Below, piece after piece: positions 1 through 64,000 of a stretch of 64,000 nucleotides of DNA (the first letter of the stretch is position 1; every line of letters starts with the position of its first letter). Origin of the DNA: Irineochytrium annulatum (Eukaryota > Chytridiomycota > Chytridiomycetes > Chytridiales > Chytridiaceae); NCBI GenBank assembly GCA_027600665.1, contig JADGJL010000005.1:62001-126000 (forward strand). Direction: 5' to 3'. A program made the translations under genes and the position numbers. The notes beneath the pieces are model-generated. The model saw only the letters and a list, made by a program, of their open reading frames with translations, was not told where the DNA came from and did not search any database.

Positions 1-2
1 AA

Positions 3-1952
3 AGTAAGCGGTCATTTCGTGACAGCGAACTTGCAGCTGGGACATCGTATACGTTTCAAGTGAAAGCAATTGACGAGGCGGGCAATATCAGCAGTGCTCT
101 ATCAACCGAAATGACAACCCTAGACGTCCCGTTATCGTCCCTGCCTGTGGCTTCTGTCACGGCAAGTGGCAGCGACGGCAACCTAGCGACCAATACCATC
201 GATAATAACAGCTATACACGCTGGTCTGTTGCCGGGGAGGGGCAATGGATCACATTTGATCTGGATCAGATACAGTCAGTGGGTTATGTGGGGATTGGTT
301 TTTACAAAGGGGATGTCCGAAAGACCTTTTTTGAGATGGAATCGTCTGTTGACGGTGAGCAGTGGACCCAGGTATTCAACGGCGAAAGCAGTGGGGATAC
401 AACCGAAATGCAGGCATTTGATATCCCAGACACTTCTGCACGTTATGTACGAATCACAGGGCATGGCAATTCAGATGCGAGTATTTACACAAGTCTGACC
501 GATGTGCATCTGTATGCCCCTTTTGCAGGGGGAGGGACACCTGTGGCTCTGATTCCATATATCGTGCCACAACCACCTGAAGGGACGATGCCCTTTATCG
601 CCCCAGGTCTGACGGAAACAGATGGCACACCACATGTTGTCCATGTTCCACATGCCGTGACCGGACGTACAATTGATGTACGGGATTTTGGAGCAAATCC
701 TGCCGACAACACGAGTGATGACCGACCAGCAATACAGGCTGCTATTGATGAGGCTGAGGTGGGTGATGAAGTGTTTTTACCCAATGGAGTGTACAATTTG
801 TTATCCGGGCCGGATGGAACCACCAACCTGATGCTCAAATCCGGCGTGAATCTGAGAGGAGAGAGCCGTGAAGGAACCGTGCTCAAGACATCGCTGGATC
901 AGGTAACGGGCAGTGCCGTTCTGAAGGCATCAGCTCAGCATAGCATTCTCGTATCCAACATGACCCTAACTTCATCCTGGTCCGGCAGCTACACGACGGA
1001 TCATCAATCCAATAATCCCTCCGCTGGGGGGCCGGATAGTCTGATTCACATCGCCAATTATGGTGAGTTACCATCGTATGACATTACAATTGACGGCGTA
1101 ATTGTGGAGAAGTTCAAACGAATGGCGATCCGAATTGAGCACAGCCGCGATGTTGTTGTGAAGCATGCAACCTTTCGCAATGCAACAGATATGGGCCCCG
1201 GAGGTTCAGGATACGGAATTTCGATTCAGGGAACGGCCAAGACCGATCGACTCGGCTTTGATAATGATACGTTATGGAATGTGGTGGAGGACAGTGCATT
1301 TGAGGGTCCTTATCTCAGACATGGAGCACTGATTCAGTTTGTGGCTCACAATAACGTGTTACGCGGCAATACATTTAATGGAACCAAGCTGGATGCCATT
1401 GATCTTCATGGTGAACTGGAGTATTTGAATGAAATCTCTGGCAATGTCATTACGGATGTGCAGACAGGTGCAGGGATTGGGCTTGGCAATACAGGGGGTT
1501 CAGCGCCAAGCAACCACAGCAAGTCTGGCAAAGGAAACTACATTCATGACAACACAATCAAGAACAGCCGGATCGGTATTTCGGTGACGATGGGTACTCC
1601 AGATACTCTAATTGAGGATAATCTCATCGAGAATACAACCACGATTGCAGATGCGGCTGGAATCAAAGTATTGAATGGACCAGGTACGGTAATTCGCGGC
1701 AATGTGATTCGTAACAATACTGCCAGTGGATACTGGGGCGTACGGCTTGAGCGAGACAAAGGCGATGCTGGAGCTGGCAATATAGGCGAAGGGAATCCCG
1801 AGAATGTGTTGATCGAGGATAACCGAATCGAAGGTAACACAAACGGAATCGGCTTGTTTGCCGGAGTCGGCATTCTGCTAAAGGCTAACATTCTAAACAA
1901 CGTGAATGAGGACTACTACCAAGCAGAAGGTGTGACCGTTACCGAACTATAA
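3..1952 (+). CDS. Secreted right-handed beta-helix (pectate-lyase-fold) protein with discoidin domain, 5' truncated
   Basis: The reading frame is open from base 3, so the gene begins left of the window; 649 residues are visible. The first ~35 residues (SYTFQVKAIDEAGNIS) are the end of a fibronectin type III domain. Next comes an F5/8-type-C (discoidin-like) carbohydrate-binding domain, ending near YVRITGHG. Then a Pectate_lyase_3-type segment starts (VRDFGANPADNTSDDRPAI) and continues as repeated N-x-I/V-x-x-N rungs of a parallel beta helix to the C terminus. Family knowledge points to an extracellular polysaccharide lyase or hydrolase; the substrate cannot be read from the sequence. GTG at 60 is an internal codon, not the start. 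A hairpin at 2173-2196 and an interspersed repeat lie downstream. Confidence 0.85.
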   Translation, partial: SKRSFRDSELAAGTSYTFQVKAIDEAGNISSALSTEMTTLDVPLSSLPVASVTASGSDGNLATNTIDNNSYTRWSVAGEGQWITFDLDQIQSVGYVGIGFYKGDVRKTFFEMESSVDGEQWTQVFNGESSGDTTEMQAFDIPDTSARYVRITGHGNSDASIYTSLTDVHLYAPFAGGGTPVALIPYIVPQPPEGTMPFIAPGLTETDGTPHVVHVPHAVTGRTIDVRDFGANPADNTSDDRPAIQAAIDEAEVGDEVFLPNGVYNLLSGPDGTTNLMLKSGVNLRGESREGTVLKTSLDQVTGSAVLKASAQHSILVSNMTLTSSWSGSYTTDHQSNNPSAGGPDSLIHIANYGELPSYDITIDGVIVEKFKRMAIRIEHSRDVVVKHATFRNATDMGPGGSGYGISIQGTAKTDRLGFDNDTLWNVVEDSAFEGPYLRHGALIQFVAHNNVLRGNTFNGTKLDAIDLHGELEYLNEISGNVITDVQTGAGIGLGNTGGSAPSNHSKSGKGNYIHDNTIKNSRIGISVTMGTPDTLIEDNLIENTTTIADAAGIKVLNGPGTVIRGNVIRNNTASGYWGVRLERDKGDAGAGNIGEGNPENVLIEDNRIEGNTNGIGLFAGVGILLKANILNNVNEDYYQAEGVTVTEL

Positions 1953-1981
1953 AGGATCAGAATAAGTAGCCTAGCAGGTAT

Positions 1982-2176
1982 CTATATAAGTTGAAGCTCA
2001 ATTTTACACCTAAACGGAGAGTGCAGAACCAATTTGAAGAAGCGTAGCGTTCGCCTTTATCACTGGATTTTCCCCATAAATAAAGGGAATGATGAAATCT
2101 GGGGATAAGAGCGATCGGAAAATGGTACTGCAATCGGAGTGATAAGGGTGTAACATTCATAGTTCAACTTATGTAG
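1982..2176 (+). repeat. Interspersed inverted-repeat element, copy A (full length, diverged)
   Basis: About 195 bp bounded by imperfect terminal inverted repeats: CTATATAAGTTGAA at 1982-1995 and AGTTCAACTTATGTAG at 2161-2176. The core has the family signature GAAGCGTAGCGTTCGCC followed by an inverted pair built around TTATCACTGGATTTT and AAATCTGGGGATAA. It shares these blocks with copies at 17812-18006, 42162-42355 and 59637-59805 and with partial copies at 55738-55809 and 37754-37783. It lies just after the beta-helix gene. No coding potential is seen. A MITE-like or folded RNA element is inferred. Confidence 0.85.
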
Positions 2177-2196
2177 CCTGATGGGCTACTTTTTGT
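2173..2196 (+). terminator. Rho-independent terminator
   Basis: GTAGCC-TGAT-GGGCTAC followed by TTTTTG. The hairpin overlaps the right end of repeat copy A and probably ends the transcript of the beta-helix gene. Confidence 0.65.
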
Positions 2197-2292
2197 TGTA
2201 GTCGTTATTTAAGATTCACTAAAGGTTCGTCCTCTACCATGGTTACATAAGCCTCAGTTGCTTAACAGAAACCAAGAAGGAGGATTCATCAT

Positions 2293-4275
2293 TTGAATAT
2301 ACTATTACAAAAAGTTGCAGTAACGGCATTATCCGTGACTATGGTAACGTCATCTTTTGGCCTGATGGCAGGTCCAAATGCGGCATTTGCCGCAGAGAGC
2401 ACAGCGACAACCGCGAGTGCAGGCGTGACACAAGCTTATGAATCGTTGTTCCAGACGGACAACGTGATTGATGTGAATGTAACGATTGATGATGCAGACT
2501 GGAAGAGTATGCTTGAAAGTCCGCTCGATAAGGATTACAAGAATGTGAGTGTGGACGTGGACGGCAACAAGCTGGACAACGTTGGTTTCTCCACCAAGGG
2601 GAATCTGACCTTGAAAGCCGTAGCCTCGATGGAGGATTCGGATCGATACAGCTTCAGACTGAAGTTCGATAAATACGACAAAACACAAACCTTGCTCGGA
2701 CTGGACAAAATGGTGCTCAATAACAACTATGCAGATCCATCCTATATGCGTGAGGTACTTCACTATGAAGCGCTTCGCAGTATTGGCATGGATGTGCCGA
2801 TGACAAACTATGTTAATCTGTATGTTAATGGCGAACTGGTCGGTTTCTACACCGGGGTTGAAGCCGTAGATGACAGTTACTTGGAACGCAACTACGGTGA
2901 GGATTACGAAGAAGGCGTGCTATATGATACAGATGAGAAGAGTTATCTTCAATATGAAGAGGGCAGTGACTACAGTACAATCACCAAAGACTTGGGTACG
3001 GATAAGGACAAAGCCAAACTAAAAACCTTCATCCAAACGCTGAACGAGATGCCAGAAGGTGAAAAGGGTGATATCGAGAGTGTGCTGGACGTGGATTCGG
3101 CGCTTCAATATATTGCAGGCAACATGGTTTTCGGCAACTATGACAGCTATAGCGGCGACAAAGGACATAACTACATGCTCTATGGCGATGAGGATGGCAA
3201 GTTTACCGTTGTACCTTGGGACTTTAACATGTCCTTCAATGGATACTCCGGTGGAGGCGGACGTGGCACAACAACCGGATCAACCACGACTAACACCAAC
3301 GCAACGAACGTATCTGTGGATGAGCCTGTACTAGGCATTAGCATGGAAAATGTACCGATGATTAACAACCTGCTTGCTGTACCGGAGTATAAGGAAAAAT
3401 ATATGAGCTACGTCAATGAACTGACGGACTATATGGAAGGCATTCAGAATCGTATTACTGATCTTGCCAATGAGATTCGTCCATATGTAGAAGCAGATCC
3501 AACGAAATTCTATACGACAGAACAGTTTGAATCCAACATTGCTTATTCTGCCAATGCAGATGTCGCAGGGGGGATGGGCGGTACACCACCTGAAGGATTT
3601 GAGGGAATGACACCACCTGAGGGCATGGAAGGCATGACACCGCCGGAAGGTTTCGAAGGAATGACGCCTCCAGATGGAGCAACACCTCCGGTTGGCACAA
3701 CGGGAACAGGAACAACAGATAGCACAGGCAATACGCAGACACGTCCTGGCGGTAACTTTGGCGGTGGAGGCGGAGGTATGGGTTCCATGGCAGCCGGGTC
3801 ACTAACCACATTTGCACTGAACCGCCTTGCAAATCTGCAAGAGCAACTTGGGCGTGAAGTAACGCCACTGCCTGAGACTTCGGAAGAGACAGGCTCGAAT
3901 ACTTCATCTGGAACAACTGACAAGACCATTACCGTAACACTCGATGGTAAATCAATTACCTTCCCGGATCAGGACCCACTGCAGCAAAGTGGCCGAGTGA
4001 TGGTACCTGTGTATGCAATCCTCGAAGCACTTGGTGCAGAAGTGACCTGGGACAAAACGGTCAAGACAGTAACAGCTGTTCTGAATGATCAGACCCTGGT
4101 GCTCAAGATCGGAAGCAGCACAGCAACCGTAAATGGGGAATCATTCGAAATTGATGCACCAGCGATCATTCAAAACAGTCGGACACTCGTGCCGGTTCGC
4201 TTCATCTCCGAAGGACTGGGACTGAGCGTGGATTGGAATCAAACCGCTGCACAAGTAAGCCTTACATCCAAATAA
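2293..4275 (+). CDS. Secreted CotH-family protein with C-terminal copper-amine-oxidase-like stalk domain
   Basis: 660 residues. The TTG start at 2293 follows AAGAAGGAGGA with good spacing. A Sec signal peptide ends near the AFA-AES site at residue ~34. CotH signatures follow, including KMVLNNNYADPSYMRE and the VVPWDFNMSFNG block near residue 308. Family knowledge: CotH proteins are atypical secretory kinases of spore coats, and related secreted proteins are common in soil Firmicutes. Residues ~430-475 are a low-complexity stretch of repeated TPPEG(F/M)EGM, then Gly-rich runs. Residues ~545-658 are a copper-amine-oxidase N-terminal-like domain (VTLDGKSITFP, RTLVPVRFISEGLG), usually a surface-attachment module. 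It stands alone between a repeat and a strong terminator. The kinase substrate is unknown. Confidence 0.9.
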   Translation: MNILLQKVAVTALSVTMVTSSFGLMAGPNAAFAAESTATTASAGVTQAYESLFQTDNVIDVNVTIDDADWKSMLESPLDKDYKNVSVDVDGNKLDNVGFSTKGNLTLKAVASMEDSDRYSFRLKFDKYDKTQTLLGLDKMVLNNNYADPSYMREVLHYEALRSIGMDVPMTNYVNLYVNGELVGFYTGVEAVDDSYLERNYGEDYEEGVLYDTDEKSYLQYEEGSDYSTITKDLGTDKDKAKLKTFIQTLNEMPEGEKGDIESVLDVDSALQYIAGNMVFGNYDSYSGDKGHNYMLYGDEDGKFTVVPWDFNMSFNGYSGGGGRGTTTGSTTTNTNATNVSVDEPVLGISMENVPMINNLLAVPEYKEKYMSYVNELTDYMEGIQNRITDLANEIRPYVEADPTKFYTTEQFESNIAYSANADVAGGMGGTPPEGFEGMTPPEGMEGMTPPEGFEGMTPPDGATPPVGTTGTGTTDSTGNTQTRPGGNFGGGGGGMGSMAAGSLTTFALNRLANLQEQLGREVTPLPETSEETGSNTSSGTTDKTITVTLDGKSITFPDQDPLQQSGRVMVPVYAILEALGAEVTWDKTVKTVTAVLNDQTLVLKIGSSTATVNGESFEIDAPAIIQNSRTLVPVRFISEGLGLSVDWNQTAAQVSLTSK

Positions 4276-4319
4276 GAAAGATCTCCAGAATAGCAGCTTT
4301 ATTGTACGGAGAATGAGAG

Positions 4320-4352
4320 AAGGGATTCGATGGTCAGATCGAATCCCTTTTT
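4320..4352 (+). terminator. Rho-independent terminator after the CotH gene
   Basis: Perfect 12-bp stem AAGGGATTCGAT / ATCGAATCCCTT with a 6-base loop and a T run. Confidence 0.9.
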
Positions 4353-4517
4353 GTTCTGCTTTTGTAGATTAGAAAGGAGCGAAGACATATCTAATTTATC
4401 GTTCCAGATTGATATTTAATTTCCAACCAGCAGATCATTCTCACATAATTACGGAGAAAGCGGAAAAACTTTGATTTTTAATTTCAAATAAATGTGATGA
4501 AAGTCACTGAAATATTA

Positions 4518-4545
4518 TAAAAAATGTGAATACTCCTACCGATAT
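4518..4545 (+). promoter_or_regulatory. Sigma-D-type (motility) promoter of the chemoreceptor gene
   Basis: TAAA at 4518-4521, a 16-base spacer, then ACCGATAT at 4538-4545. The Bacillus sigma-D consensus is TAAA-N14..16-GCCGATAT, so 11 of 12 specified bases match. It lies ~80 bases before the chemoreceptor start. No convincing sigma-A pair was seen in the same stretch. Confidence 0.75.
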
Positions 4546-4626
4546 GACTATAGTGATATTCGAAACAGACTCGAAATCGGCTTGAATATCCCCACAATTA
4601 CATAGGGAAAAGGGTGGCTCACACAC

Positions 4627-6315
4627 ATGCGAAGCATGAGCATCGGTACCAAAATCAGTTTGATCGTTATCAGTATATTTATCGTCTTCTCCTCAGCCGT
4701 GGCGGTAAGTGTAATCATGGAGATGAGACAGGGGATTACGGCATTCGCTACAGAGAAGGCGAAGCGAGATTTGGAGATGGCGAATAGTATCATTACATAT
4801 AAGTATCCAGGAGAGTGGGCCATTCAAGACGGACAATTATTCAAGGGAGATATCGCGCTGGAAGGTAACTTCGAACTGGTGGATGAGATTGGACAAGCAT
4901 CTGGGGACACGGTGACCATCTTCCGAGGTGATGAACGTGTCGCTACGAATGTTATGATAAACGGGGAACGTGCTGTTGGCACGAAGGTATCTGAAGAGGT
5001 CGCCCAGATCGTTTTGCAGCAAGGGGAAAAATACTTCGGTGAAGCCGTGGTTGTGGGTCAGAAATATCAAACGGCCTATGAACCCATCAAGAATGCATCC
5101 GGGGAGATTATCGGCATTTTCTATGTTGGTGCTTCTCAATCATTAATTGATGTGATTATCTCCTCGTTCCTCAAGACATTCCTGATCGTATTCCTGCTCG
5201 CAATGTTGGTCGCAATTACCCTGATCCTGTGGTACGTTCGCAGGGTGAGAGTACGAATCGAACGGGTATCCGTGGCAATTAAGCGGGCGGGCACAGGTGA
5301 TTTTACACAGCCTGTAGTCGATAACGTCAAAGATGAAATTGGCATGCTGGGCACGGGATACAATGAGATGAGAAGCAATCTGCAGATGATCATTCAGGGT
5401 GGACTTCAAGCTGCGGAGAAAGCAGAGCATTCGACTGGATTGCTGCTCAAGATTGCGGATCAGACGGGTAATGAATCGGCACAGATCGCATCTTCTGTTG
5501 AACAAGTCGCGCAGGGAGCCGAGCGCCAGATGGTCAGTACGGAAGAAAATCTGCAGGCGATGGAAGAAGTCGCTATAGGCGTACAACGTATGGCAGACAA
5601 GGCCTCCAGCATTTCTGACTCTGCTATGTATTCACGCAACCAGGCAGAGACCGGAGGTGAAGCGGTGCAACGTACCGTTCAGCAGATGTCAACGATTGGA
5701 TCCTCCGTTACCAGAACGGATGAAGTCATTCGCATGCTGGAAGGGAAGTCGGCACAGATTAGCCAGATGGTTTCCACCATTCATGAGATTGCGAATCAAA
5801 CGAATCTGCTCGCCCTCAATGCATCCATTGAAGCGGCAAGAGCCGGGGAACATGGCAGAGGATTTGCCGTGGTATCTACCGAGGTTCGTAAACTGGCTGA
5901 ACAAGCGGGAGACTCTTCAGATCGTATTGAAGAACTGGTCAAAGCTATGGAACAAGATATGCAGCAATCGCTATCGGCCATGTCGAGAGTGAAGGATGAA
6001 GTGCAAGAAGGGCTGCGCTTGACCCGGGAAACGGAACAAAACTTCAGCCTGATCCGGGATACGAACTTGCGTATGGCGACAGAGATTGAGGACATGGCTG
6101 CGACGAGTGAAGAGATGTCCGCAGGCGTGGAGCAGATTGTGGCTTCCGTACATGAGATCGCTCGCCATGCGCAGACGGCCAGTACCAATTCACAGCAGGC
6201 TGCCGAATCTGTTCATGAACAGCTCAAGTCGGTAGAGCAGATCAAGGCTTCTGCGGCTATTTTGTCTGATGTGTCGACAGAACTCCAGACTTCACTTCGT
6301 CCGTTTAAGATATAA
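4627..6315 (+). CDS. Methyl-accepting chemotaxis protein
   Basis: 562 residues; ATG preceded by AAAAGGGTGG. Layout: TM1 at residues ~10-32, an extracellular single-Cache-like sensor (~35-175; [11 protein letters not shown] is typical of its end), TM2 (~180-203), HAMP (~205-260), then a cytoplasmic signalling domain. The hairpin tip carries the conserved block from [19 protein letters not shown] to [16 protein letters not shown], which contacts CheA and CheW. It transmits ligand binding to the flagellar switch. No other chemotaxis gene is in the window, so this is a dispersed receptor; the sigma-D-like promoter upstream fits the motility regulon. The ligand cannot be inferred; Cache domains often bind small organic acids or amino acids. 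Confidence 0.95.
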
Positions 6316-6350
6316 TATCTGTTACAATAGGGAAAAGGAGGGACTTCAAT

Positions 6351-6995
6351 ATGGCTCCTGATAAAACAAAACTTTTCCCCAATGAGAATATCCGCACCGT
6401 ATGTTACATTCAAAACCTGCCGCCACGTTCCAACGTGGACATCGGTAATTATACGTATTATAGCGATAACACCAATCCGCCAGAGCAATTCTATGACCGG
6501 ATACAACATCATTATGACTTTATTGGTGATCGCCTGGTTATTGGCAAGTTCTGTGCAATTGCGGAAGGTGTGACATTCATTATGAATGGCGCGAATCATC
6601 GGATGGAGGGCATGACGACGTATCCTTTTAACATTTTCGGTGGAGGATGGGAGCGCGTGACACCTACACTTGAGCAGCTTCCATATAAGGGTGACACGAT
6701 ACTGGGGAACGATGTATGGCTTGGACAACATGTGACGATCATGCCTGGTATCACGATTGGAGACGGGGCAATCGTTGCCTCCAATTCAACTGTTGTGAAG
6801 GATATCGAACCCTATACGATTGTTGGTGGTAATCCAGCCAAAACTGTTAAAAAGCGTTTTGATGAAGAAACAATTGCACTGCTGCTGGAATTGAAGTGGT
6901 GGGATCAGGATGAGGAGTGGCTGGATACGCACCTGGAACGTCTTGTCTCTACATATGATCTAGAGATATTACGCGGACTTTTGAACAGCAAGTAG
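6351..6995 (+). CDS. Vat-type (xenobiotic) O-acetyltransferase, left-handed beta-helix fold
   Basis: 214 residues; ATG after AAAAGGAGGG. The protein has hexapeptide repeats (VIGKFCAIAEG, ILGNDVWLGQHVTIMPGITIGDG, IVGGNPAK) and the CatB/Vat-specific insert NGANHRMEG, whose His83 fits the catalytic base of the family. Vat enzymes acetylate streptogramin A antibiotics with acetyl-CoA; related CatB proteins acetylate chloramphenicol. The YPFNIFGGGWE block favours the Vat branch. It follows the chemoreceptor by 35 bases with no terminator between, so read-through is possible. This is probably an intrinsic environmental homologue; resistance is not proven by sequence. Confidence 0.85.
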   Translation: MAPDKTKLFPNENIRTVCYIQNLPPRSNVDIGNYTYYSDNTNPPEQFYDRIQHHYDFIGDRLVIGKFCAIAEGVTFIMNGANHRMEGMTTYPFNIFGGGWERVTPTLEQLPYKGDTILGNDVWLGQHVTIMPGITIGDGAIVASNSTVVKDIEPYTIVGGNPAKTVKKRFDEETIALLLELKWWDQDEEWLDTHLERLVSTYDLEILRGLLNSK

Positions 6996-7029
6996 AGCAG
7001 GTAGAAAGTGTATTTGACCAAAGCAAATC

Positions 7030-7070
7030 AGGCCCTGGACCGTTTTGAGCGGATCAGGGCCTCTTGTTGT
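7030..7070 (+). terminator. Rho-independent terminator after the acetyltransferase
   Basis: AGGCCCTG at 7030-7037 pairs with CAGGGCCT at 7055-7062; a T-rich tail CTTGTTGT follows. Confidence 0.7.
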
Positions 7071-7291
7071 CCAAGATGAAATGTTAGATTAGCGGATGGG
7101 GGGACGTAGAGTGCAATCAGACTTTGCTAGTGGGGGTTTTGAATGAGTATGAGCTTCTGCATGATCCGTGTTTGTCTGTTTGCCTGAATAAAAGTTAATG
7201 ATATCATCAACGGTAGTAAACACGACATTTAAATCCATATTATCATTGTGTGTTTGAATAAAAACCTCTTTTCAATGGGTTGTTGCGTTGT
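7063..7291. other. Intergenic stretch with no recognised element
   Basis: About 230 bases between the acetyltransferase terminator and the end of the HU gene. No ORF, repeat or clear hairpin was seen. A convincing terminator for the leftward HU gene is missing. Confidence 0.5.
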
Positions 7292-7564
7292 TTAATTTAA
7301 AGCTTCTTTCATGCTTAAGCCTGCTGTGAATACAGGAACTTTACCTGCAGGTAGTTGAATTTCTTTGCCTGTTCTCCGACTTCTTCCCGTTCTTGCCTCA
7401 CGCTTCTGTACTTCAAATTTCCCGAATCCAACCAGTTGAACTTCTTTACCTTCTTTGAGAGCTTCCAGAATTGAGTCCAGTACAACGGTTACCGCCTTTT
7501 CAGCATTCTTCTTGGAGAAACCGCCAGCCTTGGCTACTTCTGTGATCAATTGTTCTTTATCCAT
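7292..7564 (-). CDS. hup: HU-family DNA-binding protein
   Basis: 90 residues, the usual HU length. It starts MDKEQLITEVAKAGG and has the DNA-binding beta-arm signature GFGKFEVQKREARTGR. HU is a dimeric nucleoid protein that bends and compacts DNA. GAGGTATTCCCC lies just before the ATG on the minus strand. It is transcribed leftward in the same direction as the cold-shock gene upstream, about 100 bp away, with a terminator between them, so the two are separate units. The local context gives no special role. Confidence 0.95.
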   Translation of the reverse strand: MDKEQLITEVAKAGGFSKKNAEKAVTVVLDSILEALKEGKEVQLVGFGKFEVQKREARTGRSRRTGKEIQLPAGKVPVFTAGLSMKEALN

Positions 7565-7627
7565 GGGGAATACCTCGCTTTCATTGTTGGGGTGTGAAAT
7601 TCTGTGCTGTACAACCTATGAGTAAAT

Positions 7628-7660
7628 AAAAAGCTGCCTTATTAATAAGGCAGCTTTCAT
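7628..7660 (-). terminator. Rho-independent terminator of the cold-shock gene
   Basis: Perfect stem AAAGCTGCCTTA / TAAGGCAGCTTT (7630-7657) with a TTAA-centred loop; on the minus strand it runs into TTTTTATTTACT. Confidence 0.85.
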
Positions 7661-7664
7661 ATAA

Positions 7665-7865
7665 TTAAAGTTTAGTAACGTTCTCAGCTTGTGGTCCACG
7701 GTTACCTTGAGTTACTTCAAATTGAACGCGTTGACCTTCGTCCAAAGATTTGTAACCTTCACCTTGAATTGCACTGAAATGAACGAATACGTCTGTTCCT
7801 TCTTCAGTTTCGATAAAGCCGAATCCTTTATCCGCGTTGAACCATTTCACTGTACCTGTTTGCAT
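7665..7865 (-). CDS. Cold-shock protein (CspA/CspB family)
   Basis: 66 residues, a single cold-shock domain. RNP1 (KGFGFIE) and RNP2 (VFVHFSAI) are intact, so it should bind single-stranded RNA or DNA and act as an RNA chaperone. GGAGGAATCAC precedes the ATG. The 5' leader is ~115 bases from the predicted promoter at 7987-8015, long as in many csp mRNAs, which suggests regulation at the leader. It is divergent from the tyrosine recombinase, and a direct-repeat pair lies in the shared region. Confidence 0.95.
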
Positions 7866-7959
7866 GTGATTCCTCCAAAAAATAAGTTTTTAGCCGATCA
7901 TTATGACGAGTATATTTGAAAAATTGACACTCACCTGGTGCATTTAAACCACAGACTTG

Positions 7960-8009
7960 ATGTCCGCTAATGTATCGATTAATATTATAATACCATGTCC
8001 GCTAATATA
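7960..8009. repeat. Direct repeat pair in the csp/recombinase intergenic region
   Basis: ATGTCCGCTAATGTA at 7960-7974 and ATGTCCGCTAATATA at 7995-8009 match at 14 of 15 bases, with a 35-bp period. One copy fills the spacer of the csp promoter; the other lies just after the predicted start of transcription. A regulator operator or recombinase-related site is possible; the function is not known. Confidence 0.75.
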
Positions 8010-8015
8010 AGTCAA
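7987..8015 (-). promoter_or_regulatory. Sigma-A promoter of the cold-shock gene
   Basis: On the minus strand: TTGACT (8015-8010), 17-base spacer, TATTAT (7992-7987). Transcription would start near 7980 and give a ~115-base leader. Confidence 0.65.
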
Positions 8016-8034
8016 GATTTGGAGGTAATTTCTA

Positions 8035-8925
8035 ATGAATCAGTCATCAGGGATTTCGGTGCAGCGGGAGCCAACGATAGAAGAATTCATTCATATGCTT
8101 GCCAATGAGGATGAATTACAGCCCAAAACCGTGAAGGAATATGCAAGTGATCTGAAGCACTTTATTGAATGGTACAAGGAAAACACCCTGCTCGGGGAAA
8201 AGGTTACATTGAGAATTGAAGATGTAGATACATCCACTTTAGTCCATTATCGTGAAGATTCACACAAGGTTATGCTATTGAAACCAGCCACCATTAACCG
8301 CAGGTTGATTACGCTGAAGCGTTTTTTCAAATGGGCTGTTCTGGAATCCAGACTCAATTATGACCCTTCCAAAGCATTAAAATTCATTCCGGAAGACAAA
8401 GTCAGTCCACGCCGAATGACATCTGAAGAAGAAGAAGCGTTCCTCGCGGCAGTGGAGTACGTTAACTCTCTTCGTGATCGGACTATCCTGACCCTTATGT
8501 TCCATACAGGCTTGCGAACGATGGAGGTATGCAATCTCACGCCTGGTGATATTGAACTTGGTAGACGAAGTGCTTATCTGACAGTGAGAGCCGATAAACG
8601 CAACCGGGAGCGTAAGGTCCCTTTGAATATGCAGTGTATTGTAATATTGAATCAGTACTTATCTGATTTTGCTACCGATCATACGTACCTTTTTCCTTCA
8701 GAAAAGACAAACGATCGTTTAACGGAGAGAGCACTACGCCATCTGATTAAAAAAGTAATGATTGCAGCAGGGCTGGAAGGTCTGAGTTCACACGATCTGC
8801 GTCATCGTTTTGGCTACGCCATGGCAGAGCATACGCCACTGCACCGTTTGGCGGAGATGATGGGGCACACCAATCCAGATACGACAATGATTTATATCAA
8901 AGCATTAAGTACGAATCAGCGGTGA
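8035..8925 (+). CDS. Tyrosine recombinase (XerC/D-like integrase)
   Basis: 296 residues; ATG after TTGGAGGTAATTT. An N-terminal SAM-like core-binding domain (~10-100) is followed by the catalytic domain. All active-site positions are visible: Arg161 (HTGLRTMEV), Lys188, His253-x-x-Arg256 (SSHDLRHRF), His278 (MMGHTN) and the nucleophile Tyr287 (MIYIKA). It should catalyse site-specific strand exchange through a 3'-phosphotyrosine. It stands alone: no phage, transposon or excisionase genes flank it and no tRNA target is adjacent. The two chromosome-dimer Xer proteins are normally elsewhere, so this may be an accessory or remnant recombinase. No terminator was found. Confidence 0.92.
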   Translation: MNQSSGISVQREPTIEEFIHMLANEDELQPKTVKEYASDLKHFIEWYKENTLLGEKVTLRIEDVDTSTLVHYREDSHKVMLLKPATINRRLITLKRFFKWAVLESRLNYDPSKALKFIPEDKVSPRRMTSEEEEAFLAAVEYVNSLRDRTILTLMFHTGLRTMEVCNLTPGDIELGRRSAYLTVRADKRNRERKVPLNMQCIVILNQYLSDFATDHTYLFPSEKTNDRLTERALRHLIKKVMIAAGLEGLSSHDLRHRFGYAMAEHTPLHRLAEMMGHTNPDTTMIYIKALSTNQR

Positions 8926-9273
8926 AAACAAGAATAAAGGATCCATATGATAGTTAGAATTAAACCCCTCTTATTAGAAGTTCTTCGAAATTTCCGTGTT
9001 TGTATTACTTTAACCTAACCTTGGCATTCATATACTCTCCTTCACATTTCACTTAGGCACTGCCCGACAGGGTTGCCTTACCTCTATTTAAGAAAGCGAT
9101 TACATATTCCTAATAATATTGTATATTATGATGGCAACCTTGGATCTGATCAACATGATTCCTTAGCATTTGGCATAAATTCGGTGAGAAATAAGAAATC
9201 CAATGATTCACAATATCACACATATATCAGTTGTTAGGGCATACAGCTCATTATAAAAAGGAGGAATCCGAAC
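8926..9273. other. Intergenic region with cre-like site and candidate promoter of the sugar regulon
   Basis: 348 bases without an ORF. The only structured part recognised is the cre-like site at 9091-9104 overlapping a weak promoter (TTACAT at 9100-9105, 16-base spacer, TATATT at 9122-9127), about 150 bases before the response regulator gene. Confidence 0.45.
9091..9104 (+). promoter_or_regulatory. cre-like (CcpA) site
   Basis: AGAAAGCGATTACA matches the consensus TGNAANCGNWNNCW at 13 of 14 positions (first base differs). It overlaps the possible -35 region of the two-component/sugar transport cluster, so catabolite repression by CcpA is inferred. Confidence 0.5.
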
Positions 9274-11007
9274 GTGTACCGGGTACTGCTGGTGGATGAT
9301 GAAGAAGATGTGCGGGAAGGACTTGTTGTAGAGGTCGATTGGGAAGCGCTCGATCTGCGGATTGTCGGTTTGGCTGAGAATGGGCGAGAAGCTTTGGAGA
9401 TGGCGGAGCGGGTGGAGCCGGATATTGTGGTGACCGATATCAGCATGCCCTTCATGAATGGTCTGGAACTCGCGCAAAGATTGAGGAAGCGTAATCCACT
9501 TGTGAAGGTGGTCATCTTAACTGGATATGATGAATTTGATTATGCGAGGCAAGCCATCTCGTTAAGTGTGGATGAATATCTGTTGAAGCCGTTCTCGGCA
9601 GGACATCTCACCGAACTGCTCACAAGACTGCGCGCCCAGATGGCCGCTGAAGTGGCCGAGCGTGAAGATGTACAGCAGCTGCGTGAGCACTATCATACCA
9701 GCTTGCCATTACTGCAGGCAGATCTGATGGCGACCCTGCTCCATCGGCAGAAATCCTCGACATATATTCATAGTAAAGCCAAACAATGTGGTTTGGATCT
9801 GGCAGGAAAACGCTACGGGGTGTCTGTATTGACACTGCATATGGAAGGAGATGTGCAGAAGGACAAACCTGAGGAAGAATTCAACGAGCTGCCGCCGCGG
9901 CATAACCAATCAACATCTGAGGAAGCGGATCAGTCTGAGCTATTCGTTCCCGGAGGTTCATTGCGTCAATCGGAAGATGCTGAACTGAAACGCTTTGCTG
10001 CACTTAACATTGCGGCAGAAGTATGGGCGGAACACGGGGCTGGTCATGCCTTTATGCATCAGGAGACGATTGTCCTGCTCTATGTGGATCGCTTGGGCGG
10101 TACAGATGGCGCGAAGCGACAACAGAAGGCATTGGAAAATGTGATGCGCAGTATCAATCACTACTTACGTATCCCCGCTACGGTGGGATCTGGTCAGATC
10201 GTGGATACACTTGCGGAGGTGAATCAGGCCTATGAAGATGCCCTGCTCGCCTTGGATTATCGGCTTGTACCCGGAACGGATTCAATCATATATATCGCGG
10301 ATGTAGAGCGGCAGACGGCGGGCAAGCTGCGGTTCGACGAGTTAAAGCAGCAGACGCTGACACGTTGTCTTAAGGCGGGTACACAAGTGGAACTGGAGGA
10401 AGCACTGGCGATCATTTTCCGGGAAATTACAGTGGAACATGGGCGCAGTGATATTCAGCTCTATCTGATTGAAGTGTTAACAACAGTATGGAAGGCAGCG
10501 CAGGCATCCGGAGAAGAGATGGAGGACATCTTTGGAGCAGGTTTCCAATTGTATGCAGATCTGTTCCGACTGCCAGGTCTTACTGACGCACAGAAGAAGG
10601 TACGGGAGGTCTGTCTACTTGTACAACATCGCATTGCCAGTGGTCGCCAGCATGTATATAAGGATATTGTTGAGCAGGCGTTAGTCTTCACCAAAGAGCA
10701 TTATGCAGACCCGGATCTGTCCATTCAGAAAGTGTGCGGACATTTGCATATCAGCTCCGGTTATTTTTGTGGCATTTTCAAAAAAGAAGTGCAGCTTACC
10801 TTCCTGCAGTACCTGATGCAGATCCGGATGGAGGCAGCCCGTGAACTGCTTCGCTCGACAGAGCTGAAGTCGTTTGAGATTGCGGAGCAGGTTGGCTTTG
10901 CTGAACCGAACTACTTCAGTTTTTGTTTCAAAAAACATATTGGCGTCTCGCCCAAAGAGTATCGTAAACAGGCTTCCCAGGCAGCACATGAAGGTTCAAT
11001 CCGATGA
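9274..11007 (+). CDS. AraC-type response regulator (YesN family)
   Basis: 577 residues; GTG start after AAAAAGGAGGAATCC. Receiver domain at residues 1-120 with acidic pair Asp8/Asp9, phospho-acceptor Asp55 (VVTDISMP) and the conserved Lys in EYLLKPF. A ~300-residue linker follows. The C-terminal AraC double HTH (~470-570) ends with GFAEPNYFSFCFKKHIGVSPKEYR. It should activate transcription when phosphorylated by the kinase encoded immediately downstream (ATGA overlap). The context suggests that it controls mglBAC in response to a sugar. Confidence 0.95.
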   Translation: MYRVLLVDDEEDVREGLVVEVDWEALDLRIVGLAENGREALEMAERVEPDIVVTDISMPFMNGLELAQRLRKRNPLVKVVILTGYDEFDYARQAISLSVDEYLLKPFSAGHLTELLTRLRAQMAAEVAEREDVQQLREHYHTSLPLLQADLMATLLHRQKSSTYIHSKAKQCGLDLAGKRYGVSVLTLHMEGDVQKDKPEEEFNELPPRHNQSTSEEADQSELFVPGGSLRQSEDAELKRFAALNIAAEVWAEHGAGHAFMHQETIVLLYVDRLGGTDGAKRQQKALENVMRSINHYLRIPATVGSGQIVDTLAEVNQAYEDALLALDYRLVPGTDSIIYIADVERQTAGKLRFDELKQQTLTRCLKAGTQVELEEALAIIFREITVEHGRSDIQLYLIEVLTTVWKAAQASGEEMEDIFGAGFQLYADLFRLPGLTDAQKKVREVCLLVQHRIASGRQHVYKDIVEQALVFTKEHYADPDLSIQKVCGHLHISSGYFCGIFKKEVQLTFLQYLMQIRMEAARELLRSTELKSFEIAEQVGFAEPNYFSFCFKKHIGVSPKEYRKQASQAAHEGSIR

Positions 11008-12830
11008 AGTTCTGGTCCAAGTGGTTGAACTCCATGGGAATTCAATTTCGCTCCAGGCTGCGCTCGTCCAGAGTCAGCAGTATCCGTTTTATTATTACGT
11101 GGTCCTTCTCCGTCTTCATCGTTCTGGTGCTGACCATCATGGCGATGCTTCTGCATGACAAGTTCACGCAGGCTGCCGAGCGAAGTGCGGAACTGACGAC
11201 GAGACAGATTGTGGATCAGGTCAGTTATAACCTGGAGGATTACGTCCGCAGCATGTCTCATCTGTACCGTGCCATTGAGGAACATATGCTGCGTGATGGG
11301 ACATGGGAAGGGGAGTTGGTGGACAAACAGCTCGACACATTGCTCAGCAGTCGTGAAGATATCATCTCGATTACCCTGCTCGATTCCACGGGTCAATTGC
11401 TCAAGAACCGACCTACAGCTGAATTAAAACCGAGTGCCCATGTGACACAGCAAGGGTGGTTTCAGTCTGCGCTTCGTGTGCCGGATCACCTGAGTTTCTC
11501 GTTACCTCATATTCAGAATATGTACACAGGCCCATATAAATGGGTCGTTTCCATGAGCAAAGGCATAACGATACGGCAAAATGGTCAGGATCGGCAGGTT
11601 ATCCTGCTGGTCGATATCAATTTCAAACAGATGGATGAATTGAGCCGCCGGGTCAGTCTGGGGCAACGGGGATACGTCTACATCATTGATGAGAGTGCGG
11701 GCAATATTGTGTACCATCCGCAGCAGCAATTGATGTATATGGGACTCAAAAGTGAGAATATCGAACAGGCTTTGGTGGCTTCCGGCAGTTACGAAGATGA
11801 GGCAGATGGACAGAAAAGGCTGAATACCGTGAAGTCCGTTGCCAATATTGGATGGAAAATTGTCGGTGTGGCCTATTTGGATGAAATTATGACAACACGT
11901 CAGGAAGTGAACGGATATCTCATTCGTGTACTGGTCGTTGTGCTCGTGCTGGTCATTCTCGTATCGCTGTTTCTTTCCTCCAGTCTGACTCGTCCGATCC
12001 GGCGAATGGAGCGCAAGATGAAGGCTGTGGAGCGCGGGGATTTCAACGTGGAGTTGCCTATCGAAGGACCGCTTGAGGTGGAACGTTTATCGCGTCGCTT
12101 CAACCTGATGGTCAATAAAATCCGAACCCTGATGGATGAGATCATTCATGAACAGGAGCAGAAGCGTCGTCTGGAGCTGGAAGCCTTGCAGGCCCAAATA
12201 AATCCGCATTTTTTGTATAATACGCTGAATTCCGTGGTGCGCATGGTCGGCATGAGCCGCAATGAGGAAGTGATCACGATGATCACGTCTCTTTCGCGCC
12301 TATTCCGCATCAGTCTCAGTCAAGGTAAAACGATTATCACGGTCAGGGAAGAGCTGGAGCATGCGCAGCATTATTTGACGATTCAACAGATGAGATTCAA
12401 GCGAAAATTCAACTTTAACATTCAGGCAGATGAGACGCTCCTGGAATGCCTGACCTTAAAGCTGGTGCTTCAACCCCTGATTGAGAACGCCATTGTTCAT
12501 GGCATCGAGTACCACATGGACGAAGGAAGTATTGAGGTCGATGTTTATTGTGAGGACAACAAGCTGGTGTTTCGCATTACAGATAATGGGGTCGGCATGA
12601 CGGAAGAACAGATGTCGGGATTGTTAAGTGGCCGTCCGGTTGTCAAAAGCGGTGCAGGATCAGGTGTCGCGGTACGCAATGTACATGACCGAATCCGGCT
12701 CTATTACGGGGAGGGTTATGGTCTTGAATTTGCAAGTGAGCTGGAAGAAGGCACCACGGTCTGGATTCGAATTCCCATTCAATCGCAGCAGAAGGAGGTC
12801 GAGCCTGATGACGGAGAAACAAGTGAATAG
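11004..12830 (+). CDS. Sensor histidine kinase (YesM family)
   Basis: 608 residues, overlapping the response regulator stop by four bases (ATGA). TM1 at residues ~31-50, an extracellular Cache-type sensor (~55-300), TM2 (~303-325), HAMP, then a His_kinase domain with phospho-acceptor His402 in QINPHFLYNTLNS and a HATPase domain with N box (IENAIVHG) and G box (DNGVGM). It autophosphorylates and passes phosphate to the YesN-type regulator. The next gene encodes an extracytoplasmic sugar-binding lipoprotein, which could present the ligand to the sensor domain. Confidence 0.95.
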   Translation: MKFWSKWLNSMGIQFRSRLRSSRVSSIRFIITWSFSVFIVLVLTIMAMLLHDKFTQAAERSAELTTRQIVDQVSYNLEDYVRSMSHLYRAIEEHMLRDGTWEGELVDKQLDTLLSSREDIISITLLDSTGQLLKNRPTAELKPSAHVTQQGWFQSALRVPDHLSFSLPHIQNMYTGPYKWVVSMSKGITIRQNGQDRQVILLVDINFKQMDELSRRVSLGQRGYVYIIDESAGNIVYHPQQQLMYMGLKSENIEQALVASGSYEDEADGQKRLNTVKSVANIGWKIVGVAYLDEIMTTRQEVNGYLIRVLVVVLVLVILVSLFLSSSLTRPIRRMERKMKAVERGDFNVELPIEGPLEVERLSRRFNLMVNKIRTLMDEIIHEQEQKRRLELEALQAQINPHFLYNTLNSVVRMVGMSRNEEVITMITSLSRLFRISLSQGKTIITVREELEHAQHYLTIQQMRFKRKFNFNIQADETLLECLTLKLVLQPLIENAIVHGIEYHMDEGSIEVDVYCEDNKLVFRITDNGVGMTEEQMSGLLSGRPVVKSGAGSGVAVRNVHDRIRLYYGEGYGLEFASELEEGTTVWIRIPIQSQQKEVEPDDGETSE

Positions 12831-13980
12831 GAACGATGCCCGTAGAGTTAAAGGATTGAATATTTGTACGTATTGGAAAAAGGTTGCTGCGAGCATCCTG
12901 GGATTTCGGAAACGTCGGTTGTTAACTGGGACAGTTGCAAGCTTCTGTCTGCTTATAAGCAGTGCCTGTGGCCTCTCGAGTCCAGATGCTGCGGCAGTAC
13001 CATCACGTATTGCGCTGATTACACCAGCAGGCACTGGCGAACTTGCGGAAGCCATCCGGCTTGGTGCCGAAGCGGCTGCCAAAGAGAGTGGGGTGGAACT
13101 GATTACCGTGGAAGCATACCCTTCAGAGGGTCATGTGTACACACCTGCCCTTCTGGACGCTGATCGAAGTCAGATGAAGGTCAAACAGGCAAATCCGAAC
13201 AGCCAAACGTTGTCTCGCAGTGTGCGAGAGCAGGCTCAGGTGGAAGCAGCCGCATTGGCTCTGAAGCAGGGGGCATCAGCTCTATTGGTTGATCCCCTGA
13301 GTGAGAAGGCACTTAGCAATATTATTCAGGAGGCACAGACATCGAATTCCGATGGAACCTTCGTTCCTGTCATTGTGCTTAACGATGAATTTCCCGTGAA
13401 AGGTGTAACCAGTATCATCTCCATGGATAATGTCGAGGCAGGGAGACAGGCCGGCCAGGCCATGGCAGAGCTGCTGAAAGGGCGAGGGCATGTAGCTTTA
13501 TTGGGTCCAGACCCCGTTAATTCCGGTCTGATTCAGAGAGAGCAGGGGGTAATCGAAGTCCTGGTACAGTATCCTGATATTCAAGTGGAACCCAAATCGA
13601 TATGTAATACACGGGATGGATGTTGGCAGACTGCGAAGCAATTGCTGGACCAGCAGGATGTGGATGGCTTTATCACTCTTCAGGAACCGGCTTCACTGGG
13701 AGCAGCTGATGAACTGAATCGACGCAACTCTGCAGACAAGATAAGAATTGTTGGATTCGGCAGTGAACAACAGCAACTGGAGCAATTGCAAGAAGGGGTC
13801 TTTGATCATCTTATCGTCCAGAATGGATATAGCGCAGGTTATCTGGGATTGAATCAAGCCGTTGCACGGCTGAACAATCAACAGGTGCAATCGAGAGTTC
13901 TACTTGAGACGAAGCTGGTTAGTACAGACAATATGTTCTGGATGGATAACCAGAAGCTGTTGTTTCCTTTTGTACAATGA
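12808..13980 (+). CDS. Periplasmic-binding-protein-like sugar-sensing lipoprotein
   Basis: 390 residues from ATG at 12808, which has AAGGAGG at 12792-12798; a longer frame back to 12628 lies inside the kinase and has no RBS. A hydrophobic segment ends in the lipobox SSAC at about residue 54. The rest is a type I sugar-binding fold (ALITPAGTGELAEAIRLGAEAA, LLVDPL, VIVLNDEFP, GHVALLGPD). It overlaps the kinase gene by 23 bases, so it is translationally coupled to the sensor rather than to a transporter. It is therefore more likely a signalling component (third member of a three-component system) than a transport protein, though it may do both. Confidence 0.85.
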   Translation: MTEKQVNRNDARRVKGLNICTYWKKVAASILGFRKRRLLTGTVASFCLLISSACGLSSPDAAAVPSRIALITPAGTGELAEAIRLGAEAAAKESGVELITVEAYPSEGHVYTPALLDADRSQMKVKQANPNSQTLSRSVREQAQVEAAALALKQGASALLVDPLSEKALSNIIQEAQTSNSDGTFVPVIVLNDEFPVKGVTSIISMDNVEAGRQAGQAMAELLKGRGHVALLGPDPVNSGLIQREQGVIEVLVQYPDIQVEPKSICNTRDGCWQTAKQLLDQQDVDGFITLQEPASLGAADELNRRNSADKIRIVGFGSEQQQLEQLQEGVFDHLIVQNGYSAGYLGLNQAVARLNNQQVQSRVLLETKLVSTDNMFWMDNQKLLFPFVQ

Positions 13981-14079
13981 ACGGATGCTGGAACGAATGG
14001 TGAATGAGAAAAATTAAGCTGTTTTTTAACTTGAGGAAGATTTCGATAGAACAGGTGAAGATATTGTATTCGAATTTAA

Positions 14080-14093
14080 TGTAAACCCTTTCA
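14080..14093 (+). promoter_or_regulatory. cre-like site upstream of mglB
   Basis: TGTAAACCCTTTCA matches TGNAANCGNWNNCW except for C in place of G at position 8. It lies ~50 bases before the mglB start, where CcpA repression of sugar uptake would be expected. Confidence 0.4.
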
Positions 14094-14143
14094 TAATAAA
14101 GACATCGGTTAAGCCGAATGAACTTGGGGGAGGTCATTAGGAT

Positions 14144-15205
14144 ATGAAGAAAACATGGATGACACTGTTGATTACAGCATGTATGGTTGTGGCGGCGGGT
14201 TGCAGTAGCGGTGGAGACAGCGCAGGTGGAAGTACAGGAACAGATACAGGAGGCCAAACAGCAGCCGGGACGGAAACGCCCAAGATTGGTGTCGCCATCT
14301 ACAAATTCGATGATACATTCATGACGGGGGTACGTAATGCGATGACCGCAGCAGCGGAAGGTGTTGCGACTCTGGATATTGTGGATAGCCAGAATGCACA
14401 GCCAACCCAGAACGAGAAGGTCGATCTGTTTGTGTCCAAGAAATACAATGCCATGGCCGTGAATCCGGTGGACCGGACGGCAGCGGGTGTCATTATTGAC
14501 AAGGCTAAGGCAGCGAACATTCCAGTGGTTTTCCTTAACCGCGAGCCCGTGGCTGAAGATATGAACAAGTGGGATAAAGTGTACTACGTAGGAGCAAAAG
14601 CGGAGGAGTCCGGTACGATCTCTGGACAGCTGATTGTGGACTACTGGAAGGCACATCCGGAAGCCGACAAAAACGGCGATGGCAAACTGCAATACGTCAT
14701 GCTGAAAGGGGAACCGGGTCACCAGGATGCAGAGCTTCGGACCAAATATTCGGTTCAGGCCATCCAGGATGCCGGTATCGAAGTGGAAGCATTGGCGGAA
14801 GACACGGCGATGTGGGACCGTGTGAAGGGTCAGGAGAAAATGCAAGCGTTCCTGGCATCCCACGGCGACAAGATTGAAGCCGTTCTTGCGAACAATGATG
14901 ACATGGCCTTGGGTGCCATTGAGGCATTGAAAGCAGCCGGATACTTCAAGGATGGCAAATCGATGCCGGTTGTAGGTGTGGATGCAACAGCTCCAGCCAT
15001 TCAGGCTCTACAGGATGGAACGATGCTGGGCACGGTGCTCAATGATGCCAAGAATCAGGGGGCAGCCACGGTGGCACTGGCTTCCGTACTAGCCAAAGGT
15101 GAAACACCAACGAAGGAAAATACCAAATACGATATTACCGATGGTAAATACGTCTGGATTGCATACAAAAAGATTACCAAAGACAACATTGCCGACGCCC
15201 AATAA
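14144..15205 (+). CDS. mglB: Galactose/glucose-type ABC transporter substrate-binding lipoprotein
   Basis: 353 residues; ATG after GGGGGAGG. Lipobox VAAGCSS with Cys at residue ~20. The mature protein is MglB-like: PKIGVAIYKFDDTFM, FLNREP, and the Ca-site-like loop DKNGDGKLQYV followed by LKGEPGHQDAELR, then VLANNDDMALGAIEALK and PVVGVDAT. It binds galactose or a related hexose outside the cell and delivers it to MglAC. A terminator between mglB and mglA probably leaves the binding protein in excess over the transporter. Confidence 0.92.
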   Translation: MKKTWMTLLITACMVVAAGCSSGGDSAGGSTGTDTGGQTAAGTETPKIGVAIYKFDDTFMTGVRNAMTAAAEGVATLDIVDSQNAQPTQNEKVDLFVSKKYNAMAVNPVDRTAAGVIIDKAKAANIPVVFLNREPVAEDMNKWDKVYYVGAKAEESGTISGQLIVDYWKAHPEADKNGDGKLQYVMLKGEPGHQDAELRTKYSVQAIQDAGIEVEALAEDTAMWDRVKGQEKMQAFLASHGDKIEAVLANNDDMALGAIEALKAAGYFKDGKSMPVVGVDATAPAIQALQDGTMLGTVLNDAKNQGAATVALASVLAKGETPTKENTKYDITDGKYVWIAYKKITKDNIADAQ

Positions 15206-15217
15206 CAGCACGAGACA

Positions 15218-15251
15218 GGGACGTCCGACATTCGGGTAACGTCCCTTTTTT
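15218..15251 (+). terminator. Intercistronic terminator between mglB and mglA
   Basis: GGGACGT at 15218-15224 pairs with ACGTCCC at 15239-15245, followed by six T. As mglA follows in the same direction after 29 bases and has no promoter of its own in sight, this is probably a partial terminator. Confidence 0.8.
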
Positions 15252-15279
15252 GCTGGTCATATGGAAGGGAGGAACCAAG

Positions 15280-16785
15280 ATGGAGTCACCTTACCTGCTG
15301 GAGATGAATGGAGTCTCGAAAGCATTTCCTGGTGTGCAGGCACTAAGTCAGGTCACATTGAAAGTGAAGCCGGGAACGGTTCACGCCTTGATGGGAGAGA
15401 ATGGAGCGGGCAAATCCACACTAATGAAATGTCTGTTCGGGATGTATCATCCGGATGAAGGAACGATACGCATCGAAGGAAATGATGTGGATATTTCGAA
15501 TTCCAAGGCGGCACTTCAGCAAGGCATATCCATGATTCACCAGGAGCTGAATCCGGTCCCGCATCGCCCGGTGATGGAGAATATCTGGCTGGGGCGTTTT
15601 CCGATGAAGGGAATACTGGTGGATGAGAAACGGATGTATTCCGATACACTGGCTCTGTTTAAGGACCTGAATCTGGATATTGATCCGAAGGCTCAAGCGG
15701 GAACATTGTCTGTCTCCAAGATACAATCGATGGAAATCGCCAAGGCGGTCTCATTCAATTCCAAAGTTATTGTCATGGATGAACCCACCTCTTCCCTGAC
15801 AGGCAAGGAAGTGGAGCAACTCTTCGCCATTATTAATGAACTACGCAGTCGGGGGGTGTCCATTATCTACATTTCCCACAAGATGGAGGAGATCCTGACG
15901 ATCTCGGATGAAGTGACAATCATGCGTGATGGCTTCGTTGTCGGGACTTGGGATGCTGCGGATTTAACGACAGATCTGATTATTACACGCATGGTGGGTC
16001 GTGATCTGGATGAACGTTTCCCGGAACGCACCAACGTACCTGGTGAAGTGATATTAAAGGCCGAGGGTCTGACATCCAACCAGTCCAAATCGTTTTGTGA
16101 TGTATCCTTTGAGCTGCGAAAAGGTGAAGTGCTCGGTATTGGCGGCTTGGTTGGAGCACAGCGGACAGAACTGATGGAATCCTTGTTCGGACTGCGCGGA
16201 CTCGCTTCAGGTACGATTTCGATTCATGGGCGCAAGGTGAAGATTAATTCCCCTGCAGCAGCGAAGCGTCATAATATCGCGTTGCTCACGGAAGAACGAA
16301 GGGTTACAGGAATATTCCCAGTATTGTCGGTGTATGAGAATACGATCATTGCCAGTCTGGGGCGCTACCGCAATCGCTTGGGCTTGCTGGATGAGAAAAA
16401 GGGACGGGAAGAAGCACGGGAACAGACGCAGAAGTTCAGAACCAAAACGCCTTCAGTTAACACGCTGATTCGAAACCTTTCGGGCGGTAATCAACAGAAA
16501 GTTCTGCTGGCCCGCTGGTTGCTGACCGATCCGGAGATTCTGTTGCTGGATGAACCGACACGTGGAATCGATGTAGGGGCCAAGTTCGAGATTTACACCA
16601 TAATTACGGAACTGGCTCGTCAGGGCAAAAGCATTATTATGATTAGTTCGGAGATGCCTGAACTGCTTGGTATGTCGGATCGCATTATGGTGATGAGTGA
16701 AGGGCGTCTAACCGGAATCGTGGACGGAGCCGAGGCAACAGAGCAGGATATTATGAGGCTGGCCGCTCAGCAGCGGATGGCTTAG
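15280..16785 (+). CDS. mglA: Galactose/sugar ABC transporter ATP-binding protein (two ATPase domains)
   Basis: 501 residues from ATG at 15280, preceded by AAGGGAGGAA; the frame is open a further 30 bases upstream, but that part is the terminator. The N-terminal ATPase has Walker A GENGAGKST and Walker B VIVMDEP. The C-terminal ATPase has a degenerate Walker A (GGLVGAQRTEL), signature LSGGNQQKV and Walker B ILLLDEPTRGID. This tandem layout, with one degenerate site, is that of MglA/RbsA/AraG. It energises uptake with MglC. Confidence 0.95.
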   Translation: MESPYLLEMNGVSKAFPGVQALSQVTLKVKPGTVHALMGENGAGKSTLMKCLFGMYHPDEGTIRIEGNDVDISNSKAALQQGISMIHQELNPVPHRPVMENIWLGRFPMKGILVDEKRMYSDTLALFKDLNLDIDPKAQAGTLSVSKIQSMEIAKAVSFNSKVIVMDEPTSSLTGKEVEQLFAIINELRSRGVSIIYISHKMEEILTISDEVTIMRDGFVVGTWDAADLTTDLIITRMVGRDLDERFPERTNVPGEVILKAEGLTSNQSKSFCDVSFELRKGEVLGIGGLVGAQRTELMESLFGLRGLASGTISIHGRKVKINSPAAAKRHNIALLTEERRVTGIFPVLSVYENTIIASLGRYRNRLGLLDEKKGREEAREQTQKFRTKTPSVNTLIRNLSGGNQQKVLLARWLLTDPEILLLDEPTRGIDVGAKFEIYTIITELARQGKSIIMISSEMPELLGMSDRIMVMSEGRLTGIVDGAEATEQDIMRLAAQQRMA

Positions 16786-16800
16786 TCAGGAGGGAAACAG

Positions 16801-17820
16801 ATGAACACACAGATGATCAATCAAGTGAAAAATTATGTAACACAACGCGCCATCTTTATCGTATTGATTCTGCTCATCATTGGTATAGCTATTGCCGATC
16901 CAAATTTCCTTGCCTTCTCTACACTGCGGGACATCTTACAGCAATCCTCCACACGGGCCATTATTGCACTCGGTGCAGCCTTTATCCTCGTCACGGGTGG
17001 GGTCGATCTGTCCGCGGGAAGGGTGGTTGGTCTGACGGCTGTTGTATCGGCATCGATGCTGCAAATTGATGAGTATGCGAACCGCTTCTTCCCCGATCTG
17101 CCCCATTTGCCGGTGTTGTTGCCGATTCTGGTTGGAATCACCGCAGGTCTATTCGTGGGTTTGGTCAATGGACTGATTGTCGCCAAATTACATGTACCCC
17201 CTTTTATCGCAACGCTGGGTACAATGGTTGCCGTGTATGGACTGAACTCCATCTATTTTGATACGGAACCCAACCAGTCACAGCCGATCGGAGGATTAAG
17301 ACCTGATTTTACCGTCATTGGCTCTGGATACATTGATCTGGGCGGGGGTTATTCCATCCCGTATATTGTCCTTATCGCTATTGCGGTGGCTTTAATTTGC
17401 TGGGTGATCTTTAACAAAACACGTCTCGGCAAAAATATGTATGCCATCGGCGGTAACATTCAGGCAGCGCATGTATCCGGAATTCATGTGGCCCGCAACC
17501 TGGTTGCCCTGTATGCCATTGCGGGTGCGTTATATGGCCTGGGTGGTGTGCTTGAGGCAGCCCGAACGGGTGGAGCAACAAACAATTACGGTAATATGTA
17601 TGAGCTGGATGCGATTGCCGCATGTGTGGTAGGTGGCGTATCAACGGCGGGTGGTATTGGAACGGTACCTGGAGTTATGGCGGGTGTGCTGATCTTCGGG
17701 GTCATTAACTATGGTCTGACGTTTATCGGTGTGAGTCCGTACTGGCAATTGATTATCAAAGGATTAATCATTGTTGCTGCGGTGGCTTTTGACATCCGTA
17801 AGTATATGGCGAAGAAATAA
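16801..17820 (+). CDS. mglC: Galactose/sugar ABC transporter permease
   Basis: 339 residues; ATG after AGGAGGGAAACAG, 15 bases after mglA. Very hydrophobic, ~8-10 membrane segments, with BPD_transp_2 family motifs (ALGAAFILVTGGVDLSAGRVVGL is the characteristic early block; KTRLGKNMYAIGGN and ELDAIAACVVGG follow). It forms the membrane channel of the MglBAC importer. Its stop codon lies at the edge of an interspersed repeat (copy B), so the insertion may have supplied or trimmed the 3' end. Confidence 0.95.
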   Translation: MNTQMINQVKNYVTQRAIFIVLILLIIGIAIADPNFLAFSTLRDILQQSSTRAIIALGAAFILVTGGVDLSAGRVVGLTAVVSASMLQIDEYANRFFPDLPHLPVLLPILVGITAGLFVGLVNGLIVAKLHVPPFIATLGTMVAVYGLNSIYFDTEPNQSQPIGGLRPDFTVIGSGYIDLGGGYSIPYIVLIAIAVALICWVIFNKTRLGKNMYAIGGNIQAAHVSGIHVARNLVALYAIAGALYGLGGVLEAARTGGATNNYGNMYELDAIAACVVGGVSTAGGIGTVPGVMAGVLIFGVINYGLTFIGVSPYWQLIIKGLIIVAAVAFDIRKYMAKK

Positions 17821-18006
17821 GATTAACGTGAAAAGGTTACACCAGTCACTCCGATGACAGAACAACCTTCTGATCGCTGTTATCCCCAGATTTTTTGATT
17901 CCCTTCTAAAGAAGTGAAAATCCGGGGATAAAGGCGCACGCTCCGCTTCTTCAGGTTATTTCTGTCCTCTACGTTATCGTGTAAACAATTTGTTCATCTT
18001 ATATGG
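17812..18006 (-). repeat. Interspersed inverted-repeat element, copy B (reverse orientation)
   Basis: Read on the minus strand, the segment matches copy C closely: the ACAGCGATCAGAAGGTTGTTC block, GGGGATAA, and GAAGCGGAGCGTGCGCC are all present. The outer end ATAAGATGAAC (about 18003-17993 on the minus strand) is diverged, and the other end overlaps the mglC stop codon. Best-conserved part 17847-17975. Confidence 0.85.
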
Positions 18007-18017
18007 TAAAGCAGCAA

Positions 18018-18054
18018 AAAAGCCAGCTCTCGGGATATAGAGAGCTGGCTTTAA
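18018..18054 (-). terminator. Rho-independent terminator (leftward)
   Basis: AAGCCAGCTCTC / GAGAGCTGGCTT stem; on the minus strand it is followed by a run of T. It ends the leftward small membrane protein gene and may also stop mglC read-through. Confidence 0.8.
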
Positions 18055-18057
18055 GCG

Positions 18058-18393
18058 TTATGCATTTACAAACCAATCTACGACAGTAATTATAGGACCA
18101 ATAATACAAAATACCAGCATAAATGCGGCCACATTACGGGCAACACTTGTGCCATAATGCGCACGATATTTTTTGGCGATCAGGAAGGCTGGAATCCAGA
18201 AGAGGGCTGCTACTACAAATGGAATGTGAAGTCCTTGAGTTCCATTGCTATAAATAGGTATGTTTATTAAGTTGAAAAGGTAATGACTGATCATAAAATT
18301 GGCTTTGCCCCATGGAAAGTTAAAGGCAAGACCCATCGTCAGTACGAGCAGAGAAAGCGTCCCGAAGCCCAGTGGTTTGCGTTGTATAGTCAT
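18058..18393 (-). CDS. Small membrane protein of unknown function
   Basis: 111 residues, ATG preceded by ATGGAGGATGTCAT on the minus strand. Three predicted membrane segments (residues ~10-30, ~53-75, ~85-108) separated by short polar loops; a basic stretch KKYRAHYGTSVARN lies before the third. No family is recognised. It has its own terminator and is divergent from a sensor kinase gene. A function cannot be assigned; its length, RBS and terminator support a real gene. Confidence 0.7.
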   Translation of the reverse strand: MTIQRKPLGFGTLSLLVLTMGLAFNFPWGKANFMISHYLFNLINIPIYSNGTQGLHIPFVVAALFWIPAFLIAKKYRAHYGTSVARNVAAFMLVFCIIGPIITVVDWFVNA

Positions 18394-18485
18394 ATGACAT
18401 CCTCCATAACCAAGAATTTATCCTAAATTAATCCATTAATGTATTGTAACACAATACTAACCATGCGTAGAGGAATTGTTTCACT

Positions 18486-18573
18486 TTTGTCGATTACAAT
18501 TACATCATATGTCCTATTGCCTTCATAAATTATACATTCATGTGAATTTGACCAGCCTCCATTAATCGACAAC
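18486..18573. promoter_or_regulatory. Two Spo0A-box-like sequences
   Basis: TTTGTCGAT at 18486-18494 (plus) and GTTGTCGAT at 18573-18565 (minus) resemble the 0A box TTTGTCRAA (8 of 9 and 7 of 9 matches). They lie between the small membrane protein and the kinase. The boxes are short and could occur by chance. Confidence 0.3.
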
Positions 18574-18651
18574 ATCAGCTAATCATAATCGATATAATAC
18601 ATGTACATAAGTTGTTTGATGTGAGTTTTATGTCAAAGGGGGCGAGGCTAT

Positions 18652-20223
18652 TTGCTAAGTTACACGATGAAAATGGTAATTTTCCCACTGGGCTGTTTGC
18701 TTGTCATTCTGTCCTCTTATGTTCTAAGGCTTACCCCTCATTTGGCAATCATGTTGCTTTCGGGGACTTTATTGGTAGCAAGTATTTATGGGGAGAGAAG
18801 ATATCCCGTACTTAGGAAATTTCAATGGATTTTTCTCGGAACATTCCATTATTTCAGTGAGCTGAACTGGTGCAACATGTTGTATTATATGCTCATCCTT
18901 TCCATGATCCAGGGTAAACAGCGTGTAGCGCAGACCTTGCCCATTTCACTGCTGTTTATGCTGGAATATACGGTGATTCGCCTTTCCTATGTGCCTATAG
19001 ATGCATATGCATTGCTGGTATCCATGTTTGATTTGTTAACCTCTATTGTCATTATATTTTTATATCATACCTTGGTTAACAGTGAGACCGAGAAGCGCAG
19101 ACTTCGGGAAAAAAATCGGTTCCTCACCCTCCATGATCCGCTGACCGGACTGCTGAATTACGAAGGGTACATGGAGATGCTAAATAAGGCAGTAGAAGAA
19201 CATCGTTCTTTTTTGCTTATCCTTTTGAACGTTAATAACTTTAGCGGTTATAAAAAAGCTTCAGAAGATCCTTGGTGTACGGTAATCACAGGCACAGGCC
19301 AGATGATAAGCAATCATTTCACCGAGGCCTATGGCATATCCCGGTATGCAGGAGATCGATTCGCGGTCGTTTTGCCGGAGATACAGGATGTGGAAGAACG
19401 AATGTCGTCATTGTTGTCCGTTCAGCTGCAAGGACTCCAAGTAAGCTATAGTATCTCCCTGTACCCGGAAATGTCGAATTCGTTGCAGCACTTTATGACG
19501 GTGGCCGAGGATAGACTGCTTCAACAACAGCGCAGCAAATGGCTGAAAAATGAAGAAGAAGTATTTCGTTCCGAAAGGCTAAGGGCCGTAGGTGAACTGG
19601 CCGCGGGGATGGCTCATGAAATTCGGAACCCGCTTACCGCAATTCGAGGATTCCTGCAGCTGTCACGTGGACAAGCATTTAATATCGCACCATGGTATGA
19701 AGTGATTATGGGTGAGGTGACGAGAGTGACCGATCTGACGGCCGAATTTTTACAGTTTTCGAAACCTCATGCCAATCATATGAAGCCGGAACAATTGGGT
19801 CACTGCCTTGAGCGGGTGATGTCTTTGACCGAGTCAGATGCGGCATCCCGTGGACATCGAATTACACTTGAAATGTCGAATGAGCCAGTCGTAATCAACA
19901 TGGATCGGGATAAGATTGTGCAGGTATTGATCAATCTGATTCGTAACGCCTTTGAGGCAATGACAGACCCTGGCGAGGTTCATATGGATTTGTTACAGGA
20001 AGGAGACGCCGTACTCATTTCCATTACAGATACAGGAAGCGGCATTCCGGAAAATTCGCTATCCACAATCTTTAATCCCTTTTATACAACCAAAGAAGAA
20101 GGGACGGGACTGGGACTTGCACTCTGCCAGAAAATCGTTCAGGATCACAATGGTAAAATTACCGTTCATAGCGAAATGGGGGTTGGTTCAACCTTCACGC
20201 TTCATCTGCCAATGGAGACGTAA
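18652..20223 (+). CDS. Membrane sensor histidine kinase with degenerate GGDEF-like domain
   Basis: 523 residues; TTG start at 18652 after AAAGGGGGCGAGG. About five membrane segments occupy residues 1-145. A GGDEF-like domain follows (HDPLTGLLNYEGY; YGISRYAGDRFAVVLPE), but the active-site motif reads YAGDRF, so cyclic-di-GMP synthesis is unlikely. Then a HisKA domain with phospho-acceptor His322 (MAHEIRNPLTAIRGF) and a HATPase domain (NLIRNAFEAM, DTGSGIPENSL, GTGLGLALCQKIV). No response regulator is adjacent, which is typical of orphan kinases such as those feeding the Spo0 phosphorelay; that role is an inference. Confidence 0.88.
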   Translation: MLSYTMKMVIFPLGCLLVILSSYVLRLTPHLAIMLLSGTLLVASIYGERRYPVLRKFQWIFLGTFHYFSELNWCNMLYYMLILSMIQGKQRVAQTLPISLLFMLEYTVIRLSYVPIDAYALLVSMFDLLTSIVIIFLYHTLVNSETEKRRLREKNRFLTLHDPLTGLLNYEGYMEMLNKAVEEHRSFLLILLNVNNFSGYKKASEDPWCTVITGTGQMISNHFTEAYGISRYAGDRFAVVLPEIQDVEERMSSLLSVQLQGLQVSYSISLYPEMSNSLQHFMTVAEDRLLQQQRSKWLKNEEEVFRSERLRAVGELAAGMAHEIRNPLTAIRGFLQLSRGQAFNIAPWYEVIMGEVTRVTDLTAEFLQFSKPHANHMKPEQLGHCLERVMSLTESDAASRGHRITLEMSNEPVVINMDRDKIVQVLINLIRNAFEAMTDPGEVHMDLLQEGDAVLISITDTGSGIPENSLSTIFNPFYTTKEEGTGLGLALCQKIVQDHNGKITVHSEMGVGSTFTLHLPMET

Positions 20224-20282
20224 TGCGTATATCAAATTTTGGGACAGTAGCAGCATGCTTTCATTTAAAAAAAAACAAAAAA

Positions 20283-20325
20283 ACGCCGCATTGGGATTGA
20301 AGAACCCCATGCGGCGTTTTGTATT
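20283..20325. terminator. Rho-independent terminator after the kinase gene
   Basis: ACGCCGCAT / ATGCGGCGT arms with an inner GGG/CCCC pairing; T-rich on the plus side and an A run before the stem, so it can act in both directions. Confidence 0.85.
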
Positions 20326-20377
20326 TCGAATAAACTATTGTGCACAAACCACATCGGTTCAGATCATTTTAGCTAAT

Positions 20378-20576
20378 TTCTAAGGAACATAGGACGTCTT
20401 ATTTGGCCCTCAGGTCCTTACTTTAATTTGTAAGAAACTTCAGACACGTTATTTCCCAAAAAAACATGAAAAATACGCTGAAAACGCCTGTTTACTCGGA
20501 TATAACGTGGCTCTGGTTCCTTAGATTTCTGAAGGAGCTTCAAAAGCTTGAATAAGACGCCTCAGATTCGTTAGAG
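20378..20576. repeat. CGTTAGA-type repeat array (two direct + two inverted units), locus 1
   Basis: Units: TTCTAAGGAACATAGGACG... (20378-20405), TTTGTAAGAAACTTCAGACACG... (20427-20457), then inverted TATAACGTGGCTCTGGTTCC... (20501-20525) and GAATAAGACGCCTCAGATTC... (20550-20575). All fit a shared unit TCTAACGAAnCnnAGnnnCGnnTTAT. The same order occurs at 35609-35808. The array lies between convergent genes and has no ORF. Confidence 0.65.
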
Positions 20577-20591
20577 CTCGCCCCACACGCT

Positions 20592-22433
20592 TTAGTTCGA
20601 CTTATTTAGCTGTCCCTGATGTAACTGATAGTAGAATCCTTGTTGCTGCATCAATGCGTCGTGGCTTCCACGTTCAGCGATCTGTCCATCATCAATGACG
20701 AGAATCTGATCGGCTTCACGAATTGTGCTCAGTCTGTGGGCGATGACAAAGCTGGTACGATCCTTCATTAACGTCCGCATCGCTTCCTGGATCTTCATCT
20801 CAGTACGCGTATCAATGCTGCTTGTTGCTTCATCCAGAATAAGAATGGCCGGATCAGCCAGAATTGCCCGGGCAATGGTCAGCAGCTGTCGTTGTCCTTG
20901 GCTTAGATTGCTGCCCCCGGAAATGATGGGGGTATCGTAGCCCTGCGACAGTTTGCGGATGAATGAGTGTGCATTTGCAAGCATAGCTGCTTGCCTGATC
21001 TGTTCATCTGTTGCGTCTGGCTTGCCATAGGCGAGATTGTCGCGAATGGTACCCGAGAACAGGTAGGCATCCTGAAGTACAATGCCGAGCTGCCGACGGA
21101 GTTGATCCTTCTCCAGTTCCGAGATGTCACATCCATCGATGGTAATCCGTCCGCCTGTAATCTCGTAGAAACGGGGTAACAGGTTGATGATAGTCGTTTT
21201 ACCTGCGCCGGTGGGTCCAACAAGTGCAATCATCTCGCCAGGGTTTGCAGTAAAACTGACCTTCTTCAGAATGTCTCGTTCCGCACTGTACCCGAAGGAC
21301 ACATCCTCAAATACAACTTTACCTTGAATCTGATCCAGTTGTTTCTTCTGTTCCTCCACATATTCGCCAGGCGTATCCATGATGTGAAACACACGTTCAG
21401 CACCCGCAATGGCAGCCTGAATCAGATTGTACTGATTGGCCAGATCGCTCAGCGGTCGCTCAATCTGGCGAGAGTATGCGAGAAAACTGACAATTAGTCC
21501 GATGGACGTCAGATCATGATAAGCCATCCATCCACCTACAGAAGCCAGTATGGCAAAACCAATATTGTTCATCACGTTCATCGTTGTCCCAACCAAACCC
21601 GAAACAGTCTGGGCCTGGGTGCTGGATGTACGAAGTTTCTCGTTCAGGTTCTGAAAATGTTGATGTGCCTGATCCTGACGGTTATAAGCCGCTACGACTT
21701 TCTGTCCAGCAATGGTTTCCTGAGCATACCCATTCAGTTCACCGAGCAATTTTTGCTGGGCGGTGAAATGTTTGCGTGTTCTTGACGCGATCAGACGAGT
21801 GGCGATGGTAATTAAGGGTACCGTCACCAGACTGAGCAGGGTAAGCCGAACATCAAGTGCGAACATGATCGACAAAGAGCCAACGAGCAGGATGGCACTG
21901 GACATCAACTGGGTTACGCTTTGATTCAGCGTTGTAGATACGTTGTCAATATCATTGGTGGCCCGGCTCATCAGATCCCCGCTTTGATTTTTATCAAAAA
22001 AGCTGACAGGCAGCTCTTGCAGTCGGGAGAACAACGCATGACGCAGATCTTTAACGGTCAGTTGGGACACACCAATCATGACATAGGATTGAGCCCACAT
22101 CAGGAGTGAGCCAAGGACATAAACACTCAGCAAGAGGAGACATTCTTTCAGCAAACCCGCTGTTACTTTGGGAACGATATGTTCGTTAACGGCACGGCCG
22201 AGAAGATAAGGTCCCGCCAGATTGAGCAGTGTTCCGAGAGCGGTCAGCACCAATGCAGCAATAACTCCTTTGCGATGACGTCCCATGTATGACCATACCC
22301 TAATCAGGGCGTGGCGAGCATTCTTGGCTCTGACTTTGGGAACAGGTCCTCTGCCCGCTGGTCCGGGTCTTCCGATGGGAGGCACGACCGTTTGTTGTAT
22401 GGAGGAAGAGGCAGGTTTAGCCAAATTGAACAT
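20592..22433 (-). CDS. ABC exporter half-transporter (permease-ATPase), YfiC-like
   Basis: 613 residues from ATG at 22433; a 40-residue upstream extension in frame is not supported by an RBS. AAGGAGG abuts this ATG directly, so TTG at 22424, with a 9-base gap, may be the true start. An N-terminal Pro-rich tail is followed by six membrane segments (ABC_membrane) and an ATPase with Walker A GPTGAGKT, signature LSQGQRQLL and Walker B ILILDEATSSID. It overlaps the gene upstream, and the two should form a heterodimeric type IV exporter for drugs or lipids. It is the third gene of the MarR-controlled operon. Confidence 0.92.
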   Translation of the reverse strand: MFNLAKPASSSIQQTVVPPIGRPGPAGRGPVPKVRAKNARHALIRVWSYMGRHRKGVIAALVLTALGTLLNLAGPYLLGRAVNEHIVPKVTAGLLKECLLLLSVYVLGSLLMWAQSYVMIGVSQLTVKDLRHALFSRLQELPVSFFDKNQSGDLMSRATNDIDNVSTTLNQSVTQLMSSAILLVGSLSIMFALDVRLTLLSLVTVPLITIATRLIASRTRKHFTAQQKLLGELNGYAQETIAGQKVVAAYNRQDQAHQHFQNLNEKLRTSSTQAQTVSGLVGTTMNVMNNIGFAILASVGGWMAYHDLTSIGLIVSFLAYSRQIERPLSDLANQYNLIQAAIAGAERVFHIMDTPGEYVEEQKKQLDQIQGKVVFEDVSFGYSAERDILKKVSFTANPGEMIALVGPTGAGKTTIINLLPRFYEITGGRITIDGCDISELEKDQLRRQLGIVLQDAYLFSGTIRDNLAYGKPDATDEQIRQAAMLANAHSFIRKLSQGYDTPIISGGSNLSQGQRQLLTIARAILADPAILILDEATSSIDTRTEMKIQEAMRTLMKDRTSFVIAHRLSTIREADQILVIDDGQIAERGSHDALMQQQGFYYQLHQGQLNKSN

Positions 22434-24204
22434 CCTCCTTCCGTTGCTGCGAATAATAGATCGATTGGTAGTGAGATGAATGAGCCATAAGGTCATCATG
22501 TGTGCCGCTGGCAACGATCTGTCCTTCATCAATAACATATATACAGTCTGCATCCTTCACGGAGGAGATCCGCTGTGCAATCAAGAAGGTGGTACTGTCT
22601 TTCATCAAGGATTGCAATGCCTTCTGAATACTTGCTTCTGTGCGCAGATCCACAGCACTGGTGCTATCATCCAGAATCAGCACTTCCGGTCGCATGAGCA
22701 GGGCACGTGCAATGGATATACGTTGTTTCTGCCCACCGGACAGATTGACTCCGCGCTGACCCAGTTCCGTGTCATACCCGTCTTTCAGTTTCATAATAAA
22801 ATCATCCGCAGCTGCAGCTTGTGCCGCAGCTCGCAATTCAGCATCTGTTGCACCGGGCCGTCCAAAGCAAATGTTATCCCGGATGCTGCCGCTGAACAGA
22901 ATGGATTCCTGGAGCACAATGGACACACGGCTACGAAGATCCTGAAGATCCCAGTTGCGTACGTTCACTCCATTCACGAGCACTTCACCCTGCGAAGCAT
23001 CATACAGACGGGGAATCAGCTGCACCAGCGATGTTTTGCCTGAACCTGTGGAACCGATCAGGGCCACTTTCTCACCCGGGCGAGCGATCAGGTTAATGCC
23101 AGAGAGTGCATGATCTCCGTCATAACGGAAAGACACGTCCCTGAACTCCACTTGACCAGCTGTGCGCGACACGACAGGAGATGGTTGGGATGATCTCTGG
23201 TGGTCACGGGTAGACGGAAGTGACTGTACAATCCTGGAGTTATCGCTTCCTGATTGAATATCCGGCTGTGTATGTAACACCTCGTTGATCCGGGCGGCAG
23301 ATACCTTGGCTCGGGAGAAACTCATCATCATCATGCCGATCGACGTGAGGGATGAGAGTACAACCGTGACATAGTTGATAAAAGCAATCAGATCTCCGGC
23401 AGCAATATCGCCTCCAACTACCTGGAAACCTCCGAACCACAGCACCGCTACAATGGTAGCGTTCAGCATCAAGCTGAGCACGGGTGCATTCAGCGTGACT
23501 ATACGCCAGGCTTTGAGGGCGGTTGAAGTATAATCTTCGTTGGATTGCTTGAACCTCTTTTTCTCCAGACGTGCACGTGCAAACGCCTTGACGACACGGA
23601 TGCCGGCAAGATTCTCCTGGAGCACGGCGTTGACCTGATCAAGCTTGCTCTGAACACTGGCGAACAGCGGATAGGAAGCTTTTATCAGAATAAATAAAAT
23701 AATAAACAGTACCGGCACAGTGGCAATAAGAATTAAAGCCAGCTTCACACTAATTGTAAATGCCATGATGATACTACCGATGATCAGCATCGGCGAACGG
23801 ATAAACATCCGCAGCAGCATCTGTACAAAAGTTTGCATCTGTGTAATATCACTGGTCAGACGAGTAATCAGAGATCCTTCCTGAAACGTATCCAGATTAC
23901 GGAAGGAGAAGGTCTGAATATGATCAAACAGTTCCTGACGCAGGTCCGTGCCGTATCCTACGGCAGCTTTGCTTGAATAGAGTGTGCAGCCTGCGCCGCC
24001 AACCCAGCCGATTAACGCAACAAGTAACATGATCAGACCTGTAGTTACGATATGGGACAGATTTCCTGAAAGTACACCATCATCCACGATGCTGGACATC
24101 AGTTTGGGCTGGAGCAGATCCATGGTTACCTCAAGTACCATGAGTAGCGGGGCGATGATCGCCGCTGACTTATACGGTGTCAAGAATCGTTTTAACGTCC
24201 ACAA
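22417..24204 (-). CDS. ABC exporter half-transporter (permease-ATPase), YfiB-like
   Basis: 595 residues, ATG preceded by GAGGTGATTTCCT. Six membrane segments (residues ~15-310), then an ATPase with Walker A GSTGSGKT, signature LSGGQKQRI and Walker B VLILDDSTSAVD. Asp replaces the usual catalytic Glu (LDD), a degenerate site typical of one half of heterodimeric exporters; its partner has the canonical LDE. It lies between a MarR gene and the partner half-transporter, the arrangement of drug-inducible efflux operons. Substrate unknown. Confidence 0.93.
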   Translation of the reverse strand: MWTLKRFLTPYKSAAIIAPLLMVLEVTMDLLQPKLMSSIVDDGVLSGNLSHIVTTGLIMLLVALIGWVGGAGCTLYSSKAAVGYGTDLRQELFDHIQTFSFRNLDTFQEGSLITRLTSDITQMQTFVQMLLRMFIRSPMLIIGSIIMAFTISVKLALILIATVPVLFIILFILIKASYPLFASVQSKLDQVNAVLQENLAGIRVVKAFARARLEKKRFKQSNEDYTSTALKAWRIVTLNAPVLSLMLNATIVAVLWFGGFQVVGGDIAAGDLIAFINYVTVVLSSLTSIGMMMMSFSRAKVSAARINEVLHTQPDIQSGSDNSRIVQSLPSTRDHQRSSQPSPVVSRTAGQVEFRDVSFRYDGDHALSGINLIARPGEKVALIGSTGSGKTSLVQLIPRLYDASQGEVLVNGVNVRNWDLQDLRSRVSIVLQESILFSGSIRDNICFGRPGATDAELRAAAQAAAADDFIMKLKDGYDTELGQRGVNLSGGQKQRISIARALLMRPEVLILDDSTSAVDLRTEASIQKALQSLMKDSTTFLIAQRISSVKDADCIYVIDEGQIVASGTHDDLMAHSSHYQSIYYSQQRKEDVQFG

Positions 24205-24306
24205 TAGGAAATCACCTCAGTTTTAATTGCATAAGTAAATCAATTTCATCAACCTTTAGCTGCTTCAAGCCAGTTGTTATTAGCGATATCGAGAGTTTGC
24301 ATCACC

Positions 24307-24741
24307 TCAGGATTCACGCAGGTTTTGGAGCATACGCTGTGCAAGTGCAGACATGATCTCGGATTCTTCCGGCGTAAAATCTTTCTGAGCCTGCTGTTCC
24401 AACTCCTGAATCACGATCCTCAATTCTTGCAGCGCGGAGCGTCCCTGATCCGTCAGGTATACCCGCAGACTGCGCAGATCCTTCGGGTCTGCTTCACGTC
24501 TCACATAACCGGATGTTTCCATGCGCTTGAGCATGACGGTTACCGTTGCGGGGCTGCGCTGAAGTTGTTCGGCCAGTTTTTTCTGGGATTGGCCATCCTC
24601 CCGTTCAAGCTGGAACAACAAAGGGGGCTGCCCCGGGTATAACTCGGGGTGGTTCACAAGTTTCTCATGAACCTTGTAACGTTTGAGTTTCACGAGTTCG
24701 GATAGCTGTCCCATTAACCGATCATTGTGGACTGGGTTCAT
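24307..24741 (-). CDS. MarR-family transcriptional repressor
   Basis: 144 residues. Winged HTH with the MarR signature (KKLAEQLQRSPATVTVMLKRMETSGYVRREADPKDLRS). MarR proteins bind palindromic operators as dimers and are released by small phenolic or drug-like ligands. It is the first gene of the operon with the two ABC half-transporters, and a perfect 22-bp palindrome sits just after its promoter, so autorepression and drug-induced expression of the exporter are inferred. Confidence 0.93.
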   Translation of the reverse strand: MNPVHNDRLMGQLSELVKLKRYKVHEKLVNHPELYPGQPPLLFQLEREDGQSQKKLAEQLQRSPATVTVMLKRMETSGYVRREADPKDLRSLRVYLTDQGRSALQELRIVIQELEQQAQKDFTPEESEIMSALAQRMLQNLRES

Positions 24742-24810
24742 ATCATCCGCTCCATTTCTACTTCATTTCAACTTCTCGGTACTGAAAACTAGACATTTTT
24801 GAACACATCA

Positions 24811-24860
24811 TTTAGTTAGTCGACTAACTAAATTTTAAGTTTGATTTGACATATCGTCAA
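24811..24860 (-). promoter_or_regulatory. MarR operon promoter with perfect palindromic operator
   Basis: On the minus strand: TTGACG (24860-24855), 17-base spacer, TAAAAT (24837-24832). Immediately downstream, 24811-24832 is a perfect 22-bp palindrome with half-site TTTAGTTAGTC, sharing one base with the -10. This is a typical position for repression by the MarR protein encoded downstream. Confidence 0.85.
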
Positions 24861-24894
24861 GTGACTACAGATCATTTATTTTGGATTGGAAATA

Positions 24895-24962
24895 TTGACC
24901 TGAGATAAAACGATGTGATAAATTGATATTATCTAATTGTTAATAACAAAATGTTAATAACA
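24895..24962 (+). promoter_or_regulatory. Promoter and tandem operator-like palindromes of the ADP-ribose cluster
   Basis: A possible promoter is TTGACC (24895-24900), 18-base spacer, TAAATT (24919-24924). After it, the 11-base palindrome TGTTAATAACA occurs twice, at 24938-24948 and 24952-24962, 14 bp apart. Two identical sites just after the expected transcription start suggest repression, probably by the NrtR-like protein encoded next; the regulator assignment is inferred. Confidence 0.65.
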
Positions 24963-24980
24963 GAATGGGGTTTATATCGT

Positions 24981-25919
24981 ATGACTAAGGAAGGTTCCTC
25001 TGGAGGAAATACTCTCGATTACCAGGAGCATCAGGATCAGGCACATATTAGTGAAGAACAGTTTTTGGACAGCTATGATGCTGGCGATTATGAACGTCCT
25101 TCCGTCACCGTGGACATGTTGGTATTTACGATTCGCAGTGAAGCTCAGGAGAATTATCGCAAGCTCGCGGAACCCGAACTCCAGTTGCTGCTGATTCGGC
25201 GAGGTGGCCATCCCTATCTGGGACAGTGGGCGTTACCGGGCGGATTTGTCTCCATGCAGGAATCATTGGAAGATGCTGCTCGGCGGGAATTGTTGACGGA
25301 GACGGGGCTGGATGATATTTATCTGGAGCAACTGTACACCTGGGGAGATGTCGATCGAGACCCACGTACACGGGTTATCAGCTGTTCCTATATGGCACTG
25401 GTCGATAGTAGCGAGCTGGAGCTTCAGGCCGGTGATGATGCCAGTGAGGCCAGTTGGTTTCGGGTGGAGCAGCGTCTTCTGGAAGAGAAGCGCCATATCC
25501 ATGAGCGTGGACGTGTGACAGAACGCAGGCTGCAGTTGATTTTGACCAATGGAACAGAAGAGTTGTCGGCCATTGTTGAGACAAAAGAAACGATAGAAGG
25601 AAAAGTACGGAGCCATCATGTGACGTTGGGTGAGGTTCAGGGGATTGCATTTGATCATGCCAAAATCATTCATTATGCACTTGAGCGTCTGCGATCCAAG
25701 ATCGAGTATACGGATATTGCATTCAATCTGATGCCGGAGACGTTCACACTGACTGCACTTCAGAAAGTACATGAGATCATTAGTGGCAAAAAGCTGCTGG
25801 CTGCTGCTTTCCGGCGCAAAATCGCCGATTGGGTCATTGAGACGGGAGAATATGCGAGCAGTGCCGGTCATCGACCATCACGTTTATACAGATTGAATCC
25901 AGAGAGGCATACACCATAG
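24981..25919 (+). CDS. Nudix-domain regulator with NrtR-like winged helix
   Basis: 312 residues from ATG at 24981 (weak GGGG upstream); ATG at 24951 is in frame but lies against the second operator-like palindrome. The Nudix domain spans ~35-185. Its Nudix box reads GGFVSMQESLEDAARRELLTETG, with Thr in place of the first Glu of the EE pair, so catalysis may be weak. The last ~90 residues (YTDIAFNLMPETFTLTALQ to SSAGHRPSRLYRLN) match the winged helix of NrtR regulators, which sense ADP-ribose and control NAD metabolism. It heads a cluster of ADP-ribose-handling genes and probably regulates it. Confidence 0.85.
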   Translation: MTKEGSSGGNTLDYQEHQDQAHISEEQFLDSYDAGDYERPSVTVDMLVFTIRSEAQENYRKLAEPELQLLLIRRGGHPYLGQWALPGGFVSMQESLEDAARRELLTETGLDDIYLEQLYTWGDVDRDPRTRVISCSYMALVDSSELELQAGDDASEASWFRVEQRLLEEKRHIHERGRVTERRLQLILTNGTEELSAIVETKETIEGKVRSHHVTLGEVQGIAFDHAKIIHYALERLRSKIEYTDIAFNLMPETFTLTALQKVHEIISGKKLLAAAFRRKIADWVIETGEYASSAGHRPSRLYRLNPERHTP

Positions 25920-26011
25920 AAACGGTAGGAACCAATGAACTCGTACGAAGTGATTCAGGCCAGAGGCCCGGATCGTTGTATACATGAGGAGAAAGTAAAG
26001 AGGGGATATGG

Positions 26012-26497
26012 ATGGAAAAGTTTACGTTTTTCTGGCGGACAGCATCTCCGTTCTCACAGTGGCACCCGGCGGACTTTACCGTGAATGGGGTTCACTACAC
26101 GAGTGCGGAGCAATACATGATGCACCAGAAAGCACTGCTGTTTGGGGATCAGACCATGGCCGACAAGATTCTGAAGGCAAGCTCTGCTTCGGTACAAAAA
26201 AAGCTGGGCAGACAGGTCGCAGGTTTCGACCAGACGTTATGGGAAGCTGAGTGTCAGCGCATCGTTTACGAGGGCAATTTGGCCAAATTTACACAAAACG
26301 AAGAACTGCTAACCGCGCTGCGCGCCACTCGTGGAACGACCCTTGTGGAAGCAAGCCCGGATGATCGCATCTGGGGTGTGGGACTGGCGGAGGAAGACCC
26401 GCGCATTCGCAATCGAAGAACATGGCGGGGAACCAATTGGCTGGGTGAGATTCTGACCCGTCTAAGACAAGATATAGGAAGTGATTCAGATGAGTAA
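26012..26497 (+). CDS. NADAR (YbiA-like) N-glycosidase family protein
   Basis: 161 residues; ATG at 26012 after AGAGGGGATATGG. The family blocks are complete: PFSQWHPADF, SAEQYMMHQKALLFGD, LGRQVAGFD, EGNLAKFTQN, LVEASPDDRIWGVGL and TWRGTNWLG. YbiA/RibX-type members cleave the N-glycosidic bond of riboflavin intermediates; other NADAR proteins are reported to remove ADP-ribose from guanine bases. Here the context decides: the next gene overlaps it and encodes a PARG-like protein, then a macrodomain protein follows, and no riboflavin gene is nearby. ADP-ribose removal from nucleic acid is thus the favoured, inferred role. Confidence 0.88.
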   Translation: MEKFTFFWRTASPFSQWHPADFTVNGVHYTSAEQYMMHQKALLFGDQTMADKILKASSASVQKKLGRQVAGFDQTLWEAECQRIVYEGNLAKFTQNEELLTALRATRGTTLVEASPDDRIWGVGLAEEDPRIRNRRTWRGTNWLGEILTRLRQDIGSDSDE

Positions 26498-27413
26498 TTC
26501 TATTAGATCAACTGGCAATGGTGGCTCCAATTCACGTTCCAAGCGGGCTAATATCGCACAGCAGACGTTAGCTATTTTGGATGAAGGGCATTACGTAAAT
26601 GGGTATGATCGCAAGGTTGGGATCGGTACCGATGTGCAGCAAGCCATCCGAAATTCGGTGTTATACCCTCCAGCAGCATTGTCCGCGCTCAGAGAAAAAC
26701 GTCGTACAGAAGCTCAGGTTGGAATTCAACTCGCTACCCCATCATCTGAAGTTCAAGCTGCATTGGGTCGCATTGAAGTTACTGGCGAGACTACACTTGG
26801 AGCCGCTTCACGTTTGGCGGTAGCTGAAGGAAGAGAAGATGTGGTCTGTCTGAACTTTGCATCGGCGAAAAATCCGGGCGGCGGTTTCCTTGGCGGAAGT
26901 CAGGCACAGGAAGAGAGTCTGGCCCGAGCGACAGGCTTATACCCGTGCATCGCCCAGATGGATGAAATGTACGAGTACAATCGCAAACAGCGATCGGGTC
27001 TCTATTCGCATTATATGATCTATTCACCGGATGTTCCGGTGATCCGTGATGATGAAGACAGGCTGCTGGATAAATATTATGTATGCTCATTCATTACTGC
27101 GCCGGCGGTGAATGCCGGTGTGGTGAAAGAGCGTGGAGAAGCGGATGATTTACAGATTGAATCGGTGATGAAGGAACGCATCCGTTATATTCTGGATGTG
27201 GCTGTTGCGAATGGTCACCACACGATTGTTCTGGGTGCGTACGGTTGCGGCGTATTTCGTAATGAACCAGCAGTAGTGGCGAAGTATTTTCATGATGTGT
27301 TAGTGGGAGAGGCTTATAAGGACGCCTTTGAACGCATTGTATTTGCCGTATATGATCGATCAGCAGGTCAGAGAACATTAAAGGCATTTCAACGTTTTTT
27401 GGCAGAGGTCTAA
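26490..27413 (+). CDS. Bacterial PARG-like ADP-ribose glycohydrolase (TIGR02452 family)
   Basis: 307 residues from ATG at 26490 with AGGAA nine bases before it; the GTG at 26481 is less well placed. It overlaps the NADAR gene by eight bases. The PARG signature GGG-x(6)-QEE is intact (NPGGGFLGGSQAQEESL), including the adjacent Glu pair needed for catalysis. Other macrodomain blocks: VCLNFASAKNPGG, YVCSFITAPAVNAG, VLGAYGCGVFRNEP. Bacterial PARG enzymes release ADP-ribose from poly- or mono-ADP-ribosylated targets. With the flanking NADAR and TARG1-like genes it forms an ADP-ribose-eraser cluster. Confidence 0.88.
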   Translation: MSNSIRSTGNGGSNSRSKRANIAQQTLAILDEGHYVNGYDRKVGIGTDVQQAIRNSVLYPPAALSALREKRRTEAQVGIQLATPSSEVQAALGRIEVTGETTLGAASRLAVAEGREDVVCLNFASAKNPGGGFLGGSQAQEESLARATGLYPCIAQMDEMYEYNRKQRSGLYSHYMIYSPDVPVIRDDEDRLLDKYYVCSFITAPAVNAGVVKERGEADDLQIESVMKERIRYILDVAVANGHHTIVLGAYGCGVFRNEPAVVAKYFHDVLVGEAYKDAFERIVFAVYDRSAGQRTLKAFQRFLAEV

Positions 27414-27460
27414 TAAATAAAATAAGGATCTGTGTAAATAGGATAAAGGAGAGAGATGAC

Positions 27461-27883
27461 ATGCAATTTCATGAGAGACAGCAGGATTTGTTTGATCTGG
27501 GAGATGATTACTCGCTTGCGCACTGCATATCAGCCGATGCAAGGATGGGCAAGGGCATTGCGGTACAGTTCCGCGAGCGATTCGGTTTGGAGAATCTACA
27601 AGAACAGGCCAAACAAGAGCCGCTTGAGATTGGACGATGTTATCCGGTAGGACGGACGCTCAATCTGGTCACCAAAGCAAAGTTCTCCAATAAGCCGACG
27701 TACCAATCGTTGACGAATGCGGTAGAATCCATGCGGGACGTATGTGTGATGGAAGGGATTACGAAACTGGCGATGCCCCGGATCGGATGCGGTTTGGACA
27801 GACTGAACTGGGAGAAGGTCAGTCCAATTATTCAGAAAGCTTTTGCCGATACGGATGTTGAGATTATTGTCTGTACAGTGTGA
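27461..27883 (+). CDS. TARG1/ALC1-like macrodomain ADP-ribosyl hydrolase
   Basis: 140 residues, a single macrodomain; ATG after AAAGGAGAGAGATGAC. Blocks typical of the TARG1/DarG branch: LAHCISADARMGKGIA, then NKPTYQSL with the candidate catalytic Lys, and MPRIGCGLDRLNW with the Asp of the GLDRL motif. TARG1 and DarG macrodomains remove ADP-ribose from acidic residues or from DNA bases. No DarT-like toxin partner is adjacent, so this is not a complete DarTG module. It is the last gene of the cluster and is followed by a strong terminator. Confidence 0.9.
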   Translation: MQFHERQQDLFDLGDDYSLAHCISADARMGKGIAVQFRERFGLENLQEQAKQEPLEIGRCYPVGRTLNLVTKAKFSNKPTYQSLTNAVESMRDVCVMEGITKLAMPRIGCGLDRLNWEKVSPIIQKAFADTDVEIIVCTV

Positions 27884-27933
27884 GCGTGCTTGGTGGAAAA
27901 GGGTAGATCGCAGCCTGCTGACAGATTCAAAAC

Positions 27934-28016
27934 AAAAAACCTCAGCTTTGACCGGAATAGAGCGTCAGTATGATTCATACCAACGTTGTTCCGATTTCAA
28001 AGTGAGGTTTTTTTTG
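27934..28016. terminator. Bidirectional terminator between the macrodomain and siderophore genes
   Basis: AAAACCTCAGCTTTGA at 27936-27951 pairs with TCAAAGTGAGGTTTT at 27997-28011 (one mismatch), with an A run before and a T run after. It separates convergent operons. Confidence 0.85.
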
Positions 28017-28964
28017 TTATTTTTTGGAGAACATTTCTTTGGCTTCATCCATGGCCATTTTATTACCGATTGATGAGTAATCGAGCCAAGGTTGTGCCCC
28101 AATCGGGTAGACATGACCGGCTTTGACTGCTTTCAGACCTTGCCAGATCGGATTGTTTTGCAGCTCCTTAAACATGGTTTGGGCTTCATCATCCGAATTC
28201 ACAACCACAAAGATTGCATCTGCATCATAGTCCGGCAAGATTTCACGGGAGACGACCTGGTACGGTTTCGTTGAATCGATATCTGTGATGCCTTTGGCAG
28301 GCGTCAGACCGAGATCCTCATACAAAATGGGACCCATGGGACGGCGTGTACTGAACACACGCAACTCTTTGGCAGTAACACGAATCGCCATGACTGTACC
28401 ATCACCAATCGTGTCATGAATCAGAGATTTCACTTCTTCCGTCTCAGTCGCGTAGTCCTGAATGTATTGCTCGGCTTCCTTCTCACGATTCACGAGTTTG
28501 CCAATGTCTTTCAGATGATCACGCCATGTACCGTCATCCAGATTGAAGACATGCACCGGAGCAATTTTTTCGAACTTGGCAATATCATCACCCGAGAATT
28601 CTTCGTCCAGATAGATTACATCGGGTTTCAGAGCAAGCAAAGCTTCCATATCCGGATCTTTAACCGGACCAAGTGGCGTTGTATTTTGAAGACGATCCGC
28701 AACATGGGACAGGAAGCCTTTGGCTTCGCCACCGATAACAGAACCAACTGGCGTAATACCGAGTGATAGCAGATCATTGGTCAGATGGATCGACATGGAG
28801 GCAATACGTGGTTCTCCTGAACCTGCACTGTTATCCTGATTGTTGGTTGAAGTATCCGTGGATGAACCACCAGAAGCAGATGACGAGTTATTGGCCGTTC
28901 CACAGGCAGCGAGCACAAGCACCAGACAGATACTCATGACAAGCATAAGGTTTTTCTTTAACAT
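28017..28964 (-). CDS. Iron-siderophore ABC transporter substrate-binding lipoprotein
   Basis: 315 residues. Signal peptide with lipobox LAACGT (Cys ~21), a Ser/Thr-rich linker, then a FecB/FhuD-type binding domain (RIASMSIHLTNDLLSLGITPVGSV; LLALKPDVIYLDEE; GHVYPIGAQPWLDYSS). It captures an iron-siderophore outside the membrane and passes it to the two FecCD permeases encoded upstream in the same operon. The order permease, permease, binding protein resembles B. subtilis yfiYZ-yfhA, but the exact siderophore cannot be told. No ATPase gene is present; a shared ATPase encoded elsewhere (as FhuC in other systems) is inferred. Confidence 0.92.
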   Translation of the reverse strand: MLKKNLMLVMSICLVLVLAACGTANNSSSASGGSSTDTSTNNQDNSAGSGEPRIASMSIHLTNDLLSLGITPVGSVIGGEAKGFLSHVADRLQNTTPLGPVKDPDMEALLALKPDVIYLDEEFSGDDIAKFEKIAPVHVFNLDDGTWRDHLKDIGKLVNREKEAEQYIQDYATETEEVKSLIHDTIGDGTVMAIRVTAKELRVFSTRRPMGPILYEDLGLTPAKGITDIDSTKPYQVVSREILPDYDADAIFVVVNSDDEAQTMFKELQNNPIWQGLKAVKAGHVYPIGAQPWLDYSSIGNKMAMDEAKEMFSKK

Positions 28965-29025
28965 GGGTAGTCACATTCTCCTTGAACATCTCTGGGATGT
29001 AATTATTGTTTTTGTAAAAAAAAGA

Positions 29026-30048
29026 TCACTTGCTTCGTACTAACAGGTACAAAAAGTAAGGTGCGCCAATCGCGGCAACCACTACACCTGCCGGAATGGC
29101 GTTAGGCTGAAAGATCGTTCGCCCAATCGTATCGGCGCTCACCAGAATAACCATCCCAATGAGTCCGGCAGCAGGGATCAGATGCCGATGCATCGGACCG
29201 ACAAGTCTGCGCGCCAGATGTGGTGCGGCCAGACCGATAAAGCCAATCCCCCCGGCCATCGATACACTGACGGCAGACAAGGCTACGGCACAGAGCAACA
29301 AAATAATACGCTGGGATCGAACAGGCGTCCCAATGCTGGTTGCGGCAGCATCTCCAAGGTTGAAGGCATCGAGCGTTTTGGATCGACTCCAAATGTACGA
29401 GATACATAGCACCACCCAGGGAAGCAACGCTTGCACATGAATCCAATCCCGGCCCCAGACGCTACCTGCCAACCAGCGGGCGGCAAAGGAATAGGTGTCT
29501 TCATCCAAACGCAGGGATAAGTAGAGGGTCAACGCATGGAACCCGGCCGCTACCGCGATTCCCACCAGAATCAGCTTAATGGGAGATACGCCGTTATGGC
29601 GATCATAAGATAACAGCATGATGATCAGGGCGGCGGCAACACTGCCTGCAAAAGCGAACAACGGAATCAGCAAGGCTACAGAGCCATCCATTGTAAAGGA
29701 GAGACTAACAAACACCATTAGTCCAAACGCTGCCCCTGCATGTAATCCCAGAATGCCCGGGTCCGCCAGCGGATTGCGGGTAATCCCTTGCAAGGCTGCT
29801 CCGGCAATACCAAGTCCCGCTCCGGCCAGTACAGTGACCAGGATGCGAGGCAGTCGGTAATCAAACAGAACAATCTGATCATCCGAACTGCCATGACCAA
29901 GCAAGGTCTGTAACACAGCTACTGGGGAGAGGCGAATGGTTCCCGTGTTCAGGCTGATCACAATAACGGCAATGGCGATGCAGAGCAGTGTGATGCTGAC
30001 GACTAACGAACGTTTACCTCGTGATCGTGAAGGTGTATTGAAATTCAT
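29026..30048 (-). CDS. Iron-siderophore ABC transporter permease (FecCD family)
   Basis: 340 residues with about ten membrane segments. FecCD blocks: DYRLPRILVTVLAGAGLGIAG, ALQGITRNPLADPGILGLHAGAAFG, GGIGFIGLAAPHLARRLVG, IPAGVVVAAIGAPYF. It pairs with the upstream permease, from which it is separated by two bases, to form the siderophore channel. It is transcribed leftward after the Fur-like site upstream of its partner. Confidence 0.94.
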   Translation of the reverse strand: MNFNTPSRSRGKRSLVVSITLLCIAIAVIVISLNTGTIRLSPVAVLQTLLGHGSSDDQIVLFDYRLPRILVTVLAGAGLGIAGAALQGITRNPLADPGILGLHAGAAFGLMVFVSLSFTMDGSVALLIPLFAFAGSVAAALIIMLLSYDRHNGVSPIKLILVGIAVAAGFHALTLYLSLRLDEDTYSFAARWLAGSVWGRDWIHVQALLPWVVLCISYIWSRSKTLDAFNLGDAAATSIGTPVRSQRIILLLCAVALSAVSVSMAGGIGFIGLAAPHLARRLVGPMHRHLIPAAGLIGMVILVSADTIGRTIFQPNAIPAGVVVAAIGAPYFLYLLVRSK

Positions 30049-30050
30049 CG

Positions 30051-31124
30051 CTACAAGGCCCTCCTTTCTTTACGGGCCAGATAGAGGAAGAACGGTACAC
30101 CGACAAAGGCAACCATAATGCCTACTGCGAGTTCTTCCGGCGGGTTCACGATGCGTGAGCCCAGATCGGCGAGCACCAGTAATATCGCACCAAGCAGAGA
30201 AGACATCGGAATGATGAGTCGATAATCCACACCCACCAGTTTGCGTGAGATATGGGGGATGACGAGTCCGACAAATCCAATTGAGCCTACTGCCGACACG
30301 GACACACCAGCCAGCACAACAACTGCTGCGAGGGCGAGAAACCTCGTCCAGCGCAGGTTGATCCCGAGATTAATCGCGACTTCTTCTCCGAGTGACATAA
30401 GGGATACACGCCGGGCGAGTGGCATAATCAGGACGAGTGTTGCGAGCAGCACGGGAAGAATCAGCTTGAGATGCCGCCATTCAATTCCGCCAAAACCTCC
30501 TGCATACCAGAAGGCCAGATCCTGACTCAGGTCAAAATAAATGGCAACGCCTGTGCTGAGCGAGGTTAACATGGCTGCAATAACGGCCCCTGCGACCGTC
30601 AGTCTGATGGAATTCAGACCACCCGGTGCTGCCATTCCAAGCAGGAAGATAAGCAGTGTGCCCAAGACAGCCCCCACGAATGATAAAACCATGATCCAGC
30701 CATAGGGCAGTCCGGGCCAAAAGGCGAAGCTCAGTGCTACCACAAAAGTGGCTCCGGCATTAATGCCCAGAATGCCCGTGTCTGCCAGCGGATTACGTGT
30801 AATGCCTTGCATTAAAGCTCCTGCAACAGCAAAGGCAGCGCCGATGATAACCGCTGCAAGCACACGAGGCAGCCGCAGTTCATGAATAATCTGATGTGGT
30901 GTCAAAGCCGGGTTGTACTGAAATATGGCAGCCCATACGGTTTCCAGCGTTAGCCCTTTGGCACCTAACGAGATGGCGACAAACATACTTAGCAGCAGTA
31001 TGGCTATGGCAGACAAAAACGTCAGCCCAACGGTCACCGCAGATTTTTTTGAATTAGATGGACGATGTGGCAGTCCCGGATGTTGAATACGGGTCACTCC
31101 TTTGGTACCAACAACGTATTTCAT
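30051..31124 (-). CDS. Iron-siderophore ABC transporter permease (FecCD family), first gene of the uptake operon
   Basis: 357 residues, including a ~30-residue polar N-terminal tail before the first membrane segment. FecCD motifs are clear (ELRLPRVLAAVIIGAAFAVAG; MQGITRNPLADTGILGINAG; GSIGFVGLVIPHISRKLVG). The ATG at 31124 has no good RBS and lies six bases from the Fur-like site. AAAGGAG occurs within the first ten codons, but no ordinary start codon follows it at the right distance, so ATG at 31124 is kept. Partner of the next permease. Confidence 0.9.
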   Translation of the reverse strand: MKYVVGTKGVTRIQHPGLPHRPSNSKKSAVTVGLTFLSAIAILLLSMFVAISLGAKGLTLETVWAAIFQYNPALTPHQIIHELRLPRVLAAVIIGAAFAVAGALMQGITRNPLADTGILGINAGATFVVALSFAFWPGLPYGWIMVLSFVGAVLGTLLIFLLGMAAPGGLNSIRLTVAGAVIAAMLTSLSTGVAIYFDLSQDLAFWYAGGFGGIEWRHLKLILPVLLATLVLIMPLARRVSLMSLGEEVAINLGINLRWTRFLALAAVVVLAGVSVSAVGSIGFVGLVIPHISRKLVGVDYRLIIPMSSLLGAILLVLADLGSRIVNPPEELAVGIMVAFVGVPFFLYLARKERRAL

Positions 31125-31130
31125 TGTTAT

Positions 31131-31161
31131 TGATTATCATTATCAATTAGTCATCATTATA
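31131..31161 (-). promoter_or_regulatory. Fur-box-like operator and -10 element of the siderophore operon
   Basis: 31131-31145 on the minus strand reads TGATAATGATAATCA, 14 of 15 matches to the Bacillus 7-1-7 Fur box TGATAATnATTATCA. A TATAAT (31161-31156) lies just upstream; its -35 is weak. Iron-dependent repression is inferred. Confidence 0.8.
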
Positions 31162-31223
31162 GAATCTTAATTCAGGCCCGTACATGGCATAAATTAAGAT
31201 TCTGGAGATGGACATTTTTTAGA

Positions 31224-32954
31224 TTACAAAAGTGAAGGTTTGTTCGTCAACATAGAGAGCGCTTCATCGAGCTGGATGTTGATGGAATATGGAGCATATA
31301 CGACCCATGAGTTCCAGTCGATGAGATGCACACGTCCGTTTTTTACCGCGGGATGGCTGTTCCATAGTGGATTCGAAGCCATCTCTTTCCATAGTGTTGC
31401 CTTTTCATGCATAGAATTAATCGCCAGTACCAGCACATCTGCCTCCAAACCATCCCACTCTCCTGGTGTGAAGGGCAGCCAGTTGAATCCGACGCCGGGA
31501 GGTTTGCCAGCCAGTTCGGTCTGAATGCGCTGAGGAACGGCCAATTGCAGACTGCGGTAAAAGACATGTCCGAAGTTGCGATGGCTGTACATCCGTGGGC
31601 CTTTAGGCGTTAACGTGCCAACGGCAACGGTAATATCTCCGACGAGTTCCTTCATTTTTTTGCGTGCACGCTCCGCTTTGCGCTCATGTCGATCCAGCCA
31701 ATCTGTCGCGGCTTGGGTACGATCCACAATGGATGCGATCTGATGCAGATGACCGAAGACGTCTGTCTGGTTCCAGGGAATGGTGATGATAGGGGCGACA
31801 TCGCCAATATGCTCCATGGCTTTTGCAGTGGCATTGTCCTTGGTCAGAATCAAATCAGGATTCACATTGAGGAATGCCTGACGTCCTTGTTCCCACGGTT
31901 CGTAAGCATGGAAGGGCAGTGCCAGCGATTTGGGCAGATGAGGCAGATGCCCCTGGATCTGAGCTGCGCATGGTGTGACGCCAAGTGTCATCAGATGGTC
32001 CGTGTATGGATAGGAGAGCGACACGATGTTCCGGTGGACCTGCTTCGCATAGGAAGTGGGCGCATAACCAGCATGGTTCCGGAAACGTCGGCTGAAATAG
32101 AATTCGTCACGGTAACCCACTTCACGAGCCACATCACGGATACGCAGATCGGAAGTGAGCAGCAATTCCTTGGCCCGGTTCATACGCAGATGAGTGATGT
32201 ATTCAATGGGATTCTTCTGCATGCGGCTCTTGAATAGCTGCGAGTAATAGGACGGATGCATGTCAGCCAGTTCGGCCAGCTTTTCCAGCTTGATCTCGTG
32301 CATGTAGTTTTCGCGCATGTATTGCAGGGTGGACCTGAGCCACTGTTCGGGTTCATCCTGTCCAGCCGCTTCGTCAGTGGGGGCTTCTTGAGGCCAGAGC
32401 ATATGTAAAAGTTCCGTCAGGAAGAGCTGCGCCTTCAAGCCTGTTTCCAAACCTTCGTTGGTTAATTGTGTAAGCTGTGCGGCAATGCGCTGTATACCGT
32501 AAAATGGGCCCTGAATCCAGCCTGTAACAGGTGAACTGAGCTCACGTTCGTAGATGCGTCTGGCTTTTGTCTTCTCGATAGCCCGATATAGATCGAAATG
32601 AATGATATATAGTTCAATATCATGGTTTTCATCTCCGATCAGTTCGATTACAGTTCCTGGTGTGCACAGACAAGCTGATTTGCGAACCACGTGGGATTCG
32701 GTCCCATTCATGATCAGTTGGCCTGTGAATTTGTGCATATATATAAAGGTATGATGAGCAAGCTCAGTAGTGGACCAGCGCCATTTTCCACGGGTTATGA
32801 TATGTTCTGCCTGACGAAGTTCGATCAGGGTATCATTCAGGAATGCATCCAGATCTGCCCGGTTTAAGGGTTCCTTCACTGAATGGGGATTTGTCTGCTG
32901 ATGCAACAGGTGTGGATTCATGCCGTTGTGGGCGGTACCAGGGATGGTAGTCAT
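31224..32954 (-). CDS. AraC-family regulator fused to a siderophore-binding-protein-like domain (Btr-like)
   Basis: 576 residues; GAGAGGAGG lies 12 bases before the ATG on the minus strand. An N-terminal AraC-ligand-like part (~35-200), then the AraC double HTH (~215-310; LAELADMHPSYYSQLFKSR, VGYRDEFYFSRRFRNHAG), then a C-terminal domain like FecB-type binding proteins (~325-570). This is the layout of B. subtilis Btr, which binds a siderophore in the cytoplasm and activates its uptake genes. It lies directly upstream of the uptake operon in the same direction, so it probably activates that operon when the cognate siderophore is present. Confidence 0.92.
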   Translation of the reverse strand: MTTIPGTAHNGMNPHLLHQQTNPHSVKEPLNRADLDAFLNDTLIELRQAEHIITRGKWRWSTTELAHHTFIYMHKFTGQLIMNGTESHVVRKSACLCTPGTVIELIGDENHDIELYIIHFDLYRAIEKTKARRIYERELSSPVTGWIQGPFYGIQRIAAQLTQLTNEGLETGLKAQLFLTELLHMLWPQEAPTDEAAGQDEPEQWLRSTLQYMRENYMHEIKLEKLAELADMHPSYYSQLFKSRMQKNPIEYITHLRMNRAKELLLTSDLRIRDVAREVGYRDEFYFSRRFRNHAGYAPTSYAKQVHRNIVSLSYPYTDHLMTLGVTPCAAQIQGHLPHLPKSLALPFHAYEPWEQGRQAFLNVNPDLILTKDNATAKAMEHIGDVAPIITIPWNQTDVFGHLHQIASIVDRTQAATDWLDRHERKAERARKKMKELVGDITVAVGTLTPKGPRMYSHRNFGHVFYRSLQLAVPQRIQTELAGKPPGVGFNWLPFTPGEWDGLEADVLVLAINSMHEKATLWKEMASNPLWNSHPAVKNGRVHLIDWNSWVVYAPYSINIQLDEALSMLTNKPSLL

Positions 32955-32977
32955 GGTGCTATGCGACCTCCTCTCTT

Positions 32978-33027
32978 TTGAACAGTTTTTAGGTAATGAT
33001 TGAACAGCTATTTAGGTCATGATTGAA
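32978..33027. repeat. Tandem ~22-bp repeats upstream of the AraC-type regulator
   Basis: TTGAACAG-TTTTTAGGTAATGA (32978-32999) is followed directly by TTGAACAG-CTATTTAGGTCATGA (33000-33022), then a partial third TTGAA. The units begin 24 bases before the regulator start codon. Direct repeats at this place fit AraC-type half-sites (autoregulation), which is inferred. Confidence 0.6.
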
Positions 33028-33496
33028 GCGGGAACGTACGATATTTTGGCGGACCTGAACGTCTTTGTTGAACATCCATTGATCGCGTGGCATGAGGCAA
33101 GAATTGTATGGATTGAATAGGGGCATATACCCGGATCATGCCGTGTGGACACATGTGCAGATTCTGGATCGCGCTTTGTGATAAATATACCAAGAGCTTA
33201 CCGTCAGCTCGGAGATGCTGGATTATAATAATTGGTTGCCTTGTCTGTCAGGGCCCGTTGGCAGTATAGTTGATATTTTTATATACCTGTAAGACAGGGA
33301 TAGGGTGTTGTTAATCAGGTATGATGGTTGATTTAACCGGATTATTGTGAGTTACAACCATGCCACGGGACAAGACCTTTTGGCTCCTAGTCTGCTGATA
33401 ATCTTAGCAAATCTATTGGAGAATTGAAATGTACACAGAGATGTTCGAGGTGCAGATGAGATGGAAGTCTAATGAACGTAAATAAAAGTAAATAAT
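33028..33496. other. Intergenic stretch without recognised elements
   Basis: About 470 bases between the tandem repeats and the cre-like site. No ORF with an RBS, tRNA or strong terminator was seen. It is moderately AT-rich and could contain the promoter of the leftward regulator gene. Confidence 0.4.
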
Positions 33497-33537
33497 CGAA
33501 ACCGTTTTCTGACGTAGGCGTTTCTTTTTGGTAAAAT
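33497..33537 (+). promoter_or_regulatory. cre-like site overlapping the promoter of the oxidoreductase gene
   Basis: CGAAACCGTTTTCT (33497-33510) matches the cre consensus at 13 of 14 positions and is nearly palindromic. It overlaps the -35 of CTGACG (33509-33514), 17-base spacer, TAAAAT (33532-33537). CcpA repression is inferred. Confidence 0.5.
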
Positions 33538-33610
33538 AAAGGGGATAACCTGTTTGGCCTGATCTGAATCATGAACATTTCAACCCAAATTGCAGTAGGG
33601 AGGCTTCGAT

Positions 33611-34612
33611 ATGACAGAAGTAGTGGAACGGGACAAAGTACGTTGGGGCATTATGGGCACGGGATGGATTGCATCCCAGTTTGCAAAGGATCTGGAGCAT
33701 GCCGGGAACGCAGTGAAAGCAGCGGTAGGTTCGCGGACAGCGGGAAGCGCGGAGAAGTTTGCAGCTGAATATGGTTTTGCACGCGCTTACGGCTCGTATG
33801 ATGAGATGCTGCAAGATCCTGAGGTAGATATTATCTATGTGGCAACACCTCATCCTGTGCATAAGGAAAATGTCATGGCTTGTCTGGAGGCAGGCAAGGC
33901 GGTGCTCTGTGAAAAGCCGTTTACGATGAATGCGCGTCAGTTGGAGCAACTGGTGGAGACGGCACGGGAGCGCAATCTTTTCCTGATGGAAGGGATGTGG
34001 ACACGCTTTTTGCCGCCGATTGCTCAAGCCAGAGCATGGATCGCAGAAGGTCGAATCGGTGAAGTGCGTTTGCTTCAGGCAGACTTTGGATTCCGTGCCG
34101 GTTGGGAGCCGGAGGGAAGGTTGCTTAATCCGGATCTGGGCGGAGGAGCTTTGCTGGATGCAGGGGTGTACCCGATCTCCTTTGCTTCGATGATCTTTGG
34201 CGAACAGCCCCAGCATGTATGGAGTACGGCCAATATTGGTGAGACGGGTGTGGATGAGCAGTTTTCCGTGTTGTTGTCCTATTCCGAGGGACGCTCTGCT
34301 TCATTGAGTGCTGCCATTCGTCTGAACCTCAGCAATGAAGCGGTCATATACGGTACGGAGGGCAAGATTCGTCTGCCTTTGTTCCTGGCGGGCAAAGAAG
34401 CCTATCTGCATGTGAACGGTCAGGACGAGCCGGAGAAATTCACGGATGATCGAACATGTATTGGTTATGCTTTTGAGGCAGAAGAAGCCGGACGCTGTAT
34501 CCTCGAAGGTCGGACGGAGAGCGATACCATTAAACTGGACGAATCCCTGGAAATTATGAAACTGATGGACACGATTCGGGGTCAGTGGGGATTGCGTTAC
34601 AAATCAGAGTAA
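33611..34612 (+). CDS. Gfo/Idh/MocA-family NAD(P)-dependent oxidoreductase
   Basis: 333 residues; ATG after GTAGGGAGGCTTCGAT. An N-terminal Rossmann domain (GIMGTGWIASQFAKDL), the family motif CEKPFTMN with its conserved Lys, and a C-terminal alpha/beta domain (GGGALLDAGVYPI). Members oxidise sugars, inositols or dihydrodiols, or transfer hydrogen between sugar intermediates; the EKP motif and GGGALLDAG block place this one in the dihydrodiol/glucose-fructose-oxidoreductase-like group. A cre-like site precedes it. The next gene, pcp, follows by 21 bases, so they may be co-transcribed although no functional link is known. Confidence 0.9.
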   Translation: MTEVVERDKVRWGIMGTGWIASQFAKDLEHAGNAVKAAVGSRTAGSAEKFAAEYGFARAYGSYDEMLQDPEVDIIYVATPHPVHKENVMACLEAGKAVLCEKPFTMNARQLEQLVETARERNLFLMEGMWTRFLPPIAQARAWIAEGRIGEVRLLQADFGFRAGWEPEGRLLNPDLGGGALLDAGVYPISFASMIFGEQPQHVWSTANIGETGVDEQFSVLLSYSEGRSASLSAAIRLNLSNEAVIYGTEGKIRLPLFLAGKEAYLHVNGQDEPEKFTDDRTCIGYAFEAEEAGRCILEGRTESDTIKLDESLEIMKLMDTIRGQWGLRYKSE

Positions 34613-34633
34613 ACAGACAGGAGCTGACGTGTA

Positions 34634-35257
34634 ATGGTGAAAATTCTGATATCCGGGTTTGAACCTTTTGGTGGGGACACAGTGAATCCGACTGGAGCGT
34701 TAATGGAAGCTCTTGCGAACGAGGTGGTGGAGGGGGCTGAGCTAAAAACAGTACTGTTGCCCGTGCACTTCGATGAATGTGCAGACCTGCTCATCGCAGA
34801 GATGGAAGCCTATCGGCCAGATGTTGTCATCGCCTGTGGGCTGGCCAAGGGCAGAACATGCATCACACCGGAGCGGATTGCCGTGAATGTCAAAGACATT
34901 CCGCCTGGCTCCTACGCGGATAATCAGGGGCAACGTCCCGTGGACGAGCCCATTGTAGACGGCAGCCCAGACGGTTTGTTCTCCACGTTGCCGATCCGAG
35001 CCATGGTGAATGACATGTCAGCAGCAGGCATTCCCGCAGCCGTCTCTAATACAGCAGGCACATATATCTGCAACAACACGATGTACCGGTTGCTCGATCG
35101 CATTCGAGTAGGGCAACTTCCGATCCGTGCCGGATTTGTACACTTTCCGGCCTCGACAGAGATGGCTGTGTTGCAGCCTTCCGTCCCTTCGCTACCTATA
35201 CCCGTGATGCTGGATGCGCTGCGGATGATGATCCGCACCATTGTGGCTGAATCGTAG
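34634..35257 (+). CDS. pcp: Pyrrolidone-carboxylate (pyroglutamyl) peptidase I
   Basis: 207 residues, within the family's usual ~200-215. It removes N-terminal pyroglutamate from peptides in the cytoplasm. The catalytic triad of peptidase family C15 is visible: Glu80 (TPERIAVN), Cys146 (NTAGTYICN) and His170 (VHFPAS). The start is ATG at 34634, with ACAGGAGCTGACG upstream, 21 bases after the oxidoreductase stop. A terminator lies ~270 bases downstream. Confidence 0.95.
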   Translation: MVKILISGFEPFGGDTVNPTGALMEALANEVVEGAELKTVLLPVHFDECADLLIAEMEAYRPDVVIACGLAKGRTCITPERIAVNVKDIPPGSYADNQGQRPVDEPIVDGSPDGLFSTLPIRAMVNDMSAAGIPAAVSNTAGTYICNNTMYRLLDRIRVGQLPIRAGFVHFPASTEMAVLQPSVPSLPIPVMLDALRMMIRTIVAES

Positions 35258-35528
35258 GGAAGGTTTGCTATCGTTCGGTTGCGGTTGCAGCAGATCGTAG
35301 GCGATGGTTGGATTTGTATCGTAGACCGCAATTGTGAATGGGAGAGCAGTGGGCTGGGATAATGGAGTACAGTAGGGTTCAAGATGACGTGGAGAGCTTG
35401 GAGTTGCATGGGGTTCTTTCTGCTTTGATCTTGGGTTGAGTAGAGTGATAGATATGAAGTTGAACATGAAGTAGAATAAAAAGTTGAAATAAGAAGTTGA
35501 ATATAGAATTGTATATAAAGTCAAAAAA
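35258..35528. other. Intergenic stretch after pcp
   Basis: 270 bases without an ORF on a gene-like RBS. The part 35456-35510 contains irregular AAGTTGAA-type iterations (AAGTTGAACATGAAG, AAGTTGAAATAAG, AAGTTGAATATAG) of unknown meaning. Confidence 0.4.
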
Positions 35529-35580
35529 AAAGAGTTGTCCCATCGTCATGAATCTGACGTTAGGGGACAGCTCTTTCTGC
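35529..35580. terminator. Rho-independent terminator, likely for pcp
   Basis: AAAGAGTTGTCCC (35529-35541) pairs with GGGGACAGCTCTTT (35563-35576), with a long A run before the stem and a T-rich tail after it. Confidence 0.7.
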
Positions 35581-35608
35581 TTCTATGTCGAGATCGTGTG
35601 TCGCTCAA

Positions 35609-35808
35609 GTCTAACGAACCCAGCGCACGCTATTCGCTTGAAATTTGCACATACCCATTTCTAACGAATCGTAGAAGCGTTATTGTGTGGAAATAAGCGA
35701 AATTTCAGTGATATGACCCATTTCTAGATGAATAGAGTGTCTGAGATTCGTTAGAATTCTCAACGCATGATATTAGGCTAAATAGGGTGCGTAGGGTTCG
35801 TTAGATTT
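35609..35808. repeat. CGTTAGA-type repeat array (two direct + two inverted units), locus 2
   Basis: Direct units AGTCTAACGAACCCAGCGCACG... (35609-35637) and TTTCTAACGAATCGTAGAAGCG... (35658-35687); inverted units GAATAGAGTGTCTGAGATTCG... (35730-35757) and AATAGGGTGCGTAGGGTTCG... (35781-35808). The same order and spacing occur in locus 1 at 20378-20576. It lies between convergent genes. Confidence 0.75.
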
Positions 35809-35890
35809 AGAGCGTACAGATTATAGCTAACAAAATAGATAAAGAAATAACTAAAGAAACAGTTAAGAAATAGCTGAAAAAAATCAAATA

Positions 35891-36733
35891 TTAGATCCGC
35901 AACAGATCAAGATCGAACTCGGGAACGAGTCCTTCTTTCATGGCACGTCCAAGTAGTGCAGTAATCGCACCATATCCATCATCGCCCAGATTAGCGCTGA
36001 ATTCGTTAACATACAGTCCGATATGCTGTGCAGCCACGTCAGGATCCATTTCTTGAGCATGTTCCATCACGTATGCTCTCGACTCATCCGGGTGCGCCCA
36101 TGCATATTCAACTGAGGCGCGTGCCCATCCGGCGAGGGCGTGAGCATCCATGTCGCGACGTGCAATGATTGCTCCGAGCGGAATCGGAAGACCAGTATCG
36201 CTTTCCCACCAGTTACCAAGATCCGTCATCAGTTTGAGATCATAGTTCTGGTACGTGAAGCGTGCTTCATGGATGACAAGTCCGGCATCAATCTTGCCGT
36301 CCCGCACAGCAGGCATGATCTGGTCAAATGGCATGACCACAATCTCACCTACGCCGTCAGGAACATTTTGTGCTGCCCACAGACGAAATAATAGATATGC
36401 TGTTGAGCGTTCGCTCGGCACAGCAACTCGTCGTCCAGACAGATAGGCTGGATCGGTCGTTCCGTTTGCGGTCAGAACCAGCGGACCGCATCCTCTGCCG
36501 AGTGCGCCTCCAGCAGGAAGCAGAGCGTAGTCAGATAACACGTATGGCAGTGCTGCATAAGATATTTTCATCACTTCAGGTGTGTCGGGTCCATCCGGAT
36601 TAGCCGCCAGACCATTGGTAATATCAATATCAGCATACCGGACATCCAGTTCAGGTGCGCCCGGAATCAGCCCGTGCACCCACGCGTGAAAGATAAATGT
36701 ATCATTTGGACAAGGGGAAAATGCAATTTTCAT
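35891..36733 (-). CDS. mqnD: 1,4-dihydroxy-6-naphthoate synthase
   Basis: 280 residues from ATG at 36733 (CGGGAGG ten bases upstream); 23 further codons in frame are upstream and overlap mqnB. The protein begins MKIAFSPCPNDTFIFHAW, the MqnD signature, and has GRGCGPLVL and VIHEARFTY, as in the periplasmic-binding-like MqnA/MqnD fold. It converts cyclic dehypoxanthinyl futalosine to 1,4-dihydroxy-6-naphthoate in the futalosine route to menaquinone. It overlaps mqnB by four bases (ATGA). Confidence 0.95.
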   Translation of the reverse strand: MKIAFSPCPNDTFIFHAWVHGLIPGAPELDVRYADIDITNGLAANPDGPDTPEVMKISYAALPYVLSDYALLPAGGALGRGCGPLVLTANGTTDPAYLSGRRVAVPSERSTAYLLFRLWAAQNVPDGVGEIVVMPFDQIMPAVRDGKIDAGLVIHEARFTYQNYDLKLMTDLGNWWESDTGLPIPLGAIIARRDMDAHALAGWARASVEYAWAHPDESRAYVMEHAQEMDPDVAAQHIGLYVNEFSANLGDDGYGAITALLGRAMKEGLVPEFDLDLLRI

Positions 36734-37644
36734 GATGTAATAACCTCCCGTAAAATGGAACTTGCAGCCTGGAGCGCATCGAGGGCATCCTTGATGCGCC
36801 AAGCGTCGCGGTCGCGTGGACCGACCGCGTTGGATATGGCCCGCAGTTCGAGTGCTGGCACGCCGAACTGCTGGGCAGCTGTTGCCACGCCGAAGCCTTC
36901 CATGCCTTCGGCGGCGGCATCCGGTACGCGGCGCAATAGCTCCGCGGCCGTCTCCGCTGTTCCGGTCGCCGTGGACACGGTGACCGCAGTGCCTCCGCTG
37001 ACAGCGAGCCCGGCCCGCTGCAGCTCATGGCGCAGGCGAGCGGCAAGCTCCGCGTCCGCCGCCACAATGGACGAGCCGAATCCGAGCTCGTCCACACTAA
37101 GGAAGCCGTCTGGCGTCTGCGAGCCCAGATCGGCAGCAACCATGGCGTCGGCTACCACGAGGGAGCCGACGTCCGCCCGGCCGGGGAACCCGCCGCCGAT
37201 GCCGGCACTGATCACCAGCCTGTAGGCTGGTGAATATCCGGCCCCGGCAAGGGGCCCCGGCCTTGAAGATGTGGCAGATGTCTGTGCCACATCCGATGGG
37301 CTTGGCGCGGTGGGACCGTGCGCCAACGCACTTGTGCTTGCAGCCGCTACGGCATATGCCAATGTAGCGGCTGTTCCCGCAGCGGCCGAGGCTGGGCCAA
37401 CGCCCGCAGCAATGACGTCAAAACGTTCCGCGGCCGTGTCGCCCAAGCCGCGTAGGATCGCATCTTTTTCCGCATCCACCGCAGTGACAATTAACACACG
37501 TTGTGATGAATTTGCTGGGACCGAACTTATATCTGAAGTGCCTGAAGTGATTGTTTCCCCAATTAAATCCCCGTGAAGTCCACTACTTACGAATGATGCG
37601 TTTCGTTCATTATTCTGCTCTTCATCTTGCTTATGTTCATTCAT
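36730..37644 (-). CDS. mqnB: Futalosine hydrolase with internal low-complexity insertion
   Basis: 304 residues; AAGGAG is eight bases before the ATG. Nucleoside-phosphorylase-like fold: VLIVTAVDAEKDAIL, VISAGIGGGFPGRADVGSLVVAD, GMEGFGVATAAQQFGVPALELRAISNAVG. It hydrolyses futalosine to dehypoxanthinyl futalosine in the menaquinone pathway. Family members are usually ~220-230 residues; here there is a ~45-residue polar head and a ~40-residue Ala/Ser/Pro/Thr-rich insert (from about TSALAHGPTAPS to GPLAGAG). The central 500 bases are much richer in GC than the neighbouring genes. The frame is intact and the motifs are complete, so it is probably functional. Confidence 0.9.
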   Translation of the reverse strand: MNEHKQDEEQNNERNASFVSSGLHGDLIGETITSGTSDISSVPANSSQRVLIVTAVDAEKDAILRGLGDTAAERFDVIAAGVGPASAAAGTAATLAYAVAAASTSALAHGPTAPSPSDVAQTSATSSRPGPLAGAGYSPAYRLVISAGIGGGFPGRADVGSLVVADAMVAADLGSQTPDGFLSVDELGFGSSIVAADAELAARLRHELQRAGLAVSGGTAVTVSTATGTAETAAELLRRVPDAAAEGMEGFGVATAAQQFGVPALELRAISNAVGPRDRDAWRIKDALDALQAASSILREVITS

Positions 37645-37753
37645 GGCCGATTCTCCTTGTGAGGTATTAGAAGTGTAGCCTATGCCTACATAGTATCTTT
37701 CTCACAGCAAGCTTTTAGCTACACTTCTTTGGGTTATGATATTTCTATATTTC

Positions 37754-37783
37754 TGTGTAAATGTATAGCTCAACTTATATAAA
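37754..37783 (+). repeat. Solo end of the interspersed element (copy F)
   Basis: CTGTGTAAATGTATAGCTCA and the following ACTTATATA closely match the right-hand end of copy A (GTGTAACATTCATAGTTCAA...). The rest of the element is missing. Confidence 0.5.
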
Positions 37784-37834
37784 TTAAATTTGGGTATATA
37801 TTTGTCCACTACAAAAGAACATTTATCTCAATTT

Positions 37835-37998
37835 TGTCTTTCAAAGAGTGGACACTTTTTCTAAAAAGGTACTATACCTATCCAGATAAATGAAACACTA
37901 CATATAGACGTTTTCTGATAGAAAATCAAAAATAATCTACATGTAGAATGCCAATTCCAGGTGAATTACTTAGGTCCGTGTCCACCCTTTGAAAGACA
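37835..37998. repeat. 164-bp element bounded by 21-bp inverted repeats
   Basis: The left arm starts TGTCTTTCAAAGAGTGG (37835-37855); the right arm (37978-37998), read on the other strand, starts TGTCTTTCAAAGGGTGG. The arms match at 20 of 21 bases and enclose 122 AT-rich bases without an ORF. No clear target duplication is seen. It is consistent with a MITE or an IS remnant. Confidence 0.7.
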
Positions 37999-38677
37999 TA
38001 TCTACCATATGTATGCTCAGTGGGGACAGCGCAAGTTGGCACTCTAAACGAACAGATAAACGTTTAAAAAGGCTGAATACTGCCCCGACCCAATCAACGC
38101 TAATCATACATATATCGCCTTCGGATTTTTGACCACAACAAACCCAATGAATAACAAGCGAAGTCTACACTCAACCACTGCATAGTAGCTCATTCATACC
38201 AACCCCGAATTTAAAGCCAATACATAGTCTTGCTACTCTAATGTAGCTGCTTGCTGAACAGCCAACCACCGTGCAGACAATGAATCTACCAAGCAACACA
38301 ACATATAGCGCATGACAGACCTAACAATCAATCAGGTTAAACGTGCACAAAAAAGTAATCAAGATACAGTGATTATTGAACAATAGTTCATCTCCATCAT
38401 AACGGAAGGGGAAAGACCTGAACAACCTTTGCATGTAATTCTGTCATAAGCGTCAAGCAAAGGTCTCGGGTAGGCGTATCACATCAAATAACCATAACGC
38501 TTCAAGTAGACGTATCACTTCAGTAAGCCTATCTCACCTGACCTCATATGAATGCCACTCTAATTATGTCCCGTCCTAAGTCGAGACGAACTTACTTCAA
38601 ATATTTGATATGTCAAATAAACCATATGTTATCTCTTTTAACGTACTCCGAATAAAACAGGAAGTCAAAGTTAACGG

Positions 38678-38721
38678 TTGACAATCCGATTTAACTGTAT
38701 TAATAATAGTAGTACAGTTAA
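38678..38721 (+). promoter_or_regulatory. Promoter and inverted-repeat operator of the first GntR cassette
   Basis: TTGACA (38678-38683), 17-base spacer, TAATAA (38701-38706). Perfect arms TTAACTGTA (38691-38699) and TACAGTTAA (38713-38721) flank the -10. This placement fits autorepression by the GntR/YtrA-like protein that follows. Confidence 0.75.
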
Positions 38722-38796
38722 TACACCTAATACACTTCAGATACAATCATTTAAACCCATAGGTTATTTCAAACATTTACAGAAAGGAGGTGCGGG

Positions 38797-39186
38797 ATGT
38801 TCGAATTAGATGTACGCAGCCGTAAGGCGATCTACGAGCAACTGGTGGACAAAGTCAAAGAAATGATCGTATACGGTATTCTAAAGCCCAACGAGCAGCT
38901 TCCTTCCGTTCGTGCGTTATCCACGCAGCTGACTGTGAATCCGAATACGATTCAGAAAGCGTATCGCGAGCTTGAACGTGAAGGTTACATTTATTCTTTG
39001 CAGGGAAAAGGGAGCTTCGTATCATCGTCAGTGGAACATCCGAATGAAGCCATGAGAGATGAGATCAGAGAGTCTCTGGTGAAGTTGATTGCAGAAGCTT
39101 CGTATTCCGGTATGACCAGAGCGGATATGACGCTTTTGTTTGAGGAAGCGATGGCCCGTACAGAGAAGGAGGAGCCTCATGATTGA
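38797..39186 (+). CDS. GntR-family regulator, YtrA subfamily (cassette 1)
   Basis: 129 residues; ATG after AGAAAGGAGGTGCGGG. An N-terminal winged HTH (AIYEQLVDKVKEMIVYGILKPNEQLPSVRALS, VNPNTIQKAYRELEREGYI) is followed by a short ~50-residue helical tail with no ligand-binding domain, typical of YtrA. Such regulators repress linked ABC transporter genes. It overlaps the ATPase gene by eight bases and has an inverted-repeat operator at its promoter. A paralogous cassette lies at 57710-59524. Confidence 0.94.
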   Translation: MFELDVRSRKAIYEQLVDKVKEMIVYGILKPNEQLPSVRALSTQLTVNPNTIQKAYRELEREGYIYSLQGKGSFVSSSVEHPNEAMRDEIRESLVKLIAEASYSGMTRADMTLLFEEAMARTEKEEPHD

Positions 39187-40081
39187 GCTGAATCAAGTCG
39201 TCAAAGCGTTTGAACAGGAAAAGGCAGTGGATGGCGTAACGATGAACATACATAAGGGATCGATCTATGGTTTGCTCGGTTCCAACGGGGCAGGCAAGAC
39301 ATCGCTGCTCAAAATGATGGCTGGTATTTACCGTCAGGATAGCGGGACAGTTCGTATCGAAGATAATGAGATTTATGAAAATATGGACCTCAAAGGCCGC
39401 ACGATCTTTATGGCAGATTCGCCCTACTTTTTCCCGCAATCTTCAATAACACAGATGGCTGCATTCTATCGTTCCGTATATCCACGCTGGAATGAGGATC
39501 GGTTCAAGCAACTGGCCACCGTGTTCAAACTGGATGTAAAACGCAAGCTGCATCGCATGTCCAAAGGCATGCGCCGTCAGGCAGCCGTATGGCTGGGACT
39601 TAGCTGCATGCCTGAAGTGCTGCTGATGGATGAGCCGATTGACGGCCTCGACCCGGTCATGCGCCAGCAGATCAAAAACTTGCTCTTCCAGGAAGCAGCT
39701 GAGCGTCAGGTAACCATTGTTATCTCGTCACACAACTTGCGTGAGATTGAAGATCTGTGTGACCATGTGGCGATTATGCACAAAGGCCGAATTATTGTAG
39801 AGAAGGATCTCGATGATCTGAAGGCCGATACGCACAAAATTCAGGTTGCTTTCCGCCACCCGGACCATGCCAAATCCATGGATGAACAGATTAATATTTT
39901 GCATGAAGAAAAACGGGGAAGTGTATCCCTGTACATTGTCAAAGGCAACCGACAACAGGTAACGGATCAATTCCGTATACATGATCCTTATCTGCTGGAT
40001 GTACTGCCTCTGACGCTCGAAGAAATCTTTATCTACGAAATGGAGGACGCAGGGTATGATATTCAACCGATTGTTCTTTAA
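39179..40081 (+). CDS. ABC transporter ATP-binding protein (YtrB-like, cassette 1)
   Basis: 300 residues from ATG at 39179, with AAGGAGGAG seven bases before it. Walker A GSNGAGKTS, signature variant MSKGMRRQA, Walker B VLLMDEPIDGLD, then a switch His in VISSHNL. The last ~80 residues form the extra domain common to drug or bacteriocin exporters of this type. It overlaps the regulator and the permease genes (by 26 bases), so the three are translated as one unit. In B. subtilis the related ytr operon responds to cell-wall antibiotics; the substrate is unknown here. Confidence 0.93.
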   Translation: MIELNQVVKAFEQEKAVDGVTMNIHKGSIYGLLGSNGAGKTSLLKMMAGIYRQDSGTVRIEDNEIYENMDLKGRTIFMADSPYFFPQSSITQMAAFYRSVYPRWNEDRFKQLATVFKLDVKRKLHRMSKGMRRQAAVWLGLSCMPEVLLMDEPIDGLDPVMRQQIKNLLFQEAAERQVTIVISSHNLREIEDLCDHVAIMHKGRIIVEKDLDDLKADTHKIQVAFRHPDHAKSMDEQINILHEEKRGSVSLYIVKGNRQQVTDQFRIHDPYLLDVLPLTLEEIFIYEMEDAGYDIQPIVL

Positions 40082-42083
40082 CCGGGGCATCCTGATCCAA
40101 AATTTCAGACAGCATGGATGGATCGGCATTTTATATCTAATCACGTTGCTGTTCTCGTTACCGTTATATATCGCTACGGAGTACAGGGACGTGCCACAGC
40201 AGATTACAAGTCTGTTTCAGGCCAATGGTGAAGTGCAGATTCTGTTCGCCATTACGCTACCCGTAGCGGCTGGAATCTTTCTTTTTCGATATATTCAATC
40301 CGGTTCACCTTCTGATCTGTTCCATAGTTTGCCTTTACGTCGTAAACATCTGTTAACGGTTAATCTGTTGACTGGATATGCCATGATCCTGCTTCCAATC
40401 TGGATTACAACTGCGATTACCGGCTGGGTATGGGCAGTGCTGGACCAACCTGCTTTTCTGTTCGATGGCAGTGCGATCTGGATGTGGGGCTTGAGCATGA
40501 GTATTTACTCGCTGTTTATGTTCATGCTAACTGTGGCAGTCGGCATGTGTATTGGTCAATCTGTATTGCAGGGGCTCACCGTGTACGCGCTACTCTTGTT
40601 ACCTGTTGTTGTGTGGTTCATTATGTCACTTCATCTCCAGCATTATTTGCTTGGATATCCGTACGATGAATTGGGACGTAATGCGGAAGAAATGTCACTT
40701 GTTCTTCGTGTAGCTTCAATCAGTTATTCTCCTGTCACTAATGGAGAGCTTATAATCTATTCGATATTTACAATCCTGTTTATTCCGCTGACTTATGTGC
40801 TCTATGCAAAGAGACAGGTTGAGTCCGCTACACAAGCAGTTACATTCACTCTAGTAAAACCTATATTCCGCTTTGGTTTAATGTTTACGCTTGTTCTGAT
40901 TGGCGGAGCTTACTTCACGATTATTGCTCCAAGAGAATCAGCCGGATGGGGAATCTTCGGATATATTCTTGGTGGAATTGTAGGTTATATCGTTGCCGAG
41001 ATGATTATTCGTAAAACATGGTTGATCTGGAGCAGCAAGTTACTACCCAAGATGGTTCTATATGGTATTATCGCTGGTCTGATACTGTACGTACCTATTG
41101 CCGATTGGAATGGATACGCTGCCCGAGTGCCTGAACTGAATAAGGTTAAAAGTATCAAGCTTGGCGGGGATCGTTATATCTATAGTAATGGTGTCAATCA
41201 GAAGATGGATGACGGTCACCTCTATTCCAATGATTCGGAATACATGGGGGCAGTTATCGCTCTTCATCAAAAAATTGTCGATTCCGATCTTCCTTTATTG
41301 AATGATCCGATCAATCCAGGGATGCGTAACGATGAGTATGTATTTATTAACTACAAGCTGGATAACGGCAAGTTGATGAAACGTAAATACTATATTCCAG
41401 AAGCTGAATTCCATCAGGAATTGATGGCTCTGAAACAATCCCAGGACTACAAAAGAGTTGCCTTTGAAACGTATAAGCTGGAAGAAGATGCATTAAGTTT
41501 TGGCATTCGTTCTTCCACAAGTTCATACCGAAAGGTGTACATCAGCAATCCGGAGCAGGTCCGTGAGTTCAAGGAACTATTGAGACAGGACATTTTGGAT
41601 CAGACCTACGAAGAACAGCGCTCTCCGTGGCAGTCGTTTGCTTACGCAGAGATGAATCAGGACTCGTCTTCGAAAGATCCAACTCAACCGAGGGAGATGT
41701 GGAATTTTGAGATCAAACCTAGCTATGATCGGGTGCTGGCCTGGTTGAAGGAGAACAACTTATACGACCAGTTGCTCGTCCAGGCAGACGAGATTGTCTC
41801 CGCACAGTTTGTGAAGCAGGAGATCAACAGTCCGGGTTCGCTTCAGTGGGCGAACCCGGAGCCCGAATATATCGATGGGAGTCTAAGTATCAAGAAGCAG
41901 GTCGCAACCCAAAATAAAGAAATCATTAGCGATCTGCTCAAACGTCAACGGTCTGGTTATCTAACAGAGAGAGATACCATCTACCAGATTAAGTTGAACG
42001 TGACTCGTGGCGAGAACATCTACATGATGCTGAAAGAAGAAGACCTAACAGAGGCAATGAAAGCTATTCTGGTCAATCAATAA
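40056..42083 (+). CDS. ABC transporter permease with large extracytoplasmic domain (cassette 1)
   Basis: 675 residues; ATG after GGAGGACGCAGGGT, inside the end of the ATPase gene. About eight membrane segments at residues 1-350 (LYLITLLFSLPLYI, ILFAITLPVAAGIFLFRYI, IIAGLILYVPI), then a soluble C-terminal region of ~320 residues, mostly charged, that resembles the uncharacterised domain found in other Firmicutes permeases of this type. It completes the YtrA-type cassette; the large domain is absent from the permease of cassette 2. The exported or sensed molecule is unknown. Confidence 0.85.
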   Translation: MIFNRLFFNRGILIQNFRQHGWIGILYLITLLFSLPLYIATEYRDVPQQITSLFQANGEVQILFAITLPVAAGIFLFRYIQSGSPSDLFHSLPLRRKHLLTVNLLTGYAMILLPIWITTAITGWVWAVLDQPAFLFDGSAIWMWGLSMSIYSLFMFMLTVAVGMCIGQSVLQGLTVYALLLLPVVVWFIMSLHLQHYLLGYPYDELGRNAEEMSLVLRVASISYSPVTNGELIIYSIFTILFIPLTYVLYAKRQVESATQAVTFTLVKPIFRFGLMFTLVLIGGAYFTIIAPRESAGWGIFGYILGGIVGYIVAEMIIRKTWLIWSSKLLPKMVLYGIIAGLILYVPIADWNGYAARVPELNKVKSIKLGGDRYIYSNGVNQKMDDGHLYSNDSEYMGAVIALHQKIVDSDLPLLNDPINPGMRNDEYVFINYKLDNGKLMKRKYYIPEAEFHQELMALKQSQDYKRVAFETYKLEEDALSFGIRSSTSSYRKVYISNPEQVREFKELLRQDILDQTYEEQRSPWQSFAYAEMNQDSSSKDPTQPREMWNFEIKPSYDRVLAWLKENNLYDQLLVQADEIVSAQFVKQEINSPGSLQWANPEPEYIDGSLSIKKQVATQNKEIISDLLKRQRSGYLTERDTIYQIKLNVTRGENIYMMLKEEDLTEAMKAILVNQ

Positions 42084-42161
42084 GCTGAGTTATATAGGTT
42101 GTTAACCATTAGCGGGAAGGGTTCTCCCGTTGATTAAAGGGTTGATATTAGACCAGGAAAA

Positions 42162-42355
42162 CTATATAAATTGAACTAAACTATTTACACAAAACGGAGA
42201 GGATAGAAAGGACCTGAAGAAGCGGAGCGTTCGCCTTTATCCCCGGATTTCCCCTTTATAAAAGGAATCAAAAAAATCTGGGGATAACAGCGATCGGAAG
42301 GTTGTTCTGTCATCGGAGTGTGGAGTGTAAATATTCTTTAATTCAATTTATATAG
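42162..42355 (+). repeat. Interspersed inverted-repeat element, copy C (best preserved)
   Basis: 194 bp. Ends: CTATATAAATTGAACTAAA (42162-42180) and TTTAATTCAATTTATATAG (42337-42355), inverted repeats matching at 18 of 19 bases. Inside are GAAGCGGAGCGTTCGCC and the pair TTATCCCCGGATTT / AAATCTGGGGATAA, then GATCGGAAGGTTGTTCTGTC. No target duplication is clear. It follows the permease gene of cassette 1. Confidence 0.9.
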
Positions 42356-42453
42356 ACTCGACTTGACCAGATACAGCGAATGGAATATATTAGAAAAAGG
42401 GAAGGTTCGAGCGACTCGTTCAATCGAATCTCATATGGAACGGCTTATGAGGG

Positions 42454-42502
42454 AAGCACCCGTAAGAGCAGGCAAATGCCTGTCTTGCGGGTGCTTTTTT
42501 GT
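42454..42502 (+). terminator. Strong Rho-independent terminator
   Basis: AAGCACCCGTAAGA / TCTTGCGGGTGCTT outer arms and CAGGC-AAAT-GCCTG inner hairpin, then TTTTTTG. It ends cassette 1 or forms a leader attenuator 60 bases before the next gene. Confidence 0.88.
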
Positions 42503-42562
42503 CGTTCGCTGATTTCGTTGGCGATTCTGCTACATATTTTAGAAGAAAGGGTGTAGAGACGC

Positions 42563-43678
42563 ATGCAAACAGAAGTGTGGAAGGAAACGATAAACGATCA
42601 GGAGGCCATGATAGCGATGATATGTGGTTGTTCCCTATTGGAACGATCAAGATCACATCACTTCATAGACCATCATGGTTTCTTGGAAGGAACGAAGGGC
42701 CGAAAGCCTATCGAAGATTTAGCTTTAGAGGACATGGCTTCAATGGAGACAATTGTAGATCCATCTCGTGTTCTGACAGGACATAGCGGTAGTCACGCAG
42801 CACGTCAACGTAAAGTCCAACGATCTCATTTGCGATCATTCGCTCCTCTTTTATTTGGATCACGCCTGCTTATAGGACTTGTGATTTTGTTCGGGGCAGG
42901 CATGAGCTATTTTGCTTCTTCAGTTGAGGCGGCGGGCATAGATCTTGGTGTAACCGCGCAGAAAGCCTGGGATTCCGTTTTGAACAAAGCTGATGCCCAA
43001 ACCAAGTTAACCTTGAAGCAAACGTATGAGAAAGTAGGGAACTGGAAGGCTCAAGAGCAGGCTTGGGAACAAAAAATAAAGACACTTCATGCCGCCAATA
43101 CCGCGGAATTGGAGCGATTACGTGTAGTAATAAGACAAACTGATGACGCGAAGATCGCAGCTCTAACTGAAAAGGTAAAACAAACCCAAGCCCGATATGA
43201 ACCTCTATTCGCCCTCTATAGTTCAGTCAATCGACAGCTGGATGCAGCCAAAGCCATCAAAAATAAGGAATGGAGTGCTGCGATTCGTACGCAGGCGGAG
43301 ACATTAAAACCCGTTGTGCAGCTCGCCAGAGAAGACATTCGGATCAAGAAAAAGGAACTTGCTGAAGCGCGTAAACGGAAGAGCACTGAAATAAAACGTT
43401 TACGAGCTATGCTAGCAGGGGCCGACTCGGCGAAAAAACAGATTCAAACGGCTAAAAAACAGGCAACTCTGGCAAAAGAACGATATTCGGGCGCGCTACA
43501 ACAGTTCAAACAGAGTGCAAAGCAAGGCCAATCGTCACGTGTACTCAGCTCATTGAACACATTGGCTTCTGCAGCAGAGAAGTGGGCAGGCACAAAACAA
43601 CATATCCACACTTTGGAGCAGAAAGTATCCACTACATATATGAAAGTCAGACAGGAAATCGCCAAGAGATCCAAATAA
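42563..43678 (+). CDS. Membrane-anchored or secreted coiled-coil protein, unknown function
   Basis: 371 residues from ATG at 42563 (GAAAGGGTG upstream). Residues 1-90 are polar; one hydrophobic segment (~97-118, LLIGLVILFGAGMSYFA) ends near VEAAG. If a later ATG (MASMETIVDPSR) is the true start, this would be a long signal peptide. The remaining ~250 residues are Lys/Glu/Ala/Gln-rich and almost fully helical, with heptad-like repeats, as in long coiled coils. No enzyme motif was found. It precedes an esterase gene in the same direction. Its function is not recognised; a cell-envelope role is a guess. Confidence 0.65.
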   Translation: MQTEVWKETINDQEAMIAMICGCSLLERSRSHHFIDHHGFLEGTKGRKPIEDLALEDMASMETIVDPSRVLTGHSGSHAARQRKVQRSHLRSFAPLLFGSRLLIGLVILFGAGMSYFASSVEAAGIDLGVTAQKAWDSVLNKADAQTKLTLKQTYEKVGNWKAQEQAWEQKIKTLHAANTAELERLRVVIRQTDDAKIAALTEKVKQTQARYEPLFALYSSVNRQLDAAKAIKNKEWSAAIRTQAETLKPVVQLAREDIRIKKKELAEARKRKSTEIKRLRAMLAGADSAKKQIQTAKKQATLAKERYSGALQQFKQSAKQGQSSRVLSSLNTLASAAEKWAGTKQHIHTLEQKVSTTYMKVRQEIAKRSK

Positions 43679-43749
43679 GAGGAAACCCGGTCCTCTCCGC
43701 AACGTACACCACTTTAGATGTAAAGACGCTTCGATGATGATGGAACGAG

Positions 43750-44784
43750 GTGAAGCTGTTGCAGTCCAAGTTGGAGGCAAAACGTACGGGGGCAAGAGGG
43801 TTTAAACGTAAACGGTACTGGATTCCCAGCGTTGTACTCATTTTCATCATAGGTTTTGTTGGAATTGGTGCTCAATTCACACCCAAAATAACGGTATTTT
43901 TATTAAAATCATTTATTGAGATTGCTAATCAAGATACGAATAGTAAGGATCGTATGATCTCGGAAGGCGTAACTCGTGTTGCGAATGTGCCCTATGCAGA
44001 CGAAGGCCGTAATGACAGTACGCTGGATATCTATTATCCTTCCGCGACATCGGAACCTTTGCCTGTCGTGCTGTGGGTTCATGGCGGTGGATGGGTCTTG
44101 GGAGACAAAGCGGACATCGCAGATTATGCCGTACAATTAGCCAAGCAGGGTTATGTTGTCGTCAGTATGAATTATGCGCTCGCACCAGATACGACATATC
44201 CCACTCCCGTGATCCAGACGAATCAGGTTTTGACTTACGTGAAGAACCATGTCAGCGAGTATCAGAGTGACCCGGAAAACATATTTCTCGCAGGCAACTC
44301 GGCAGGTGCCCAGATTGCAAGTCAGACTGCGGCCGTGGTGACGAATCCATCCCTCGCCAAGCTGATGAATATAACACCATCCGTTCAGCCAGAAGAATTA
44401 CGTGGGGTTCTTCTATTCTGTGGTCCTTACAATCTGAGCACAGTAGCGGAAACAGGCTTTCCACTCATACGTACATTTCTCTGGTCATATACGGGAGTCA
44501 AAACATTTGAAGACTACCCAAGATTAGATGAAATGTCGACCGTTCTACAGACTACCGAAGCGTACCCGCCTGCATTTATTACCTCAGGCAATGATGACCC
44601 GTTGACCAGTCAATCGATTGAGCTGGCACAAGTCTTGAAGCGACTTGATGTAGATACGGAAACGTTATTTTTCTCGAACTCCTCAGAGAAGCTGGGACAT
44701 GATTATCAATTTGATCTGAAGAGTGATGCTGGTCAACAGGCAATACGTTCGGCAGTACGATTTATGCAACAGTATAGTCGATGA
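43750..44784 (+). CDS. Alpha/beta hydrolase (hormone-sensitive-lipase-type esterase), membrane-anchored
   Basis: 344 residues from GTG at 43750; TTG at 43759 has a better-spaced GAGGTGAA and may be the real start. A single hydrophobic segment near residues 20-40 anchors the protein or acts as a signal. The oxyanion motif HGGGW (VVLWVHGGGWVLGD) and nucleophile motif GNSAGA are those of the HSL/carboxylesterase family; the Asp and His of the triad lie in GNDDPL and the LGHDYQF block. It hydrolyses short-chain esters or similar substrates, probably outside the membrane. Confidence 0.88.
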   Translation: MKLLQSKLEAKRTGARGFKRKRYWIPSVVLIFIIGFVGIGAQFTPKITVFLLKSFIEIANQDTNSKDRMISEGVTRVANVPYADEGRNDSTLDIYYPSATSEPLPVVLWVHGGGWVLGDKADIADYAVQLAKQGYVVVSMNYALAPDTTYPTPVIQTNQVLTYVKNHVSEYQSDPENIFLAGNSAGAQIASQTAAVVTNPSLAKLMNITPSVQPEELRGVLLFCGPYNLSTVAETGFPLIRTFLWSYTGVKTFEDYPRLDEMSTVLQTTEAYPPAFITSGNDDPLTSQSIELAQVLKRLDVDTETLFFSNSSEKLGHDYQFDLKSDAGQQAIRSAVRFMQQYSR

Positions 44785-44836
44785 GCAGACAAGTCTGTGG
44801 TACACTCGAAGCAAATGAGGGCGCAGGAGGAGAATC

Positions 44837-45382
44837 ATGGCAGACAAAGAAGATTTGACCCGGTTCGGGGTGGCGTTTCCTACACCTCTAATTGAGCAAT
44901 TTGATCAGTATATTGAGGAACAGGGATACAAAAACCGATCCGAAGCTTTCCGTGATCTTGTTCGCAAAACATTACTTCAACCTTCCGTACAGCAATCCGA
45001 TCAGGATGTAGCTGGCACCATTGTGATGGTCTATGATCACCATATCAGTGATCTTCCCATTCGCTTGATGGAGCTCCAACATGAGGCGCATCATGACATC
45101 ATCTCCAATATGCATGTACACCTGAACCATGACCAATGCCTGGAGGTCATTGCAGTACGGGGTAACCTGGGACGGTTGCGACATCTGCATCAACAGATCC
45201 AGGTGCAAAAAGGGGTCTTGTATGCTGAGCTTTCTGTGACTTATGTGGATGAACTCAACAAACTGGCTCATGCTCAGAGTCTAGATCAGGAAGACAATCC
45301 GAATCAAAGTCAGGATCACAGTCACAGTGTGAATCAGCATGGTCACAGTCATCATCATAAACATCATCGTTCTGCCGATTAA
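44837..45382 (+). CDS. nikR: Nickel-responsive regulator NikR with His-rich tail
   Basis: 181 residues; ATG after CGCAGGAGGAGAATC. Ribbon-helix-helix DNA-binding part (TRFGVAFPTPLIEQFDQYI) and an ACT-like nickel domain. Spacing of His82, His93, His95 and Cys101 equals that of the four ligands known in E. coli NikR (His76, His87, His89, Cys95). NikR binds Ni(II) and represses nickel uptake; nikABCDE follows ~290 bases downstream after a terminator. The last ~25 residues carry nine His (HGHSHHHKHH), an extension that may bind or buffer nickel; family members are usually ~130-150 residues. Confidence 0.95.
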   Translation: MADKEDLTRFGVAFPTPLIEQFDQYIEEQGYKNRSEAFRDLVRKTLLQPSVQQSDQDVAGTIVMVYDHHISDLPIRLMELQHEAHHDIISNMHVHLNHDQCLEVIAVRGNLGRLRHLHQQIQVQKGVLYAELSVTYVDELNKLAHAQSLDQEDNPNQSQDHSHSVNQHGHSHHHKHHRSAD

Positions 45383-45428
45383 GATGAAATGAAGTGTGAG
45401 TTAATTTCTATGAAAATATAGCGAATCT

Positions 45429-45472
45429 AAAAAACAGACCTTTGGTTAGATGCCAACCGTCTGTTTTTTTTG
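45429..45472. terminator. Rho-independent terminator after nikR
   Basis: AAAAAACAGAC (45429-45439) pairs with GTCTGTTTTTT (45459-45469); inner GGTT/AACC pairing and a T run. Confidence 0.88.
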
Positions 45473-45582
45473 TTGTTTGTTACAATACCTAACTTTATGA
45501 AGCGATACAGTTGCCGGTTTATATGAATTTTCAATGATTTAATCGAATATATGAAAAAATTTGGATTTTGGAGTGAACTTTA

Positions 45583-45635
45583 TTGACATAAGTTTTTCGT
45601 TTTGTGCTACAATTTCCGTAAAAAGTAACACGGAA
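45583..45635 (+). promoter_or_regulatory. Promoter and candidate NikR operator of nikABCDE
   Basis: TTGACA (45583-45588), a 19-base spacer, and an extended -10 TGCTACAAT (TACAAT at 45608-45613). An inverted repeat TTCCGT-N10-ACGGAA (45614-45635) starts directly after the -10. Being between nikR and nikA, it is a good candidate operator for NikR, although it differs from the E. coli operator. Confidence 0.6.
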
Positions 45636-45675
45636 TAAGTGAGTGCAGCACATATTTAGAGGGGGAACGACCAGA

Positions 45676-47337
45676 ATGGGCAGATTTTCATGGAGATGGA
45701 GAAAACGAAGAACAGTTAGAACAGGATTAGGCATCCTGCTTATATGTTCTATTGGATTATCGGGTTGTGCACAGGGATCGGCACCAACAGCTTCATCAGC
45801 AGAGAATGGCCAGTCCGGAACAACCTCAACCAAGGACGAATTGGTGCTGGCTGTTGGTACCGAGCCGGAAGGCGGGTTTGATCCGACAACCGGATGGGGG
45901 CAATATGGTTCACCGCTTTTCCAGAGTACTTTGCTGAAGAGAGACGCCAAGCTTCAACTGGTTAACGATCTGGCTACGGCATACTCCGTTAGTGAAGATG
46001 GGTTAACCTGGAAGATTGCGCTTCGGGATGATGTGAAGTTCTCTGATGGGGAACCTTTGACGTCTGAGGATGTGAAATTTACGTTTGATACGGCTGCTCA
46101 GAGTGGTTCTGTGATTGATTTGACGAATATGGCTGATGTGCAGGCACCTGATGATCAAACGGTCGTATTCACACTGAAGTCGCCGCAGTCAACATTCATC
46201 AGCCTGCTGACGACACTCGGTATTGTGCCTGAACACGCCTATGGTGCTGATTATGCAGAGCATCCGGTTGGATCAGGACCGTACAAGCTGGTTCAGTGGG
46301 ACAAAGGACAACAGGCCATCGTTGAAGCCAATGAAGAGTATTACGGTAACAAGTCTGCATTCCACAAACTCACCTTCCTCTATCTGGATGAAGATGCGGC
46401 CTATGCCGCTGCACAGGCAGGTACAGTGGATATCGCTGCGATCCCGGCAGCATTTAGCAAACAACAGGTGAATGGCATGACATTAGAGGCCGTAAAAACG
46501 GTAGATAACCGGGGCATTATGTTCCCCATGCAGCCTGCTGGTGCCAAGTCGGGCGATGGTCTCCCCGCAGGGAATGATGTGACATCCGATCTGGCGATTC
46601 GCCAAGCGGTGAATGTTGTGATTGATCGTAAGGCTTTGGTTGAGGGTGTACTTGAAGGGTATGGTCGTCCCGCTTATTCCGTCAGTGATGATCTGCCTTG
46701 GAGCAATGCAGAAGCTGTATTTAAGGATGCCAATCTCGAAGAAGCGAAGCACATTCTGGCGGCTGGTGGCTGGGTGGATGTAGATAGTGATGGTATCGTC
46801 GAGAAAAACGGGGTTAAGGCCGAGTTCAATCTGCTTTATTTTGCAGGGGATTTAACAAGACAATCTCTGGCCTTAGCTGCTGCGGATATGGTTGCCCAGG
46901 CGGGGATTAAAATCAATGTTGAAGGTAAAAGCCGTGAAGAGACGAAAAAGATGGCTTACTCCAACGCTGTATTATTTGGTTGGGGCAGTCATGATCCACT
47001 GGAAACCTATAACCTCTATAGCAGTACCCACAAGGGAGAGGGATATTACAATGTAGGACTGTACAGTAATCCTGTCGTGGATTCATGGATGGAGAAGGCC
47101 CTTCAGGCCACCAGTGAGGAAGAGGCATTGCCCTACTGGAAAAAAGCGGATTGGGATGGCACAACGGGTTTCAGTTATCAGGGGGATGCACCTTGGGCGT
47201 GGCTCGTAAATATAGACCATCTGTATCTGGTTACGAATGGATTAAACATTGGCGAGCAGCAGATTCACCCCCATGGTCACGGCTGGCCAGTGACATCCAA
47301 TCTGGAGGAATGGTCCTGGGATAACAGCGCGAAATAA
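45676..47337 (+). CDS. nikA: Nickel ABC transporter substrate-binding lipoprotein
   Basis: 553 residues from ATG at 45676, preceded by AGAGGGGGA; GTG at 45643 is in frame but has no RBS. Lipobox LSGCAQ with Cys at ~28. SBP_bac_5 (peptide/nickel) fold: LVLAVGTEPEGGFDPTTGWG, the SDGEPLTSEDVKFT block and GVLEGYGRPAYS. The GTEPEGGFDPTTGWGQYG opening is typical of the nickel-binding branch. It binds nickel, often as a chelate, outside the cell. It is the first gene of a five-gene importer operon downstream of nikR. Confidence 0.92.
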   Translation: MGRFSWRWRKRRTVRTGLGILLICSIGLSGCAQGSAPTASSAENGQSGTTSTKDELVLAVGTEPEGGFDPTTGWGQYGSPLFQSTLLKRDAKLQLVNDLATAYSVSEDGLTWKIALRDDVKFSDGEPLTSEDVKFTFDTAAQSGSVIDLTNMADVQAPDDQTVVFTLKSPQSTFISLLTTLGIVPEHAYGADYAEHPVGSGPYKLVQWDKGQQAIVEANEEYYGNKSAFHKLTFLYLDEDAAYAAAQAGTVDIAAIPAAFSKQQVNGMTLEAVKTVDNRGIMFPMQPAGAKSGDGLPAGNDVTSDLAIRQAVNVVIDRKALVEGVLEGYGRPAYSVSDDLPWSNAEAVFKDANLEEAKHILAAGGWVDVDSDGIVEKNGVKAEFNLLYFAGDLTRQSLALAAADMVAQAGIKINVEGKSREETKKMAYSNAVLFGWGSHDPLETYNLYSSTHKGEGYYNVGLYSNPVVDSWMEKALQATSEEEALPYWKKADWDGTTGFSYQGDAPWAWLVNIDHLYLVTNGLNIGEQQIHPHGHGWPVTSNLEEWSWDNSAK

Positions 47338-47379
47338 GAAGTATAGCGGTAGCTTTAGCCTGAATTGGGGAGAGATTGG

Positions 47380-48375
47380 ATGACGGGCAGGAATGGATGG
47401 GCCAGATTTGTTGGTAATAAAGTGTTGCGACTCGTATCTCTATTGGTTGGAGTCAGTGTGGTGTCTTTTATATTAATGCAATTTTCCCCTGTGGACCCGA
47501 TCGAAGCTTACATTGGTGGAGATATGATCAGGGTAAGTGCCGAACAGCGCAGTTTAATCGAAGAGCGTTGGGGATTGAACGAATCTCCAATGGAACGATT
47601 GCTGACCTGGGGACAAGCACTGATTCAGGGAGATTTGGGAACATCAATGATCTATAGACAACCTGTAGCGGATATTATCCAGGAACGATTCATGAATTCT
47701 GTCGCGCTTATGGCTGTAGCCTGGCTACTGTCTGGTATCTTCGGGTTCACTCTGGGTGTAGTTGCTGCCATGAGAAGAGATTCAAGGCTGGATCGCCTGA
47801 TCTGCTGGTATTGCTACACGCTGGCCTCTACGCCGGTATTCTGGATTGCGCTGTTGCTGCTAATGGTATTTGGAGTGTGGCTCGGATGGCTTCCAGTTGG
47901 CCTTGGGGTACCCGCAGGGATGTCGGCTGATCAGGTGACCTGGGGAGATCGGGCTATTCATATGATTCTGCCAGCGTTGACTCTCAGTCTGACCGGGGTA
48001 GCTTCCATCGCGCTGCATACCCGGCAGAAGCTCATGGATGTGCTGGATTCGGATTATATTCTATTTGCGAGAGCACGGGGTGAGCGTGGATTTCAGCTGT
48101 TTCGTCGACATGGGTTCAGAAATGTTGTTTTGCCAGCGATCACGCTGCAGTTTGCTTCGTTCAGTGAACTTTTCGGCGGGGCTGTGCTGGCAGAACAGGT
48201 ATTTTCATACCCTGGCCTTGGTCAGGCAACGGTTCAAGCGGGGTTGCGTGGAGATGTTCCACTGCTGCTTGGACTTGTGATGTGCAGTGCGATTTTTGTT
48301 TTTACGGGTAATATGATTGCCGACATTCTGTATCGCTTGATCGATCCACGAATGAAGGAGGAGCTGATATCATGA
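47380..48375 (+). CDS. nikB: Nickel ABC transporter permease
   Basis: 331 residues from ATG at 47380 (GGGGAGAG upstream). DppB/NikB-type permease: an N-terminal membrane segment with RLVSLLVGVSVVSFILMQFSP, then the BPD_transp_1 EAA-type loop around FARARGERGFQLFRRHGFRNVVLP, and about six membrane segments. It pairs with NikC and overlaps its start by four bases (ATGA). Confidence 0.92.
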   Translation: MTGRNGWARFVGNKVLRLVSLLVGVSVVSFILMQFSPVDPIEAYIGGDMIRVSAEQRSLIEERWGLNESPMERLLTWGQALIQGDLGTSMIYRQPVADIIQERFMNSVALMAVAWLLSGIFGFTLGVVAAMRRDSRLDRLICWYCYTLASTPVFWIALLLLMVFGVWLGWLPVGLGVPAGMSADQVTWGDRAIHMILPALTLSLTGVASIALHTRQKLMDVLDSDYILFARARGERGFQLFRRHGFRNVVLPAITLQFASFSELFGGAVLAEQVFSYPGLGQATVQAGLRGDVPLLLGLVMCSAIFVFTGNMIADILYRLIDPRMKEELIS

Positions 48376-49373
48376 AGCAGACTGTAGAACGTTCCTCTGA
48401 GCAGACGGCAGATACAGCCCAAGTACAGAAAGTGAAAACTGCAAAACAAGAGATAAGGTACAACATTACTTCGGAATTTCTGCAAGTGGGGGCTGAACGA
48501 GAAACAAGCCAAACTAGAAGAGGAGGATATGCTCGTACCAAAGACCAACATTTCCGCAATCCTCGCCAAAGGGCGGTGATCTGGGGAAGCCTTGCAGTGA
48601 TCTGGATTATCCTTGTGTGGTCGACGGGAAGGCTACTACCCGCTGGTTCTACGCTGACTTCATTAATGGATCGAAATCTGTCTCCAACCTGGGCGCATCC
48701 ATTTGGCACAGATTGGCTCGGAAGAGATATGTTCATGCGTACGTTAAAAGGACTGGCAACCAGCATTCAAGTGGGACTACTTGCTGCATGTGGTGGCGGA
48801 TTGATCGCACTACTGCTGGGTTTGGGGGCGGCTTCTAGCCGAGTTGCTGACCGGGTAATCTCATGGATCATCGACCTGTTCCTGAGTGTGCCTCATCTGG
48901 TATCGCTGGTTATGTTGGCCTTTGTATTTGGTGGGGGTTTGGCAGGAGTGGCGGCAGCCATCGCGCTGACGCACTGGCCGAATCTGGCCCGGATTGTACG
49001 AGCGGAGATGATTCAACTGAAATCCGCGGAGTACATTCAGATTTCACACAAGTTGGGTCAATCACGATTACGGATTGCGGTGCAGCATATGCTGCCACAT
49101 TTAGTCCCGCAACTGTTTGTGGGCGTACTGTTAATTTTCCCCCATGCGATTCTGCATGAGGCAGCCATTACGTTTCTGGGGCTGGGGTTATCCCCGCAGC
49201 AACCGGCAATTGGCATTATTTTGTCAGAGTCGATGAGATATTTATCTGCTGGCATGTGGTGGCTCGCCTTTTTCCCGGGACTGGCATTGTTGCTGGTTGT
49301 TCGTGCGTTTGATGTATTGGGCAACAGTCTGAAGACGTTGACGGGTACAGGTAGTTCAAGGGAGGTGAGGTAG
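48372..49373 (+). CDS. nikC: Nickel ABC transporter permease
   Basis: 333 residues; ATG overlaps the nikB stop. A long polar N-terminal tail of ~75 residues (rich in Gln, Arg, Thr) precedes the first membrane segment, longer than the usual ~30. The DppC/NikC core is clear (LMDRNLSPTWAHPFGTDWLGRDMF; EAAITFLGLGLSPQQPAIG). It forms the second half of the channel. The next gene starts three bases after its stop. Confidence 0.92.
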   Translation: MKQTVERSSEQTADTAQVQKVKTAKQEIRYNITSEFLQVGAERETSQTRRGGYARTKDQHFRNPRQRAVIWGSLAVIWIILVWSTGRLLPAGSTLTSLMDRNLSPTWAHPFGTDWLGRDMFMRTLKGLATSIQVGLLAACGGGLIALLLGLGAASSRVADRVISWIIDLFLSVPHLVSLVMLAFVFGGGLAGVAAAIALTHWPNLARIVRAEMIQLKSAEYIQISHKLGQSRLRIAVQHMLPHLVPQLFVGVLLIFPHAILHEAAITFLGLGLSPQQPAIGIILSESMRYLSAGMWWLAFFPGLALLLVVRAFDVLGNSLKTLTGTGSSREVR

Positions 49374-49375
49374 CT

Positions 49376-50332
49376 ATGGCTCTTCTTGATATTCAGGGAT
49401 TATCGGTGTCATTTCGACGCGCTCGTGGTTGGTTTGGACATGAACGGAGTGATGTCATTCAGAATCTGGATCTTTCCATAAACGAGGGCGAGATTGTCGC
49501 TATTGTAGGCGCAAGCGGATCGGGTAAAAGTGTGCTTGCGCAGGCCATCATGGGTATTCTGCCTGCCAATGCCAAGTTGGAAGGTCGAATGAGCTACAAT
49601 GGCGAGCCCTTGACCTCAGAGCGGCAGCTTCATCTGCGTGGAGACGAACTGGTGTTAATTCCGCAATCCGTCAGTTATTTGGACCCGCTGATGAAGGTGG
49701 GGAGCCAGGTTCAGTCGGTAAGCCGGGGTGCCGGACAGAAGCGCAGATTCATGAATCAATCCCACGTGAAAAAGTCGGAGCAGGAGCTGACGGAGCGTTA
49801 TCAACTCCCACGGGGAACGGGCGAGAAATACCCGTTTGAGTTGTCCGGAGGTATGGCAAGGCGAGTGCTGATGGCTACAGCGACCTCAGGCCAGCCAAAG
49901 CTGATCATTGCCGATGAGCCGACACCAGGCATTCATCCCGAAGTGCTGGCCGAGACGATGAAGCAATTTCGCGAACTCGCAGATCAAGGCGTAGGCATCT
50001 TATGGATTACGCATGATGTTACGACTGCCCTGACGGCGGCCGATCGCATCGCTGTATTTTATGCGGGTGCCAATGTAGAGACAGCCCAGGTGGATGATTT
50101 TACGGGTAATGGAGAACGACTGCGCCATCCGTATACGAAAGCCCTTTGGAATGCGCTGCCGCAGAATGGATTTCGGCCACTCCCAGGCTCCCAGCCGTTG
50201 GCAGGTCAAGGGATCATTAGAGGATGTTCATTTGCTCCCCGCTGTAGCGCAGCAACCGCTGCATGTATCTCTGAACGTCCTCCGCGTCGTCAGATACGAG
50301 GCGGAGAAGTGAGGTGTCTCCATGTCACTTAA
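49376..50332 (+). CDS. nikD: Nickel ABC transporter ATP-binding protein
   Basis: 318 residues. Walker A GASGSGKS, signature variant LSGGMARRV, Walker B LIIADEPTPGI, switch His in ITHDV. The C-terminal oligopeptide/nickel domain has a Cys-containing block (GIIRGCSFAPRCSAATAACIS), a motif found in Opp/Dpp/Nik ATPases and known in some to hold an iron-sulphur cluster. It energises NikBC together with NikE, which overlaps it by 11 bases. Confidence 0.92.
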   Translation: MALLDIQGLSVSFRRARGWFGHERSDVIQNLDLSINEGEIVAIVGASGSGKSVLAQAIMGILPANAKLEGRMSYNGEPLTSERQLHLRGDELVLIPQSVSYLDPLMKVGSQVQSVSRGAGQKRRFMNQSHVKKSEQELTERYQLPRGTGEKYPFELSGGMARRVLMATATSGQPKLIIADEPTPGIHPEVLAETMKQFRELADQGVGILWITHDVTTALTAADRIAVFYAGANVETAQVDDFTGNGERLRHPYTKALWNALPQNGFRPLPGSQPLAGQGIIRGCSFAPRCSAATAACISERPPRRQIRGGEVRCLHVT

Positions 50333-50933
50333 AGCACAGGATGTAAGTTATCGTTACGATCAGAAATCGTGGGTGTTTCAGCAGATGAACATGCAGGTGC
50401 AACAAGGCGAAGTCGTTGGCTTGTGGGGACCGAGTGGCTGTGGGAAAACAAGTCTTGGGCGCATCCTTGCAGGATATGCCGAACCCGTGGCAGGACAAGT
50501 GTTACTGGATGGTGAACCGCTCCCTCGTACAGGGGTATGTCCGGTTCAGTTGGTGTATCAGCACCCGGAGAAAGCTGTGAATCCACGCTGGCGGATGCGT
50601 CGTGTCCTTCAGGAGGCGGCTGTACAGGATGAGCAGTTGCTCGAAGCTTTGGGGATTCAGCAAGCTTGGCTGGACCGCAGACCGGGTGAATTATCCGGTG
50701 GGGAACTGCAACGATTCTGTGTGGCGCGAGCACTCGGTACATCGACACGTTATGTGATCGCAGATGAAATGACCACAATGCTGGATGCGATCACGCAGGC
50801 ACAGATCTGGCATACCGTGATGGACGTGGCTCGCCAGCGTGATCTGGGATTACTGATCATAAGCCATGATCGGGATCTGCTGAACAGGCTGTGCGATAAA
50901 ATTATTCCGATGCCGATTGCGATGTCACTGTAA
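50322..50933 (+). CDS. nikE: Nickel ABC transporter ATP-binding protein, short form
   Basis: 203 residues. ABC ATPase with Walker A GPSGCGKT, signature LSGGELQRF, Walker B YVIADEMTTMLD and switch His ISHDR. It ends just after the ATPase core and lacks the ~60-residue C-terminal domain of usual NikE/OppF proteins (~260 residues); the paired NikD keeps its domain. The end is followed by a terminator, so the short form looks natural rather than a sequencing break. Last gene of the operon. Confidence 0.9.
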   Translation: MSLKAQDVSYRYDQKSWVFQQMNMQVQQGEVVGLWGPSGCGKTSLGRILAGYAEPVAGQVLLDGEPLPRTGVCPVQLVYQHPEKAVNPRWRMRRVLQEAAVQDEQLLEALGIQQAWLDRRPGELSGGELQRFCVARALGTSTRYVIADEMTTMLDAITQAQIWHTVMDVARQRDLGLLIISHDRDLLNRLCDKIIPMPIAMSL

Positions 50934-50998
50934 GGTTAATTATGTTTCAATAAATATATGGATTGAATAGAAAAAAAGAGAATAGAAAAGAAAACGAA

Positions 50999-51066
50999 AA
51001 GGGGTGCCCCTAGTACTGTCATTGACCATGAATGTGAGTCATGGACTTGACTACGGGGCACCCCTT
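50999..51066. terminator. Bidirectional terminator between nikE and the aminotransferase gene
   Basis: AAGGGGTGCCCC (50999-51010) and GGGGCACCCCTT (51055-51066) form a perfect 12-bp stem with an inner partial hairpin; T-rich on the minus-strand side. Confidence 0.85.
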
Positions 51067-51141
51067 GTTCCATTTTACAGATATTCGTCTTATCGATCAG
51101 CATACGTTCTGTTCGCAACGTGCATAGAGTTAACTGTCAGC

Positions 51142-52332
51142 TTATTTGTCCGACAAGTTGTTGAGCAACACAGATAATCTGCGCATCGCTTCTTCCACCG
51201 TGGAACGCGGACAGGCTACATTAATACGCATGAATCCTGTACCTTCCGTTCCAAAGGAGCTCCCATCATTAAAAGCAAGCCCTGCTTCGTGAAGCAGCAT
51301 ATTGCATAGTTGTGCATGTGGGATATTCAGCTCCCGAAAATCCATCCATAACAGATAGGTTGCTTCGGGCAGATGCATTTTGATCTCTGGCATATGTTCT
51401 GCAACATATTGCTGTACATACTCCATATTTCCGCGGATATATACCAGGCACTCCTCCAGCCATTCCTCTGCATCATTGTAAGCAGCTTCGGTCGCAACAG
51501 CCCCCAGTGTGCTGATACCGGCAAGTCCCATCGTTCTTACACCCTGCGCGAAAGATTCCCGTAACTTGGCATTTGGGATGATGATGTTGGACGTGCAGAG
51601 GCCGGGAATGTTGAACGTTTTGCTTGGAGCCGTACAGATGATACTTAGATCAGAGACGGCGTCCGAGATCAGGGTGAGCGGTGTATGAGCTCCGCGTTGG
51701 TGAACAAGATCGGCGTGAATTTCATCCGAAACGATCAGTACGTTGTATTGCAGACATAACGACGTAAGGCCTTCAAGCTCCTCCCTAGTCCATACACGTC
51801 CAACCGGATTATGTGGACTGCACAGAATCAGCATTTTGACCCGACCGGTCTGCAAGCTGGATTCCAGTTGTTCCAGATCCATCGTGTAATGACCCTTATT
51901 CTCTACCAAAGGATTGGTAATCAGTTCACGGCCTTGACCACGTACGACCTCGTAGAAGGGAGCATACACCGGAGTCTGGATGACCACTGCATCTCCCGGA
52001 TCAGTGAATCGTTGTACAGCAATGCTGAGTGCAGGCACAATACCTGGCGTGAATACGATCCAGTCATCGTTAATTTTCCAGTTGTGGCGCCGCTGCATCC
52101 AACCTGCAACGGCTGCATGATACGCCTCGGTCCGCACTGTATAACCGAAAATTCCGTGCTCCATCCGTGTTTGCAGGGCCTGGATTACGGACGGTGGAGC
52201 AGCGAAATCCATATCAGCCACCCACATCGGAAGCGCATCTGCGACGCCGAAGATATCCTCAAGTGCATCCCACTTCTCCGATCCGGTAGAGACCCGGTTA
52301 ATAGACTGATCAAATGTACTTTTATTGTTCAT
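51142..52332 (-). CDS. MalY/PatB-type PLP-dependent C-S lyase (aminotransferase class I/II fold)
   Basis: 396 residues from ATG at 52332, with AAGGGGGA eight bases before it; 13 codons upstream in frame lack support. MalY/PatB signatures: LPMWVADMDFAAPPSVIQAL, HNPVGRVWTREEL, VSDEIHADLVH, and the PLP-Lys motif TAPSKTFNIPGL. Members cleave cystathionine or other cysteine conjugates to pyruvate, ammonia and a thiol, and may modulate regulators (MalY). The gene is monocistronic. The true substrate cannot be told. Confidence 0.92.
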   Translation of the reverse strand: MNNKSTFDQSINRVSTGSEKWDALEDIFGVADALPMWVADMDFAAPPSVIQALQTRMEHGIFGYTVRTEAYHAAVAGWMQRRHNWKINDDWIVFTPGIVPALSIAVQRFTDPGDAVVIQTPVYAPFYEVVRGQGRELITNPLVENKGHYTMDLEQLESSLQTGRVKMLILCSPHNPVGRVWTREELEGLTSLCLQYNVLIVSDEIHADLVHQRGAHTPLTLISDAVSDLSIICTAPSKTFNIPGLCTSNIIIPNAKLRESFAQGVRTMGLAGISTLGAVATEAAYNDAEEWLEECLVYIRGNMEYVQQYVAEHMPEIKMHLPEATYLLWMDFRELNIPHAQLCNMLLHEAGLAFNDGSSFGTEGTGFMRINVACPRSTVEEAMRRLSVLLNNLSDK

Positions 52333-52742
52333 CGTATAAATCCCCCTTGAGTTCCGTTCCTTCGACCACAATTCGACATATCATTATCTAATACATTGGT
52401 TCATTTCGCAACTGTTGTGCATGTATGATTAACTTCATAGGTATGGTCTGGAATTCAGGACTTTATTCATATAAGAACAACTTAACGAGTCAGAGAACAG
52501 CAACAATACGACAAAGACTATTTTTGTACGCCCTTGGTCCTGTTTTGTTCATTTATCGTTTACAACCTCTTGTCAGATGCTATTATATTGCTAACATTTG
52601 ATGGGACAAATGGCTGTTATCCGAATAAGCTCGTACCCATACATGATGAGCATAACGACATGAGTCTTTTGCGTAAATCGTGCGGTTGTCATGAATCGTA
52701 TTATGCATAAGGCTGACATTTGAACTCAGGAGGCGTTTAGGG
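52333..52742. other. Divergent intergenic region
   Basis: 410 bases between the leftward lyase gene and the rightward stalk-domain gene. It must hold both promoters; no strong operator, riboswitch or terminator was recognised. Confidence 0.4.
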
Positions 52743-53432
52743 ATGAAAAGCAAAAAGTGGTTGATTGCTGCGGGTGTGTTTGGCATGGTGTTGACCGGTT
52801 CGGCAGGCGTATATGCAGGTACACAACTGGAGACGATCAAAGCTTATCTGAACCATGGGCTCGCCATCGAAGTGAACGGGCAGAAATTCACACCGACAGG
52901 TGACCAGGGCAAGAAGCTTGCGCCAATTACATACCAGGGAAGTACCTATCTCCCCGTTCGTTCGATTGCGGATGCGTTGAAAACCGAAGTGAAGTATGAT
53001 TCCCAGAACAATAAAGTAAGCATCGGCTCCTCAAGTTCCTCCGGTGGGTCGACATCCACAGGTAACAGCGGATCAACCTCCCCCTCAACAGGTACTAACA
53101 CTCAGGCTGCAGGTGTGAAGTCCAAGTATCTGCCAGCAGATTTCCCTTTACCGAAGGATGCGAAGGCGACAAGTCTCGTTGAGAACATCATGGATGGCAA
53201 CAAAAAAGTGGTGCTCACGTACACAACAAAAGAAACGTTGCTAACCGTTGGAACCTCCTACAAAGACTACTATCAGACCAAAAACTTGACTCAGAATACT
53301 CAGGATATACAGGAAGACGGCTTCAGCATCGTGGGTCGTGAAGATGGTAAATATGCCGTAACGATCACGGGTTCTGTGTCTGCAACCAACAAGGACCTGA
53401 ATGAAGTTACCGTGGTATGGGGCGAAGAGTAA
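52743..53432 (+). CDS. Secreted stalk-domain protein (copper-amine-oxidase N-terminal-like)
   Basis: 229 residues; ATG after CAGGAGGCGTTTAGGG. A signal peptide ends near VYAG. Residues ~30-95 form a stalk-type domain (GLAIEVNGQKFTP, YQGSTYLPVRSIADAL), the family often seen in Paenibacillus surface proteins and also at the end of the CotH protein in this window. A Ser/Gly/Thr linker of ~30 residues follows, then a ~100-residue C-terminal domain with no family recognised (YLPADFPLPKDAKATSL, ITGSVSATNKDLNEVTVVWG). Probably an envelope protein; function unknown. Confidence 0.88.
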   Translation: MKSKKWLIAAGVFGMVLTGSAGVYAGTQLETIKAYLNHGLAIEVNGQKFTPTGDQGKKLAPITYQGSTYLPVRSIADALKTEVKYDSQNNKVSIGSSSSSGGSTSTGNSGSTSPSTGTNTQAAGVKSKYLPADFPLPKDAKATSLVENIMDGNKKVVLTYTTKETLLTVGTSYKDYYQTKNLTQNTQDIQEDGFSIVGREDGKYAVTITGSVSATNKDLNEVTVVWGEE

Positions 53433-53524
53433 GCGACGAATATAACCACATGTCCTCATACTACCCTGCTTGAGTCGTTCAAAGTATAGTGATCCGTATT
53501 CTTCTATTATTCAAAAGGTAACGC

Positions 53525-53575
53525 CAAAAGCCGCCCGTTGAAATCGAAACAGATTTCTGCGGGCGGCTTTTATGT
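53525..53575. terminator. Bidirectional terminator between the stalk-domain and peptidase genes
   Basis: AAAAGCCGCCCG and CGGGCGGCTTTT form a perfect 12-bp stem with inner pairing of GAAATC / GATTTC. Confidence 0.9.
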
Positions 53576-53615
53576 TTAATTCATATCTGGTTCTATGCAT
53601 GGAACTGACAGTCCG

Positions 53616-55625
53616 TTACAGGTACTCGTTAAACCAACCGGCAATATGCTCCAGACGGCGTACCCTCAAGTGGGGATGACCTCCGCGAGACAATTCGTGG
53701 TTGGCCCCTGGGAAACGAACGAGACGAGTCGTCTGCTTGCGGCGTTTCAACGCAATGAATAATTGCTCGGCCTGTTCAATCGGACACCGCAGATCCTGTT
53801 CACCATGCAAAATGAGCAGCGGAGTACTTACGTTGCCGACATAAGCGAGCGGGGAATGTTTCCACAGTTTTTCCGTGTCATCCCACGCGTTGCCGCCAAT
53901 CTGATCTTCCGTGAAGAAATAGCCAATGTCACTGACGCCGTAGAAAGATAACCAGTTGGAGATGGAACGTTGAGTAACAGCAGCCTTGAAGCGATCGGTG
54001 TGCCCAACAATCCAATTGGTCATGAAACCACCATAACTGCCACCGGTTACGCCCAGTCTGGACTCATCGATAAACTCATACTGGGACAGGGCATAATCTA
54101 CGCTTTCCATAAGATCGCGATAGTCGCCACCGCCGTAATCGCCACGGCAGGCATCTACAAACTGCTGCCCGTATCCGAGCCCTCCGCGTGGATTGATGTA
54201 TATAACAGCGTAGCCTTGTGCGGCGAGAATCTGAAATTCGTGCATAAAAGTAAAACCATACATCATGTGCGGGCCGCCATGAATCTCAAGAATGGTCGGG
54301 ATTTTGACCCCGTCGACCATGCCACGAGGTTTCATGATCCACCCTTGCAGCCGCAGGCCATCCGAGGAATTGAACCAGAAGGTCTCTGGTGTACTAAGAT
54401 GGATCTCATCCTCAAGCTGTGGATTGCTGCGGGTGAGCTGAATTGGTGCTACACCGGAATCTTCTGGCTGTTCATATATATAGAGGTCACCAGGACTTCG
54501 CGTATCGGCAACAGCGGCAATGATCTGTCCGTTTTCCAATTCGGCAAATTGATAAATCTCCCGTTCGTCAGGCAATATATACTCGGCACTGCTGCCGTCT
54601 CGTGCGAATTTGGCGATGCGTACACTACCGTGAATGGTTGCCAGACAGAAGATGGATGAACCATCCCGACTGAATACAGGTCCCGTGGTTGTCAGATGTG
54701 ATCGCATGTCACCAACAATGCTGTGATTCAGCTGTACGTCCCAATCTGTACTTAGACATACAGGTTCACCACCTGATATAGGAAGGGTGTATAGCTTCGT
54801 AAGCGTGGCATTTCCATAAGAACGGTCACTGGCGAGCAGGGCCAGGGATTGTCCATCCGGTGCAAATGTCAGTCGGCTGAATGTATATCCTTCCGGGGTC
54901 AACTGCTGCACATCCGAACCGTCTGCCTTGGCAAGGTACACATGATTGGTCAGGGTGTAATCGTTGTGTTCCTGGCCTGTTTCGGGCATCTGTGCAATCC
55001 ATGCGATGGATGTTCCGTCCGGGGACCAAACGTAGTCTCCAACGTCATAGTGACCCGTAGTTACAGGAATGGCTTCCGCATCAATGGGTGCAAGAGCAAA
55101 GAGATGGGATCGTTTTCCGTCCCACAATCCGCCCGCATCCGATTTCATGCGAATTCGGTCCACAACATGTTCTTGCGGCAGTTTATGGTCAACGTCGTTA
55201 GAATCGGTACGTTTTGATTCGTCTTCTCCGCTCATATCCACGGATGATTTCACAAGTAGGGTATGGCCATCGGGTGACCAGAGCAAGGAGCTGACACCAT
55301 GTTTCAGGTGACTGATCTGCTGTGCTTCTCCGCCATCTGTTGCGATAATCCACACTTGGGGTTTCCCATCAACCTCTCGTAAAAAGGCAAGTTGGGACCC
55401 ATCCGGTGACCAGGCAGGGGAATGATCCTTCTCTCCAGAGGTAAAGGGCCTGTCCTTCTGACTCCCCAGATGCAGCAGTCTCAGGTGAGAACAATAACCG
55501 TCACGTGCTTCATTCGTTTTCCGGCTTACATATACCAGTTGTCCGCCTTGAGGAGACGGAGTTGGATCGTTAACCCATGTAATCTGATAAAGATCTTCCG
55601 ATGTTATGCCGCGCTGACTCATCAT
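53616..55625 (-). CDS. S9-family serine peptidase (acylaminoacyl-peptidase/YuxL-like)
   Basis: 669 residues from ATG at 55625, seven bases after GGGAGG; an upstream in-frame ATG lacks an RBS. The N-terminal ~410 residues form a beta-propeller with repeats such as YVWSPDGTSIAW and LTFAPDGQSLALLA. The C-terminal alpha/beta-hydrolase domain carries the nucleophile Ser in GVTGGSYGGFM, the Asp in HGEQDLRCP and the His in PGANHELSR. It cleaves short peptides in the cytoplasm, possibly acylated ones. Monocistronic; a truncated repeat element lies ~110 bases upstream. Confidence 0.94.
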   Translation of the reverse strand: MMSQRGITSEDLYQITWVNDPTPSPQGGQLVYVSRKTNEARDGYCSHLRLLHLGSQKDRPFTSGEKDHSPAWSPDGSQLAFLREVDGKPQVWIIATDGGEAQQISHLKHGVSSLLWSPDGHTLLVKSSVDMSGEDESKRTDSNDVDHKLPQEHVVDRIRMKSDAGGLWDGKRSHLFALAPIDAEAIPVTTGHYDVGDYVWSPDGTSIAWIAQMPETGQEHNDYTLTNHVYLAKADGSDVQQLTPEGYTFSRLTFAPDGQSLALLASDRSYGNATLTKLYTLPISGGEPVCLSTDWDVQLNHSIVGDMRSHLTTTGPVFSRDGSSIFCLATIHGSVRIAKFARDGSSAEYILPDEREIYQFAELENGQIIAAVADTRSPGDLYIYEQPEDSGVAPIQLTRSNPQLEDEIHLSTPETFWFNSSDGLRLQGWIMKPRGMVDGVKIPTILEIHGGPHMMYGFTFMHEFQILAAQGYAVIYINPRGGLGYGQQFVDACRGDYGGGDYRDLMESVDYALSQYEFIDESRLGVTGGSYGGFMTNWIVGHTDRFKAAVTQRSISNWLSFYGVSDIGYFFTEDQIGGNAWDDTEKLWKHSPLAYVGNVSTPLLILHGEQDLRCPIEQAEQLFIALKRRKQTTRLVRFPGANHELSRGGHPHLRVRRLEHIAGWFNEYL

Positions 55626-55737
55626 TGTTTGTCCTCCCACCATGAATTAGAATTGGTTATTTTCCTAACCTTTCCATTTATATTAACGGAAAGCAAGGGA
55701 CAGGACAATATGACCAAGGATGGGAGGGGAGACTTTT

Positions 55738-55809
55738 ATAACAGCGATCGGAAGGTTGTTCTGTCATCGGAGTGGCGAGTGCAAACATTCTTTAGTTCAA
55801 TTCATATAG
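55738..55809 (+). repeat. Truncated interspersed element, copy E (right part only)
   Basis: ATAACAGCGATCGGAAGGTT at 55738-55757, then GTTCTGTCATCGGAGTG and the right end AGTTCAATTCATATAG (55794-55809) match copy C. The left half is missing. It lies in a divergent intergenic region, unlike the other copies. Confidence 0.85.
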
Positions 55810-56020
55810 GTGTGTTAAAAGGAATTGCTCGAAAGATGACGAATCCTAATGTTGAATAACCGCAGAAATGACGAAAAATGGTCTTAATTCAATGTTTAAC
55901 ATTGGTGAATTTGGTTTAATGTACAATGCAATTCCTGTTCTACATTTAAGTACTTGGTTCATAGCCATTCGTTTATATAGAACGCGTAAGATTCAGTCGT
56001 AATGAAGGAGGAACGTCACG
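55810..56020. other. Intergenic region before the small membrane protein gene
   Basis: About 210 AT-rich bases with no recognised element except the AAGGAGGA ribosome binding site at its end. Confidence 0.35.
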
Positions 56021-56578
56021 TTGAGCACATCCTATGAACAGCATGTAGAATATCCAAACCGGAAACGAATGGCGTGGCTTACGGCGGGGGCGGCACTTTT
56101 TGTGGCAGCCGGATTTTTTTTGATTTTTGATCGTTCTTCAGTTACGAATGATTCCATCCTCTCGGGGGTGATCGGAATACTATCCATTATGTTTTTTGGG
56201 CTATGTTTTTGCTACAGTCTGGTAAAGATGATTAAGAAGGAACCTTCTTTTGTGATCAATGAGGATGGGTTTGTAGATGCATCTTCTTATACCGCAGGAG
56301 GGGCAGTGGTCTGGAAAGACGTTGAGAATATTTTTATGTATGAATTGATGGGACAGAAAATGATCGGGGTTAAATTGCGGGACGAGAAAGCCTTTCTGGA
56401 TCGTCAGAATGGGATGAAACGCAAATTGATGACGGTCAACAGCAATATGGTCGATGCGACCATCAGCGTTGCCCAGAGTAGCCTTACCATGCCACTGGAT
56501 CAGTTGTATATCATGATGATGAGGCACTGGAGACATGTAAGTGATGGCATGATTTATGATTCGTATAGTCATCGTTAG
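56021..56578 (+). CDS. Small membrane protein (STM3941-like), unknown function
   Basis: 185 residues; TTG start after AATGAAGGAGGAACGTC. Two membrane segments near residues 18-38 and 45-67, then a ~115-residue cytoplasmic domain (SFVINEDGFVDASS, VVWKDVENIFMYELMGQKMIGVKL) with a PH-like beta pattern seen in STM3941-type proteins. No function is known. The aldo/keto reductase gene follows by 44 bases in the same direction, with its own RBS. Confidence 0.75.
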   Translation: MSTSYEQHVEYPNRKRMAWLTAGAALFVAAGFFLIFDRSSVTNDSILSGVIGILSIMFFGLCFCYSLVKMIKKEPSFVINEDGFVDASSYTAGGAVVWKDVENIFMYELMGQKMIGVKLRDEKAFLDRQNGMKRKLMTVNSNMVDATISVAQSSLTMPLDQLYIMMMRHWRHVSDGMIYDSYSHR

Positions 56579-56622
56579 AGAGGTCACAATATCCATAAAG
56601 TCTTCAGAATGGAGGAATATAG

Positions 56623-57489
56623 ATGATGCATGGTGATCAGACACGCACGATTCTGCTTCCAGATGGAACTGTCCTGCCCGCGATCGGACAAGGCACGTGG
56701 TACATGGGAGAGAAGCAATCCAGCCAGGAAGAAGAAGTACGGGCATTGCGTTCCGGTATTGAACTGGGAATGACCGTGATTGATACGGCAGAGATGTATG
56801 CAGAGGGTGGGGCAGAAGTTGTTACGGGAAAGGCTATCTCAGGCCTTCGTGATGAAGTCTTTCTCGTATCGAAAGTGTATCCCCATCATGCAGATCGCAA
56901 GCAGATGATCACGGCCTGTGAGCGCTCTCTCAAGCGATTGGGAACAGATCGTCTGGACCTGTATTTGCTCCACTGGCGTGGAGGCGTACCGCTCGAAGAG
57001 ACGGTTCAGGCTTTGGAACAATTGAAACAGTCCGGTAAAATTCTGCGATGGGGTGTCTCGAATCTGGACACAAGGGATATGCAGGAATTATGGAGTTTGC
57101 CAGAGGGTTCTCAGTGCATGGTGAATCAGGTACTGTACAATGCAACTTCGCGTGGTATTGAACATGATTTGCTCCCCTGGATGCGGGAACGTAGCGTTCC
57201 TGTTATGGCATATTGTCCACTGGCTCAGGGGGGCAGACTTCGGAGTGAATTGTTGGAGCATCCGGTCATTCAGGAGATTGCGCAGGATCGAGGAGTTACG
57301 ACTTCTCAGATCGCATTAGCCTGGGTGATCCGGGACGGGGATGTGCTGGCGATTCCCAAGGCGGTACAGCTGAATCATGTGGCAGACAATGCAGCAGCAG
57401 TGAATATCGTTTTGACACAAGAGGAGCAGACCCGATTGGATGAGGCTTTCCCTGCACCTAAAGGCAAGGTACCTTTAGACATCGTGTAG
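56623..57489 (+). CDS. Aldo/keto reductase
   Basis: 288 residues; ATG after ATGGAGGAATATAG. The (beta/alpha)8 family with all four catalytic residues at the expected places: Asp54 (TVIDTAEMY), Tyr59, Lys84 (VSKVYP) and His117 (LLHWRG). It reduces carbonyls with NAD(P)H; substrate unknown. PVMAYCPLAQGG and IPKAVQLNHVADNAAA are the usual cofactor-binding blocks. A terminator lies about 60 bases downstream. Confidence 0.94.
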   Translation: MMHGDQTRTILLPDGTVLPAIGQGTWYMGEKQSSQEEEVRALRSGIELGMTVIDTAEMYAEGGAEVVTGKAISGLRDEVFLVSKVYPHHADRKQMITACERSLKRLGTDRLDLYLLHWRGGVPLEETVQALEQLKQSGKILRWGVSNLDTRDMQELWSLPEGSQCMVNQVLYNATSRGIEHDLLPWMRERSVPVMAYCPLAQGGRLRSELLEHPVIQEIAQDRGVTTSQIALAWVIRDGDVLAIPKAVQLNHVADNAAAVNIVLTQEEQTRLDEAFPAPKGKVPLDIV

Positions 57490-57551
57490 ATGGTATCTTT
57501 GAACGATAAGTATGTGAGTAAGGTGAAAATACGAATATTGAGCGATGCAGG

Positions 57552-57578
57552 GCAGATCTATACGATCTGCTCTTTTTT
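57552..57578 (+). terminator. Rho-independent terminator after the aldo/keto reductase
   Basis: GCAGATC-TATAC-GATCTGC followed by TCTTTTTT. Confidence 0.82.
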
Positions 57579-57629
57579 GTATGTGCACAGAAATCGGAAG
57601 CATGTCCATCAACGAAGCGAATATATATT

Positions 57630-57658
57630 TTGACAAATGGGCTTTACAACACTATATC
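57630..57658 (+). promoter_or_regulatory. Promoter of the second GntR cassette
   Basis: TTGACA (57630-57635), 17-base spacer, TATATC (57653-57658). The following ACTAGTGTACTATGTAAC stretch contains short TAGT/ACTA symmetries that could form an operator. Confidence 0.65.
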
Positions 57659-57709
57659 ACTAGTGTACTATGTAACTAACACACCAGTACAGAGAGGAGC
57701 GAGTGCTTT

Positions 57710-58096
57710 GTGACTATGGAATTTGATAACAACTTACCAATATATCTGCAGATTATGCAGTACATCAAGAGACAGATTGTAACCGGGACACTTCAGGCAG
57801 GTGACAAAATCCCTTCGGTTCGTGAACTGGCGGCTGAATTACAGATCAATCCCAATACAGTACAACGGACATTTCAGGAACTGGAGCGAGAAGAAGTGGT
57901 CGAAACCAAACGGGGCTTGGGCAGATACGTGACAAGTGAGGAGCGGAAGATTATGACGATCAAAAAAGAGATGGCCAGTGAGTTGCTGGAACGCTTTCTA
58001 ACCGGAATGCAGGAACTGGGGATTGAAGAGCAGGATATTTTATCCATCGTAGCCGATGCCGTTGCGGAAGGAAAGGGAGGAACAACGCATGAGTAA
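57710..58096 (+). CDS. GntR-family regulator, YtrA subfamily (cassette 2)
   Basis: 128 residues from GTG at 57710, ten bases after GAGGAG; ATG at 57716 is a possible but more distant start. The winged HTH (IYLQIMQYIKRQIVTGTLQAGDKIPSVRELA, INPNTVQRTFQELEREEVV) and short tail are like those of cassette 1. It probably represses its own operon of ATPase and permease. It overlaps the ATPase gene by eight bases, exactly as in cassette 1. Confidence 0.94.
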   Translation: MTMEFDNNLPIYLQIMQYIKRQIVTGTLQAGDKIPSVRELAAELQINPNTVQRTFQELEREEVVETKRGLGRYVTSEERKIMTIKKEMASELLERFLTGMQELGIEEQDILSIVADAVAEGKGGTTHE

Positions 58097-58787
58097 CATC
58101 CTTGAACTGAACCAGATTAACAAGACTTATGGCAATAAGAGAGCGCTCAGTAATATTACATTGGATATTGCTCCTGGCCGAATTGTTGGCCTGCTGGGTA
58201 GTAATGGCAGTGGAAAAAGCACACTCATGAAACTGGTTGCAGGTTTGCTGCATCCTACCAGCGGAACGATTCAAGTGACAGGTAAGCCTGTTGGGCTGGA
58301 TACGAAGTCATTGGTTTCATTTATGCCGGATCGCCCATTAACCGAGAAGTGGATGAGAGTGCGGGATGCGATTGCGTACTACCGCGATTTCTATGCTGAT
58401 TTTGACGAGGAGAAGGCACGGGAGATGCTCGATTTCATGAACCTTGTCGAGAGTGATCGGGTTCGGCATCTATCCAAAGGGATGAATGAACGACTGCAAC
58501 TAACACTGGCGCTATCCCGTAAGGCTCGTCTATATCTGCTGGATGAACCGATTGGCGGAGTAGATCCGGTTGCGCGTGGCAAGATTCTGGATGCGATCGT
58601 CAAATTCTATGATGAAGACAGCAGTCTGATCATCTCCACACATCTGGTGAATGATATCGAACGGATTTTTGATGAAGTGGTCTTCATTCGTGAAGGTCAA
58701 CTGGTGATGCAGGAAGAAGTGGAAACGCTTCGTCTGAAATATGGGAAAAGTGTGGATGAGATGTTCAAGGAGGTCTATGCGGAATGA
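58089..58787 (+). CDS. ABC transporter ATP-binding protein (cassette 2)
   Basis: 232 residues from ATG at 58089, preceded by AAAGGGAGGAACAACGC. Walker A GSNGSGKST, signature variant LSKGMNERL, Walker B LYLLDEPIGGVD, and switch His in ISTHLV. It is shorter than the ATPase of cassette 1, with no extra C-terminal domain. The permease gene overlaps its stop by four bases. Confidence 0.93.
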   Translation: MSNILELNQINKTYGNKRALSNITLDIAPGRIVGLLGSNGSGKSTLMKLVAGLLHPTSGTIQVTGKPVGLDTKSLVSFMPDRPLTEKWMRVRDAIAYYRDFYADFDEEKAREMLDFMNLVESDRVRHLSKGMNERLQLTLALSRKARLYLLDEPIGGVDPVARGKILDAIVKFYDEDSSLIISTHLVNDIERIFDEVVFIREGQLVMQEEVETLRLKYGKSVDEMFKEVYAE

Positions 58788-59524
58788 TGACATTATTGAA
58801 GTATGACTTTAGAAGGAACTGGAATACACTGCTGGCGGGGCTCGTTATTTTGATTATTGCGCAAGTGGCGCTATCCCTTTTCATGTCTGAGGTCACAGGG
58901 GTTGTGCTTGGCATTATGGGTTATGTTGGAGTAGGTGTGGCTATTTATGTGAAAATGATCAAAACATACACGTCCAATATCCGCTCTTATAATCGCCGTC
59001 TTTTACCCGTAACAGGCCTATCGCATGTGTTGTCTCCTTTGATCTTTGGAGCTCTTTGCGGGCTGGGATTAGTCGTTATATTTACGATTCATGCCTACAT
59101 TTATATTTCAATGAAGCTCAGAATGAACATGGCTACCCATATTGATCTTTCAGGTCTGCATGTATCGGATTATGTTAGTTTGTTACTGTTTATCGCATGG
59201 GTTATCGTATTCATGACCGTGATCATCTTCCTTTCGATCTCGATTGCAGGCAGCTTCCGGTGGAGAACCGGGCCATGGATCGGAATCGTTGCATTCTTGG
59301 TCCTCGTTAATCTGATTGGCTGGTTGGAGAATATGATTATGACAGGACGCTTCAGTCCAAATGAGATGTTCCGTTACACCGAAAATAGTACAGGGATTTC
59401 AATCACAGCCAATGGCGTATTATGGTCGGATGGCATGTGGGGAAGCACTATATTCGAAGTGATCGTAGCGATCATTCTGGTGTGGGCTACCATTTACCTG
59501 AACAACAAAAAAGTTGAAGTCTAA
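58784..59524 (+). CDS. ABC transporter permease (cassette 2)
   Basis: 246 residues, six predicted membrane segments, ATG overlapping the ATPase stop. No soluble domain, unlike the permease of cassette 1. The first ~60 residues (LLKYDFRRNWNTLLAGLVIL) are typical of ABC-2-type small permeases. It is likely an exporter or a sensor of envelope stress under GntR control. Repeat copy D follows ~110 bases downstream. Confidence 0.88.
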   Translation: MMTLLKYDFRRNWNTLLAGLVILIIAQVALSLFMSEVTGVVLGIMGYVGVGVAIYVKMIKTYTSNIRSYNRRLLPVTGLSHVLSPLIFGALCGLGLVVIFTIHAYIYISMKLRMNMATHIDLSGLHVSDYVSLLLFIAWVIVFMTVIIFLSISIAGSFRWRTGPWIGIVAFLVLVNLIGWLENMIMTGRFSPNEMFRYTENSTGISITANGVLWSDGMWGSTIFEVIVAIILVWATIYLNNKKVEV

Positions 59525-59636
59525 GGACCGCGCTATAAGCAGGTTAGAATAAAACGACACGGGCGACGAGAGTTGCTCGTTTTGTCATACCGAGATTTCA
59601 CTTTTTGAATCGCATCCCAATGAATACACGTAATTC

Positions 59637-59805
59637 TATATAAATAGAACTAGACATTTACACAAAACGGAGAGGACAGAAAGGACCTGAAGAAGCGGAG
59701 CGTTCGCCTTTATCACCAAATTTTCCCTTATAGAAGGAATCAAAAAAATCTGGGGATAACAGTGATCGGAAGGTTGTTCTGTCATCGGAGTGTACAGTGT
59801 ATTCA
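59637..59805 (+). repeat. Interspersed inverted-repeat element, copy D (right end decayed)
   Basis: Left end CTATATAAATAGAAC (59637-59651); the core carries GAAGCGGAGCGTTCGCC, AAATCTGGGGATAA, GATCGGAAGGTTGTTCTGTC and CATCGGAGTG. The right terminal repeat is no longer recognisable. It again follows a permease gene of a GntR cassette, as copy C does. Confidence 0.88.
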
Positions 59806-59865
59806 TTGGTTGCTAAACCCGGTTAAAGAGAACAAAAGGATGTATAAGGGAAAGGAGAATGCGTT

Positions 59866-60366
59866 ATGGAACTATATTTTAGGGACAACTTTTTTAACGC
59901 AGGTTATACCGAAATTATGAACTCGAACCAGGAACAGGCTGGACATCTGGATTTGAAAAGTGTTTTTGGTTCTTCGCTCGATGTATCCGATCACTCGGGA
60001 TTGGTCTGTAGCGGCAAATTCCGCATGTTAACCAATCGTTGGGATATCACTGCAGCCGATGGGAGACATCTGGGCGTATTGCGAGCGAGGTTTAGTTTCT
60101 TCAGCAAAAAGTATGAGTATGATGCAGGATCGCGCGGTATATACGATGTGTCTGCTCCCGCATTTTCGCAGGAATATGATGTCAGTGGAAGTGGTGGACG
60201 CATCGTGGCAAGTTTCCGTCGCACCAGCGGCTGGTTTAGTTCAGGGGCATTTGTATTGGATAACCAGTCTGAACAACTGGACACATATGAATTAATTGCA
60301 GTCGTCATGGGTGTGCATGCGATCAACAAGAGACGAAATTCAGCTGCCAGCAGTGGCGGAACCTAG
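59866..60366 (+). CDS. Tubby/LURP-one-like fold protein (YxjI-like), unknown function
   Basis: 166 residues; ATG after GGAAAGGAGAATGCGTT. The protein is rich in beta strands: MLTNRWDITAADGRHLGVLRA, FSFFSKKYEYDAGSRG, GRIVASFRRTSGWFSSGAFVLD, then a C-terminal hydrophobic helix (LIAVVMGVHAINKRR). This arrangement fits the tubby-like barrel with a central helix seen in LURP-one-related and YxjI proteins, which bind phospholipid in some cases. The role is unknown. It is followed at once by a strong terminator. Confidence 0.7.
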   Translation: MELYFRDNFFNAGYTEIMNSNQEQAGHLDLKSVFGSSLDVSDHSGLVCSGKFRMLTNRWDITAADGRHLGVLRARFSFFSKKYEYDAGSRGIYDVSAPAFSQEYDVSGSGGRIVASFRRTSGWFSSGAFVLDNQSEQLDTYELIAVVMGVHAINKRRNSAASSGGT

Positions 60367-60384
60367 TTTAGGCTCATGAACAGT

Positions 60385-60418
60385 AAAAAGGTCTGGATGA
60401 GATCATCCAGACCTTTTT
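60385..60418. terminator. Bidirectional terminator between the tubby-like and WYL genes
   Basis: AAAAAGGTCTGGATGA pairs with TCATCCAGACCTTTTT, a perfect 16-bp stem. Confidence 0.93.
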
Positions 60419-60470
60419 CATATGGGTTTATTTTTTGGCAAAAGGTTAGGGTTAATCCACTCTTACGTAA

Positions 60471-61355
60471 TCAATGACCATCGGCTTTTGCAAGCGGTTT
60501 TTCCTCATGTTGGCGGTGCTGAGCTTCATTGGAGTGTTCGGCATGGTTATCAGGCTCTTTTTCCGCATAACGGGCCAATGCCTTCGCAGCAGTCTCGGAC
60601 ATTCGCTCCCGCAACATTGGATGGTCAGCGATTCGAACCCGTTTGCCGAGAAAACGCATTTTGGATAAGACATAATCCATCTCATTTCGCGGGATGGTCA
60701 GCTCAATCCGATATGTCTGCTTGGCTTCCGTGTACTCGACCTGTTTCTCGAAGCATGAGAAAGCATAGAGGATTCGGGACAGCTCCTGATTGAACTCCGG
60801 CAACACTTCGATGGTGATCGTCGTTTTGCGCTTCTCCGTAATTGCAGCAATTCGGGCAGTGTAGCCAGAAGCGGTATCCGGGTCAACCGGTTGGGCTTCC
60901 ACGGCAACGATGCTGTGCAGCTTGGTAGACATGAGTTTGTCGAAGCGAGGTGCGTACCAGAGCACATACCATTCTTTTTTGACCATGGAATACTCCAGTT
61001 TATACGGGAAACCAAATTCATCATGGCTTGTGCGTCCATTGCGGACGCGGCCTGTCATTCGAAATCCCTGATGATGCAGAATGATTAGCCGTAACGGTCT
61101 AAGTAGTGGATGAGAGACACTGTTTTCCTCACTTTTGGCTTTTTCGGTCAGATAGTCCTGAAGATTCAGATCCTGCTCACCGTTCAGCATGTTGTGCATT
61201 TTATCCAATGTTACAGCGCTCAGGGCTTCTCTTGCGGCAGGGTGATTCAGCATCATGCGAAGCCAGGCCCGTTCCTGTGAGGTCCAGGTGAACAGTCCGG
61301 TTTCATTCAGTCGGGTCATCATCTGGTAATTGAACATCTTCTCGAACAGGTTCAT
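60471..61355 (-). CDS. WYL-domain protein (second of a pair)
   Basis: 294 residues from ATG at 61355 (AAGGAG 13 bases upstream); TTG at 61367 and internal Met codons are other options. It overlaps the end of the HTH-WYL gene by 53 bases. N-terminal ~75 residues are helical. The WYL core is visible (SMVKKEWYVLWYAPRFDKLMSTKL, then IVAVEAQPV) with a C-terminal WCX-like part (FEKQVEYTEAKQTYRIELTIP, MRFLGKRVRIADHPMLRERMSE). WYL domains bind ligands or nucleic acid and control DNA- or RNA-stress genes. It lacks an obvious HTH and may work as a partner of the larger WYL protein. Confidence 0.85.
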   Translation of the reverse strand: MNLFEKMFNYQMMTRLNETGLFTWTSQERAWLRMMLNHPAAREALSAVTLDKMHNMLNGEQDLNLQDYLTEKAKSEENSVSHPLLRPLRLIILHHQGFRMTGRVRNGRTSHDEFGFPYKLEYSMVKKEWYVLWYAPRFDKLMSTKLHSIVAVEAQPVDPDTASGYTARIAAITEKRKTTITIEVLPEFNQELSRILYAFSCFEKQVEYTEAKQTYRIELTIPRNEMDYVLSKMRFLGKRVRIADHPMLRERMSETAAKALARYAEKEPDNHAEHSNEAQHRQHEEKPLAKADGH

Positions 61356-62658
61356 AATATTCGGCAATCTCCTTCCATTCCTGGATCATCTCCTGGCGTA
61401 GCCTCTGCGGTTCAATAATTTCGCAGCTTGAGCCAAAACTCCGCAACCACGGTTTGATCTCGGTGGTACCGTTAACCTGGATTTCGTAGAGAAAGGAATG
61501 GTCCGTTTCGGGTATGATCTTGCCCCATTGACCTTGAAGACGAACCCGATCCAGAATGAAATTGCGCTGACCACGTCCCGGGTGGAAAAAGCGAGCTTGA
61601 ACCGTCACGGTATTCCCTGTGTCTACGAGCCAACTGTAGCGACTGATGTCAGTCCACTGCTGCTTCAACTCGAGCATGTATTCCTCTTCGACTGAATCCT
61701 CTTCCTCCAGTTGGGTTATGCCTTCCATGCGGAATTTCACGAAGCCACGGCGGCCCTGAAATCCAATGACATACCAACGACCATACTGATGGTCATAGAC
61801 CACTTCAAGGGGCACGATCCGGTTGGATCGCCCACCTGCTTCTCGTTCAAAGCGTGGATTCGTATTCTGTGAACTGTAGCTGGATGGTTTTTTCGGTGAA
61901 TAGTATAGGAACTGCACACGCTTGCGCTGACGAATCGCACTAAGCAGCGTGTAGAGATGAGCTTCGTCCAGGATACGAGAATAATAGTGATACTTGTAGA
62001 TATAGGGTTCGGTGGCTTCTTCTTGCGGAAAACTTGCGGTAATGGCTTTCTTCAGACTGTCCCGCAATAAGTACCCCTGTACGGAAGGAACCTGGGTATT
62101 TGCCATTATATCCACAAAATCATACAACTCCAGCTGTTCCTCCACGGTTAATTCGGTAAGGACATCTTGCTCCAAAGCATAGCGATACGGTCTGCCACCC
62201 GGCTCTTTTCGAATAACGCCAACCTCTTCCAGATATTTCAGATCAGAGCGAATGGTTTTCTCGTCAGGTAACGCCAGATCTTCCGGCAGATCAGCACAGC
62301 AGGCGTCCAGCAGTTCCATTGCGGTCAGGGCTGTGTTCTGTAGGGTATGCAAAAGGACGGAAAGGCGCTGAACTTCAGTCTCTTTCATCGACTTGGCGCG
62401 GAAGAGGAAGAGCAGCATGGGCTCTGCGGATTCTCCGTACTGGAAGCGCACGAGGTCTGCCATTTCCCGGCTTGCTTCGGCACCTAAACGTTGATCAGCG
62501 ACGGTCTGCATGATTTCTTTTAACCTGCGATTGGTTTTATCAAAGGTATGTACGGATATGCCAAGCCGCTCGGCGTACTGTTTGCGGGTATATGCACCAC
62601 TGGTCAGGGATAACATGCGTAAGAACTGAATTTCTTTGTCAAAACTCTCTTTAGCCAT
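61303..62658 (-). CDS. HTH-WYL-domain transcriptional regulator
   Basis: 451 residues; AAGGAGTGAATACTC before the ATG. An N-terminal HTH (TRKQYAERLGISVHTFDKTNRRLKE) is followed by a second winged-helix-like part (DEKTIRSDLKYLEEVGVIRKEPGGRPYRYAL), then the WYL domain (KFRMEGITQLEE preceded by YDHQYGRWYVIGF) and a WCX end (IKPWLRSFGSSCEIIEP). The gene is divergent from the Y RNA and Ro60-like gene about 270 bases away. That arrangement suggests that it regulates the Ro60 unit, possibly after sensing nucleic-acid damage; this is inferred. Confidence 0.9.
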   Translation of the reverse strand: MAKESFDKEIQFLRMLSLTSGAYTRKQYAERLGISVHTFDKTNRRLKEIMQTVADQRLGAEASREMADLVRFQYGESAEPMLLFLFRAKSMKETEVQRLSVLLHTLQNTALTAMELLDACCADLPEDLALPDEKTIRSDLKYLEEVGVIRKEPGGRPYRYALEQDVLTELTVEEQLELYDFVDIMANTQVPSVQGYLLRDSLKKAITASFPQEEATEPYIYKYHYYSRILDEAHLYTLLSAIRQRKRVQFLYYSPKKPSSYSSQNTNPRFEREAGGRSNRIVPLEVVYDHQYGRWYVIGFQGRRGFVKFRMEGITQLEEEDSVEEEYMLELKQQWTDISRYSWLVDTGNTVTVQARFFHPGRGQRNFILDRVRLQGQWGKIIPETDHSFLYEIQVNGTTEIKPWLRSFGSSCEIIEPQRLRQEMIQEWKEIAEYYEPVREDVQLPDDDPTE

Positions 62659-62930
62659 GAGTATTCACTCCTTGGTGGCCTGGAGTCAGGCGGATATAAT
62701 GGACGACGATGTTGGCAGAACAATTCTGCGGTATAGGAACATTCTTGAACTTCCCATTGGCGATATCCCTTTATTGTAGCAGGAAGAGTGTCAGGTTTCA
62801 TTTTAAACTTATAAAGGTTGACTCCATTGCAGAAATTCAGTCGTCGTCATACTTTCGCCATGTTCGTGTGCAGATGTGTGAGGCATAATGAGGTTGTGAA
62901 GCGGGGCAGCAACAAGCACTGTGGATCAAG
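62659..62930. other. Divergent region between the WYL genes and the Y RNA
   Basis: 272 bases without an ORF. A CATAAT at 62884-62889 could be a rightward -10 for the RNA, but no convincing -35 pairs with it. It should hold the promoters of both directions and any WYL operator. Confidence 0.35.
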
Positions 62931-63066
62931 GTTCCGAGGCGCCAGGGAGGGTTACTTCGACTGTTAATCGACCAGGTCGTTGGTTCGAATCCAATCGCCG
63001 CCGTCCATGGCGGTGTAGCTCAGCGGTAGAGCGGGTATTATACCTTCCCACCTTTTTCCTCGGAAC
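62931..63066 (+). ncRNA. Y RNA (YrlA-like) with circularly permuted tRNA module
   Basis: Two nested outer stems form the Y stem: GTTCCGAGG / CCTCGGAAC (62931-62939 with 63058-63066) and GGGAGGGT / ACCTTCCC (62945-62952 with 63042-63049). Inside is a full tRNA body in permuted order: anticodon-like arm TCGA-CTGTTAA-TCGA (62957-62971), T arm GTTGG-TTCGAAT-CCAAT (62979-62995), acceptor 3' strand CGCCGCC (62996-63002), loop GTCCAT, acceptor 5' strand GGCGGTG (63009-63015), TA, then D arm GCTC-AGCGGTA-GAGC (63018-63032). Published YrlA RNAs mimic tRNA in this manner and tether Ro60 to an effector. It lies 51 bases before the Ro60-like gene. Confidence 0.85.
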
Positions 63067-63117
63067 ATTTTATTATGAAAGAACAGCCATTAGACTCACA
63101 CCAGGAGGTCATGAGTG

Positions 63118-64000
63118 ATGAGCAGAGCGAAACAATTATTCAATCAACCTCAGCCAACGACACGTAATCATGGGGGCTACGGAGCCTATGAGCGATTGGT
63201 GGAGGAACAATATATACAGATGTTGATGACCAATACATTGAACAATACGTTCTATGCCGATACCCAGCAACTGATGGACGATGCGAAGGCCAGTCATCAG
63301 GAGATGGCTGGGGTGGATGCAGGGTATATGGCGCGGGCACTGGTCTATGCTCGCAATGAAGGTTTGATGCGATTACAGCCTATATATGGGCTGGCACTAT
63401 TGTCCAAAGTGGACGCGGATCAGTTTGCAAAGGTGTTCTCCCAAGTCGTACAGACACCGGCTGACTTGGCTGATTTTCTGACCATTCTGAGAGGAATGGG
63501 TCGAGGGCAGGGCGGCCGAGCAGTGAAGCGTCAGGTAAGTCTCTTTTTGAACGGGATCAATGAATACTGGGCGATCAAATACAACGGACGCGGGCGAGGA
63601 TACAGTCTGGGTGATATGATCGCTACAGCACACCCCAAACCGATAGATATGAAGCAGCGAGCCTTGTTTCGTTATTTGCGCGGGCATGAGGTGGATCTTA
63701 CGGAACTGCCACAGTTGCAAGCGCTGGAAGAACTGAAAGCTACGCCCAACCCCGCAAGCCGGATGCATCTGATCGAGAAAGGTAAACTTCCGTACTCGGT
63801 GGTCACCTCGATCATGCAACCGACACGCACGGTGTGGGAGGCGTTAATGTCACAAATGCCGACCTTTGCGTTGCTGCGTCATCTGAACGCAATGGATCGG
63901 GCAGGGGTTTTTGAGAAAGCAAAAAATATCGATGCCGTTACACGTCGTCTAACGGATGTGGAGGCCTTACGTAAGTCACGAATACTGCCTTTCCGATTCG
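63118..64000 (+). CDS. rsr: TROVE-domain (Ro60/Rsr) RNA-binding protein, 3' truncated
   Basis: 294 residues are visible; the frame is still open at the window end. ATG at 63118 lies nine bases after AGGAGG; ATG at 63111 opens a frame that stops after 19 codons. TROVE-family blocks: GGYGAYERLVEEQ, YMARALVYARNEG, RLQPIYGLALLSKV, TPADLADFLTILRGMGRGQGGRAVKR, INEYWAIKYNGRG, and MIATAHPKP. Ro60 forms a ring of helical repeats that binds Y RNAs on its outer face and ends of misfolded RNAs in its hole. A typical Ro60 (about 500+ residues) would continue into a VWA-like domain to the right. The Y RNA just upstream makes a functional pair. Confidence 0.93.
   Translation, partial: MSRAKQLFNQPQPTTRNHGGYGAYERLVEEQYIQMLMTNTLNNTFYADTQQLMDDAKASHQEMAGVDAGYMARALVYARNEGLMRLQPIYGLALLSKVDADQFAKVFSQVVQTPADLADFLTILRGMGRGQGGRAVKRQVSLFLNGINEYWAIKYNGRGRGYSLGDMIATAHPKPIDMKQRALFRYLRGHEVDLTELPQLQALEELKATPNPASRMHLIEKGKLPYSVVTSIMQPTRTVWEALMSQMPTFALLRHLNAMDRAGVFEKAKNIDAVTRRLTDVEALRKSRILPFRF

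Follow-up and report, generated by a model that had tools for sequence, protein, structure and literature searches.

The window, which is the whole 64,000-nucleotide stretch that was analysed, carries near its 3′ end a proposed YrlA-like Y RNA containing a complete circularly permuted tRNA (62931..63066, forward strand, predicted ends; Rfam RF02553 and family model R1). The rsr gene (Ro60/TROVE; 63115..63999, forward strand; PF05731, 57.5 bits) starts 48 bases after the 3′ end of this RNA as part of a 498-aa frame ending beyond the window, with RlaP (PF10127, E 1.9e-99) after it in the contig. A WYL/WCX-domain transcription regulator, identified with Pfam, lies divergent from the RNA on the reverse strand (61303..62658); the second regulator-like gene of the pair (60471..61367, reverse strand) has no Pfam match of its own, and the gene in the same place at the related locus L058 has a weak WYL match. 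A conserved upstream element, CATACTTTCGCCATGTTCG (62848..62866, forward strand), is a possible operator or promoter part and recurs in relatives; its pattern was found in 65 sequences, overlapping ones counted, and a stricter pattern in five places in four of eight genomes. No sigma-70-like promoter was found on the forward strand at 62600-63200, and a scan of the same interval for terminator-like sites also found none, which is weak evidence. The assembly comprises 26.9 Mb in 1082 contigs (G000), far above a Paenibacillus genome, and may therefore be mixed or contaminated. The ten loci nearest in a search with the Rsr protein were from Paenibacillus, and the eleventh was a Bacillota MAG.

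From 5′ to 3′, all on the forward strand, the RNA begins with one strand of a 9-bp outer stem (62931..62939), an internal loop and one strand of an 8-bp inner stem with one G-U (62945..62952), followed by UACU (62953..62956), part of a UUACUUC motif that further Y RNAs of relatives and of phages share. The anticodon arm (62957..62971; stem TCGA/TCGA, loop CTGTTAA, anticodon GTT at 62963-62965) leads through the variable region (62972..62978, last base C48) into the T arm (62979..62995; GTTGG TTCGAAT CCAAT). The acceptor stem occurs with its 3′ strand (62996..63002) before its 5′ strand (63009..63015), the two pairing at 7/7 positions, including one U-G, and being closed by the linker GTCCAT (63003..63008), in which CCA is not conserved. 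U8, A9 and the D arm (63016..63032; GCTC AGCGGTA GAGC, D arm proper 63018-63032) complete the tRNA parts, and the remaining strands of the inner stem (63042..63049) and, beyond an internal loop, of the outer stem (63058..63066) end the molecule. The RNA has the build of a Y RNA: its ends are paired in a long stem with an internal loop, a T arm, acceptor-like stem and D arm follow in sequence, and it stands beside a Ro60/Rsr (TROVE) gene. The first-pass annotation had described a permuted tRNA within a Y RNA stem beside a Ro60-like gene; its coordinates, stems, arms and TROVE gene were all confirmed, with every named element present at 62931-63066.

The Rfam YrlA model aligned end to end with 62934-63066 (31.9 bits; E 4.2e-5 for a search space of 501 bases); in this alignment the anticodon hairpin of the window RNA appears as an insertion of 16 bases, and no match in the window was obtained at the gathering score (69 bits, the curation threshold). 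Because the score lies under this value and the model has no counterpart of the anticodon arm, the RNA is labelled YrlA-like, a variant. R1 was built from 33 aligned RNAs, all carrying the anticodon arm, and its matches therefore favour the arm; it gave 122.6 bits at 62927-63070 of the window, which is one of its 33 rows. The folding z-score of the window RNA was −2.2, and equally good folds occurred in 4 of 200 shuffles. The free minimum-energy fold (−54.4 kcal/mol) pairs the anticodon region differently from the cloverleaf form (−51.0, a gap of 3.4 kcal/mol), and the single sequence is therefore no proof of the arm; support for this predicted arm is comparative and comes from relatives.

TROVE was present in 27 of 75 genomes of the genus (Paenibacillus) and in 65 of 295 genomes of the family. 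A near-invariant copy of the RNA was recovered by a pattern search at 26 of the 27 genus loci, L034 being the exception by the same pattern. Fifty-one loci were analysed in stretches of 8.9-12.8 kb, comprising four loci of the genus and those of 47 family genomes with TROVE outside the genus, the latter selected by protein (Rsr) and not by RNA. At 44 of these 47 loci R1 matched with at least 57 bits, and at 42 the arm was kept with a standard 7-nt loop; the three loci under the cut were L060, L076 and L103, and L060 retains a shortened 5′ part. The Rfam YrlA model gave 32.5-43.9 bits, some matches being partial, at 9 of 11 relatives' loci tested. Among the matches listed, which extended down to about 43 bits, full-length R1 matches of at least 73 bits occurred in 68 of 246 genomes of the order (the model's own genomes included) and matches of at least 74 bits in 8 of 398 genomes of the phylum. 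Four of the latter (G677, G455, G840 and G750) were new to the genus and family lists, and the RNA adjoins a TROVE gene in all but G455, where it lies downstream of a 756-aa WCX/RtcB frame and no TROVE match was found among the proteins scanned. Most matches of both searches were short, with about 45 bits, and covered R1 positions 31-104; at three loci with such phylum matches (L146, L149 and L154) tRNA genes stand in a row there.

Pairing was evaluated in the alignment of the 33 RNAs, which was made with MAFFT free of structure, the structure itself being drawn from members of the alignment. Across 41 pairs and 33 RNAs, 95.3% of cells were paired, the opposite of the loss of pairing in relatives that the first-pass annotation had named as evidence against its reading; pairing fell to 36.8-52.9% when partners were slid by 1-3 columns as a control. 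Two-sided changes were found at 21 of the 41 pairs versus 13.8 ± 1.6 in shuffles, none of 500 shuffles reaching 21, and they were distributed over five of the six helices. The compensatory changes expected in both outer stems were observed, with 7 of 11 counted pairs of the outer stem and 4 of 10 of the inner stem changed on both sides, together with all seven pairs of the acceptor stem and two of the T stem. The single two-sided pair of the anticodon stem, 31-39, is A-U in 31 rows and C-G in two, and the D stem is invariant across the 33 rows, with no two-sided pair.

In total, 98 model hits (96 distinct) were collected, of which 83 (81 distinct) have a standard 7-nt loop on a stem; the other 15 rows are armless or non-standard and were excluded from the loop counts. 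The usual loop is C-U-NNU-A-A, and its anticodons are TTT (29), GTT (17), TCT (13), CTT (10), GGT and TCC (2 each) and eight others found once. Among the 81 distinct standard loops, U33 occurs in 80, U36 in 76, A37 in 78 and A38 in 77, and positions 34 and 35 are variable. U36-A37-A38 is the setting of ANN-reading tRNAs that carry t6A37. On a quick Rsr tree of the 76 rows with both a standard loop and an Rsr frame, in which 27 of 73 inner branches are open, the anticodon changes at least 25 times, and positions 32-38 change 4, 1, 15, 16, 4, 2 and 3 times, respectively.

In native order, ARAGORN called no tRNA on the window. After un-permutation it called a tRNA in 89 of the 96 distinct RNAs, the window RNA included, against 2/96 in native order and 0/96 after shuffling, so that body and anticodon are complete by this measure; the un-permuted window RNA was called Asn(GTT), in agreement with the earlier reading of its loop. 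Of two further ideas of the first-pass annotation, a relic of CCA in the linker was rejected, and direct origin from a tRNA-Asn gene found no support. Linkers vary even within the genus (GTCCAT, GTTCAT, GTACAT, GGTTAT and GTTCGT), CCA occurs in 5/96 of the distinct RNAs, GTCCAT of the window among them, and 65/96 have a linker of at most 4 nt (0-4); a mature tRNA with encoded CCA is thus not what these RNAs generally specify, a point that is not absolute since an enzyme could add CCA. With the anticodon masked and the tRNAs of one related genome as reference, the best match shared the anticodon in 8 of 81 RNAs, and for the window RNA it was Val-TAC (0.72), with Asn at 0.68 and rank index 16. 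Descent from tRNA-Asn is accordingly not supported by these matches or by the anticodon turnover on the Rsr tree, and because so few best matches share the anticodon, it appears to have been swapped on a common tRNA body.

Neighbouring genes were sought at the 51 loci by phmmer with relatives' genes as queries (Pfam was used for the query genes), and the counts are lower bounds because limited stretches were searched. Rsr was found at 51 loci, the WYL1 regulator at 40, RlaP at 29, RtcB at 25 and an uncharacterised 533-aa protein at four; RlaP or RtcB was present at 39 of the 51 Rsr loci and both at 15. RtcB was not found in 10 kb at the locus of the window itself and is present at 25/51 relatives' loci, and five genus genomes searched have two RtcB genes each, all away from rsr. 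RtcA and RtcR were absent among the proteins scanned by Pfam at the loci. The suspected link to RNA-repair enzymes is supported, with RlaP beside rsr and RtcB at many relatives' loci. A conserved protein of about 505-534 aa was also seen between rsr/RlaP and mostly RtcB (L101:7630-9228, also L057, L076, L088, L171 and L181); the 533-aa protein of L101 had no Pfam or NCBIfam match, and a PDB search (E up to 1) gave two weak matches (E 0.49 and 0.6). One 756-aa frame (L168:7351-9618, reverse strand) matches WCX (WYL regulator) and RtcB, with the permuted RNA just downstream, and is a possible regulator-ligase fusion.

Two or three RNAs of like build occur in tandem at 32 of the 51 loci in a loose motif search. 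Further tandem types were recognised by eye, one without tRNA parts and one with the T arm alone, and the permuted-tRNA type is the sole Y RNA type seen in the window and at L105-L107. At 11 of the 51 loci (L088:7942-9282, L057, L061, L062, L065, L068, L070, L072, L076, L084 and L096), two or more tRNA genes (2 to 14) lie upstream of the Y RNAs, a count that leaves out single ARAGORN calls falling on Y RNAs; they comprise His, Gln, Glu, Pro, Asn, Asp, Ile, Lys and Trp tRNAs, and Val at one locus. In G215, 11 of 14 cluster tRNAs have same-anticodon tRNAs elsewhere, with best identities of 62-81%, and three Ile(gat) cluster genes have no counterpart among 56 other tRNAs. The cluster tRNAs of L088, divergent from the genome's others, look like spare or foreign tRNAs. 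A further Y-like RNA, preceded by the same upstream element, was observed upstream of the tRNA cluster at L061:3268-3397 and at L062, L065, L068 and L072.

Relatives of the RNA were also found in phages. The Rsr of the window matches 349 phage records, and blastn with the window RNA matched 18 phage records, none to 80% coverage; several of these matches coincide with pairs of annotated tRNAs, whose junctions they may represent. In the Caulobacter phages CcrColossus and CcrPW, a TROVE-like gene follows the RNA at a distance of about 360 bases, and further, weaker R1 matches occur in the interval. In Xanthomonas phage Olaya, 38 bases separate the RNA from a following gene that matches the CcrColossus TROVE protein, and in Arthrobacter phage Atuin it is found downstream of a Ro-like gene, among tRNA genes. 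The weak Y RNA matches before the Ro gene of CcrColossus (L260:3132-3439) have D arms that by eye resemble those of tRNA-Ser and tRNA-Leu. Among 16 phage Ro loci chosen by protein, R1 gave at least 40 bits in eight (L277 inside a tRNA array) and less or nothing in the other eight; a 7-nt loop with U33 on a stem of at least 4 bp was present at four (L266, L271, L272 and L279) in a loose search confined to R1-matched stretches. Twelve of 14 viral contigs picked by RNA pattern alone score at least 67 bits on R1, three of them with identical sequence, and six of the 12 carry 6-36 ARAGORN tRNA calls; the pattern fixed U36, A37 and A38, and these contigs therefore say nothing on ANN bias. The best 26 matches represent 24 distinct RNAs, 20 of which were called tRNAs once un-permuted, with rough labels of Asn, Thr, Ile and also Gln, Glu, Gly, Trp and Leu, and one unnamed. 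Several phage Y RNAs have no arm or resemble non-ANN tRNAs. Given the mixed isotype labels, phage arrays seem to imitate several tRNAs.

Comparison with known systems places the window RNA as a YrlA-like Y RNA in which the permuted tRNA is complete, a predicted architecture extending well beyond the window. Like YrlA (RF02553), it lies beside rsr and has a long Y stem, a permuted T arm, acceptor-like stem and D arm, and a closed acceptor end; unlike YrlA, its added anticodon arm completes the permuted tRNA, and it reaches 31.9 of the 69 bits set for gathering. Rsr, Y RNA and RtcB occur together in the Salmonella rsr-yrlBA-rtcBA operon, as passages of PMC7790460 describe it, whereas the loci here have a WYL regulator pair, RlaP, often two to three tandem Y RNAs and in some cases extra tRNA genes, and RtcA and RtcR were absent among the Pfam-scanned proteins. 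In the permuted tRNA genes of algae and archaea, according to the excerpted part of PMC3978253, the 3′ half likewise precedes the 5′ half, and processing and re-ligation turn those into working tRNAs; the RNAs described here differ in having a closed acceptor end, no CCA in most cases and a junction enclosed by a Y RNA stem. There is also a likeness to phage tRNAs against anticodon nucleases, as the extract of PMC10264068 presents them, in that tRNA-like RNAs with varied loops are tied to tRNA attack and Ro and tRNA genes stand side by side in phages; those tRNAs are translation-active substitutes, whereas the window RNA would not be chargeable in its predicted form. No earlier description of the anticodon arm was found at the level of titles and abstract openings; the main Y RNA papers are beyond this scope, and priority is not claimed.

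We consider the RNA to be a Ro-bound, non-translating tRNA mimic that would display an anticodon loop to anticodon nucleases and/or repair enzymes, a reading to which we give a probability of about one half. It builds on the observed anatomy, conservation, covariation, anticodon turnover in a fixed frame, neighbourhood and recurrence by phage Ro genes. In the proposed mechanism, Rsr would bind a Y RNA that has an entire tRNA as its effector domain, the Y stem entering between tRNA positions 26 and 27. Closure of the acceptor stem by a short loop would keep the predicted form from being charged, and the permuted RNA would present the D, T and anticodon arms, usually those of an ANN-decoding tRNA (U33, N34, N35, U36, A37, A38). 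The loop could serve as bait or sensor for tRNA-cutting ribonucleases and/or as a scaffold bringing repair enzymes to cut anticodon loops; if it were itself cut, the long Y stems could hold the pieces together for resealing. Transcription of the RNA and its binding by Rsr, as well as any recognition, cleavage or ligation, are inferred. According to passages of PMC7790460, the Salmonella operon is activated by cut tRNAs, mostly with anticodon-loop cuts, YrlA was suggested as a competitive inhibitor of the nuclease, and YrlA fragments were not seen when tRNAs were cut. The Rfam YrlA consensus has no arm. Sections of PMC7824862 describe TROVE proteins and a tRNA-like partner as an RNA-repair platform and RlaP as predicted to restore lost nucleotides, and an extract of PMC12409363 gives U36AAUC as the AriB site and ct6A37 as a requirement of PrrC. 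Counted against the mimic are the negative sigma-70-like promoter scan, the lack of YrlA fragments in Salmonella, the location of RtcB, not beside rsr in the clade of the window, the 15 of 98 rows that are armless or non-standard, and the phage Y RNAs that have no arm or resemble non-ANN tRNAs.

The display role is judged most likely because the arm keeps U33 and U36-A38 while swapping 34-35. Alternatively, the RNA could be an ordinary YrlA, a tether and gate linking Rsr with an effector such as PNPase as well as a substrate of tRNA-modifying enzymes, with the arm a passive leftover. The arrangement of its tRNA elements (T arm, then acceptor, then D arm), shared with Rfam YrlA, and the tether role given in the excerpted review (PMC8394870) are in keeping with this view, which nevertheless seems doubtful to us given that the arm with a standard 7-nt loop is kept at 42/47 Rsr loci outside the genus, that 34-35 change 15-16 times whereas positions 33 and 36-38 are conserved, and that pair 31-39 covaries. 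The loop might also be kept only since the enzymes of t6A37 bind it or modify it (U36-A37-A38), for stability or mimicry; t6A synthesis by itself could explain U36 (76/81) and A37 (78/81) with variable 34-35, given the link between ANN anticodons and t6A37. Since it leaves the repair genes and the repeated change of 34-35 unexplained and phage relatives have non-ANN loops, we regard this explanation as unlikely. A cis-acting leader that stays in the rsr mRNA and through which Rsr or a tRNA-binding protein controls its own gene would suit the 48-base distance to rsr and the absence of a terminator-like site in 62600-63200, but that scan is weak evidence and the tandem RNAs at 32/51 loci, some of them upstream of tRNA genes and not adjoining rsr, make such a role quite improbable.

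Readings that start from tRNA genes fare still less well. Complete tRNA content and an RNA ligase gene at many relatives' loci would be expected of a true permuted tRNA gene whose product, like those of algae, is trimmed and joined (for example by RtcB) to give a charged tRNA. We think this very unlikely, as CCA is found in 5/96 linkers and 65/96 linkers have 0-4 nt, the junction is enclosed by covarying Y stems, and the anticodon wanders without a matching tRNA body among the tRNAs of one genome. Functionless decayed tRNA genes or a tandem-tRNA junction could yield the same order of elements from neighbouring tRNA genes, and short matches of about 45 bits to R1 31-104 are common and were neighbouring tRNA genes in loci looked at; this origin is contradicted by the covarying Y stems, the position beside rsr and the full-length matches of at least 73 bits in 68/246 order genomes (model genomes included), and its probability is close to nil.

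A wider form of the mimic reading, held tentatively and as no more than a possible generalisation, is that bacterial and phage Ro60 RNPs have exchangeable anticodon loops as nuclease bait or sensors, with positions 34-35 tracking changing nucleases and phage arrays mimicking different tRNAs. A Y RNA with a complete tRNA, a fixed loop frame and a changing anticodon, with an end-repair nucleotidyltransferase as neighbour, in many cases an RNA ligase as well and in some cases extra tRNA genes, would provide a direct and testable link of Ro RNPs to tRNA anticodon-loop damage in bacteria and phages. It bears on the role of Y RNAs in RNA-repair operons, where they may show an anticodon loop to tRNA-cutting or tRNA-repairing enzymes, a role open to experimental test.
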